From: a virus
Reading direction: 5' to 3' (one strand)
Virus record (IMG/VR): IMGVR_UViG_3300043399_000304
Coordinates: 1-41,032 of that record
Length of the DNA: 41,032 bases
A program made the position numbers and the translations under genes. The notes under the pieces are model-generated. The model did not search any database. It was not told where the DNA came from and saw only the letters and a program-made list of their open reading frames with translations. Below, one piece after another: positions 1 to 41,032 of the stretch (position 1 is its first letter; each line of letters begins with the position of its first letter).

Positions 1-3000
1 TAGGAATTATTTTAAATTCTGTACTTGACGATTTAATTTTAGGAACAAATTATAGATCTTTATATGCAGGAATTGCATATACAAGAAGCTACAGTTCAAC
101 AGTAACTACTTTACAGAAACAAAAAACTATTGCAGGATTAAATTTTGCAAGGGATACTGCAGTTGCACTGCTTAATCCTGTTACTAAGGCAGATACAATT
201 AAGAAGATTAATGAGTTATTTAAAACTGTAACTGACATAATTGATAAAGTATCAGATTTTGCAGCACCTGATTTAGAGTTTATAAATCCATTAAGTACCT
301 CATCAGAAGAGTTAATAAGTACTTCAAATAAAATAAATGCATCTAGAATTATTATAAAAAATAAACCGTTCCTAGTTGAAGAAGTTATAGCATGGATTAA
401 TAAACAAGTTGCAACTAACACACCTCCTTTTACATCAGAATTTACATATAATATTTCTCTTTGTAGGCGAGATACCGGATATATTATTGATGCGTTAGTT
501 TATGATTTACTATACGGAGGAAATAGCCAATCTGTTGAAGTAGCAAATGCTTACTATTTAGGCACAACAACTTACTTACCAGGTCAAATACAACAAGCAA
601 TTGCTGCCTACGAGCATTTAAAACAAGTTATTAGTAGCGTTGTACAAAATATACCAGTTATTCCAACCCAAGGAAATGACGATTTACGACAATATTTAGA
701 ACTGCCAGTGGGAACATTTGATGAGGCAGTAACGTTACAAGTTCTTATCGATCAGATTAACATAATTATCGAACAGTCTGGTACGGTAGTTATAACAATG
801 CCTAATTACATCAAAGGTGTTAACTATACTGCTAATAATGTTGATAAGATTACAATTTTAACTAATTTAGCTAGTATACAAACCAGTACTTTAGGATTTT
901 TAAATGAAAAGTACGACACAAAGGCTAAATGTGAACGTGATCTTGGTTATATTATAGACTCGATAAGCCAAGATATATTATTAGGTGGAAATAAAAAGTC
1001 AGCAGAAGCCGGCAGAGGATACTACTCGGCAAATGTGTTAGTAATTGAAGGCGAAGCAACACAAACAATTGATGCATTAAACTATGCCAAAGGGTTAATG
1101 ACTAATATTGTTCAGAATATTAAGCCTGATCTTACAAGCGAGCAAGTAACAAACACGTATTATTCAAAAGGTGAAATTACAGTTGGTAGTATAGTAAGAA
1201 ATACAAAAATTATAACTGATATCATCGAAAATGGTGAAGCAGCTGTTCCAGAAATATATCAAGGAACTGCTTTATTTGCTGCAACTGGAGTTAGCGCTGA
1301 TGACGTTCAACAATCTACCAAGGTTACATCAGTTACACCTAAAGCTGGAGTTGCTAATACTTACATTATAGGATTAGATAAGCCGACTGTTGGTATCGGA
1401 ACAAATTCTAGGTTGTATTTTGGATACCCATCGGTCTATCCGTTGCAAGATAAAGATTTTGATAATTATCCAGAGTGGGATCAGCGTAAGTACGATAAGT
1501 ATGGCTCAATGGGTGGATTAATTATTGACGGTGATCGTGTAAGCGATATATCTCCTATAAGGTCTATGGTTGTTGATGCATTTACACAGCTAAATCAAGG
1601 CGGCCGCGGAGCTAGAGCAACTAATCGTGGTTATACACAGTTAGTTTCGATGTTCACAGTGTTCTGCTCTATATCTATGCAAGTAGATAACGGTGGGATT
1701 ATGTCCATTACTAACGCGAACAGTAACTTCGGTGACTACTGCATGGTTTCTAAAGGATACGGACCAAAAGAATTCTCCGGCACAATTTACAATCCTGCTA
1801 ATAAAGTCTACAACAGTTTAACAAAAACATTTGAATTTAACCAATTCTATCCTGACGGGTATTTCCCGAGAAATCAGCAGGTTTGCGTTTTTGTTCCAGA
1901 TGCTGCAAATAGACCGCACATTGGATTAGTAATGGAAGTAATCCCTCCTGATGATTATATCAACGAGCAAAACCTACCAGGATATATCACCAGTACCATT
2001 ACAACTTCTGAAATTATAGAAGATAGTCTAACAATTTCAGGGATAGAAGTCAATGACATGTATATAGGACAACACGTATATGTGCGAGATCAATTCGGCA
2101 GTTACTCGGATCCTGTTACCGGAGAAAGATATTTACTGGAAGATACAGTTATTACTGATGTAGGCCCAGATACAATCTATTTAAATACTCCTGTAAATAA
2201 AGGAGGAAGTTTCCCTGAAAATCCTACTTATTTCACAATATTTGTAGCAGGAAAAGCGTATTACACAATTTTATCTAGTGAGAAAGCTCCAGATCCGGTT
2301 GCAGAAGGGTTATTAGTGTTCCCAAATAATCAGAAAGCTCCAGAACTATTGACCATCGAATACATTAGAACACTTCTACAATCCATTGTATCCAATACAA
2401 TGTATGGTTCCCCGTTACAGACTGCGGTCCCTCAAGTTACACTTAATTTAACAAACAATCCAACAACTGGTACAATAGCTAGGACATTATTGTTGGCAAC
2501 AATCGTTTATGACATACTTGATCAAGGTCAAAGTGCGACTCCAGGCATCGTTAAAAAGGGATTCGTCACGCAAAGTGATGCTGACGCATCGGAGTTGATA
2601 TTATTGAATATTAACTTTATTGTTGCAGAAATTAGTAAGTTTATGGACAATTATGTTGTTGCAAATCCAGGATTTACATATAATAAAGAAAAGTGCCTAA
2701 GAGATTCTGCATTAATTCCAAGTAAAATTGCTGAAGATTTAACTCTTGGTGGAAACTACAACGCAGTTTATTCAGGATTAAGTTATTATGCTAGATCTGG
2801 AACTTATCATTTAATAAACCTAGAAGATAATACTACAAACACTTCATTATTCCCGGATGGTGCTATTATTAACTTCTATCAGAGAAGTTACATGACAGCA
2901 TCAGGATACTTATTTGAGTATGTTGGGGCAGGATCTAACTACGGGGCATTACCTATGGTAGGCCGTGCTGATCCTAAACAGGAAAGAGAAGTAAATATGT

Positions 3001-3161
3001 TAGACGGAGGAAAAGTTTTCTTCACAAGTACAGATCAGAACGGAGACTTCCGAATCGGTGAGGGTCTAGTTATTAATCAGGCAACTGGAACATTAACTGG
3101 AAGAACCTTTGAAAAGAGTCTGTTTGCAACAATGACCCCGTTTATACTGTCGATTGAATAA
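1..3161 (+). CDS. Virion/appendage structural protein, 5' end outside window
   Basis: The frame is open from base 3, so the gene begins upstream. About 1,052 residues are visible, and the GTG at 708 is internal (LPVGTFDEAV), not the start. A roughly 40-residue module recurs near 441, 912 and 2673, with a remnant at the window edge; it reads F-Y-(N/D)-x3-C-x-RD-x-GYIIDSI-x2-D-x3-GGN-x-QS-x3-YY. The C-terminal region (about 2860-3120) carries a GKVFFTSTDQNGDFRIGEG block that recurs in the protein at 5539. I recognise these modules from virion structural proteins of marine T4-like phages, but I cannot assign a specific tail or baseplate position. The next gene starts 15 nt downstream and shares the Cys-RD module, so the two probably form one appendage. 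No transmembrane segment or signal peptide is evident. Structural role is likely; exact role unknown. Confidence 0.8.
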   Translation, partial: GIILNSVLDDLILGTNYRSLYAGIAYTRSYSSTVTTLQKQKTIAGLNFARDTAVALLNPVTKADTIKKINELFKTVTDIIDKVSDFAAPDLEFINPLSTSSEELISTSNKINASRIIIKNKPFLVEEVIAWINKQVATNTPPFTSEFTYNISLCRRDTGYIIDALVYDLLYGGNSQSVEVANAYYLGTTTYLPGQIQQAIAAYEHLKQVISSVVQNIPVIPTQGNDDLRQYLELPVGTFDEAVTLQVLIDQINIIIEQSGTVVITMPNYIKGVNYTANNVDKITILTNLASIQTSTLGFLNEKYDTKAKCERDLGYIIDSISQDILLGGNKKSAEAGRGYYSANVLVIEGEATQTIDALNYAKGLMTNIVQNIKPDLTSEQVTNTYYSKGEITVGSIVRNTKIITDIIENGEAAVPEIYQGTALFAATGVSADDVQQSTKVTSVTPKAGVANTYIIGLDKPTVGIGTNSRLYFGYPSVYPLQDKDFDNYPEWDQRKYDKYGSMGGLIIDGDRVSDISPIRSMVVDAFTQLNQGGRGARATNRGYTQLVSMFTVFCSISMQVDNGGIMSITNANSNFGDYCMVSKGYGPKEFSGTIYNPANKVYNSLTKTFEFNQFYPDGYFPRNQQVCVFVPDAANRPHIGLVMEVIPPDDYINEQNLPGYITSTITTSEIIEDSLTISGIEVNDMYIGQHVYVRDQFGSYSDPVTGERYLLEDTVITDVGPDTIYLNTPVNKGGSFPENPTYFTIFVAGKAYYTILSSEKAPDPVAEGLLVFPNNQKAPELLTIEYIRTLLQSIVSNTMYGSPLQTAVPQVTLNLTNNPTTGTIARTLLLATIVYDILDQGQSATPGIVKKGFVTQSDADASELILLNINFIVAEISKFMDNYVVANPGFTYNKEKCLRDSALIPSKIAEDLTLGGNYNAVYSGLSYYARSGTYHLINLEDNTTNTSLFPDGAIINFYQRSYMTASGYLFEYVGAGSNYGALPMVGRADPKQEREVNMLDGGKVFFTSTDQNGDFRIGEGLVINQATGTLTGRTFEKSLFATMTPFILSIE

Positions 3162-4830
3162 AGAGGATTTAGCAACATGGCATTACTACCATTAAATACA
3201 TTTAAAACAAAAACTGCGGTGTTAACCACATCGACTTATAACGCTGCAAATTGCGCTAGGGACACCGGGCTAATTGTAGATTCTATAGCATTCGACATTT
3301 TATATTCTGGAACAACCCAGTCGAGATTTTCTGGATTGCAATATTGGGCACAGGGTGCAAGTAAAATTCCAGGTGAAACTTTGCAAACACTAGCGGCATT
3401 GGATCGAGCAAAAGAAGTTGCTAAACAACTAGTGATTAACCAGACTGTATCAGTATCCCCAGGAAACGGTGAAACGCAAATAGTCGATTTACCATCAGGT
3501 GGAGTTAACGGACAGTCAAAAATTGCAGCAGAATTCGATCTTATATCTAGAATTATCGAAAACGGAACTAAAGGTGTTACAGACCTTATTGAACCGAATA
3601 AAGAACAAACTACAGATACAGATTTATTAAATTCTGCAGCTATTTTGTATGCAAACAGAGGATTTTTACAATCAGAAATTATTGCTTACGTAAATAGCCA
3701 GTTTAACACATTTAGTTATAATAAAACAGATTGCGCAAGAGATACTCGGTTAATAGTAGACTCTATTGCCTTCGACTTGCTAACTGATGGTTCGACTCAA
3801 AGTATCTTTTCAGGATTACAATATTGGAGCCAAGGTTCGACACAAGTTCCGGACCAAAGCGCACAAACCCTTGCTGCAATTGCTAGGATAAAAACCGTAG
3901 CACAAAATGTGATACGAAATATTGAAGTAATTCCAACAGATGGCAACGATGAATCGCAATTTATCGGAAATAATGCAGAAGGTAACCTAGCCAGTGTCAC
4001 ACTAGTAGGTGGATTATTTGATGTTATTACCGGTATTATTACGGCAGGAACCAGTGCAGTTACAGATCAGGTAATTCCTAACGGAGAGAGATCACAAATT
4101 GAAGGTATTATTAACGCTTACACTTTATTGCAAAATAATAAGCGTTTTATACAAGAAGAAGTCATTGCATGGATTACTAAACAAATTTCTGATAACACTG
4201 GTCTCGGAGGCATTTGGGATGGGTTTACCTACGATCAAGAAAAATGTTTCAGAGATGCCGGGTATATTATAGATAGTGTTAGCTTTGACCTATTATTCGG
4301 CGGAAATCGTCAGAGTATACAAGCCGGGGTCTACTATTATGGATTTTCTACAACTACCAGCGTATTCCCTACACAGCGATCTGTAGCAGTCACCGCATTC
4401 AATTACTTACGATCAATATTAGATGAAGTAATAGAGGGCAACCCAGTTGCAGGAAAGTATCAAACAGCAGTTAAACAAAGAACTAACCTTCCTCCTGGTA
4501 CATTAAATAACTCTGAAATTGCTAAAACTAAAATTGACATTATTACTGGCATGATTGAAAACGGCCCTGACACCAGTGTTAGGGAAGCTATCAATGTTAA
4601 CTATACCGCAGATCGAGATAGAGAAAATGCATATAGAATGCTGTTAGCTAATCGAGACTTCTTAGCTGCTGAAGTAGTTGCATTTGTTGACAGCCAAACT
4701 CGTGGATCTTTTAGCTATGATGTTTCATTATGTTCAAGAGATGTAGGATATATTGTTGATTGTATACGTTTTGATATTTTGTGGGGAGGAAACAGGCAGG
4801 CTGTTCAAGCAGGGGTGTACTACTATGATC
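441..4830 (+). repeat. Dispersed C-RD-GYIIDSI protein repeat across two genes
   Basis: Seven full copies of a roughly 40-codon module start near 441, 912, 2673 (first gene) and 3231, 3711, 4224, 4710 (second gene). A partial copy lies at the window edge (3 to about 95). DNA identity is low, but Cys, Arg-Asp, Gly, Asp-(S/A/C)-(I/L) and the terminal Tyr/Trp are kept in most copies. The 2673 copy is degenerate, with ALIPSKI replacing GYIIDSI. Confidence 0.75.
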
Positions 4831-5546
4831 ACAGTGCAACAATTAGCCTTGTTCCTACTGAAAAAGTTGATACAGTAAATGCATATAACTACTTAAAAGA
4901 TGTTATTGCAAGCATTGTTTCCTTGACAAAATTCCCAACACCGTTACAAACCGAAGTACTGCAGGTTACTAACTTACCTGCGGCATATATAGACTCAACA
5001 GACGGCTATATTCTTACGCAGATTAATCAGAAAATAGATATTATTACCGGTATTATAAGCGCTGGCCCAAGTGCAGCACCTGGCGCTGCAGCACCGATTG
5101 ATTTAACTGGACTATCAACAGATCCTAAAATTAACAAAGCATTTGATCTGCTATTAGCAAATAGAGATTTCTTAGTTGCAGAAGCAGTTGCATATCTAAA
5201 GTCGCTGAATACCCCTAATACTACCAAAATTTACACAGCACCACCTGGCATTACTGCAATTATACTAATGGCACAGGTAGCCAACGTGTCAGATACCGCA
5301 GCAAAAGTTACGTTCGGACACTATCGACGCCTACCGGTATTCGCTGACCCGTCTACACAAAATGGATATCAAGCAGGAGACACGTTAACAGAACTGGTAA
5401 AAGAATTCACTGTACCTCCAAACGATTCAGCAACCGTAATTAACGGAAAAATGATTTTAGAAAGCTTTGACAGCGTGATAGCATATGCTAGCCGTTCAGG
5501 CGCTTTAAAAATTACCTTAAGTATACTAGAGACTGCAAATGCCTAA
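3177..5546 (+). CDS. Virion structural protein with four C-RD-G modules
   Basis: A 789-residue protein starting at ATG 3177 behind an AGAGGA ribosome-binding site. Four copies of the module seen in the preceding gene start near 3231, 3711, 4224 and 4710. Each has an invariant Cys-x-RD pair, then G-x-I-(V/I)-D-(S/C)-I, and ends in a Gln/Gly/Tyr-rich stretch such as SGLQYW or AGVYYY. Each is followed by a helical segment ending in a phrase like NRDFLAAEVVAFV. The last about 105 residues form a different, probably beta-sandwich module (YTAPPGITAIILMAQVANVS to SILETANA) that I associate with termini of marine-phage appendage proteins. The gene overlaps the next one by 8 nt, implying translational coupling. 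A virion appendage component is inferred from family and context; no enzymatic motif was seen. Confidence 0.8.
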   Translation: MALLPLNTFKTKTAVLTTSTYNAANCARDTGLIVDSIAFDILYSGTTQSRFSGLQYWAQGASKIPGETLQTLAALDRAKEVAKQLVINQTVSVSPGNGETQIVDLPSGGVNGQSKIAAEFDLISRIIENGTKGVTDLIEPNKEQTTDTDLLNSAAILYANRGFLQSEIIAYVNSQFNTFSYNKTDCARDTRLIVDSIAFDLLTDGSTQSIFSGLQYWSQGSTQVPDQSAQTLAAIARIKTVAQNVIRNIEVIPTDGNDESQFIGNNAEGNLASVTLVGGLFDVITGIITAGTSAVTDQVIPNGERSQIEGIINAYTLLQNNKRFIQEEVIAWITKQISDNTGLGGIWDGFTYDQEKCFRDAGYIIDSVSFDLLFGGNRQSIQAGVYYYGFSTTTSVFPTQRSVAVTAFNYLRSILDEVIEGNPVAGKYQTAVKQRTNLPPGTLNNSEIAKTKIDIITGMIENGPDTSVREAINVNYTADRDRENAYRMLLANRDFLAAEVVAFVDSQTRGSFSYDVSLCSRDVGYIVDCIRFDILWGGNRQAVQAGVYYYDHSATISLVPTEKVDTVNAYNYLKDVIASIVSLTKFPTPLQTEVLQVTNLPAAYIDSTDGYILTQINQKIDIITGIISAGPSAAPGAAAPIDLTGLSTDPKINKAFDLLLANRDFLVAEAVAYLKSLNTPNTTKIYTAPPGITAIILMAQVANVSDTAAKVTFGHYRRLPVFADPSTQNGYQAGDTLTELVKEFTVPPNDSATVINGKMILESFDSVIAYASRSGALKITLSILETANA

Positions 5547-8500
5547 TTTATTAAGTGGAAAAACAAAAGTAACTCCTTTGGAAGATTTAGAATCTTCTAG
5601 GTACGAATTTATTTCGTTAACTGAAGCACAACCTGCACTAGGGAAACCTAGTGTAGATAACAGTGTACTAATTGCTAGACTCGATGGCAGCACAAAATGG
5701 ATTAGCCAGGATGACTTAATTTCTAGGCCTGTAAAAAACGTCATTTATGTTAGCAAGGGCGGTGATGATAAAAATACCGGATCTTCAATAGTTGAATCTA
5801 AGCTTACGATTAGATCAGCGCTATCAGCAGCCATTCCAGGAACGGCTATCATAGTTTCTAGTGGGGTTTATAAAGAATTAAATCCTTTAAAATTAGATAA
5901 CGAAATAACAATAATAGGACAGGACTGTACCGTTATACCGGCAAATCCTACTCTAGATATTTTTCACCTTAATAATGCTTGTTTAGTACAAGATGTTAAA
6001 ATAAAAAACCATAGAGCTCCTGGATATGCGTTTGCAATTGCAGTAGGCGCTGTAGTTACAGAATCTCCGATAGTAAGAAATTGTACGGTAATTACAGGAC
6101 CTTTCTTAGCTGACGGTACACTGTTTATTCCTAAAAAGACAGTTCAGAATCCAGCAATCACACCGGGCGCACTCCCTTTAATAAAAAATTCAGATGTACC
6201 AAACGTCAGCAAACGCATTGATGTTGCCGGTGCAGGCGGTGGTGTTAACGTCGACGGTTCTAGATTCTCTAGCAATTCAACAATTAAAACCGTAATTGTA
6301 GATAGATTAGTTGTTGAGAGCCAGGGCGGATATGGACTAACAGCATCAAACGGTGCATATATACTGGCAAATGGTGTTGTCACCAAATTTTGTTATGAAT
6401 CTTTAAAGACAGAATCGGGCGGATTTATAGAAGCATCTGCGTGTACTACTGAATACGGTATTAATGGACTCATTGCAAATGGATTTTCTTCGGTTCCTTA
6501 TAAAACTAATGCAATAGTAAGCCAGAGCGAGTACAGTTTTGTCGCGTTAATAAATGTAACTGGTGGTGGAAGTGGATACAGTGAAGCGCCATCAGTTTCC
6601 ATTGATCCTCCGATTGCTGGAGGTGTCTCTTGGGAACCGGATACAGTATATACAATAGAGCAAACATTAACTAGTAATGGAAACTTTTATAAAGTTATAA
6701 TTGCTGGTACCACTGGAATGGTCCCCCCAGCACATACATCTGGCTCTGAAGTTGACGGTACAACCACACTAGAATATATTGGAACACAAGCTACTGCTAC
6801 ATCTGTAATAGATGCAGGAATAGTGACACAAATAACGATTATTGAACCTGGTTATGGATATAAAACAGTCCCGTCCGTAACGCTTACTGGAGGATCTCCA
6901 ACAACAGAAGCCACTACCAGTGTGGAATTAAGTGGTGTAGGACAATTAAACATAGGGACCATGCTTTCTCGTCCGATTACAGGCACGCTGTTAGAGTTGG
7001 TGGGTGATTCTAGTAAGTATTATATTTCGGCAGCAACTCCGTTGGTTGTTACAAATAGTTTGATATCACTAGTTCCAAGACCATTGTTTGCAGAAACAGG
7101 AACCCAGGTTAACTTCTACCTTGGTAGTAAGATTTCAGCAAATGGACATGGATTTAAGTATGTTGGCTCTGGTGTCACACTTCATGCACTTCCAGAAAAC
7201 GGCGGATCTCCAAATGCATTAAATGAAATTACTGAAACAAATTATGGTAAGATATTTTTCTCAACCTTATCTGATTCGGGAATTTTTAAAATTGGGGATG
7301 TTCTAGAAATAAATCAATTAACTGGAACTTCCACCATTGATGCTAGTAACTTTAACTTATCTAATATAAGTGCATTGGGTCCTTTGATTAGAAATGGGGT
7401 TCCAGTAGGTGTTCAGCTAAAAGAAATTAGCAACAACTCTAGTTTAATTTCTTCAACTGGGTTTACAGATGATTATACAGCTCCTACGCAGACAGCAATA
7501 GTACAATATTTAGAAAATAACTATTTAAATTTAGCAGGTGGTATCGTAACTGGTCCTACTACTATAGATAGTTTACGTATAATTGGAAATAGTCTAATAA
7601 GCATAGGGACTGATCAAGATATTGTTATTAATCCCAACGGAACTGGTGTAGTTGATTTATCCAACACCATCATTTCTAATTTAGCAACCCCTGTTAGTGC
7701 ACAAGATGCCGCAACAAAAGCGTATGTTGACTTTGTGGCGGGCGGAGGGGGTGCGGCATTATCTGCAACGATCGGTGATATTAATATTACATCAGACACT
7801 ATATCTAACGTAGATGCTGATGCCAATATTATATTAAAAACTACAGGCACTGGGGCAGTTGTTATATCATCGACTCTTGAAAGCACAAGTAAAGATACAG
7901 GTGCATTGATTGTTGAGGGTGGTGTTGGCATTGAAAAACGATTAAATGTAGGAACCAGTGTAACGTCTCCGAATTTCTATGGAACATTAAACGGTAATGC
8001 CACAGGATCGGCTGCAACAGTTTCCAATCCAACTCAGACTACGATAACACGGGTGGGCACATTGACTGAATTGACAGTCGACAACATCAAACTTGATCTT
8101 AATCTTATAAAGAATCAATCTTTAAATCAGGATTTGGTGTTTGGTGTAACCGGTAATGCCTCAGTTATTCCAGAACTATCTAACAGTATTGACTTTGGAA
8201 AATCTACTAGCAAATGGAAAACTGGTTATTTTACCAGTATCGACGGAACCATTGTTACAGAAACCCAACCCAATATTAAAAATTTAAACAAAGATGTTAA
8301 TATTTTTGATAGTACTTACACTTTGCATCCTACGTTAGATATTGGATATAACGAAACTAACACATTAAGAATCACAACTAATAGCATTGCAGCAACTAAT
8401 TTTTCTAGCGCTAAGTTTACAACTTACACAACTGGAACCAACGATGCAACTGGAAAACTGGAGTTCTATCCTAAAGAGCAGTTAGCTTTTACTATTGAAC

Positions 8501-9432
8501 CGGGAATGGTTACTGTAGAACACGATTTAACTGTTAAAGATGAATTAATTATTGGAAACTCTATTGTTAGATTTGGTCCTGAACAAATTAGCATACCTAG
8601 TTCCGTAGATTACGGTATAAAATACAACGATCATACGAACTTGGCAGCACTAATCAACAGTATAGTCCTAACTTCAAACGGTATATCTAATACTACATCG
8701 GTTAATTTAAATACGACTGTTAGCAATGCTAAAATAACTACTAATGATTCGGTTATCATCGCAGGATCGACGAATACAATCTTTAATGGAAAATGGAAAG
8801 TCACTGCAGCAGACCCAACTAGCACTAGTTTTAATATTTCAATAACACCGACGGCGATACCAGGAACTTATACATCAAATGCTACTGTGGTCCTATTAGT
8901 TCGACAGGGATTCTTTGGATACATTAGATCATTGGATGCGTTAACTTACATACCTAGTTCAGGAATTACAAATAATGTGGTAACTGGTAATATCGGGACC
9001 ATGAATGTAAATCTTGTAAGTCCTAAGGTAGCTATTACCGGTGGTAACATTGATGGAACTGTTATAGGAGAGACAACCCCCGCAAAGGCATCGTTTAGTG
9101 AAGTGGTTGCAAATCAATTTAATACGACAACTTCAGAAATAGAGATTTTAAATGCTAATGCAACGGTCATTGATTCGTTTGCACTAGCTGACCATAATCT
9201 AGCAAAGTATATTGTGAGAGTTAAGGATACAGTAACAAACCAGGTATCTGGACAGGAAATTATGTTGGTACACAATGGGGTAGATATTAACACCAGTGAG
9301 TATGGCATCGTGCATACCAGCCAGCTGCTGGGAGTTTTTTCTAGTAGAATTTCAGGGTCAAATGTAGAACTAGTATATACGCCTTTCTCAGTCAACGCAA
9401 CTAGAGTAAGTACATTTAAATTTAGAGCATAA
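5539..9432 (+). CDS. Tail fibre/tailspike-like protein with beta-helix N-terminal region
   Basis: A 1,297-residue protein; ATG 5539 overlaps the upstream stop by 8 nt. Residues about 67-340 resemble pectate-lyase-type parallel beta-helix proteins: YVSKGGDDKNTGSS, then repeated short strands such as ITIIGQDCTVI and VQDVKIKNHRAPGYAF. Around residue 333 is a GGGSGYSEAPSVSIDPP block, echoed near 435-450 (EPGYGYKTVPSVTL). Residues about 520-600 share the GKIFFSTLSDSGIFKIGD module with the first gene. Further on come AQDAATKAYVD (near 719), a hinge motif common in fibres, and a beta-rich repeat tail with GNATGSAATVSNPTQTT. There is no C-terminal S74 chaperone. A host-contact fibre or spike is likely; whether it has glycan-cleaving activity cannot be told, because no catalytic constellation is evident. 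Confidence 0.75.
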   Translation: MPNLLSGKTKVTPLEDLESSRYEFISLTEAQPALGKPSVDNSVLIARLDGSTKWISQDDLISRPVKNVIYVSKGGDDKNTGSSIVESKLTIRSALSAAIPGTAIIVSSGVYKELNPLKLDNEITIIGQDCTVIPANPTLDIFHLNNACLVQDVKIKNHRAPGYAFAIAVGAVVTESPIVRNCTVITGPFLADGTLFIPKKTVQNPAITPGALPLIKNSDVPNVSKRIDVAGAGGGVNVDGSRFSSNSTIKTVIVDRLVVESQGGYGLTASNGAYILANGVVTKFCYESLKTESGGFIEASACTTEYGINGLIANGFSSVPYKTNAIVSQSEYSFVALINVTGGGSGYSEAPSVSIDPPIAGGVSWEPDTVYTIEQTLTSNGNFYKVIIAGTTGMVPPAHTSGSEVDGTTTLEYIGTQATATSVIDAGIVTQITIIEPGYGYKTVPSVTLTGGSPTTEATTSVELSGVGQLNIGTMLSRPITGTLLELVGDSSKYYISAATPLVVTNSLISLVPRPLFAETGTQVNFYLGSKISANGHGFKYVGSGVTLHALPENGGSPNALNEITETNYGKIFFSTLSDSGIFKIGDVLEINQLTGTSTIDASNFNLSNISALGPLIRNGVPVGVQLKEISNNSSLISSTGFTDDYTAPTQTAIVQYLENNYLNLAGGIVTGPTTIDSLRIIGNSLISIGTDQDIVINPNGTGVVDLSNTIISNLATPVSAQDAATKAYVDFVAGGGGAALSATIGDINITSDTISNVDADANIILKTTGTGAVVISSTLESTSKDTGALIVEGGVGIEKRLNVGTSVTSPNFYGTLNGNATGSAATVSNPTQTTITRVGTLTELTVDNIKLDLNLIKNQSLNQDLVFGVTGNASVIPELSNSIDFGKSTSKWKTGYFTSIDGTIVTETQPNIKNLNKDVNIFDSTYTLHPTLDIGYNETNTLRITTNSIAATNFSSAKFTTYTTGTNDATGKLEFYPKEQLAFTIEPGMVTVEHDLTVKDELIIGNSIVRFGPEQISIPSSVDYGIKYNDHTNLAALINSIVLTSNGISNTTSVNLNTTVSNAKITTNDSVIIAGSTNTIFNGKWKVTAADPTSTSFNISITPTAIPGTYTSNATVVLLVRQGFFGYIRSLDALTYIPSSGITNNVVTGNIGTMNVNLVSPKVAITGGNIDGTVIGETTPAKASFSEVVANQFNTTTSEIEILNANATVIDSFALADHNLAKYIVRVKDTVTNQVSGQEIMLVHNGVDINTSEYGIVHTSQLLGVFSSRISGSNVELVYTPFSVNATRVSTFKFRA

Positions 9433-9435
9433 ATA
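9428..9435 (+). promoter_or_regulatory. Late promoter motif CATAAATA
   Basis: Matches the T4-type late -10 element (N-A-TAAATA). It lies 18 nt before ATG 9454, and its TAA is the stop codon of the preceding gene. A ribosome-binding site (ATAGGAGTGG) lies between. Assignment rests on motif and position only. Confidence 0.6.
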
Positions 9436-9453
9436 AGGATATAGGAGTGGACA

Positions 9454-12400
9454 ATGTCAACAATTAATAAGCAATTTCTAGTAAGGACTGGTGTAAATTT
9501 ACCCGCTAGTGATGGTACTCACGCACCATTAACTTTTCAAGAAGGCACAAATTTACCTGATCTAGCTTCAGGATCTGTTGAATGGGATGGATATAATTTA
9601 TATGTTTCTGAGAAATCTACCAATGGAACTTTCAGCGGAGACTTAGCAGCTCTGGTTCGAAGAACGGTTGCTTATACAGATTCAACAATGCTATCAAAAA
9701 CCGAAGTTGGAATTGAAGCAACCGGTACAAGTCAGTTAGATAGCACTGTTGTAACAAAAGATAATTCAGTAATAATAAATTCCACTAACGATGTAGAACC
9801 TTACAATGGCATTAGGCTTCCGCCAGCAGTTACCGGAAGAAAGGTTCGTATAGTTAATGCAAGCCTTAATCCTATTGCGGTATATCCATTATCGTCACCT
9901 TCTGATGTGACAGTAGTATCTAGTTCAGGAACAACGGTTACTGTTAATACCACTAATGGGTTATTTCCTGGAATGAAAGTTACCGTAATAACCGGTACAG
10001 GATTATTCCAACCAAATACGACAGTTACTAGTATTTTAAGCGGAACTACATTTGCAGTTGATAAAGTTCCGTCGGAATCACTACTGAGTGGTGCAACGGT
10101 TAGAGCAGGAAATTCAAATACAAGCATTAACAGCCTATCGGCAAATAATGCTTATACTATGAATAATTATACTGCAGTAGAATTTATTGCAGCAAGTGAT
10201 AATAAATGGTATACTACTGCAGCAACATTATTAGCAAGTAACAATGGTATAACTGGTAAAGCATATACTCCTGGAGATGTTATTTATGCCTCTACTCCTA
10301 CGGATCTAGAAGGGCTCAATGATGTTGCAATAGGTAGTGTTTTACTTTCAGGAGGGCTTACAACCGCGCCTTTCTACGGTAAGGTTGAATTAGATGGTAC
10401 GGTTTATGGTGTGAGCCATATCAATGGAATTTTACCTCCAGAAAACGGCGGAACTGGAACTAACGGTACTAGTTTATTACAAGGTACTGGAATTACTACG
10501 TATAACTTAGTAAATTCTGGTGTTACCACATTAAACATTGGTGGTGATGCAACACAAGTTAATATCGGTGATGCAATCGGAACTACTACAATTAATCATG
10601 ACTTAACTGTTGTTGGTAATTTAATTGTTAAAGGTAGCCAAACTATAGTTAATACCACAAATACAAGTATTAAAGATAGCGTCATAGATTTACATAAACC
10701 TCTAACTGGATATCTAACAGTAGATGATGGATATGACATCGGTGTCAAATACAATTATTACAAAGCTGCTGGAGATTCTGTTGTTGTAACAGGTGGAACT
10801 GCTTCTGGTGGAACTGCTACCTTAACAGTAGGTTCAAACTATCAATTTAACATTGGGCAGATAATAACAGTAAGCGGTGTTGACCCTGTAGGATTTAACG
10901 GAACGTATAAAGTTACTAATAGCACATCTAACAGTGTTAGCTTTGCAAGCTCGTTATCTAGTTCTGTAATTACAACAGGTGCGTTAGGTACTGTTACCAG
11001 AGTTACACAACTTGAAGTTTCTAGCGGAACATATGCTGGAGCAGTTGCAACAATTAACTATACAGGTCCAGCACTAACCGACGGTGATGTTGTTACCTTA
11101 ACAAATAACTTGCCTGAAGTTTATAATGGTACTTTTGTTATCAGCAATGCAGCAAGTGGCGCATTTAATATAACATTACCTAGCGATCCGGCATCAAACA
11201 TCACTCAGACTGGATTGATTATTATTGACCAGCGTTACGCATTCAGCGGTGTGAGCAATAACGACGGTATATTTGAGTTCTATAAAGATGGACAAGAAAG
11301 TGCTGCAAGTACATTCTCCGGAAGCTATGGGGCAATAAAAGCCGGAACATTTATTGCCAGTCCAGAGATGACTGCAAGTGCAGTGGACCTAACCTCTGGT
11401 GTAGCATTAAAGATTCCAACTAATAGTTTTTACGATATAGATACTGTAGCTAGTGGAACTGTAACTCAAGGAGCTATTGCACGAATAGATCAGCAAACAA
11501 TTGGTTCTGTGAATACTGGTGTAACATACTCTAGTGCCGCAAGTTTGTACATTAGCAATGCTCCGTTAGCTGGTAGTAACGTAACAATAACAAATCCTTA
11601 CGCAATACAGGTTGAAGCTGGTAACACATTACTAGGTGGAGATTTAGCTGTAAACGGGGGAGACATAACTTCCACAGCAACTACTTTCGAATTATTAAAT
11701 CAACCGACTACAGTAAATGCGTTTAGAAGTGCAACTTCTATAAACATCGGGGAAGCAGGCACAGTAATTAGTGTTGGTAAAAATACTGGAAACAGCGTAC
11801 TAGAATTAGTAGGAAACTCTACTACAGGAACGGTTACACTAAGAACTACTATCGGTGTCACAACTGCAAACGTGTTTGCAAGCGTTGCAACTGGTAACTT
11901 ATTCGATGGCGCAACTGATGTAAATATTGCAAATATTGGTACGGCTGGCAGAACTATCGACATTGCGACCTCGGCAACTGATGCTGCTAGTATACTAAAA
12001 TTCGGTGGGTTAACTTCGAATAACAGATTAAAAATCGAAAGTACCGGGACTGGTACAGTCAATCTTGAAACTGGTGTAACTTCAGGCGTTGCCAACGTAT
12101 TCACTAGCGTAACTGGCACAGTAAACCTTGGAGGAGCCGCAACTACTGTAAAAATAGGTGCAGAAACTGGAAATGCCATTTTATCAGTCAGCGGAAACGA
12201 TGCCAGTGGAATTGCAACAATTACCACTAATGTAACTTCAGGTAGTGCAACGGTATTCCCATCAGTTACTGGAGTAGTTTCGGTCGGTAACAATGCAGCA
12301 ACACTCCAACTAACTAATGCAGGAACTGCTGCAAAATCAGTACAAATTGCTACAGGATCTTCGGCTGCTAGCACAATGCTGTTTGGTGGAGCAATAACAT

Positions 12401-13908
12401 CTGGAACTAACTCGATTAAAGTAGGCGGCACAACTGGTGGTGTAGCTTCCTTTGATACAAACACTTCTGGGGTTACTGCTGCATTGTTCCCGACTACAAC
12501 TTCTGGAACAGTAAAACTTGCAGAAAATGCAACAACTGTTACTTTACAAAATACTACTACTTCGGCAACTACATTAACTATTGCAGGCGCAACTGGTAAT
12601 AATAATAATACATTAACCTATGGTGGATTAACTACTACTGGCACAAACCGTATTGCTATTAATACTGGCTCAGCCGGTAATGCTACATTCGATGCAACTA
12701 ATGCTGCATCTGTAGGTAATGTGTTCCCAACAATAACAGGAACAACTAATTATTCTGCTAATGCGGCAACCGTAACTATTGCCAATACTGGCACTGCTGC
12801 AAGAACAGTTAATATTGCAACTGCAGCAACTGCTGCGGCAAGTACCTTAAAATTTGGTGGTGCAGTAACAGGAAATACATTAACTATTGGAAGCACGCCA
12901 GAAGGCACAGTTAAGTTAACTACCGATGTAACTACAGGAAAAGCAGAAGTATTCCCAGCAGTAACTGGCGAAGTTGTAATCGGTGGTACTACAATTTCTA
13001 GTGGAAACGGAGTCGTTAAACTAGGTACAAGCCCAAATATAAATGCAACTGGAACTGAAGTAGTAACTGCAGAATGGATATTAAATCGTATTCAAGAAGT
13101 TAACACCATATCGAAAGAGTTTACTACACTTGCAACTAATCAAATTTTTGATCTTGGGTTTAACTGGGGTATGTATAGGTCTGCCAAGTATACAATTCAA
13201 GCCACTCAAGTCGGTACTACTTCTACTAGAACTCAAACTTCCGAGATTCTATTAACTACAGATGCTCCGGTATTCACAATTTCCGGAGTAACTAGTAATA
13301 CCGCAACTTTACCGGTGACCAGTACAGCAGGTGTTTATGTAGGTATGACAGTAGTTGTAGTAGATGGTACTGGTGCACTACCTGCTGGAACAACAGTAGA
13401 AAGTTTTGTAACAGATACTTCAATTACACTAAGCAATGCTCCAACTACGGCATTAACCGCTGCAACTATTAGAGGAACACTGGTTGGAAATTACGTTTCA
13501 ACTGCATCAGCATCAAATGCAGCAGATGTGATAACAGTAAACAGCACAACAAACCTATACCCTGGAATGGGCGTAGTAGTAACCTCGGACTCTTCAACAG
13601 GCGTATTTGAATCTAATACATTTGTTACAGAAATTATTAGTTCAACTTCGTTCAGAGTTAGTTCGGTTCCAACTATTCCGTTATCAAGTGCAATTATCAC
13701 CGGAACTCCTAATATCTATATTACAGAATATGCAACGTTAGAAACTAACGGAACCGTAGCGGCATTTAGCGCAGACACCACGGCAACCAATGTGAGATTG
13801 ATTGTATCTCCTCAAGGTAATACTACTATTACAAATAGTAAGCTCCCAATTGGTACAGTTAGAAAAACGGTAATCAAAGCTGAAAGACAATTGATCGAGC
13901 TGACTTAA
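9454..13908 (+). CDS. Large mosaic beta-repeat tail fibre protein
   Basis: A 1,484-residue Thr/Ser/Asn/Gly/Ala-rich protein with almost no charged helices, typical of a trimeric fibre shaft. It starts with MSTINKQFLVRTGVNLPAS. It is a mosaic. A PGM module (NGLFPGMKVTVITGTG) near residues 150-220 recurs twice at the C-terminus (about 1275-1345 and 1350-1420). The segment TTTINHDLTVVGNLIVKGSQ near residue 378 is common in marine phage fibres. Two YNGTF/FNGTY modules follow. Residues about 800-1180 contain six copies of a VFPSVTG block, most followed by AARTVNIATAATAAASTLKF-type repeats. The C-terminus (about 1200-1484) is a distinct cap ending PIGTVRKTVIKAERQLIELT, with no S74 signature. The gene is flanked by a late promoter and a strong terminator, so it is probably transcribed alone. 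Fibre is confident; receptor unknown. Confidence 0.78.
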   Translation: MSTINKQFLVRTGVNLPASDGTHAPLTFQEGTNLPDLASGSVEWDGYNLYVSEKSTNGTFSGDLAALVRRTVAYTDSTMLSKTEVGIEATGTSQLDSTVVTKDNSVIINSTNDVEPYNGIRLPPAVTGRKVRIVNASLNPIAVYPLSSPSDVTVVSSSGTTVTVNTTNGLFPGMKVTVITGTGLFQPNTTVTSILSGTTFAVDKVPSESLLSGATVRAGNSNTSINSLSANNAYTMNNYTAVEFIAASDNKWYTTAATLLASNNGITGKAYTPGDVIYASTPTDLEGLNDVAIGSVLLSGGLTTAPFYGKVELDGTVYGVSHINGILPPENGGTGTNGTSLLQGTGITTYNLVNSGVTTLNIGGDATQVNIGDAIGTTTINHDLTVVGNLIVKGSQTIVNTTNTSIKDSVIDLHKPLTGYLTVDDGYDIGVKYNYYKAAGDSVVVTGGTASGGTATLTVGSNYQFNIGQIITVSGVDPVGFNGTYKVTNSTSNSVSFASSLSSSVITTGALGTVTRVTQLEVSSGTYAGAVATINYTGPALTDGDVVTLTNNLPEVYNGTFVISNAASGAFNITLPSDPASNITQTGLIIIDQRYAFSGVSNNDGIFEFYKDGQESAASTFSGSYGAIKAGTFIASPEMTASAVDLTSGVALKIPTNSFYDIDTVASGTVTQGAIARIDQQTIGSVNTGVTYSSAASLYISNAPLAGSNVTITNPYAIQVEAGNTLLGGDLAVNGGDITSTATTFELLNQPTTVNAFRSATSINIGEAGTVISVGKNTGNSVLELVGNSTTGTVTLRTTIGVTTANVFASVATGNLFDGATDVNIANIGTAGRTIDIATSATDAASILKFGGLTSNNRLKIESTGTGTVNLETGVTSGVANVFTSVTGTVNLGGAATTVKIGAETGNAILSVSGNDASGIATITTNVTSGSATVFPSVTGVVSVGNNAATLQLTNAGTAAKSVQIATGSSAASTMLFGGAITSGTNSIKVGGTTGGVASFDTNTSGVTAALFPTTTSGTVKLAENATTVTLQNTTTSATTLTIAGATGNNNNTLTYGGLTTTGTNRIAINTGSAGNATFDATNAASVGNVFPTITGTTNYSANAATVTIANTGTAARTVNIATAATAAASTLKFGGAVTGNTLTIGSTPEGTVKLTTDVTTGKAEVFPAVTGEVVIGGTTISSGNGVVKLGTSPNINATGTEVVTAEWILNRIQEVNTISKEFTTLATNQIFDLGFNWGMYRSAKYTIQATQVGTTSTRTQTSEILLTTDAPVFTISGVTSNTATLPVTSTAGVYVGMTVVVVDGTGALPAGTTVESFVTDTSITLSNAPTTALTAATIRGTLVGNYVSTASASNAADVITVNSTTNLYPGMGVVVTSDSSTGVFESNTFVTEIISSTSFRVSSVPTIPLSSAIITGTPNIYITEYATLETNGTVAAFSADTTATNVRLIVSPQGNTTITNSKLPIGTVRKTVIKAERQLIELT
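11865..12990 (+). repeat. Tandem VFPSVTG beta-repeats in fibre shaft
   Basis: Six imperfect copies of V/L-F-x-S/T-V-T-G-x-V-x-(I/L)-G-x2-A-x-TV-x-I. Several are followed by G-T-A-A-(R/K)-(T/S)-V-x-IAT-x4-A-(A/S)-(T/I)-L-KFGG. Unit spacing is irregular, about 55-95 codons, as expected for stacked beta-blades in a trimeric shaft. Confidence 0.7.
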
Positions 13909-13924
13909 TAAGTTAGGTAACACT

Positions 13925-13959
13925 AAAAAAGCATTGCAAAATACCGCAATGCTTTTTTT
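13925..13959 (+). terminator. Rho-independent terminator
   Basis: Stem GCATTGC / GCAATGC with an 8-nt loop, preceded by an A-tract and followed by seven T residues, directly after the fibre gene ending at 13908. Confidence 0.9.
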
Positions 13960-13966
13960 ATAAATA
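13959..13966 (+). promoter_or_regulatory. Late promoter motif TATAAATA
   Basis: Perfect T4 late-promoter consensus. It abuts the T-tract of the terminator and lies 45 nt before ATG 14012. Terminator and promoter share one T, making a compact transcription-unit boundary. Confidence 0.8.
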
Positions 13967-14011
13967 CTAAACTAGAACATTTTCTAGAAATCTTCGTGGA
14001 TAGGGAAGCGA

Positions 14012-17000
14012 ATGGCAACAACTAATAAAGAATTTGAAGTTAAACACGGGCTTGTAGTAGCAGCTACTACACCATCAGTAAGCCCAACAACCGGATCTCT
14101 GGTCGTAAAAGGTGGCGCAGGCATTGCAGAAGACCTATATGTAGGTAGCGATGTATATGTTACAGGATCTGTATTTGCAGAATCTATTGTTTCGAATAAA
14201 TCAACGGTACTTAACGAAACTACAGACACCGCAACACATTTTTTAACCTTTGTCTCAAATAGTACTGGAGATGAAGTATTAAAAGTCGATGATAGCGATT
14301 TATTTTACCAACCAAGCACTGGCAGTCTGGGAATAGGAAACAGCGAGTTCCTTTACAAATTTACAGTCGGCGGAACGGCTAAAATTACCAATAACTTGTT
14401 TTTAACAAAAGACGAACCATCGACAAGCACAACTTCTGGAACATTACGCGTCACGGGTGGTGCCGGTATAACAGAAAACTTATATGTTGGCGGAAACACA
14501 TCAGTAACGGGTAATTTAACAGTTAGCGGAGGCACAATAACTGCAGGAAATGTTGCCACTACATTACTTGGTGAAAATACTACCACGGAAATAATAATTG
14601 CTAGCGGACAAACTAGCGGAGACTTGTTAATTGGCGGCACTTTACAAACAGGAACTATTACAGTAGATCGTAGTACAGTAGCGCATACACTTAACCTTGG
14701 AACAGGTATCAATGGTAGTGGTGTAACAAAAACTGTTAACTTAGGTACTGGCGGTTCGGCAGGTAGTATAACTAATATTTCTGTTGGTAGTACTTCGGGC
14801 GGCACGACTACAATACACAGTCCTAGTCTAGTGGTAAGTGGTAATCTAATAGTAAACGGAACAACCACTACTGTTAATACTAATATACTAACTGTTGACG
14901 ATAAAAATATCGAACTTGGGTCTATTGTATCTGCGGTTGTCAGTATAACAGGAACAGTAGGCTCAATTACTGGCACCGGGCCCTGGACTGCTGCAATTAC
15001 TGGAATGACTAATACATCTGGACTAATTCCAGGTGCCGCTATCACAGCAACTAATGGTGCAGGAACAATAGGAACTGGGGGTACTGCTGTAGTATTTTCT
15101 GTTGATAGTTCTACTAGCATTACGTATACGTATACTGGTGGTACAGCACCAACTACAGGTACAGTTACTGATATTACAACCACCGGACCGACTGATGTAA
15201 CTGCAGACGGTGGCGGCATTACGTTAAAAGGAACCACAGATAAAACTATATTATGGGTTGATTCTACAGATAGTTGGACAAGTAATCAAAACTTTTCTTC
15301 CCCGTCATATACCGTAACAGGAACTGGAAATATCACTTTTGCTGATGGCAATACGAATAGGGGTGTTAAAGGACTAGTTGGAGAGTCTGATTACTGGTAC
15401 ATTGGCGGCGGCGCAACTGGTATTGATGCAGGATTTTTAGAAATTGCAACGGGCAATAATAAAAATGAACCAATTTATGTCAGGCAATACGGTACAGAAG
15501 ATGTTAGAACTGCTACTTTACTGGATGCTTCTGGAAACACCATATTCCCAGGAACTGTAACAGCTACACAATTAGTATCTACAGTTGAGGTAGGAACCGC
15601 TCCTTTGAGCGTAGCTAGCACAACTGTAGTTGCTAATTTAAATGCAGATTTACTTGACAGCTATCATGCTGAAGATTTTGCCCTAGTAGGGCACAGCCAT
15701 ACGCTTACCATAGGTGATGGCACGGATTCAAAGTTAACACTGGATGTTAATACTGAAAGATTAAATCTGGTAGCCGGATCAAACATATTAATAGCATATG
15801 ATGACGACACTAATTCGGTCACTATGTCTGCTACGGGTCTTAGTTCGTTTAATACCATAACTATAGACAACACTGATACCGAATATAATTGGAATACCGC
15901 AGATGGAACCCAAGTTGTAACTGATAGTGTTAATGATCAGCTAAAAATAGTTGCAGGATCCGGAATAAGAGTATCTGCTGATGCAAATAACGATGCTATA
16001 CGTATAGAACATAAAGATACCAGTAGCGTAGAAGACGTAACTGCCCAAACAAATAAATTTGTTAACGCAATTACATTTGATACATTCGGACACGTACAGA
16101 CAATAACTACAGGGGATGTTGTGAATAAAACTTATTGGCTAGATGGTACAACCCCATCAGCTAATATAGTTGATATTCAATTAATTGATTCTGATGCTGT
16201 TGAAGATTATATTAGAGTAACAGGTTCAGGATCCACTACTGTCGCCTGGGATGAGGATACCCAGCAGTTAACAATTGATTCATCATATGTCAATACAACT
16301 TACACATTAGATGGCACATCACCGTCAGCTAATGTAGTTGACCTTGAATTGGTGGGAACAGATAGTAGCACAGATTCTATTAGAATAACCGGTTCTGGAG
16401 CTGCCACTGTTTCTTGGGATGAGACAAATCAGAAGTTAACAATTTCTGCAACGAACACAACTTACACAATTTCTGCTGAAACAGAGACTAATGGTGCAAG
16501 TTTAAAATTATCCGGAGCCGATTTATCAACCGATAGCGTGAAGTTAATCGCAGGATCAAATATTTCTATCACCAGGGATGATGAAAATCAAATTACATTT
16601 GGTTCTTCGTTTACAAATACTACATATTCGTTAGATGGCACATCACCGTCAGAGAATATAGTTGACCTTGAATTGGTGGGAACAGATAGTAGCACAGATT
16701 CTATTAGGATAGCCGGAATCGGCTCTACTACAGTATCATGGGATGAAGACACCCAGAAAATAACGATTGGTTCTACCTACGTAAATACAACTTACACAAT
16801 TTCTGCTGAAACAGAAACAGGAGGCGCAAGTTTAAAATTATCTGGTAGTGATTCATCAGCTGACAGTGTAATACTAAAAGCAGGCTCGAATATTTCTATC
16901 ACCAGGGATAGCGAAAATCAAATTACATTTGGTTCTTCGTTTACAAATACTACATATTCGTTAGATGGGTCAACACCTGCAGATACAACTAATATCGTTG

Positions 17001-17743
17001 ATTTACAGTTAATAGGAAACGATAGTAGTACAGATTCCATTAGAGTAACTGGTTCAGGTTCTACAGTAGTTTCTTGGAGTGAAACGGATCAAAAGTTAAT
17101 AATTAACTCAACTAACACCGATACAACGTATAGTATCAGTGCAGGAGATGGGGCAGTAACGGGTGAAAAGACTATTATATTAACTGCTACTGGAAGTGGT
17201 AGTGGAACTGACAGTGTAACGTTAAAAGCAGGCTCTAACATTTCGTTAGCTAGGACAGATGATGTTATTACTATTAATTCTACTTATGTTGATACTAATA
17301 CTGATGAATTAGTAAAAATTACTGACGAAACAGCCGATGCAGGAACATATTACCCTGCGTTCTTTTCGTCGAACACTGGTGCACAGTCCGGATATGTAAG
17401 TTCCACTAAACTTACATTTGTACCTAGTACAGGAACATTAAGCGCTACTGAAATAAACAGTTTGTCTGATGCTCGTTTCAAAGAAAATATAGAAGAAATT
17501 TCTGATTCTTTTGGCATTTTAGAGAAAGTTCAACCAGTTAAATTTTCATGGAAAGAAACCGGAAAAACTGCATACGGTGTCATAGCACAAGATATTGAAA
17601 CGGTATTACCTGAAGTAGTTAGTACCAATGACTATGGAATTAAAAGTGTAAACTATTCACAGCTAATTCCATTACTGATTGCCGTTGTAAAACGCCAACA
17701 AGAACAGATAGAAGAGTTAAACAAGCGATTGGGTAACCAATAA
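14012..17743 (+). CDS. Tail fibre with C-terminal S74 intramolecular chaperone
   Basis: A 1,243-residue fibre; ATG 14012 follows AGGGAAG. The N-terminal part has two copies of a GSLVVKGGAGIAEDLYVG / GTLRVTGGAGITENLYVG module, then TTTIHSPSLVVSGNLIVNG. The middle contains YWYIGGGATGIDAGFLEIAT, a receptor-side beta-sandwich phrase common in such fibres. Residues about 700-1110 are four units of roughly 108-110 residues (TYTLDGTSPSANVVDLELVG to AGSNISITRDDENQITFG). The last about 95 residues are an S74 peptidase/chaperone: SLSDARFKENIEEI, then YGVIAQDIETVLPEVV and a terminal coiled coil (KRQQEQIEELNKRLGNQ). In the endosialidase family this domain drives trimerisation and cuts itself off at the conserved Ser, here the Ser of LSDAR, using a Ser/Lys pair. 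Both residues are present, so maturation is expected. Its own promoter lies upstream. Confidence 0.88.
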   Translation: MATTNKEFEVKHGLVVAATTPSVSPTTGSLVVKGGAGIAEDLYVGSDVYVTGSVFAESIVSNKSTVLNETTDTATHFLTFVSNSTGDEVLKVDDSDLFYQPSTGSLGIGNSEFLYKFTVGGTAKITNNLFLTKDEPSTSTTSGTLRVTGGAGITENLYVGGNTSVTGNLTVSGGTITAGNVATTLLGENTTTEIIIASGQTSGDLLIGGTLQTGTITVDRSTVAHTLNLGTGINGSGVTKTVNLGTGGSAGSITNISVGSTSGGTTTIHSPSLVVSGNLIVNGTTTTVNTNILTVDDKNIELGSIVSAVVSITGTVGSITGTGPWTAAITGMTNTSGLIPGAAITATNGAGTIGTGGTAVVFSVDSSTSITYTYTGGTAPTTGTVTDITTTGPTDVTADGGGITLKGTTDKTILWVDSTDSWTSNQNFSSPSYTVTGTGNITFADGNTNRGVKGLVGESDYWYIGGGATGIDAGFLEIATGNNKNEPIYVRQYGTEDVRTATLLDASGNTIFPGTVTATQLVSTVEVGTAPLSVASTTVVANLNADLLDSYHAEDFALVGHSHTLTIGDGTDSKLTLDVNTERLNLVAGSNILIAYDDDTNSVTMSATGLSSFNTITIDNTDTEYNWNTADGTQVVTDSVNDQLKIVAGSGIRVSADANNDAIRIEHKDTSSVEDVTAQTNKFVNAITFDTFGHVQTITTGDVVNKTYWLDGTTPSANIVDIQLIDSDAVEDYIRVTGSGSTTVAWDEDTQQLTIDSSYVNTTYTLDGTSPSANVVDLELVGTDSSTDSIRITGSGAATVSWDETNQKLTISATNTTYTISAETETNGASLKLSGADLSTDSVKLIAGSNISITRDDENQITFGSSFTNTTYSLDGTSPSENIVDLELVGTDSSTDSIRIAGIGSTTVSWDEDTQKITIGSTYVNTTYTISAETETGGASLKLSGSDSSADSVILKAGSNISITRDSENQITFGSSFTNTTYSLDGSTPADTTNIVDLQLIGNDSSTDSIRVTGSGSTVVSWSETDQKLIINSTNTDTTYSISAGDGAVTGEKTIILTATGSGSGTDSVTLKAGSNISLARTDDVITINSTYVDTNTDELVKITDETADAGTYYPAFFSSNTGAQSGYVSSTKLTFVPSTGTLSATEINSLSDARFKENIEEISDSFGILEKVQPVKFSWKETGKTAYGVIAQDIETVLPEVVSTNDYGIKSVNYSQLIPLLIAVVKRQQEQIEELNKRLGNQ
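16307..17260 (+). repeat. Near-identical 324-330 bp tandem repeats in fibre gene
   Basis: TTAGATGG anchors occur at 16307, 16631 and 16961. The stretches after 16307 and 16631 are nearly identical at DNA level for about 85 nt. The stretches at 16561 and 16891 (TATTTCTATCACCAGGGAT) match for about 80 nt. The nucleotide conservation points to recent duplication or gene conversion rather than only protein-level constraint. Confidence 0.85.
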
Positions 17744-17746
17744 ATA
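17739..17746 (+). promoter_or_regulatory. Late promoter motif AATAAATA
   Basis: T4-type late element whose TAA is the stop codon of the preceding fibre gene. It lies 35 nt before ATG 17782, with an ATAGGAGAG ribosome-binding site between. Confidence 0.6.
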
Positions 17747-17781
17747 TTGTGCCGAGTTCACAGTTATAGGAGAGAACGAAG

Positions 17782-19668
17782 ATGGCAATTAAAATTAATA
17801 GCTGTACTGTTATCAATGATAGTAGAGGCTTAGAAAACATAACAAACTTAAAGACTATCGGCGGATGTAGTATTTTAGGTACCGGTGACATTAGTTTAGA
17901 AGGTTACGGGGAATTTAAGCTAAGTGGTGTTTGCGGAACTATATATAGTAGCCAAGCAGGCACCGGTGGCACCGGTAAACATAATTTCTTTGCTGGATTC
18001 TGTGCCGGTCGATCTAACTCTACAGGTAGTAATAATACATTCTTTGGTTGCAATGCAGGATGTGCGGTAACTACTGGATCAAACAACGTCATCATTGGAA
18101 GTGTTGCTGGATCTGCTGGGTTGTGTAATACGGTTATTCTGGCAGCAGGTGCTACCGAGAGATTAAAAGTTGATGCTACTGGCTTGTTCATCAACGGGTC
18201 TGTATTTACCGGATACGCCGGTAGTCGAGGTGACACTGGGTATACTGGATCTGTTGGCTATACCGGCAGTCGAGGTGACACCGGATATGTTGGTAGTCGA
18301 GGTGACACTGGGTATACTGGATCTGTTGGATACACCGGAAGCCAAGGGTCATGCGGGTATACCGGCAGTAGCGGAGAAATTTCAAAATCTGCAGGAGTTT
18401 GTGGAACTATATACAGTAGCCAAGCAGGACAAGGAGGGACTGGAACCAGTAACTTCTTTGCTGGATATTGCGCTGGTGTAACAAACAGCACTGGGTCCAA
18501 TAATAACTTTTTTGGAAACCGTGCAGGCTACTGTAACACTGCTGGATCAAGTAATACATTTTTTGGATTCTGTGCAGGTTTTAGAAATTCTGTAGGTAAT
18601 AATAATACCTTTATTGGTGGTTCAGCGGGAATATGTAACGTTACTGGTTCGGCCAACGTATTTATTGGTGGGTTATCTGGATTTACAAACTCTACTGGAA
18701 TGAGTAACATTTTTATAGGCTATCAAGCAGGATATAAAAATGATACCGGCTGTTACAACACATTTATTAACTATTCCGCAGGAGCATGTAACGAAACTGG
18801 AACACATAATATTTTTATCGGATGCAATGCTGGCCTTAAAAATATAGGTAGTAATAATATATTCTTTGGCCAATCAAGTGGGAGCAATGCAACCGGCGCA
18901 GGCAGTAATAATATCTTTATTGGTCAGGAAAATGGTTATTCTAATTCTACTGGTGAACATAATATTTTTTACGGTAGACTGGCTGGTTATAAAAATACGT
19001 CCGGAGCTCACAATTTCTTTGCAGGGTACTGTTCTGGATATAATAATACTACCGGATCAAATAACACATTCTTTGGTTGTTTCTCGGGCTGTTCAGTAAC
19101 TACTGGTTCAAATAATATTATTATAGGGCCAATGGCAGGTGCTGCTGGTTTATGCAATACTGTACTGATGGGAACTGGAACATGCGAACGTCTACGGGTT
19201 GATGATACTGGATTATGCATTAACGGAGTTAAATATACTGCAGCAATTTCGTTAGCAGGAACTTGCGCAAATACAACCTATTACTTACCTATGTCGTCGG
19301 CCTCAACTGGTACCTGGGATAAAGGTGCAGTTGATTCCACTAACATGTATTATACTTCTGGAAATCAAACTCTATACGCAACCAACATTAACTTTGCATC
19401 TGATCAACGATTAAAAGAAAATATTAAAACAATTCAAGATTCTGTTAATGTATTATCAAGATTACGAGGAGTTTCTTTTAATTGGAGGAATACCGGGCAC
19501 TTAGGTTACGGAGTAATCGCGCAAGAAATTGAAAAGGTATTACCTGAAGTGGTTCATGAGATAAATGGATCAAAGAGCGTTAACTATGTGTCCTTGATTG
19601 GATTTTTAATCGAAGCAATTAAAGAACTATCTAACGATGTCGATACTTTAACAACTAAAGTTGTTTAA
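17782..19668 (+). CDS. Cys-rich, collagen-like tail fibre with S74 chaperone
   Basis: A 628-residue protein. A duplicated block (GVCGTIYSSQAG) opens two repeat arrays of an 18-20 residue unit of the type AGY-x-NTTGSNNTFFG-x-x-AG; the first has about three units and the second about thirteen. Between them lies a collagen-like stretch of Gly-x-y triplets (GYTGSRGDTGYTGSVGYTGS), about 18 triplets. About 23 Cys (3.7%) are spread through the repeats, unusual for a phage fibre. The last about 95 residues are an S74 chaperone: ASDQRLKENIKTI, then YGVIAQEIEKVLPEVV and a C-terminal helix, with the Ser and Lys expected for autoprocessing. The chaperone resembles that of the preceding fibre although the shafts are unrelated. 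Probably a host-binding side or long fibre; receptor unknown. Confidence 0.87.
   Translation: MAIKINSCTVINDSRGLENITNLKTIGGCSILGTGDISLEGYGEFKLSGVCGTIYSSQAGTGGTGKHNFFAGFCAGRSNSTGSNNTFFGCNAGCAVTTGSNNVIIGSVAGSAGLCNTVILAAGATERLKVDATGLFINGSVFTGYAGSRGDTGYTGSVGYTGSRGDTGYVGSRGDTGYTGSVGYTGSQGSCGYTGSSGEISKSAGVCGTIYSSQAGQGGTGTSNFFAGYCAGVTNSTGSNNNFFGNRAGYCNTAGSSNTFFGFCAGFRNSVGNNNTFIGGSAGICNVTGSANVFIGGLSGFTNSTGMSNIFIGYQAGYKNDTGCYNTFINYSAGACNETGTHNIFIGCNAGLKNIGSNNIFFGQSSGSNATGAGSNNIFIGQENGYSNSTGEHNIFYGRLAGYKNTSGAHNFFAGYCSGYNNTTGSNNTFFGCFSGCSVTTGSNNIIIGPMAGAAGLCNTVLMGTGTCERLRVDDTGLCINGVKYTAAISLAGTCANTTYYLPMSSASTGTWDKGAVDSTNMYYTSGNQTLYATNINFASDQRLKENIKTIQDSVNVLSRLRGVSFNWRNTGHLGYGVIAQEIEKVLPEVVHEINGSKSVNYVSLIGFLIEAIKELSNDVDTLTTKVV
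18211..18378 (+). repeat. Collagen-like Gly-x-Tyr-position triplet repeat
   Basis: An imperfect 9-nt periodicity encodes triplets such as GYT, GSR, GDT, GYT, GSV. A larger block (CGAGGTGACACTGGGTATAC) is repeated almost exactly at about 18226 and 18299, with a diverged copy between, showing tandem duplication at DNA level. Confidence 0.85.
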
Positions 19669-19684
19669 CAGGAGTAAAACAGAT

Positions 19685-20653
19685 ATGTCATTAAGAATAA
19701 ACGGCACAACAACTATTATTGATAGTCCTACTAGTTATTTGTCTTTACCAGCAGGCACTACTGCACAAAGACCGTCTACTCCAGTAATCGGCATGACAAG
19801 ATATAATACCGATATTGGCTATCTAGAAGTATATACCAGCAGTGGGTGGCAATATATAGGGTATGGGGTATCAAGCTACGGAGATGCAACATTCACTGCA
19901 ACTACCACTTCTGAAACAGAGTGGTTGGTGCCGGACGGTGTCACTAAAATTTCGATATTATGCATTGGAGCCGGAGGAAGCGGAAGTGCTAGTGCAGGTA
20001 GTTACGGCGCCGGCGGAGGGGGAGGAGCACTAGCATATGCTAACGACATACCAGTAACTCCGGGAACAATTTGTAAGTACTCAGTGGGGGGTTCAGTGTT
20101 TGCTACTGACGGTGGAGATAGCTATTTTAAATTACCTGATGGAGCCGAAGTTTGTCGAGCCGGTGGCGGCAAACGAGGAATAGGTGGAACGAATGGTGCC
20201 GCCGGACTAGGCGGCACATACCAATCTTTGTACGGTAGTGGTGGCAACGGCGGCACCGGAGGCTCCTTGATAGGAGGGGGTGGTGGTGCCGGAGGATACG
20301 GCGGTGCCGGCGGAGACGGCGGTTCCGGATTTAATGGTAGTACTAGTCAATTCTCCGGTAATGCAGGACAAGGAGGTGGCGGAGGTGGTGGTGGCTCCGG
20401 TGGTACTGCCGGTGGCGGTGGGGGCGGCGTAGGTATATATGGAGTTGGTGCAAACGGAACAGCCGGATCTCCGGTTCTAAACGGTCAATCGCGCCGAGGC
20501 GGCGGCGGCAGCGGCGGAACCGGGCTTAATCAAACTTCTAACGGTGGTTCTTACGGTGGCGGCGGCGGATCTGCCGGAACGGGTGCAAATGGAGTGGTGC
20601 GCATAATATGGGGAACAGGCAGGAGTTTCCCTAATAATGCTGCTGCTGTTTAA
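19685..20653 (+). CDS. Short fibre/adhesin with glycine-rich tip
   Basis: ATG 19685 (MSLRINGTTTIIDS) is preferred over an in-frame ATG at 19661 because AGGAG precedes it and the shorter start avoids overlap with the upstream stop; it gives 322 residues. Residues about 1-70 resemble the fibre attachment module also seen in the next gene (GTTAQRPSTPVIGMTRYNTD). From residue about 95 the chain is extremely glycine-rich, with many GG and GGGG runs, interrupted by Tyr, Ser and Asn. It ends with the cap GVVRIIWGTGRSFPNNAAAV. Polyglycine-helix receptor-binding tips of T-even-like gp38 adhesins are a known parallel, so a receptor-contacting tip is a reasonable inference. The next gene ends in the same cap. 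High local GC reflects Gly codons rather than clear evidence of transfer. Confidence 0.8.
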   Translation: MSLRINGTTTIIDSPTSYLSLPAGTTAQRPSTPVIGMTRYNTDIGYLEVYTSSGWQYIGYGVSSYGDATFTATTTSETEWLVPDGVTKISILCIGAGGSGSASAGSYGAGGGGGALAYANDIPVTPGTICKYSVGGSVFATDGGDSYFKLPDGAEVCRAGGGKRGIGGTNGAAGLGGTYQSLYGSGGNGGTGGSLIGGGGGAGGYGGAGGDGGSGFNGSTSQFSGNAGQGGGGGGGGSGGTAGGGGGGVGIYGVGANGTAGSPVLNGQSRRGGGGSGGTGLNQTSNGGSYGGGGGSAGTGANGVVRIIWGTGRSFPNNAAAV

Positions 20654-20674
20654 TGTGAGTTAGGAAATAATTAT

Positions 20675-23600
20675 ATGGCCCTTCAAATTAACGGAATATC
20701 CATAGTCGATACCGATTACTTAAAAGTTGCGGTAGGAATCACTGACGAACGACCTGTTACTGCAATCGAAGGAATGTTAAGATTTAACACTACCAATGAA
20801 AAAGTAGAACTTGCATCGTTTAGTGAAATTAATACAGATGTGATTTTGTGGAAGCAACTGCCGTTTTTCAACCCAATACCAGATAAATTATCATTTACAT
20901 TGCAACAAGATACAGGACTGTCATCAACTGATAATATCACAAGCAATGGTGCAACAGTGGTATCCGGCATAAATGTCACTAACGGATATTGGGAGTACAG
21001 TACGAACTCGGGTGCATCATGGACACCATTACCAACTAACGTGAATAGTTTTATTTTAAATAACGGGACATACGCAGTTGGACAAGTTCAAGTTAGACAA
21101 ACTAACGCGGTAGGATTTACTTCAATCCCGGCAACTAATCCCACACAAATTATAGTAGACGGTACAGCGCCTCTGATAACAATTAATACTATTTCTGTAG
21201 ATAATGTTCTAATAAGCAACGAAGACCCTGGCGTTACAGCTATTACTGGTGTAGTAACAAGTGACAGCGCAGTCACTCTAAAATTTAATACGGTAACCAG
21301 AAATGCAATAGTTAATGGAACCTCATGGACATATACTGTTGTATTAGACGATCTATTAGCATTAGGCGCTGGTTCTAATAAGGTTATAACTGCTACAGGA
21401 ACGGATCGAGCAGGAAATACCGCAACTACTTCTAAAACAGTAACTGTTGGCATTGCACCAAGCAACGTATCCTTTGCTCTTGCAGAAGACACCGGAACAT
21501 CAACTACTGATAAAATTACAAAGAACGGAACAGTGCTTGTTCTTGATATAAATGTTGGTGCCGGCGGATCTTGGCAGTACAGCATCGATGGCGGAAATAG
21601 CTGGACAAGTAAAGACCTAAGCACAAATACGTTTGAACTGGCAGAAGGCACTTACACAGCTAATAAAATTCAAGTCAGGCAAACAAACTCATCTGGGTAT
21701 TCATCAATTCCGGTAGGAAACACTTCGACAATCAAGATAGATACAACTTCTCCGACAATAACCATCAATACAATTTCTAGCGATAACATTTTAGTAGATA
21801 ACGTTGACCCAGGAATTACTCAAATTACCGGAACAGTAACAGATGCAAATGTCAATACTGTTAAGTTAACATTTGGAGCTACAATAAAAACTGCTTCAAT
21901 ATCCGGATCTACATGGACTTACACTGTCGTAGCAGCTGATTTAACTAGCCTTGGATATGGAACAAATAAAACTATAATTGCTACTGCAACAGATTTAGCA
22001 GGAAATACTGACGGAACTGCAACTAGGACTGTAACAGTTGTCCAAGCTCCTAGCCAGTTAACTTCGATTGCACTTGCACAAGATACAGGTAGTTCTGCAA
22101 CTGATAAAATTACAAGTAATGGAACTATGACGGTTACAGGTATATCTGCTAGTGCTGCTAAATGGCAGTATAGTACCGACTCTGGGGCTAGCTGGACTGA
22201 CGGAAGTACCCCGACGGCGGGTACAAGTAGTTTTGTACTTGGAGAAGGAACATATGCAGCCAATCAAATTCAAGCAAGGCAGTTTAGTGCAGATGGAAAC
22301 TACCCATCAACTCCGATAAAATATGCATCAGCAGTTACTGTAGATACCACTGCACCGAGCGTGACCATGGATGTTATAAGTGGAGACGATATTATAACCG
22401 GCACAACAACAATAACTGGAACTGTGGAAAGCGGAAGGACTGTAACGTTGACCCTCAAAACAACAACAAGAACTGCTACAGTCAGTGGAACAACGTGGAG
22501 CTATGCTCTTACTTCAACTGATATAGGTAGTACAGTTTTAGGAACCGGGGTAAACATACCTATAACTGCTACTACATCTGCAGATACTGCAGGAAACATA
22601 GGAACTGTGACTAGGTATGTGACTAATACTACCGTCCCGGCTACATTAACGCTTGCATTGGCATCCGATACCGGTATTTCTACAAGTGATAGAATTACAA
22701 ATAATGGAAGAATGAACGTATCTGGTGTGGTTACTGGTGGAATTTGGAGATATAGCATTGATGCAGGAGCTAATTGGAGCGCTGATCAAGCGTCTACTAC
22801 AACATTTTTTACTCTCGACGAAGGAAGTTATTCAGCCAATAACATAAAAGTTCAACAGTTTAACGCACAAAACTATCCGTCTGCTATAACTACATACGCA
22901 TCAGCAGTTGTAGTAGATAAGACATCACCCACTGTAACTATGAATATAGTTTCCGGTGATAACATACTAATAAGCTCTGAGGATGCAGGGGTAACTTCAA
23001 TTACCGGAACAGTGAATGACGATTACATTGATACTGTTAAGTTGACATTTGGTACTACAACAAAAACAGCTTCAATAACAGGCACTTCTTGGTCTTACAC
23101 TATTGTATCAGCTGATTTAACAGCGCTTGGTATTGGGACTAGTAAAGTTATAACTGCCACGGCTACAGACAAGGCAGGAAACACTGCAACTGCAACTCAG
23201 ACAGTAACGTATACTTCAGTCCCGGCTGCGTTAACTTTAACTTTAGCATCTGATACAGGTAGTTCGGCATCGGATCGAATTACGAGTAATGGAACTATGA
23301 CAGTTTCTGGACAAGTTACTGGCGGGTATTGGCAATACAGTACCAACGGGGGTTCCAGCTGGAGTGCAAATCAGGCCCCTACTACAACTAGTTTCGTCCT
23401 CTCCGAGGGAACCTATGACAGCGTAAACGTTAGACAATTTAACGCACAAAATTATCCATCTGCTGTAACCACATATCCTTCGACCATTACTGTAGATACC
23501 ACTGCTCCTACAATAACTATGAATATCATTTCTGGAGATGATATTATCATAAGTTCTCAAGACGCAGGAGTTACTTCAATTACCGGAACGGTAACAAGCG

Positions 23601-25165
23601 GCAGTACAGTATCTGTATCTCTCAACGGAACAGTAAGAACTGCCACAGTCAGCGGAACAACTTGGAGTTATCTAATTACATCTGCTGACTTCACCGCAAT
23701 GGGTGCTGGAACTGGTAGAATTATTACTGCTACAGCAACAGATACCGCAGGAAATGCTTCAAGTACTTCTAGAACTATAACTGTAACTACGGTCCCACCT
23801 AAGTTAACATTGGCACTCGCATCCGATACCGGTAGTTCAGCATCTGATTACTATACAAGCAATGGAACAATAAATGTTTCCGGTATAACTGTGGGTTCAA
23901 CTGGATCTTGGCAGTATAGTATCAACGGCGGTGGTAGTTGGACAACTATGGCATATAACGTAACCAGCTTTACTCTCGGAGAAGGATCCTATGCAGTGAA
24001 TGTTGTACAAGTTAGGCAAACCAATGCACAGGGGTATTCATCAGATATAACATTCGCTCCAGCGATCACCGTAGATAAGACAGCACCTATTGTAACTATA
24101 AATGCAGTTCCTGCATTAACTTACGCAAGTCTTGCGACACCTACATATATATCAGGAACTATAGAAAGCGGATACACCGTATCGCTATCAGGGCCTAATG
24201 GCGCAATACCGATTAGCATCATCGGCACTAATTGGAGTTGTCTCGTTACAGAGGCAGTGTTGATCGCAATAGGGGAAGGTGCATCACGAACTATAACAGC
24301 CACTACCTCTGCAGACCAAGCCGGAAACATAGGAACTGCATCCAGAACTGTGTCTGTTACTACCTGGGGAAGTATTGTATTTACTACTCCCGGAACACGT
24401 ACCTGGACTCTACCGGACCCGTACATTCCAAATATACACGTCGTATGCATCGGCGGAGGATCCGGAGCCATTGGAGCAAACGGCATCGCCGACGCGGCAT
24501 ACTCAGGTGGCGGAGGAGGAACTGGGTACAAGAAGATTGTACCAACATACGGAACTAACTATACTGTTGTAGTAGGGGCAGGAAGTGCTGCGCCGTACCC
24601 ACTTACCGCCGGAAGTTTTTCGAGTGCAAAAGCCGGAGATAGTTATTTCGGTAGCCTAACCACCGTAGCAGGTAAAGGTGCTGGCGGCGCAACCTCGGGT
24701 ACTATTGCTAGCTACACGCCTCCAAATTCGAACAACCCCCCTCCATACAACACAGTCGGCTCTGTTAGTCAACCTTCAGGGAGTGCCGGCACTGGCGGTG
24801 GTTACGTAGGAGACGGCGGCGGAAATGGTGCTAATGGAGTACGTATAAGTACCGGCACTACATTCGGAAGTGGTGGCAATGCCGGAAGCTACACTGGTGC
24901 AGCTGCTGGCACAACAGGAACTGGATCCTCTCTGTATGGTTCTACGGTAGCTGGCAGCGGCCCAGGCAGCCGTACTACAACGGGTAACGCTCAAGTGTAT
25001 TATATTGAACCCGATGGGGGTGCTTACGGCGCCGGCGGAAGCACCCGAATCGCGACCGCCCAAGGCGGTGACGGTGCAAACGGCGCAGTGAGAATTGTAT
25101 GGGGTGTTGGTAGAAGCTTCCCATCAACTAATGTTAACACGGCAACTAACGAAACATCAGGTTAA
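20675..25165 (+). CDS. Giant Ig-like repeat fibre with glycine-rich tip
   Basis: A 1,496-residue protein. Residues 1-65 (MALQINGISIVDTDYLKVAV, then EGMLRFNTTNEKVEL) match the attachment module of the preceding protein. Residues about 70-1230 are six tandem double modules of about 195 residues. Module A runs from a phrase like LALASDTGSSASDRITSNGT through WQYSTNGGSSW to VRQFNAQNYPS. Module B is a bacterial-Ig-like domain (TAPTITMNIISGDD, then GTTWSYLITSADF and ITATATDTAGNASST). Such Big-type repeats are typical of large bacterial surface adhesins. Residues about 1230-1496 are a glycine-rich tip opening with FTTPGTRTWTLPD and ending GAVRIVWGVGRSFPSTN. The gene sits at the end of the fibre cluster before a bidirectional terminator. 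Likely a long flexible host-binding fibre; receptor unknown. Confidence 0.83.
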   Translation: MALQINGISIVDTDYLKVAVGITDERPVTAIEGMLRFNTTNEKVELASFSEINTDVILWKQLPFFNPIPDKLSFTLQQDTGLSSTDNITSNGATVVSGINVTNGYWEYSTNSGASWTPLPTNVNSFILNNGTYAVGQVQVRQTNAVGFTSIPATNPTQIIVDGTAPLITINTISVDNVLISNEDPGVTAITGVVTSDSAVTLKFNTVTRNAIVNGTSWTYTVVLDDLLALGAGSNKVITATGTDRAGNTATTSKTVTVGIAPSNVSFALAEDTGTSTTDKITKNGTVLVLDINVGAGGSWQYSIDGGNSWTSKDLSTNTFELAEGTYTANKIQVRQTNSSGYSSIPVGNTSTIKIDTTSPTITINTISSDNILVDNVDPGITQITGTVTDANVNTVKLTFGATIKTASISGSTWTYTVVAADLTSLGYGTNKTIIATATDLAGNTDGTATRTVTVVQAPSQLTSIALAQDTGSSATDKITSNGTMTVTGISASAAKWQYSTDSGASWTDGSTPTAGTSSFVLGEGTYAANQIQARQFSADGNYPSTPIKYASAVTVDTTAPSVTMDVISGDDIITGTTTITGTVESGRTVTLTLKTTTRTATVSGTTWSYALTSTDIGSTVLGTGVNIPITATTSADTAGNIGTVTRYVTNTTVPATLTLALASDTGISTSDRITNNGRMNVSGVVTGGIWRYSIDAGANWSADQASTTTFFTLDEGSYSANNIKVQQFNAQNYPSAITTYASAVVVDKTSPTVTMNIVSGDNILISSEDAGVTSITGTVNDDYIDTVKLTFGTTTKTASITGTSWSYTIVSADLTALGIGTSKVITATATDKAGNTATATQTVTYTSVPAALTLTLASDTGSSASDRITSNGTMTVSGQVTGGYWQYSTNGGSSWSANQAPTTTSFVLSEGTYDSVNVRQFNAQNYPSAVTTYPSTITVDTTAPTITMNIISGDDIIISSQDAGVTSITGTVTSGSTVSVSLNGTVRTATVSGTTWSYLITSADFTAMGAGTGRIITATATDTAGNASSTSRTITVTTVPPKLTLALASDTGSSASDYYTSNGTINVSGITVGSTGSWQYSINGGGSWTTMAYNVTSFTLGEGSYAVNVVQVRQTNAQGYSSDITFAPAITVDKTAPIVTINAVPALTYASLATPTYISGTIESGYTVSLSGPNGAIPISIIGTNWSCLVTEAVLIAIGEGASRTITATTSADQAGNIGTASRTVSVTTWGSIVFTTPGTRTWTLPDPYIPNIHVVCIGGGSGAIGANGIADAAYSGGGGGTGYKKIVPTYGTNYTVVVGAGSAAPYPLTAGSFSSAKAGDSYFGSLTTVAGKGAGGATSGTIASYTPPNSNNPPPYNTVGSVSQPSGSAGTGGGYVGDGGGNGANGVRISTGTTFGSGGNAGSYTGAAAGTTGTGSSLYGSTVAGSGPGSRTTTGNAQVYYIEPDGGAYGAGGSTRIATAQGGDGANGAVRIVWGVGRSFPSTNVNTATNETSG
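20884..24370 (+). repeat. Six ~585 bp tandem Ig-like double modules
   Basis: Module A starts near 20884, 21470, 22064, 22649, 23234 and 23807, spacings of about 573-594 bp. Module B follows about 280 bp later in each. Copies 4-6 are closest to each other in protein sequence (LALASDTG or LTLASDTG), suggesting recent expansion at the distal end. Confidence 0.85.
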
Positions 25166-25169
25166 TAAG

Positions 25170-25200
25170 AATAACGGGGCATTGCCCCGTTATTTTATTT
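25170..25200. terminator. Bidirectional terminator between convergent units
   Basis: Perfect 11-bp stem AATAACGGGGC / GCCCCGTTATT with an ATT loop. It is followed on the + strand by a T-rich tract. On the - strand the stop codon of the Nudix gene lies inside the stem and a weaker T-rich run follows. It separates the fibre cluster from the minus-strand operon. Confidence 0.88.
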
Positions 25201-25639
25201 CAATAAGATTAATTATCTCAAATATAGTCTGCAGCTTTGTGCGAATAATTTTATTCCCAAAGCTGTTTTTTAATCCTTGATGTAAAGGTTTAGGAGAGTA
25301 ATCTATAACACACCAGGCATAGCCTGAATGTTCTGAACTTAATTTAGGAATAAATTCTTCTTCTACTACGCACAAGTAAGTGTGATAGTTAAAAATAGAA
25401 TCGTTGCTAACAAATGTTTCTAGTGGAATTGTTTTTATTATCTTTGGAAACAATCCAATTTCTTCATTGATTTCTCTGGTTAGTCCTTGCCAAGGAGTTT
25501 CTTGTGTTTCAGTTGTTCCACCTACTAACCCCCAGGTACCAGTGTGCTTTCCCCTTGCCTTTTGTAGCAGCAAGATTCGTTTAGTAGACTTAGCATAAAA
25601 TAATGCCCCACTGCAGACAATTTTATTTTTAAAGTTCAA
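25190..25639 (-). CDS. Nudix hydrolase
   Basis: A complete Nudix box is visible: G-x5-E-x7-REINEEIGL at residues 41-63 (counting from TTG), the Mg-binding signature of enzymes that hydrolyse nucleoside diphosphates linked to another group. I chose TTG 25639 as start because the only in-frame ATG (25696) would overlap gp15 by 68 nt, while TTG has GGAG about 9 nt upstream and overlaps by only 11 nt. It gives 149 residues, a normal single-domain length. It is the last gene of the gp14-gp15 operon and ends inside the shared terminator. The substrate (NTP clean-up, mRNA cap or ADP-ribose type) cannot be read from the sequence. A metabolic enzyme inside a neck operon is unusual; it may be co-transcribed cargo rather than a virion part. 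Confidence 0.88.
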   Translation of the reverse strand: MNFKNKIVCSGALFYAKSTKRILLLQKARGKHTGTWGLVGGTTETQETPWQGLTREINEEIGLFPKIIKTIPLETFVSNDSIFNYHTYLCVVEEEFIPKLSSEHSGYAWCVIDYSPKPLHQGLKNSFGNKIIRTKLQTIFEIINLIEIK

Positions 25640-27242
25640 GGCGCCATTCTCCGGCTCTATAAATACCTTCAAAACTCTTACTCCAATGTACCCCATTCCA
25701 CATATACTGTGTATTGGTAAAAATGTTTGATAGATAAACTATTTGATCCTGTGCCTTTAAAGAGTTGAAAACAATATTCCATTTATCACCATCCCACTCT
25801 ATTATATCATTTTCGTTGGCTGTAAAATCGCTACCGTCATTATTCTTCCAAGATTCTGGCCCGTCAACATTGGTATAAAGTTCATACGTAATTTCTGCGC
25901 CAGCAGGTGCAAATTCATCCAATAAAATATAGTAATTCCCCGTATTAAGATCATCTGGTATTCGTGCATTTCCGGAGCCTACCTCAATTCCGTTGACTAA
26001 AATTTTATGATCAACTACATCTTTATACAGGGTGTTGGTATTAATTCTCTGTATCTTTGTTTCGGATACAAACGTTTCCTTAATGCTATTTCCTATTTTA
26101 TCAACAATTAAGTACCTAGATCCTTGTTTTAATTTAGGTAGATTAGAATCCCTCGGACCAGTTCGTGTAGGATCAATGATGGCATCAAATGTTGTGGTAG
26201 ATGATCTGTTTATACTATATACTGAGGTATTGGTGGGGTAAGTATCAACGTCCCAGTTAATAGTTAGCAATGAATCGTCTAGCGGATTTAAGCTAAACGT
26301 GCCAACTACATTGTTTCCGCTAGGTATTTTTAAATAAATTCTGCTTAAACCTGCTGTATAAACTCCAGAGAATTTATTAACGATATTATTCCATCTAGGA
26401 TATTGATTCTCAAATCCTAATAATTTTGCTGAATTTCCAGTGACTTCGATGTCATAGTTTGCTGTTGCAGAACTGAACGATGCCACAGGTGATCCTGCTG
26501 GAGAGGCATATGTTGCCGAAGAGTCTACACCTAACCCTTCAATATAATCACCATATTGATCAGTTTTATCGGTAAAGATATTCGATATAATATTAGTAAT
26601 AACACCTAGCCGTTTTACTTTGGCAGGAGGACTAATCCATATGGGAGTTGCCAAGGTTAACGTAGCAATATCAATCTCTGCGGCAGTACCGACGGGTACA
26701 CTTCTTGAACTTAACACAACAGAGGTCAAATCCACTACACTTAGACTAGTCCAATCAATATAGTTATCGCTAGTTTGAATTTCTAAACTAGGATTAAACA
26801 ACATTAGTATTTGCTCTAGTATTTGTAATTTTTGATCTATACTGGTAGACCAAATATCTACTTTGACTGTGAGCTTATATGGTGTCGGCATTAACCGTTC
26901 GACTGTATAACTGTTTCCTTGATAATTTTCGTAGCTTTGTGTCTGCTCATTGTATGCCCGTTCTCTAACATGCACTTTACCTACATGGCTACTATCAGCA
27001 AGCCTGCTAGTATCTAGCTCTAGATCTGCCATATAAATTGCGATCTTTGGTGCACTTTGTACGGTATTTTCACTGTTTTGATTTATAATATGCGCTACTT
27101 GCCTGTCAGCATCTCCATATATTACAGGAATTCGAACCAAGGTCCCATCAGTATATTTTACTGCAAAGTTGCTTAGTAGTCTAACTATTTGCAAAAGGTA
27201 TCTTCTAATTTGACCATCATAAAAAAATGTTGTTGTTGACAT
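25629..27242 (-). CDS. gp15: gp15-like tail terminator / sheath stabiliser
   Basis: The N-terminal half matches T4 gp15, which caps the tail and joins it to the neck. The pattern STTTFFYDGQIRRYLLQI, then LSNFAVKY and VRIPVIYGDADRQVA corresponds to T4 FYNSSFRRY, LFSNIQI and IRVPITYA; later YKLTVKVDIWSTSIDQKLQI and EQILMLFNPS align with its second half. At 537 residues it is about twice T4 gp15 (272). The extra roughly 280 C-terminal residues are beta-rich and end with two Trp-x-Gly-x2-Trp units (EWDGDKW at 482-488 and MWNGVHW near 514-520), then RAGEWRLEL. Its ATG overlaps the gp14 stop by one base (TAATG), so translation is coupled. Confident for the gp15 core; function of the extension unknown. 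Confidence 0.85.
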   Translation of the reverse strand: MSTTTFFYDGQIRRYLLQIVRLLSNFAVKYTDGTLVRIPVIYGDADRQVAHIINQNSENTVQSAPKIAIYMADLELDTSRLADSSHVGKVHVRERAYNEQTQSYENYQGNSYTVERLMPTPYKLTVKVDIWSTSIDQKLQILEQILMLFNPSLEIQTSDNYIDWTSLSVVDLTSVVLSSRSVPVGTAAEIDIATLTLATPIWISPPAKVKRLGVITNIISNIFTDKTDQYGDYIEGLGVDSSATYASPAGSPVASFSSATANYDIEVTGNSAKLLGFENQYPRWNNIVNKFSGVYTAGLSRIYLKIPSGNNVVGTFSLNPLDDSLLTINWDVDTYPTNTSVYSINRSSTTTFDAIIDPTRTGPRDSNLPKLKQGSRYLIVDKIGNSIKETFVSETKIQRINTNTLYKDVVDHKILVNGIEVGSGNARIPDDLNTGNYYILLDEFAPAGAEITYELYTNVDGPESWKNNDGSDFTANENDIIEWDGDKWNIVFNSLKAQDQIVYLSNIFTNTQYMWNGVHWSKSFEGIYRAGEWRLEL

Positions 27243-28615
27243 TATAAATCCGCTAAAGGTTTTCTAGGACGCAGTGCCTTACTTAATGATTGTTTTTCTT
27301 CTGTGCTTGACCTGTAAACTTTGTAGTCAACTACTAGCCCAGATTGGAAATTAGCTGGCAACTGAATTGCTACTTTTCCATTATTATTTGTTACCGCTAG
27401 TGGAACTATGATTTCACTATCCTCTAACGCAACAGTGGCATATATGTCTGAAGTATAATTAACATTCGTCTCTATAGTAAGTCCGGTTAATTTTACAATA
27501 TTCGATTCTAATAAATCAATACCTACCCTATTAGTATTATTAATAAACGTGCCCTTTTGATTATTCCTACCAGCACTAGGCGTCATAGTGGTTCTTACGG
27601 CATCTTCTCGTCTAATCCATCTGAATCCATCATAACGAAATAACCGGTTTGGTAAAAAGTCAGTTCGTAAGAAGTAGTCCCCTTCAATTGGGCCGTTAGG
27701 GAAAGTGAGTCCGTGACCAAATGCTGCTCCGTTTTCTGGAAGACCATCTCCCAATAAATATCCGGTGTACCCAGGTCTTTTAGGGTTAGAGTAGGTAGAT
27801 GGACTTCCATAATCGCTACTGGCATCCACATCAATGGTGTCCGCAGTTTCTAATGATGCATTACCCTGATCATCCAGAGATAATGTATAGAAATGCCGAG
27901 TTTCATATCCGCTGTATGGGGCATCTGCTTCTGCTTGTGCAAGCATGATATCATTAATTTCTAATGATTTATTTTGTGTACTTAATATATCTGCAAGTGT
28001 TCGATCAGTTTCTTCTCCCGTTACAGGATCAACTATTGGCTGATTAAAAATATCTTTGTACTGTTGACTATTCATTATTTTAGTCAATTTTAATCTATAT
28101 AAATGCGGATACCAAGTAGGACTAAATCCTTCAGCTGCTCTACCGATATCACTAATAACAAAATACCTTGGCAGGCTCACATCAAAATCATTGAGTGCAA
28201 ACTCATCTTTTAAATGTGGTACCTCAACAACGTCACCACTTAATGGTTTTCTGCCAATAGTTCTAATGTAGTCATTTATATGCACTGTCATATAAACAGT
28301 ATCGTTGTCAACAAATAGACCAAATTGGCTTAGGTTAAAATCGATATCTTGTACGTTGTAGACACCTCGAATTTTATAAATGCTACTATCGTATACTCGA
28401 TCTCTATTTTCTAAAAATAGCAAATCTTGAATATTAGTTTCTTTAATTGTGTCGTATATAGGTTGAGCCGCAGTGCCTTCTTCAGGATTTTTAGGTCCTA
28501 GGTATTTATGGATGTACAATTCTGTACCCCCGACACCAAACATTTCCGATATGGTTCGATCTATAAACTTGTAGTCATTACCCTTTTCGGGTCTGTAAAG
28601 GCTTAATCTTGGAAT
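27242..28615 (-). CDS. gp14: gp14-like neck protein, probable ATT start
   Basis: The core at residues about 96-165 (SQFGLFVDNDTVYMTVHIND, then RKPLSGDVVEVPHL) follows the T4 gp14 pattern ([20 protein letters not shown], then GKEPKEGDLIYFP). gp14 forms the neck ring below gp13. The only in-frame ATG lies at 28813, deep inside divergent gp13, and would add 66 residues that do not resemble the family. An ATT at 28615 has AAGGGAG 7 nt upstream, sits about 32 nt after the expected start of the minus late promoter, and gives 457 residues beginning (M)PRLSLYRPEKGNDYKF. T4 gp14 is 256 residues; the extra C-terminal part includes GDYFLRT and FRYDGFRW (312-333), a module also seen in sheath and gp15. 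A sequencing error changing ATG to ATT is the alternative. Confidence 0.82.
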   Translation of the reverse strand: MPRLSLYRPEKGNDYKFIDRTISEMFGVGGTELYIHKYLGPKNPEEGTAAQPIYDTIKETNIQDLLFLENRDRVYDSSIYKIRGVYNVQDIDFNLSQFGLFVDNDTVYMTVHINDYIRTIGRKPLSGDVVEVPHLKDEFALNDFDVSLPRYFVISDIGRAAEGFSPTWYPHLYRLKLTKIMNSQQYKDIFNQPIVDPVTGEETDRTLADILSTQNKSLEINDIMLAQAEADAPYSGYETRHFYTLSLDDQGNASLETADTIDVDASSDYGSPSTYSNPKRPGYTGYLLGDGLPENGAAFGHGLTFPNGPIEGDYFLRTDFLPNRLFRYDGFRWIRREDAVRTTMTPSAGRNNQKGTFINNTNRVGIDLLESNIVKLTGLTIETNVNYTSDIYATVALEDSEIIVPLAVTNNNGKVAIQLPANFQSGLVVDYKVYRSSTEEKQSLSKALRPRKPLADL

Positions 28616-28653
28616 TTTAATTCTCCCTTGCGGTACTATTGAACACGATACAA

Positions 28654-28661
28654 TATTTATC
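28654..28661 (-). promoter_or_regulatory. Late promoter motif GATAAATA (minus strand)
   Basis: Reads GATAAATA on the minus strand, 38 nt before the proposed ATT start of gp14, with an AAGGGAG ribosome-binding site between. It is back to back with a + strand copy two bases away. Confidence 0.65.
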
Positions 28662-28663
28662 AG

Positions 28664-28671
28664 GATAAATA
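28664..28671 (+). promoter_or_regulatory. Late promoter motif GATAAATA (plus strand)
   Basis: Sits 15 nt before ATG 28687 of gp13, followed by an AGGAG ribosome-binding site. With the minus-strand copy it forms an inverted pair within 18 bp (TATTTATCAGGATAAATA). Confidence 0.68.
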
Positions 28672-28686
28672 CATCAGGAGATTCAA

Positions 28687-29451
28687 ATGCCAGATATAAA
28701 TCCGCAAGCCGAAAGACAAAAAGTATTCGATTACGTTCGCCTAATGCTAGGTGACGGTATGATAGACGTTGAGCTAGATCCTGCTCATTACGAAGTTGCT
28801 CTAAGAAAGGCATTAACTAAATTCCGCCAGAGAAGCCCAAACTCGGTAGAAGAAAGTTATATGTTTTTAGAATTGGGCAAAGACACCAACGACTATAGAT
28901 TACCTGACGAGATAATTGAAGTTAGAAGTGTGTTTAGACGTACACTTGGATCCAGAACTGGTGGCGGAACTGGTACAAATTTTGAACCATTTAACCTTGC
29001 ATATACAAACACGTACTTACTTAACAGTACAATGTTAGGTGGACTAGCTACTTATGAACTATTTGCTCAATATCAAGAAATGGTGGGTAGATTTTTTGGT
29101 AGTTATATTGAGTTTCAATGGATCCCTCATAGTCATACCTTAAGAATTTTACAACGACCGTTTGTAGAAGGCGAAAATATAATGCTTCGCTGTTATAACT
29201 ATAAACCAGACTATGTATTACTTAGTGACATATACGCACAGCAGTGGTTATATGATTACACCTTATCGAACTGCAAGCTAATACTAGCTCAGGCTCGTGA
29301 AAAGTTTGCTCAAATTGCAGGTCCGCAAGGCGGTACCTCTTTAAATGGGGCGGCATTAAAATCGGAAGCCACAGCAGAAATAGAAAAACTAGAAAAAGAG
29401 TTAGAAACATTAGTAGCCGGCGGAACTGGGTATACCTTCATTATCGGATAA
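28687..29451 (+). CDS. gp13: gp13-like neck protein
   Basis: A 254-residue protein matching T4 gp13 (309 residues) in layout. The N-terminus has LGDGMIDVELDPAHYEVALR with a helical continuation, like T4 [20 protein letters not shown]. It is followed by YRLPDEIIEVRSVFRRTLGS, matching the T4 strand ending RILRTNIGS. The C-terminus NCKLILAQAREKF to GTGYTFIIG matches T4 LNGQILARHQG to PPFGILVG. gp13 closes the portal after packaging and joins head to gp14 and gp15. The start has AGGAG and a late promoter just upstream. The central region is shorter than in T4. Divergent pairing with gp14-gp15 fits co-expression of the three neck components. Confidence 0.85.
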   Translation: MPDINPQAERQKVFDYVRLMLGDGMIDVELDPAHYEVALRKALTKFRQRSPNSVEESYMFLELGKDTNDYRLPDEIIEVRSVFRRTLGSRTGGGTGTNFEPFNLAYTNTYLLNSTMLGGLATYELFAQYQEMVGRFFGSYIEFQWIPHSHTLRILQRPFVEGENIMLRCYNYKPDYVLLSDIYAQQWLYDYTLSNCKLILAQAREKFAQIAGPQGGTSLNGAALKSEATAEIEKLEKELETLVAGGTGYTFIIG

Positions 29452-29456
29452 TTTGA

Positions 29457-31610
29457 ATGAGATTTAAAGATTTTAAAATTATAGAATCCGTGTTAAATGA
29501 AATTAACATGACTAGGAAACTTTATAAAATGGCAGAATCGTTGCCAGGAGTACTAGTGGGCATGGAGTTTGAAATGTTGGTTCCAACAGGAACGGCTGAG
29601 GAGGTTGATGATAGGCCTACAGAAATCCCAGATAACATTACTACGATTGCTGATGTGGTGGAGTTTTTCTCCATTGGGCAATCAAACGGTCTAAACGAAT
29701 TGGAGTGGCTTGGTCGCGGTCTAGAGACTGATTTTGAAAAATGGCGTGAAGAACAGACCGAACGCATCTGGCGTCGAGAAGGTGGACGTCAATACTTCAA
29801 AAATTTCTACAGATCAGAGTGGTTCGACGAAGAAGATGCTATGGAAAAAGCCAGAGAAGAAGCCTATTTAAGAGATGTTCCGACTGATGATCCCGAGTAC
29901 TATGATTTAATTTCCATATTAGTCGAAGAGTTGTTAGACGAAGAGGTATTCGATCTTTGGCATGACAAAAACAGTACAGCATATCGGCAAGCAAGAGAAC
30001 AATTCCTAGAAGATCGATCAGACGAGTTCGAAGAACTGACTGAATATGAATGGATTTATCGGAATCAAAATCTTGAACGCTTTTTAAGAAACATCACTAA
30101 TGATTATGACCTGGCCTGGCCACTTGCCGATGATGTATCAAAGGATCCTAACGCTTTTATCAAAGCTACTGCTGCAGACTTTCAGAAAGTTATCGGAAGA
30201 ACAGTGAACTGGGGGCCTCGATACAAGTCATGCCCGCGTGGTAACCACTATTGCATAGAACCAGATGGCAGTTTAGAGCCACGCAGACGTGATGCCATGG
30301 GATTAGAATTTGTTAGTCCCGCAATGCCCTTAGATGAAATATTAAAAGATCTTGATACAATTAAAAAATGGGCCGATAAAAAGGGAATCTATACTAACGA
30401 CTCTACCGGGTTACACATGAATATTAGTATTCCAGGGTATAGTGTTGATAATTTAGATTATGTAAAAATAGCGTTATTACTTGGTGACGAGAAAATATTA
30501 ACAGATTTCGAACGACTTCTAAATATTTATACGGTCCCAGCTATGAGACGAATTCGAACAGCAATAAAGGACGAACCTAGGTCCGCATCATATGCATTTG
30601 AATATTTACACAAGGGACTAAATTTACTGGCTAGCCACTCTATACATTCTGGAAAAACGGAGAAATATACAAGTATCAATACTAAGAAAAGTGAAACTTC
30701 TGGAAAAGAGTGGATAGAGTTTCGAAGTCCCGGTAATGACTGGCTAAATGAAAAATTTGATTTACTTAAACCTACACTAATGAAATTCATAGTTGCATTT
30801 GATGCTGCCATGGATCCAGAAAAAAATAAAGCTGAATACCTTAAAAAGCTATATGCCCTACTAAGTCCTAAGCTAGGTGAAGATGTTGTTAAGTTATTTG
30901 CTAAACACAGCGTTCTACCACAACCAAGGAATGCACAACAAGAGCTTAAGCAGCGGTTAAAATTGAGAAAAGCATCGAGACAAGGTGGAATGTTTACCTG
31001 GATGGTTGGTAGAAGTTCAACTGATCAGATTCAAGTCGCCGCGCCCGATGAACGCCATGCGTTACTGGCTGCTGCAGAAGAATGGGGAGTCTCACCCGAC
31101 GACCCAATAATTAAAAAATGGAAAATTGTATTACTTAAAGACGCTACCGCGGTGCCTAAAGACAACACCGTAGATCCGGTACTAGTTTTAATGCCACACG
31201 GGCCTGGTCCGTGGGAAATTTATAGAAGGAACAACGGAAGAAGCATCGAAGACCTAAGAGGTAGAACTCGGACGTTGGCGCACCAAGAGGCAATTCGCCA
31301 TATGGCAGAATTAGGGATCAGGGGCCAACTCTTAGCACATTACGGTGTCAGAACTATTGAAAGCGACGACTTATCAGATATCGAACAACAATTAGCGCAG
31401 CCAACCGGATCTCAAAACTTATCGGACCCATTAGCTCCAGAAGGTCCGGGACCGTGGGAACTCTATAGACGATCAGACGGAAGTTCGGTACACCGCTTAT
31501 CTGCAACAAGTCCTGGAATTGCGAAACTTAATGCACTAGGACATCTTATGACACTCCATGATGGAAACAGCGCACACTTATACGGTGTTAGAACTATTCA
31601 AAACACATAA
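29457..31610 (+). CDS. Amidoligase-fold protein, possible head-packaged enzyme
   Basis: A 717-residue protein. Motifs fit the amidoligase (COOH-NH2 ligase, PF12224-type) family, related to glutamine synthetase and gamma-glutamylcysteine synthetase, which uses ATP to form amide bonds: GMEFEM (35-40, acidic E37/E39), EPDGSLE (268-274), LEFVSP (283-288), STGLHMNISIPG (316-327), YTSIN (404-408) and WIEFRSPG (419-426). A roughly 210-residue acidic helical insert separates the first two. After about residue 440 comes a helical linker and three diverged copies of a small domain (514-560, 584-635, 664-715), the last two beginning GPGPWE and ending YGVRTI. The N-terminus MRFKDFKIIESVLNEIN resembles a T4 capsid-targeting leader. 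It follows gp13 by 5 nt and precedes the small gene by 1 nt. The substrate is unknown; fold confident, virion location inferred. Confidence 0.8.
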   Translation: MRFKDFKIIESVLNEINMTRKLYKMAESLPGVLVGMEFEMLVPTGTAEEVDDRPTEIPDNITTIADVVEFFSIGQSNGLNELEWLGRGLETDFEKWREEQTERIWRREGGRQYFKNFYRSEWFDEEDAMEKAREEAYLRDVPTDDPEYYDLISILVEELLDEEVFDLWHDKNSTAYRQAREQFLEDRSDEFEELTEYEWIYRNQNLERFLRNITNDYDLAWPLADDVSKDPNAFIKATAADFQKVIGRTVNWGPRYKSCPRGNHYCIEPDGSLEPRRRDAMGLEFVSPAMPLDEILKDLDTIKKWADKKGIYTNDSTGLHMNISIPGYSVDNLDYVKIALLLGDEKILTDFERLLNIYTVPAMRRIRTAIKDEPRSASYAFEYLHKGLNLLASHSIHSGKTEKYTSINTKKSETSGKEWIEFRSPGNDWLNEKFDLLKPTLMKFIVAFDAAMDPEKNKAEYLKKLYALLSPKLGEDVVKLFAKHSVLPQPRNAQQELKQRLKLRKASRQGGMFTWMVGRSSTDQIQVAAPDERHALLAAAEEWGVSPDDPIIKKWKIVLLKDATAVPKDNTVDPVLVLMPHGPGPWEIYRRNNGRSIEDLRGRTRTLAHQEAIRHMAELGIRGQLLAHYGVRTIESDDLSDIEQQLAQPTGSQNLSDPLAPEGPGPWELYRRSDGSSVHRLSATSPGIAKLNALGHLMTLHDGNSAHLYGVRTIQNT

Positions 31611-31611
31611 T

Positions 31612-31992
31612 ATGAAAATAAATGAAATAATTTCTGAGGGTAAAAACCGAGCAAAATTAACAAAACGGCAGCAGCAATCCATGCCAGGCGCAAACACCTA
31701 TCATGATGCGGTTCGTGCAAACAGTGATTATGTTGCTTACCGTATGGGCATGGCCGTGGCCGGCACAGATGGAAAAACCCCACCAAATATAGATAAAGAA
31801 TCTTGGATTGGCAAGGAAAAGTCTGCACATCCTTATACTAAAGAAGAACAGGATATGCTTAAATTGGCATATAAAGCGGCAGGTGCAAGTTACACTGATT
31901 TAAATAAAGGTGACATGCGTAGTCTAGAACTTGATTCTGTTAACAAATCTAGTCCAACGCCTAAAAAGAAAAAGAACAAATACGGTGTATAA
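31612..31992 (+). CDS. Small Lys-rich protein with capsid-targeting-like leader
   Basis: ATG 31612 lies one base after the amidoligase stop and gives 126 residues; an upstream in-frame ATG at 31558 would overlap that gene and lengthen the leader. The N-terminus MKINEIISEGKNRAK closely resembles T4 internal-protein leaders (MKTYQEFIAEA) and contains I-S-E-G, a good match to the gp21 protease site (L/I-x-E then G/A). The middle has YVAYRMGMAVAGTDG, a phrase I associate with small hypothetical proteins of marine phages. The C-terminal tail is basic (PTPKKKKNKYGV). There is no membrane segment. It could be an internal head protein or, given the tight coupling, a partner or substrate of the amidoligase; both are inference. 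Confidence 0.7.
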   Translation: MKINEIISEGKNRAKLTKRQQQSMPGANTYHDAVRANSDYVAYRMGMAVAGTDGKTPPNIDKESWIGKEKSAHPYTKEEQDMLKLAYKAAGASYTDLNKGDMRSLELDSVNKSSPTPKKKKNKYGV

Positions 31993-31996
31993 TTCT

Positions 31997-32025
31997 TTGA
32001 CAACTCTCTAAAAATCTATTATACT
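31997..32025 (+). promoter_or_regulatory. Sigma70-like promoter for dNMP kinase
   Basis: TTGACA at 31997, a 17-nt spacer and TATACT at 32020, with an overlapping TATAAT at 32025. Predicted initiation falls near 32032, just before TTTGGAG and ATG 32046. This is a host-type early promoter inside a late gene block. Confidence 0.78.
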
Positions 32026-32045
32026 ATAATAGTTTGGAGATTATT

Positions 32046-32696
32046 ATGCTAATAGGTCTAGTGGGATTAATAGGTAGTGGGAAAGATACTGCTGCAGATT
32101 ACTTAGTGCAGCATTGCGGATTTAAGAGAGATAGTTTCGCTAATACACTTAAAGATGCTGTGGCTGCAGTGTTTGGATGGGATAGAGAAATGATAGAAGG
32201 CCGAACTAAAGAAGCTCGAGAATGGCGAGAACAAGTAGACACCTGGTGGTCTAACCGATTGAATATACCTAATCTAACCCCACGTTGGGTTTTACAGCAA
32301 TGGGGCACAGAGGTTTGTAGAATCGGATTTCATGATGATATCTGGATCGCTAGTCTAGAAAATAGGGTCAGAAATACTGATACTAATATTGTTATCAGCG
32401 ATGTTAGGTTTCCTAACGAAATTGCCGCCATTAAAAATGCAGGAGGTCTAGTGGTACGCATTAAACGCGGAGAAGATCCTTATTGGGTCCAGCATGCTGA
32501 AGTAGTAAACAAAGGCCCAACTGGTAATCCACAGTGGAATGAATCAAAAATTTATTTAGATGCGACCGGTGTACATACGAGCGAAAGTAGCTGGGTTGGC
32601 GCCAGTATAGATTGTGTGATTTTAAACAATGGATCCATGCTAGATCTGTTTGATAGCGTTAAAGGTCTGGTTGAATCCCACCAGCCCGCCAGGTAA
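32046..32696 (+). CDS. gp1: Deoxynucleoside monophosphate kinase (T4 gene 1 type)
   Basis: A P-loop NTPase of 216 residues: GLIGSGKDT (7-15) is the Walker A, TPRWVLQQWGTEVCR (78-92) and VISDVRFPNE (116-125) are signatures of phage dNMP kinases, which phosphorylate dNMPs to dNDPs for DNA synthesis. ATG 32046 is chosen because GGAG precedes it by 6 nt; an upstream TTG (32034) would add four residues and overlap the ribosome-binding site. Expression from its own sigma70-like promoter fits a role in early nucleotide metabolism, unlike its late neighbours. The 3' end overlaps the convergent HNH-type gene by 38 nt. T4 gene 1 also lies next to tail and head genes, so the location is conserved. Confidence 0.9.
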   Translation: MLIGLVGLIGSGKDTAADYLVQHCGFKRDSFANTLKDAVAAVFGWDREMIEGRTKEAREWREQVDTWWSNRLNIPNLTPRWVLQQWGTEVCRIGFHDDIWIASLENRVRNTDTNIVISDVRFPNEIAAIKNAGGLVVRIKRGEDPYWVQHAEVVNKGPTGNPQWNESKIYLDATGVHTSESSWVGASIDCVILNNGSMLDLFDSVKGLVESHQPAR

Positions 32697-32997
32697 TGCC
32701 TTCTTTAGCAAGAACTCTTTGACAGTTAGCACATACTGTTTTTAGATTTACAATTCTGGTGTTATTCATATCACCATCCACATGAAATACATTAAATTGT
32801 TCGATATGTTTAGATGAAAATCCGCATTTGTCACATTTGGATTTTATTCGATAACCGTCTTGATACCACTTAGGTATTCCCTTTGCGATACCACCAGAAA
32901 GACACACTTCGCATTTTCGTCGATAGTGTGTTTTTCCTTCTTTAATATAGTTAATTGCAGCTGGTCTAAAACCACAAATACACAAAGGTCTGGACAT
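32659..32997 (-). CDS. HNH-type endonuclease-like zinc protein
   Basis: 112 residues from ATG 32997. Two Cys clusters are visible: C6/C8 with C29/C32, and CDKC (55-58) with CANC (89-92). Between the latter lie FHVDGDMNN (71-79) and NLKTVC (84-89), the layout of small phage HNH proteins (H-x-D, N and paired zinc Cys). A longer frame opens at ATG 33087, but that would read through the TATAAATA at 33003-33010; its AAAGG ribosome-binding site makes it a real alternative. The gene runs against both neighbours and overlaps the dNMP kinase end by 38 nt. Such free-standing HNH genes often act as homing endonucleases or packaging-associated nickases; which applies here is unknown. Confidence 0.75.
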   Translation of the reverse strand: MSRPLCICGFRPAAINYIKEGKTHYRRKCEVCLSGGIAKGIPKWYQDGYRIKSKCDKCGFSSKHIEQFNVFHVDGDMNNTRIVNLKTVCANCQRVLAKEGITWRAGGIQPDL

Positions 32998-33002
32998 ATA
33001 GC

Positions 33003-33010
33003 TATTTATA
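33003..33010 (-). promoter_or_regulatory. Late promoter motif TATAAATA (minus strand)
   Basis: Exact late consensus on the minus strand, ending 5 nt before ATG 32997. With T4-like spacing the transcript would start at or next to the ATG. Confidence 0.55.
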
Positions 33011-33066
33011 TTATCCCTTTTGTTCCCCTTTTTTGTAGTTATAAAAGGACTTTTTTTACAAAACGG

Positions 33067-33074
33067 GCTAAATA
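33067..33074 (+). promoter_or_regulatory. Late promoter-like motif GCTAAATA
   Basis: One mismatch to the NATAAATA consensus. It lies 36 nt before the sheath ATG (33111) with a TAGGAG ribosome-binding site between; the sheath gene would be expected to have a strong late promoter. Confidence 0.5.
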
Positions 33075-33110
33075 TAAGTGAAGACATAGAACCTTTAGGA
33101 GTAAACTAAT

Positions 33111-36100
33111 ATGGCATTAACTTCACCAGGCGTGGAAGTCAAAGTAATTGACGAATCGTTTTACACACCAGCAGAACCTGGAACAACACCTTTATTGGTT
33201 GTTGCTTCTGCTGAAAACAAAACAAATGGAGCAGGAGATGGCATTGCTCCAGGTACATTAAAGGCTAACGCCGGCCAAGTATATTTAATTACCAGCCAGA
33301 AAGACTTAGTTGATACATTCGGTGATCCGGTGTTCAAAACTGATGTAAATGGAAATCCTATTCACGCAGGTGAACAAAATGAATATGGACTACATGCTGC
33401 TTATAGCTTTTTAGGTGTAAGTAACCGTGCATTTGTTGTTAGAGCTGATCTAGATTTAAATCAATTAGATGCTAGTGCGAACGAACCAACTGCAGAACCT
33501 AGAAACGGAACATATTGGTTAGACACACAAACCACTCAGTGGGGCATCTTCGAGTGGGATGGTCGCCCAGTGACACAGGGAGGACAAAAGTTTGTCAATA
33601 AAGTTCCTTTAGTTATCACTGATCCAACCAAGGTTGATCCAGCAACTTCTGGTCCAACAGCATCTGTAGGAAAAGTTGGTAGCTACGCAATTGTCACAGT
33701 TGACACAAATCCAGCTACCCCTGCTTTAACTGATAGTCATCCTATGACTATTTGGTATAGAAATGGCGCCGGGTCTTGGGTAGAAGTCGGTAGCGAAGAT
33801 TGGAAAACTAGCTACAGCAACATTACAGCAAATCAACCAAAGATATCTATTGCACCGCACACACAAGTTCCGCAATGGAAGTCCAGCGGAAATACGCCAG
33901 CAGTCACTGGTAGCGTATGGATTAAGACAACTGAACCAAACCTAGGTGCCCGTTGGAGATTGAGCAGATACAATAGTGCGACAAAGGCATTCAGTGCAGT
34001 CAATGCACCAATGTTCCAAAATGCACAAACTGCATTATACAGCTTAGATAAAGCAGGCGGTGGCAACAACCTAGCAGCAGGAAGCGTGTATGTCAAGTTT
34101 AATTATAATGAAGACACGGCTCCTCTAGCAAATTTCAAAGTGTTCCGTAGAAAAGCAGTCGGTCCTACCCAAATTAGAACCGAGAAAATTACGCAAACTA
34201 CATTCACTCCGGGAAATCAACAGATAACTGGACAAGTTAGCGCACTATCGTTAGGCTCTGTCGTCGGCGTAACTGAGGGAACCTATACTACCGGTGCACT
34301 TTCCGCCACTGATACCAGCGGAACAGGGCTAACACTAACATTTGTTGTTGCACCTTCTACATTAGAAGTCTCCGTATCTATTAACAATAGAGGAACTGGG
34401 TTTAGCATTGGTGACACAATCACAGTCCCAGGTACCGCAATAGGCGGTACCTCTCCGACTGATAACTTCACAGTAACAGTGACAAACATCCAGAGTTCTA
34501 CAACTGGCGCATATCAATTTGTTATCGCTGAAACTGTAGCGGGCTCTGATGCGTTAAACACCGAAGTAGTTTCTGTTAGTATTCCTGCACCTACTAGCGC
34601 AATTCTTAATGCAGAAGCATTAGCAGGTGCAATTAATCAAGCAGGGTTAACTCATGTTACTGCAGAAATTGACAGTCAGAATCGAGTAGTTATTAGTCAC
34701 GATACAGGCGGTGATATCCACCTAAGTGACGGTGTAGGAAGTCCATTATCAGACCTAGGGTTATCCCCATTCAATCCTACTACAGGGACTGGTACAATTA
34801 ACTTATATGCTGATACCGACTCGCATGATTTTGTAGCAAGCTTATGGGAGCCTTTGGTGTACGTTGCATCTGCAGATGCTCCAACTAGTTTAACTGAAAA
34901 TGGTCGCCTATGGTACAGCAGTATCATCGACGAGGTTGATCTAATGGTACATGATGGATCGAATTGGGTTGGATACAGGAATGAATTCCCTGATGCAGAT
35001 GCCCAAGGACCGTTCGTACAAGCAACGGCACCTGAAACTCAACGTGATACTACTCCGCTAGTAACCGGAGATATCTGGATCAGTACAGATGATCTTGAAA
35101 ATTTCCCAATGATCTACAAGTACGACGCAGACCTATCCAAGTGGCTGTTAGTTGACAAGGCCGATCAAAGCACCGACAACGGCGTATTGTTTGCAGATGC
35201 TCGCTATAACACAACTGGACAAAACAGCGATGTTGCTGGATCTATTGAATCTCTGTTAACAGAAGATTACGTAGACCCAGATGCACCAGATCCAGCATTG
35301 TATCCACGTGGCATGCTACTATGGAATTTACGTCGTAGCGGATTTAATGTCAAGGAATTCCGATTAAATCACATTGATACATTATCTAGAAATGCTCGAG
35401 TAGCTGACGAACTAATGACTGATTATTATCCACATCGTTGGGTAACGGTCAGTGCAAACCAGGCTGACGGAAGCGGAAGCTTTGGACGTAAGGCTCAGCG
35501 TGTGGTAGTTGTAAAAGCTCTACAAAGTTTAGTTGGACAAAATCAACAGATTCGTGACGAAGAATCCAGAGTGTTTAACCTAATGGCTTGTCCAGGATAT
35601 CCTGAACTAATCGGCGAACTGGTTAGCTTAAACTTTGATCGAGGCCTAACGGCGTTCGTAGTTGGTGATACACCTGCTCGTCTAACGAGTGATGCAACAA
35701 GTTTAAATGCATGGGGTATGAACTTGAATGGTGCAGTAGAGGACAATGATATTGGAGCAGCAAGCTATGACGAATACATGGCTATGTTCTATCCTTGGGG
35801 CTTTACTAGTGACAACTTCGGTAATAACGTAGTTGTACCACCAAGCCACATGATACTAAGAACCATTGCATTAAACGATCAAGTTGCTTATCCTTGGTTT
35901 GCTCCGGCAGGATTACGTCGTGGCGGAATCACCAATGCTACTAGCGTGGGATATGTTGATGGTCAAGAAGGCGAATTCAAGACCGTTGCACTAAACAATG
36001 GACAGCGTGATACTCTATACGAAGCTAAGATTAATCCAATTACTTTCTTCACTGGAACTGGATTAGTTAACTATGGACAGAAGACTCGTGCAAAGACTGC

Positions 36101-36428
36101 TAGTGCGCTAGATCGCATTAACGTAGCTCGTTTAGTAATCTACTTACGTAGACAACTAAGCCAGTTAGTTAAACCTTACATCTTTGAACCAAACGATAAA
36201 GTTACCCGTGATGAGATCAAAGGCGCTTGCGAAAGTTTACTAGTTGAATTAGTAGGTCAGCGTGCTTTATACGACTTCTTGGTTGTTTGTGACGAAAGTA
36301 ACAACACCCCAAACAGAATTGATCGTAACGAGCTCTGGATCGATATCGCAATTGAACCAGTAAAAGCAGTGGAATTTATTTACATTCCTCTACGCTTAAA
36401 GAATACTGGCGAGATTTCTGGACTATAA
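33111..36428 (+). CDS. gp18: gp18-like tail sheath protein, greatly enlarged
   Basis: A 1,105-residue protein against 659 in T4 gp18. The N-terminus (MALTSPGVEVKVIDESF, then KDLVDTFGDP) and the C-terminal roughly 370 residues match the sheath family: NPITFFTGTGLVNYGQKT, DRINVARLVIYLRRQL, LYDFLVVCDESNNTP and a final strand with VEFIYIPL. These form the conserved contractile core. Residues about 130-730 are a large insertion made of beta-rich modules, including GTYWLDTQTTQWGIFEWDG (133-151), a GSVWIKTTEP unit (near 267), SINNRGTGFSIGDTITVPG, LWYSS to VHDGSNW (near 599) and GDIWISTDD to YDADLSKW (near 653). The insertion should project outward from the sheath. It starts behind TAGGAG and is followed by the tube gene 19 nt later. 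Confidence 0.93.
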   Translation: MALTSPGVEVKVIDESFYTPAEPGTTPLLVVASAENKTNGAGDGIAPGTLKANAGQVYLITSQKDLVDTFGDPVFKTDVNGNPIHAGEQNEYGLHAAYSFLGVSNRAFVVRADLDLNQLDASANEPTAEPRNGTYWLDTQTTQWGIFEWDGRPVTQGGQKFVNKVPLVITDPTKVDPATSGPTASVGKVGSYAIVTVDTNPATPALTDSHPMTIWYRNGAGSWVEVGSEDWKTSYSNITANQPKISIAPHTQVPQWKSSGNTPAVTGSVWIKTTEPNLGARWRLSRYNSATKAFSAVNAPMFQNAQTALYSLDKAGGGNNLAAGSVYVKFNYNEDTAPLANFKVFRRKAVGPTQIRTEKITQTTFTPGNQQITGQVSALSLGSVVGVTEGTYTTGALSATDTSGTGLTLTFVVAPSTLEVSVSINNRGTGFSIGDTITVPGTAIGGTSPTDNFTVTVTNIQSSTTGAYQFVIAETVAGSDALNTEVVSVSIPAPTSAILNAEALAGAINQAGLTHVTAEIDSQNRVVISHDTGGDIHLSDGVGSPLSDLGLSPFNPTTGTGTINLYADTDSHDFVASLWEPLVYVASADAPTSLTENGRLWYSSIIDEVDLMVHDGSNWVGYRNEFPDADAQGPFVQATAPETQRDTTPLVTGDIWISTDDLENFPMIYKYDADLSKWLLVDKADQSTDNGVLFADARYNTTGQNSDVAGSIESLLTEDYVDPDAPDPALYPRGMLLWNLRRSGFNVKEFRLNHIDTLSRNARVADELMTDYYPHRWVTVSANQADGSGSFGRKAQRVVVVKALQSLVGQNQQIRDEESRVFNLMACPGYPELIGELVSLNFDRGLTAFVVGDTPARLTSDATSLNAWGMNLNGAVEDNDIGAASYDEYMAMFYPWGFTSDNFGNNVVVPPSHMILRTIALNDQVAYPWFAPAGLRRGGITNATSVGYVDGQEGEFKTVALNNGQRDTLYEAKINPITFFTGTGLVNYGQKTRAKTASALDRINVARLVIYLRRQLSQLVKPYIFEPNDKVTRDEIKGACESLLVELVGQRALYDFLVVCDESNNTPNRIDRNELWIDIAIEPVKAVEFIYIPLRLKNTGEISGL

Positions 36429-36447
36429 TTATTAAAGGAATAATAAA

Positions 36448-37071
36448 ATGTCAATTTCTACATTAACAAAACTAACGGTCCCGTTAGCAAGTGATCAAAG
36501 TGCTAGCACACAAGGTTTGTTAATGCCGAAGCTAAAGTATCGCTTTCGCGTTACTTTAGAAAACTTCGGTTTTAACACACCTGTTACTGAAATCTCTAAG
36601 CAGGTGCAGGACGTCACACGCCCAACAGTTGCGTTCGATCCAATTACAGTCGATGTTTACAACAGTCGTGTTTATCTAGCAGGTAAACACACCTGGAGTC
36701 CAATTACTCTAAACGTAAGAGACGAAGTAACTGGTGTTGTAAGCAAGCTATTTGGTGAGCAGTTACAGAAGCAGTTTGACTTCTATGAGCAAGCTAGTGC
36801 TGCATCTGGTATTGACTACAAGTTCGTAACTCGTATCGAAATACTAGATGGCGGTAACGGTCAGTTCACTCCTGCTGTATTAGAAACTTGGGAACTATAC
36901 GGTTGCTATTTAGAAAACGTTAACTATAACAATCTAGCATATAACGCTAATGAACCGGTTCTAATTACAGCCAGTATCAAGTACGATAACGCTATCCAGA
37001 AGGCAGATGGTTCTGGAGTTGGCGTAAACGTAGGACGTACACAAGGAAGTATGACCACCGGTGGAGGTTAA
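36448..37071 (+). CDS. gp19: gp19-like tail tube protein
   Basis: 207 residues (T4 gp19 is 163), directly downstream of the sheath as in T4. The start MSISTLTKLTVPLASDQSAS is followed by the tube core: LKYRFRVTLENFGF, then DVTRPTVAFDPITVDVYNSR, a WSPITLNVRDEVTG strand, ETWELYGCYLENVNYNNLAY and ITASIKYDNAIQ. Hexamers of this fold stack to form the inner tube through which DNA passes. The ribosome-binding site AAAGGAAT lies 8 nt before ATG. A strong hairpin terminator follows the stop, so sheath and tube form one unit, with no promoter motif between them. The slightly longer C-terminal tail is Gly-rich (SMTTGGG). Confidence 0.93.
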   Translation: MSISTLTKLTVPLASDQSASTQGLLMPKLKYRFRVTLENFGFNTPVTEISKQVQDVTRPTVAFDPITVDVYNSRVYLAGKHTWSPITLNVRDEVTGVVSKLFGEQLQKQFDFYEQASAASGIDYKFVTRIEILDGGNGQFTPAVLETWELYGCYLENVNYNNLAYNANEPVLITASIKYDNAIQKADGSGVGVNVGRTQGSMTTGGG

Positions 37072-37078
37072 TACTTAA

Positions 37079-37104
37079 TAAAAAGGCCCCTAGGGGCCTT
37101 TTTC
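37079..37104 (+). terminator. Rho-independent terminator after tube gene
   Basis: Stem AAAAGGCCCC / GGGGCCTTTTT with a TA loop, followed by T residues; directly after the gp19 stop. Confidence 0.88.
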
Positions 37105-37140
37105 TTTGGGTAATCGTTATATACGTATATTACTTCGATT

Positions 37141-37148
37141 ACTAAATA
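37141..37148 (+). promoter_or_regulatory. Late promoter-like motif ACTAAATA
   Basis: One mismatch to the late consensus, between the gp19 terminator and the next gene. It ends 5 nt before ATG 37154, where no Shine-Dalgarno sequence is visible. Confidence 0.45.
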
Positions 37149-37153
37149 TTAGT

Positions 37154-38230
37154 ATGGCAAGCAAATCTAACAAATATTTCGGTAATTCTTATGGTGATAT
37201 TAACCTTCGGGATTTTGATCACGCCTCTAAACTTTTCGTTGATAACGATCATAGACTAGCCCCCAAGGCTAAATTCTTATATTATGTTAGATTTAACATA
37301 AATGACAACGCAATAGTTATGTCTAACATGGGGTTTAAAGTTCGTCATCAGAACGAGATCAACATGTTAGTTAAGGATGCCGAGCTTCCTAAATTCGTTG
37401 TTCAAACAGATACATTGAATCAGTATAATAGAAAAAAGAACACACAGGTTAAGATAGATTATCAACCGGTTACGATAACATTTCATGATGATAACGCAGG
37501 TGTAACTAGACAGCTCTGGGAAAGTTACTACAAATACTATTATGCAGATCCAACTAGCGCAACTAGATTAGGGGCATATAGCCGTAACGCAACTAAATCT
37601 GGTGCATATATTGGTACTCTTTACGGGTTAGACAATAATAGCTATCCTATGTTTTTTAATGATATAACGATATATCAAATGGCTAGAGGTTACTGGAATA
37701 GCTATACATTAGTTAACCCCATAATACAAACCTGGAATCACGCTAGTTTAGATTACAGTACCAGCCAACCTGCAGAACAGAGCATGACTTTAATTTACGA
37801 AGCAGTTTCGTATAATAATGGAGTGGTGTATCAAGGTAATCCTCCAGGGTTTGGCATCGAACATTATGATACAAGACCAAGTCCGTATGGACTCGGAGGA
37901 AATGTGCGCAGAGTTGCCGGTGCAATAGATGGTGCAACTAGTGTTTTCGGTGCTATTGCAGACGGTACTGCAACAGGAAGTCCTCTAGGGGTATTATCAA
38001 CTGCCGTAACTGCTGTAAATACATATCAAAATTTAAAATCGCTAGGTAACCAAAAACTAAGTACTTTAGACACAGTATCTGGCGTATTGGCTGCAGCCAC
38101 AGCAATCTCGAATAGAGCAGTTAGCGGTGTTCAGAACGTAGCCTTTCCTGTAGCGAGTGCAGTAAGGACAGTACAAGCTACTGCAAGAAGTATAACCACA
38201 GCTACTCAAAATTTAAGAAATTTATTCTAA
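37154..38230 (+). CDS. Tail-tube-fold baseplate/initiator-like protein
   Basis: 358 residues from ATG 37154; an upstream in-frame TTG (37106) lies within the terminator region and is rejected. Residues about 40-240 have the strands of a tube-type fold: KFLYYVRFNINDNA, LPKFVVQTDTLNQYNRKKNT, QPVTITFHDDNAGVTRQLW, then a NPIIQTWNHASLDYST to MTLIYEAVSYNNG ending. This parallels gp19 and the T4 gp48/gp54 tube-initiation proteins that seat the tube on the baseplate. The C-terminal roughly 100 residues are Ala/Val/Thr-rich and probably helical (VAGAIDGATSVFGAIADGTA). Length is close to T4 gp48 (364) and gp54 (320), but I cannot decide between them. It starts a new unit after the gp19 terminator, with the next gene one base away. 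Confidence 0.65.
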   Translation: MASKSNKYFGNSYGDINLRDFDHASKLFVDNDHRLAPKAKFLYYVRFNINDNAIVMSNMGFKVRHQNEINMLVKDAELPKFVVQTDTLNQYNRKKNTQVKIDYQPVTITFHDDNAGVTRQLWESYYKYYYADPTSATRLGAYSRNATKSGAYIGTLYGLDNNSYPMFFNDITIYQMARGYWNSYTLVNPIIQTWNHASLDYSTSQPAEQSMTLIYEAVSYNNGVVYQGNPPGFGIEHYDTRPSPYGLGGNVRRVAGAIDGATSVFGAIADGTATGSPLGVLSTAVTAVNTYQNLKSLGNQKLSTLDTVSGVLAAATAISNRAVSGVQNVAFPVASAVRTVQATARSITTATQNLRNLF

Positions 38231-38231
38231 T

Positions 38232-38600
38232 ATGACAAATTTACCACAACAAGATACTTCTACTGATAGCAGTGATGAAATTAAATTATTCTTTAATCGG
38301 TACTTTACAGAACCAGTATCTTTCCCTGCAGCACAAATTGATGCAGTGGTTGGGTTTTTTCTAAAACGAGGTTTCAACGAGTTGGGTGCCAAAAGTACTG
38401 CAATCGTTTTATTAAATCAGGCTAGAATTGATAACGTCAACGTGTTTCAGCTGCTTGATACTTTAAAAGGATTGCAAGATGTACAACTTAGTAATGTGGT
38501 TACACAGGTCATGAACTCTAGCAGAGAAAAAATAAGTTTACTAGGTTACAGGGTATTAACTGCTGAAGAAACAACAGAAAGCCGTAATATTAGACCATGA
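38232..38600 (+). CDS. Conserved small phage protein, likely virion/assembly
   Basis: 122 residues, acidic N-terminus, predicted all-helical: VSFPAAQIDAVVGFFLKRGF, then STAIVLLNQARIDNVNVFQL and DTLKGLQDVQLSNVVTQVMN. It ends LLGYRVLTAEE to SRNIRP. I recall similar small proteins next to tail and head genes in marine T4-like phages, but no function is established to my knowledge. It begins one base after the tube-fold gene stop and its stop overlaps the gp4 start (ATGA), so the three are translated as a unit. No catalytic or membrane motif was seen. Confidence 0.7.
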   Translation: MTNLPQQDTSTDSSDEIKLFFNRYFTEPVSFPAAQIDAVVGFFLKRGFNELGAKSTAIVLLNQARIDNVNVFQLLDTLKGLQDVQLSNVVTQVMNSSREKISLLGYRVLTAEETTESRNIRP

Positions 38601-39037
38601 AACGATTCGCTAGTGGAAAATATCAGGTACAAAATCCAGAAAAATATATAGGTAATCGTCAACCGACATATCGTAGTAGTTGGGAATACACCTTTTGCAA
38701 AACTTGCGATACACACCCAGCTATTGTTAAGTGGGCAAGTGAGGCAATTGCAATACCTTATCGTTGTCCAATGACCGGAAAACAAACAGTATACGTACCT
38801 GACTTCTTTATCCAATATGTAGATAGAGAAGGAAAAATGCATGTTGAACTGATAGAGGTCAAGCCTCGTAATCAAACAATGAAAGAGCATGTGGGGCGTA
38901 GTAAGCATAATCAAATAGAGTATGCACGTAACATGGCTAAATGGCAAGCAGCTACCGCTTGGTGTCGAAAACAAGGTGTCAAGTTTCGTGTATTAAATGA
39001 ACAAGATCTGTTTTCTCTTACTCCTAGAAAAAGATAA
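38597..39037 (+). CDS. gp4: gp4-like head completion protein, nuclease fold
   Basis: 146 residues, typical for T4 gp4/gp50, which finishes filled heads before tail joining. The sequence shows a PD-(D/E)xK-type layout: RSSWE (E30), YVPDFFI (D69) and ELIEVKP (E87, K89), followed by helices with KHNQIEYARNMAKW. TnsA-like nuclease relatives share this arrangement. Two Cys (C34, C37) with C57 may bind metal. The start overlaps the previous stop as ATGA. Whether it cuts DNA in the head, for example trimming packaged ends, is not established by the sequence, although the acidic and Lys residues are intact. Confidence 0.85.
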   Translation: MKRFASGKYQVQNPEKYIGNRQPTYRSSWEYTFCKTCDTHPAIVKWASEAIAIPYRCPMTGKQTVYVPDFFIQYVDREGKMHVELIEVKPRNQTMKEHVGRSKHNQIEYARNMAKWQAATAWCRKQGVKFRVLNEQDLFSLTPRKR

Positions 39038-39045
39038 GTAAACAT

Positions 39046-39546
39046 ATGACAAAACGATTAGAAGAAGTCTTGAATCTACCAGAATCTAAAAAAATAGTAA
39101 CTAATACTAACCGTATGACAGACTATTATGAGAAAAAAGAAGCTGAAAAAGCTTCTGCTCCTATGTTTAGAGATATTGGTGATTTAGATAAAATTAGTGC
39201 TGCGCTACCTCAGGTAAAAGGACTTGGCGAAGTTAGCGATAGTGAACTAGATTCTTTAGCGCAACGTGCTACAGATGCATTTGATGATCTCATGGATCTT
39301 GGAATGAATGTTGAAGCAAGATATAGCGGGCGTGTTTTCGAAGTTGCCGCAGGTATGCTTAAAAATGCGATAGATGCAAAAAGCGCCAAGATAGATAAAA
39401 AACTCAAAATGATAGAGTTGCAAATTAAAAAGCAAGCAATAGATCAAAAATCAGGCAGCTCCGAAGGGGAAGTTGTTCAAGGAGAAGGTGTCATTGTCAC
39501 AGACCGTAATAGCCTACTTGAAAAACTTAAAAATATGAATAAATAA
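39046..39546 (+). CDS. gp16: gp16-like small terminase subunit
   Basis: 166 residues, same length class as T4 gp16 (164). The central helical hairpin, LDSLAQRATDAFDDLMDLGM to GRVFEVAAGMLKNAIDAKSA and KIDKKLKMIELQIKKQ, follows the gp16 pattern (dense helices with a PRxxEV-like turn and a Lys-rich coiled segment). The start MTKRLEEVLNLPES resembles gp16 N-termini. gp16 forms a ring that recognises DNA and stimulates gp17. The C-terminus has a Ser/Gly linker (SGSSEGEVVQGEGV) and a final RNSLLEKLKNMN helix. It lies 8 nt after gp4, and gp17 is three genes further on rather than adjacent as in T4. Confidence 0.75.
   Translation: MTKRLEEVLNLPESKKIVTNTNRMTDYYEKKEAEKASAPMFRDIGDLDKISAALPQVKGLGEVSDSELDSLAQRATDAFDDLMDLGMNVEARYSGRVFEVAAGMLKNAIDAKSAKIDKKLKMIELQIKKQAIDQKSGSSEGEVVQGEGVIVTDRNSLLEKLKNMNK
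39538..39545 (+). promoter_or_regulatory. Late promoter motif AATAAATA
   Basis: Overlaps the end of the gp16 gene and lies 18 nt before ATG 39564; matches the late consensus with an A at position 1. Confidence 0.5.
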
Positions 39547-39563
39547 GGTATCGGGATAAAATT

Positions 39564-40178
39564 ATGAAAAGATTTATTGAATACCTAAAAGAAAATGCAG
39601 AAGAAAAAAAGTACGCATTCAAAATTAAAATCGCAGGAGACCTTCCGGAAAACTGTGAAGATTGCATGGAAGCGGCACTGCAAAAATACCAAGTGAGTAG
39701 ATTTACCAAAGGTAAAAGTACACCTATTCAGGAAAATTTATTAGATTTCCCTACTATAAAAAATAGTCAAATGACTGTGTTTGAAGCTGAGGTTGACTAT
39801 CCGGCAACCAGTGCAGTTATTGCGGAATTAATATCTAATGCAACTGGAATTAGTAAAGATTGCATACGAGTTCGAACTCCTCAAGAAGAAAGCAATTGGG
39901 AAATTGAACACGAACACGATTTGCAAAAAGACGAGACCACTAAAGATGCTAAACCTTTACTGCATCAAGATTATGAAAAAACAAAAAGCCCCGTGTTAGC
40001 TGGAGACAAGTATGTTTCAAACTTTTTAAAAGATTTGGCAAAAGCTCGTAAAGAATCTGAACAGTACAAGGGAACTAACGATTCGTTGTTAGCAAAAAAA
40101 TTACACAAAGAAAAAGCCGAAACAATGCCAGCAGCAGGTCCTGCTAGAAGCCTATTCGGTGGAACTAAGAAGGACTAA
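39564..40178 (+). CDS. Virion-type protein between terminase genes
   Basis: 204 residues. N-terminus MKRFIEYLKENAEEKKYAFK is short, amphipathic and Glu-rich, similar to capsid-targeting leaders (L-K-E-N as a possible gp21 site). Residues about 17-115 alternate strands and helices (FKIKIAGDLPENCEDCMEAA, then STPIQENLLDFP and MTVFEAEVDYPATSAVIAEL), suggesting a ferredoxin-like fold. The second half is charged and helical, with FLKDLAKARKE and AKKLHKEKAE, ending SLFGGTKKD. I recall similar proteins beside terminase and capsid genes in large phages but know of no assigned function. The next gene starts 2 nt downstream. A head or prohead role is inferred from leader and location only. Confidence 0.65.
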   Translation: MKRFIEYLKENAEEKKYAFKIKIAGDLPENCEDCMEAALQKYQVSRFTKGKSTPIQENLLDFPTIKNSQMTVFEAEVDYPATSAVIAELISNATGISKDCIRVRTPQEESNWEIEHEHDLQKDETTKDAKPLLHQDYEKTKSPVLAGDKYVSNFLKDLAKARKESEQYKGTNDSLLAKKLHKEKAETMPAAGPARSLFGGTKKD

Positions 40179-40180
40179 TT

Positions 40181-40765
40181 ATGAATTTCCAAGATTTAAT
40201 GAAACGCATGGCTGAATTAGACCGTCCGGTCAATGAAAACATTCAAGATGAATGTAGTTGTTCGCAGGCTACAGAAGATGATTTAGTTGATGAGTGCGGC
40301 GGCATGATGGGAGACAGCCAGCCTGCTCCTAAACAGGGCGATAGTGTAACTATGAACGTTACTATGAATGGATCTGGAGCTGGTGGAATTCGTGATTTAT
40401 TAAATGTTTTAAAAGACATACAGGACGGTCCTGATCAGTCTAGTCAAGATCACGAAATAGATATGGATATAGACACCGATAGCGATGGCCCGGATTTATT
40501 AATGAAGAAAAATATAGACAGTATGGCTGACATGATCGATGACGATTTTGCTAACAGCATGTCCGGTGATACAGGTCCAGAAATACATGGTATTGATGCC
40601 AGTATACCTGATGGAAATGATTTGCATAGAGAAAAAGGTTCATATCCTAAAGCATCAGGTGGCGATAATGCAATGAAATTAAAAGGCGAACAAACTTTTA
40701 AACTTCCTGAAGGTCCGTTAAAGATTAAATTAGAAAATTTATATAACGAAATAAAAAGAAGGTAA
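40181..40765 (+). CDS. Acidic virion-type protein upstream of gp17
   Basis: 194 residues, strongly acidic and low in aromatic residues. The N-terminus MNFQDLMKRMAELDRPVNE is a leader-like helix seen in several marine phage virion proteins. It is followed by two Cys clusters (DECSCSQ and DECGG), a Met-rich GGMMGDSQPAPKQGDSVTMN segment, then an Asp-rich region (DMDIDTDSDGPDLLMKKN). The end, DLHREKGSYPKASGGDNAMK and FKLPEGPLKIKLENLYNEIK, is a phrase I recall as conserved among large marine phages. No enzyme motif. Possible scaffold, internal or core-associated protein; not demonstrated. The stop codon is part of a TAAATA motif. Confidence 0.65.
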   Translation: MNFQDLMKRMAELDRPVNENIQDECSCSQATEDDLVDECGGMMGDSQPAPKQGDSVTMNVTMNGSGAGGIRDLLNVLKDIQDGPDQSSQDHEIDMDIDTDSDGPDLLMKKNIDSMADMIDDDFANSMSGDTGPEIHGIDASIPDGNDLHREKGSYPKASGGDNAMKLKGEQTFKLPEGPLKIKLENLYNEIKRR

Positions 40766-40802
40766 ATAAAACACCAGTGCAGTCTGGGTGATTAAGACCC
40801 GA

Positions 40803-40836
40803 AAAAGCCCTTGCAAGTTAGCTGGGGCTTTTTTTT
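40803..40836 (+). terminator. Rho-independent terminator upstream of gp17
   Basis: Stem AAAAGCCC / GGGCTTTT with a 14-nt loop and an eight-T tract. A weaker upstream hairpin (GGGT/ACCC around 40786-40800) may extend the structure. It isolates the gp4-gp16 unit from gp17. Confidence 0.82.
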
Positions 40837-40837
40837 G

Positions 40838-40845
40838 AGTAAATA
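40838..40845 (+). promoter_or_regulatory. Late promoter-like motif AGTAAATA
   Basis: TAAATA core immediately after the terminator T-tract and 26 nt before ATG 40872, the same terminator-promoter arrangement as at 13925-13966. The second base departs from consensus (G instead of A). Confidence 0.45.
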
Positions 40846-40871
40846 AAGCACTAGTATTTAAAAGGATAAAC

Positions 40872-41032
40872 ATGGCAGCGAAAAGCCTTGAGGGTGTACT
40901 TGTTAAAAAAGCCCACACTAAAGAGACATTTACAGAACAGCAGCTAATAGCGTTGGCTGCTTGTTCTAACCCAGATAACGGATATCACTATTTTTGCGAG
41001 AACTATTTTTATATACAGCATCCAGTTAAAGG
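40872..41032 (+). CDS. gp17: Large terminase (gp17) N-terminus, truncated by window edge
   Basis: Only 53 complete codons are visible. MAAKSLEGVLVKKAHTKETF, then a FTEQQLIALAACSNPDNGYH helix and YFCENYFYIQHPVKG. The last phrase matches the start of the gp17 ATPase domain in T4-like phages, where a Y-F-x-x-N-(Y/F)-x-Y-I-Q-H-P stretch precedes the adenine-binding and Walker motifs. gp17 powers DNA packaging and cuts concatemers. AAAGGAT supplies the ribosome-binding site; a terminator and a late-like promoter lie just upstream. The ATPase and nuclease motifs lie beyond the window, so activity cannot be assessed. Confidence 0.85.
   Translation, partial: MAAKSLEGVLVKKAHTKETFTEQQLIALAACSNPDNGYHYFCENYFYIQHPVK

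Follow-up and report, generated by a model that had tools for sequence, protein, structure and literature searches.

A predicted phage amidoligase with a capsid-targeting-like leader, a candidate head cargo of uncultivated T4-like jumbo phages

The window, which is the whole 41,032-nt stretch of viral DNA analysed here, encodes a standalone phage amidoligase of 717 residues (29457..31610, + strand, stop codon included). With a probability of roughly 0.6, we read this protein as cargo that is targeted to the capsid, trimmed by a protease and active in the next host. It would be made late in infection as a glutamine synthetase (GS)-like, ATP-dependent enzyme and carried in the phage head. The first 10-15 residues would form a capsid-targeting leader binding the prohead core, and an S77 (gp21-type) protease would cut after KIIE-10 and/or LNE-15, the folded enzyme staying in the head. 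The amidoligase would then be delivered together with the DNA into the next host, linking a carboxylate and an amine there; its host target may be a small molecule, a peptidoglycan peptide or a protein. We infer capsid targeting, cleavage, injection, enzyme activity and target from the sequence. The initial annotation had proposed a head-packaged amide-ligation system made of two genes. Its packaging part receives indirect support from the GS-like amidoligase, the T4-like leader, an S77 protease and a gene slot shared with other leader-bearing ORFs; its two-gene part is not supported.

The amidoligase and its gene neighbourhood

The window is contained in a 77.6-kb viral contig, IMGVR_UViG_3300047548_000777, as judged from sampled 60-mers found in register every 5 kb, and the remainder of this parent contig was also read. 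The amidoligase gene lies 5 nt downstream of a gp13-like head-tail adaptor gene, the upstream border of the slot (Ad2; 28687..29451, + strand; PHROG 211, E = 3.6e-32), and 1 nt upstream of a gene for a 126-residue protein (31612..31992, + strand), with the coordinates, lengths and spacing given by the initial annotation. The start of the small protein at ATG 31612 is set by its family alignment; a 144-residue version starting at ATG 31558 is the mechanical longest ORF only. Further 3′ come, in order, a deoxynucleoside monophosphate (dNMP) kinase gene that forms the downstream border (32046..32696, + strand; PHROG 139, E 2.1e-50), an antisense HNH-like ORF (32659-33087), and the sheath and tube genes. 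The place of the kinase in this order is the same in relatives, and the position of the HNH-like ORF between kinase and sheath is also conserved. Overall, the neighbourhood consists of late neck/tail genes (gp13, gp15-like, dNMP kinase, sheath, tube and head closure). Elsewhere in the window, two tail-fibre-like ORFs with C-terminal endosialidase-chaperone (Peptidase_S74) domains (14012-17743 and 17782-19668) belong to a series of very long ORFs in which Ig-like, collagen and glycine-rich matches occur. At 3177-5546, a probably spurious Phycobilisome Pfam match (25.7 bits) overlaps with strong PHROG matches to short tail fibres.

The Pfam Amidoligase_2 profile (PF12224), to which the initial annotation had pointed, scores 28.1 bits against residues 236-378 of the 717-residue protein, above its curated cut-off of 22. 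A plain protein search for relatives returned the parent contig as the sole match. The family was collected with the pattern GMEFEM[LIVMF]VP, which gave at least 120 stretches in viral contigs and, from them, 121 ORF segments. All the amidoligase motifs named in the initial annotation are present, namely GMEFEM (35-40), EPDGSLE (268-274), STGLHMNIS (316-324) and EWIEFRSP (418-425). In a 50-row alignment of phage relatives that are 30-39% identical to the protein, E37, E39, E268, D270, E284, H320, N322, E421 and R423 are invariant. From general knowledge of the GS superfamily, we take these residues to fill acidic metal-binding positions and the His, Asn and Arg roles.

The AlphaFold2 (AF2) model has a mean pLDDT of 80 and places strands at the motif segments (33-43, 265-269, 280-286, 319-324, 407-411 and 418-424). 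Invariant residues and model strands together outline a GS-like catalytic region (29553..30830, + strand, residues about 33-458) built from GMEFEM, EPDGSLE, GLEF, GLHMN and EFRSP and interrupted by a helical insertion. When the model was searched against the PDB, all 20 best matches were glutamine synthetases (top E 1.5e-4, probability 1.00), with poor global superposition (TM 0.12-0.25, rmsd 11-17). A PDB sequence match to 'N5' (E 0.007) is restricted to the helical insertion and was disregarded. The best viral matches are annotated amidoligases, gp196 of Agrobacterium phage Atu_ph07 among them. Taken together, the profile score, the invariant residues and the glutamine synthetase matches make it likely that the protein is an active GS-like amidoligase, as predicted from sequence and model. 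Its C-terminal part carries two repeats, GPGPWE[IL]YRR...YGVRTI (31200..31601, + strand, residues 582-635 and 663-715; profile matches 1.2e-19 and 3e-19). A role for them as a general cargo tag was considered and set aside, the repeats being confined to amidoligase ORFs in the loci examined.

Leaders, the prohead protease and the shared slot

In T4, gp21 cuts after L/I-x-E; capsid-targeting leaders are N-terminal and 10-19 residues long, and positions 8 and 10 are required for processing (PMC9026906). The amidoligase begins with a leader of this kind (residues 1-15, 29457..29501, + strand), MRFKDFKIIE/SVLNE/INM, in which the slashes mark two putative sites: I8-I9-E10 followed by S, and L13-N14-E15 followed by I. 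The small protein begins with MKINEIISE/G (leader residues 1-9, 31612..31638, + strand), which is conserved across its family; its [LI]xE motifs end only at E5 and E9, and E9 is invariant in 31 members. Both leaders noted by the initial annotation are real and fit the T4 rule (KIIE-10, IISE-9).

In the amidoligase, E15 is invariant in the 50 relatives. Of 61 standalone forms, 89% have an LxE exactly 20 residues upstream of GMEFEM; all 35 fused forms have it as well, kept at the point at which a leader would end. A second LxE, five residues further upstream, is found in 59% of the standalone amidoligases. In the AF2 model, residues 1-6 have pLDDT below 50 and residues 13-19 form the loop joining the leader helix to the domain. 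After LNE-15, P1′ is Ile or Val, and a conserved Met occupies position +3. The conservation of I16 and M18 is not explained by a cleavage site alone, and L-x-E-I-x-M could instead be the structured start of the domain.

The parent contig encodes an S77 (gp21-type) protease (G001:C1:62182-62625; PF03420, E 6.5e-29), whose gene adjoins a scaffold-like gene and the major-capsid gene. At this threshold, the protease is found in 6 of 7 amidoligase-bearing records longer than 300 kb. In addition, the N-terminal region of the major capsid protein contains an LxE/[SN] boundary that recurs, small variations aside, in the parent contig and five related records (RKYLAE/SATAGATS, RKYLAE/SASTGATS, RKYLKE/NATAGS, KSLLAE/SSAGTT and KSLLSE/SSAGTT) and in Atu_ph07 (APLME/NATAGATS). 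Conservation of this boundary suggests that the protease of this phage group probably has T4-like specificity.

In relatives, the slot order is gp13-[X]-small gene-dNMP kinase-sheath. X is missing in L005, L009 and L015, and in L011, L014 and L023 it is an unrelated ORF beginning MKVYEIISES, MKVYDIISES and MKVYEILSEG, respectively. Since the same slot holds other tagged proteins, the amidoligase is probably one of several interchangeable shipped proteins.

To count such leaders, we used the N-terminal pattern M[KR]x(3-7)[LI]xE, with same-strand neighbours as the sample and shuffling for the expectation. The resulting figures overstate independence, because the pattern was fixed after examples had been seen and the contigs are related: 34 of 194 neighbours of the small gene carry the leader (1.3 expected; internal-Met control 1.5), as do 34 of 152 neighbours of standalone amidoligases (1.45 expected). 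These hits fall into 8 sequence clusters, the 717-residue amidoligase being one, and 20 clusters, respectively. More distant genes are also enriched, to a lesser degree (14/538 versus 3.9 for the small gene, 33/354 versus 2.9 for standalone amidoligases), and the 382-kb record G002 has the pattern in 19 of 479 genes (3.8 expected). Enrichment on the 77.6-kb contig by itself is weak (3 of 60 called genes, 0.8 expected), and one of these three matches, MKFLKRSQINEKN, is probably spurious. This unimpressive count leaves room for chance resemblance, so the case for the leaders rests on the relatives, which make chance unlikely. In T4, used as a positive control, the pattern occurs in 4 of 244 genes (2.4 expected), finding IPII and IPIII and missing IPI and Alt. 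The pattern is therefore of modest power for single genes and becomes strong only when many are pooled.

Several leader-bearing ORFs were recorded individually. In the window, a 204-residue ORF (39564-40178) beginning MKRFIEYLKEN fits the pattern and matches a PHROG of virion structural proteins (E 8.4e-6). On the same contig, outside the window, a hydrophobic 408-residue ORF (L094:10963-12186) begins MKVYEIVREERLDEIG, a leader resembling that of the amidoligase, and has no PHROG match. An HD_4 domain protein (L210:4612-5163, E 1.3e-17), with the leader MRYSEIIAED and reminiscent of SpoT/Mesh1-type hydrolases, adjoins an amidoligase. L126 has two adjacent amidoligases; the second (L126:6451-8430; PF12224, 27.4 bits) is divergent and has a leader of its own, MKLFEFDPPLDE followed by A. 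Two leader-bearing ORFs with FHYT/YHGTS-like starts (L100:1906-2772 and L220:17993-18637) look ADP-ribosyltransferase-like by eye and have no Pfam match. Finally, a second small leader-bearing family (MRAREFI.E..LPGL..DPY..YRFGVAIA) lies beside the small gene in L034, L035, L036 and L041; many contigs have the two families in tandem, and the second is by appearance a paralog.

Fused relatives, the small protein and rival explanations

Elsewhere, the amidoligase is a module in multi-enzyme ORFs of 1000-2600 residues, and 35 distinct ORFs have other modules upstream of it. A Pfam scan of four fused examples identified M48 peptidase and dCMP deaminase; matches to NTP_transf_2 and GNAT stayed below cut-off. 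The ORFs in L131, L109, L172 and L212 (1500-2600 residues) contain nucleotidyltransferase, metallopeptidase, an SGYIP module, amidoligase, WEIYN repeats, and GNAT or deaminase. LxE density per position is 1.0% overall. The amidoligase core, at 1.1%, is close to this value, and the 43-residue stretch preceding it reaches 6.3%; without the fixed site it is still 4.4% in this linker, which thus lies at 4-6 times background. In 20 of 30 cases, a strict LxE stands immediately before a short module whose first residues are [AS]SGYIP; nearly all others have Glu at or beside the boundary. Such LxE-rich junctions are the expected look of a polyprotein cut by the prohead protease, and they would also fit a shared core-binding helix. 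We tentatively propose, at somewhat less than even odds, that a large group of uncultivated T4-like jumbo phages load interchangeable enzymes (amidoligase, HD hydrolase, nucleotidyltransferases, metallopeptidases, GNAT and deaminase) into the head via a shared short leader. In many of these phages, several enzymes would be made as one polyprotein, which the prohead protease would cut within the prohead at LxE junctions, a single gene thereby yielding separate injected effectors.

The small protein was found in at least 105 viral contigs, of which the best 80 were kept (49-64% identity, parent contig aside). It had no match in cultivated phages or in genome contigs, none better than 0.02 among PHROGs, and no PDB relative of note; its AF2 model is poor (pLDDT 64, pTM 0.35). 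The initial annotation had paired it with the amidoligase, its Lys-rich tail (KKKKNK) being the proposed amine acceptor. Adjacency with a 1-nt gap and leaders on both proteins speak for such a two-component system, and a survey of co-occurrence bears it out in part, both families being encoded in 7 of 7 amidoligase-bearing records longer than 300 kb. However, the genes are 94-258 kb apart in these records (at 102.7 and 196.7 kb in G017, for example), the window's own locus is the only examined neighbourhood in which an amidoligase adjoins the small gene, and 12 of 13 small-protein records are without PF12224. The C-terminus also varies within the family (KKKKNKYGV, RKTNKYGV, GFKGYKRK), so nothing points to the tail as acceptor, and we regard the two-component explanation as very improbable. 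Being widespread and almost always without an adjacent amidoligase, the small protein is, as judged from its family, a common component of this phage group and no dedicated partner. It would be cargo or a core protein in its own right, with its own leader.

The main rival to the injected-cargo reading is a cytoplasmic amidoligase that modifies peptidoglycan or small molecules, with L-x-E-I-x-M as the start of the fold and the leader likeness fortuitous. The conserved I16 and M18 argue for a structural role of this kind. The rival reading also has a parallel in podovirus enzymes of the same catalytic family, PF12224 (LUZ24, tf, UFV-P2, PSA-HP1), whose genes are grouped with those for COOH-NH2 ligase, glutamine amidotransferase and ATP-grasp proteins in cassettes of the peptidoglycan type (PMC3890496, PMC5498523). 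Unlike them, the 717-residue protein has no such cassette, and its gene sits among late neck/tail genes; it also has a leader and C-terminal WE[IL]YRR repeats. Moreover, the leader is common to neighbouring unrelated ORFs, and LxE density stays high upstream of the fixed site even as the length and origin of that segment, leader or linker, vary. A cytoplasmic enzyme is thus rather unlikely. The leader would equally place in the prohead an enzyme acting on the virion itself, cross-linking or amidating head, neck or tail proteins with an outcome like covalent capsid cross-linking, and the late neck/tail cluster (gp13, gp15-like, sheath, tube) agrees with this. We consider such a role improbable, since the amidoligase is accessory, being missing from relatives with the same neck cluster and from G002 and G003 (367 kb), and since the modules fused to it in relatives (nucleotidyltransferase, metallopeptidase, GNAT and deaminase) resemble effectors more than enzymes with a structural task.

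Comparison with known systems

The only cultivated homolog found is Atu_ph07 gp196, 28.6% identical over 212 residues. It begins MRWQDISSKKLTELKM, and its N-terminus reads MRWQDISSKKLTE followed by LKM, i.e. KLTE/LKM. Its gene lies near the portal gene, within CDS 170-215, one of three clusters holding most of the 131 virion proteins detected by mass spectrometry (PMC6102473); the text searched does not name gp196. In contrast to the 717-residue protein, gp196 has 500 residues, is encoded on the strand opposite to its neighbours and has no small-protein neighbour. With a published virion proteome for this nearest cultivated relative, the packaging reading is directly testable.

The ejection proteins of the giant phage SPN3US are likewise head cargo whose N-terminal propeptides are removed by a gp21-type protease (PMC7411985, PMC10052503), but they differ in their A-x-E motif, mostly long propeptides and other cargo families. 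Polyvalent proteins of phages and conjugative elements (PMC5512222) resemble the relatives of the 717-residue protein as ORFs of 1000-2600 residues with nucleotidyltransferase, metallopeptidase, GNAT and deaminase domains. They are recognised by two or more effector domains; the 717-residue protein has one enzyme domain plus repeats, and the fused relatives in L109 and L212 have two or more in one polypeptide. What sets the relatives apart from polyvalent proteins is the gp21-type LxE motifs at their module junctions. The word 'amidoligase' is absent from the polyvalent-protein paper and occurs once in a jumbo-phage overview, in the reference list only. Two points appear to be new against the searched literature: the presence of an amidoligase in cargo of this type, and the LxE junctions of its multi-enzyme relatives.

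The closest parallel comes from T4 IPI-III and Alt, which share with the 717-residue protein a short leader that has M[KR] at its start and L/I-x-E at positions 8-10, a late gene, an S77 protease encoded by the phage itself and variable cargo. The T4 proteins have a capsid-targeting sequence, are processed by gp21 and are ejected with the DNA, whereas for the amidoligase packaging and cleavage are predicted. Outside T4 and phiKZ-like phages, proteins that are packaged in the head and injected are not easily identified. Should the rule of leader and LxE junction hold in this large uncultivated group, injected effectors could be listed from sequence only, and amide-bond chemistry would join their known set: T4 cargo is an ADP-ribosyltransferase or a small anti-restriction protein, while the cargo proposed here is a GS-like amidoligase with a second LxE.
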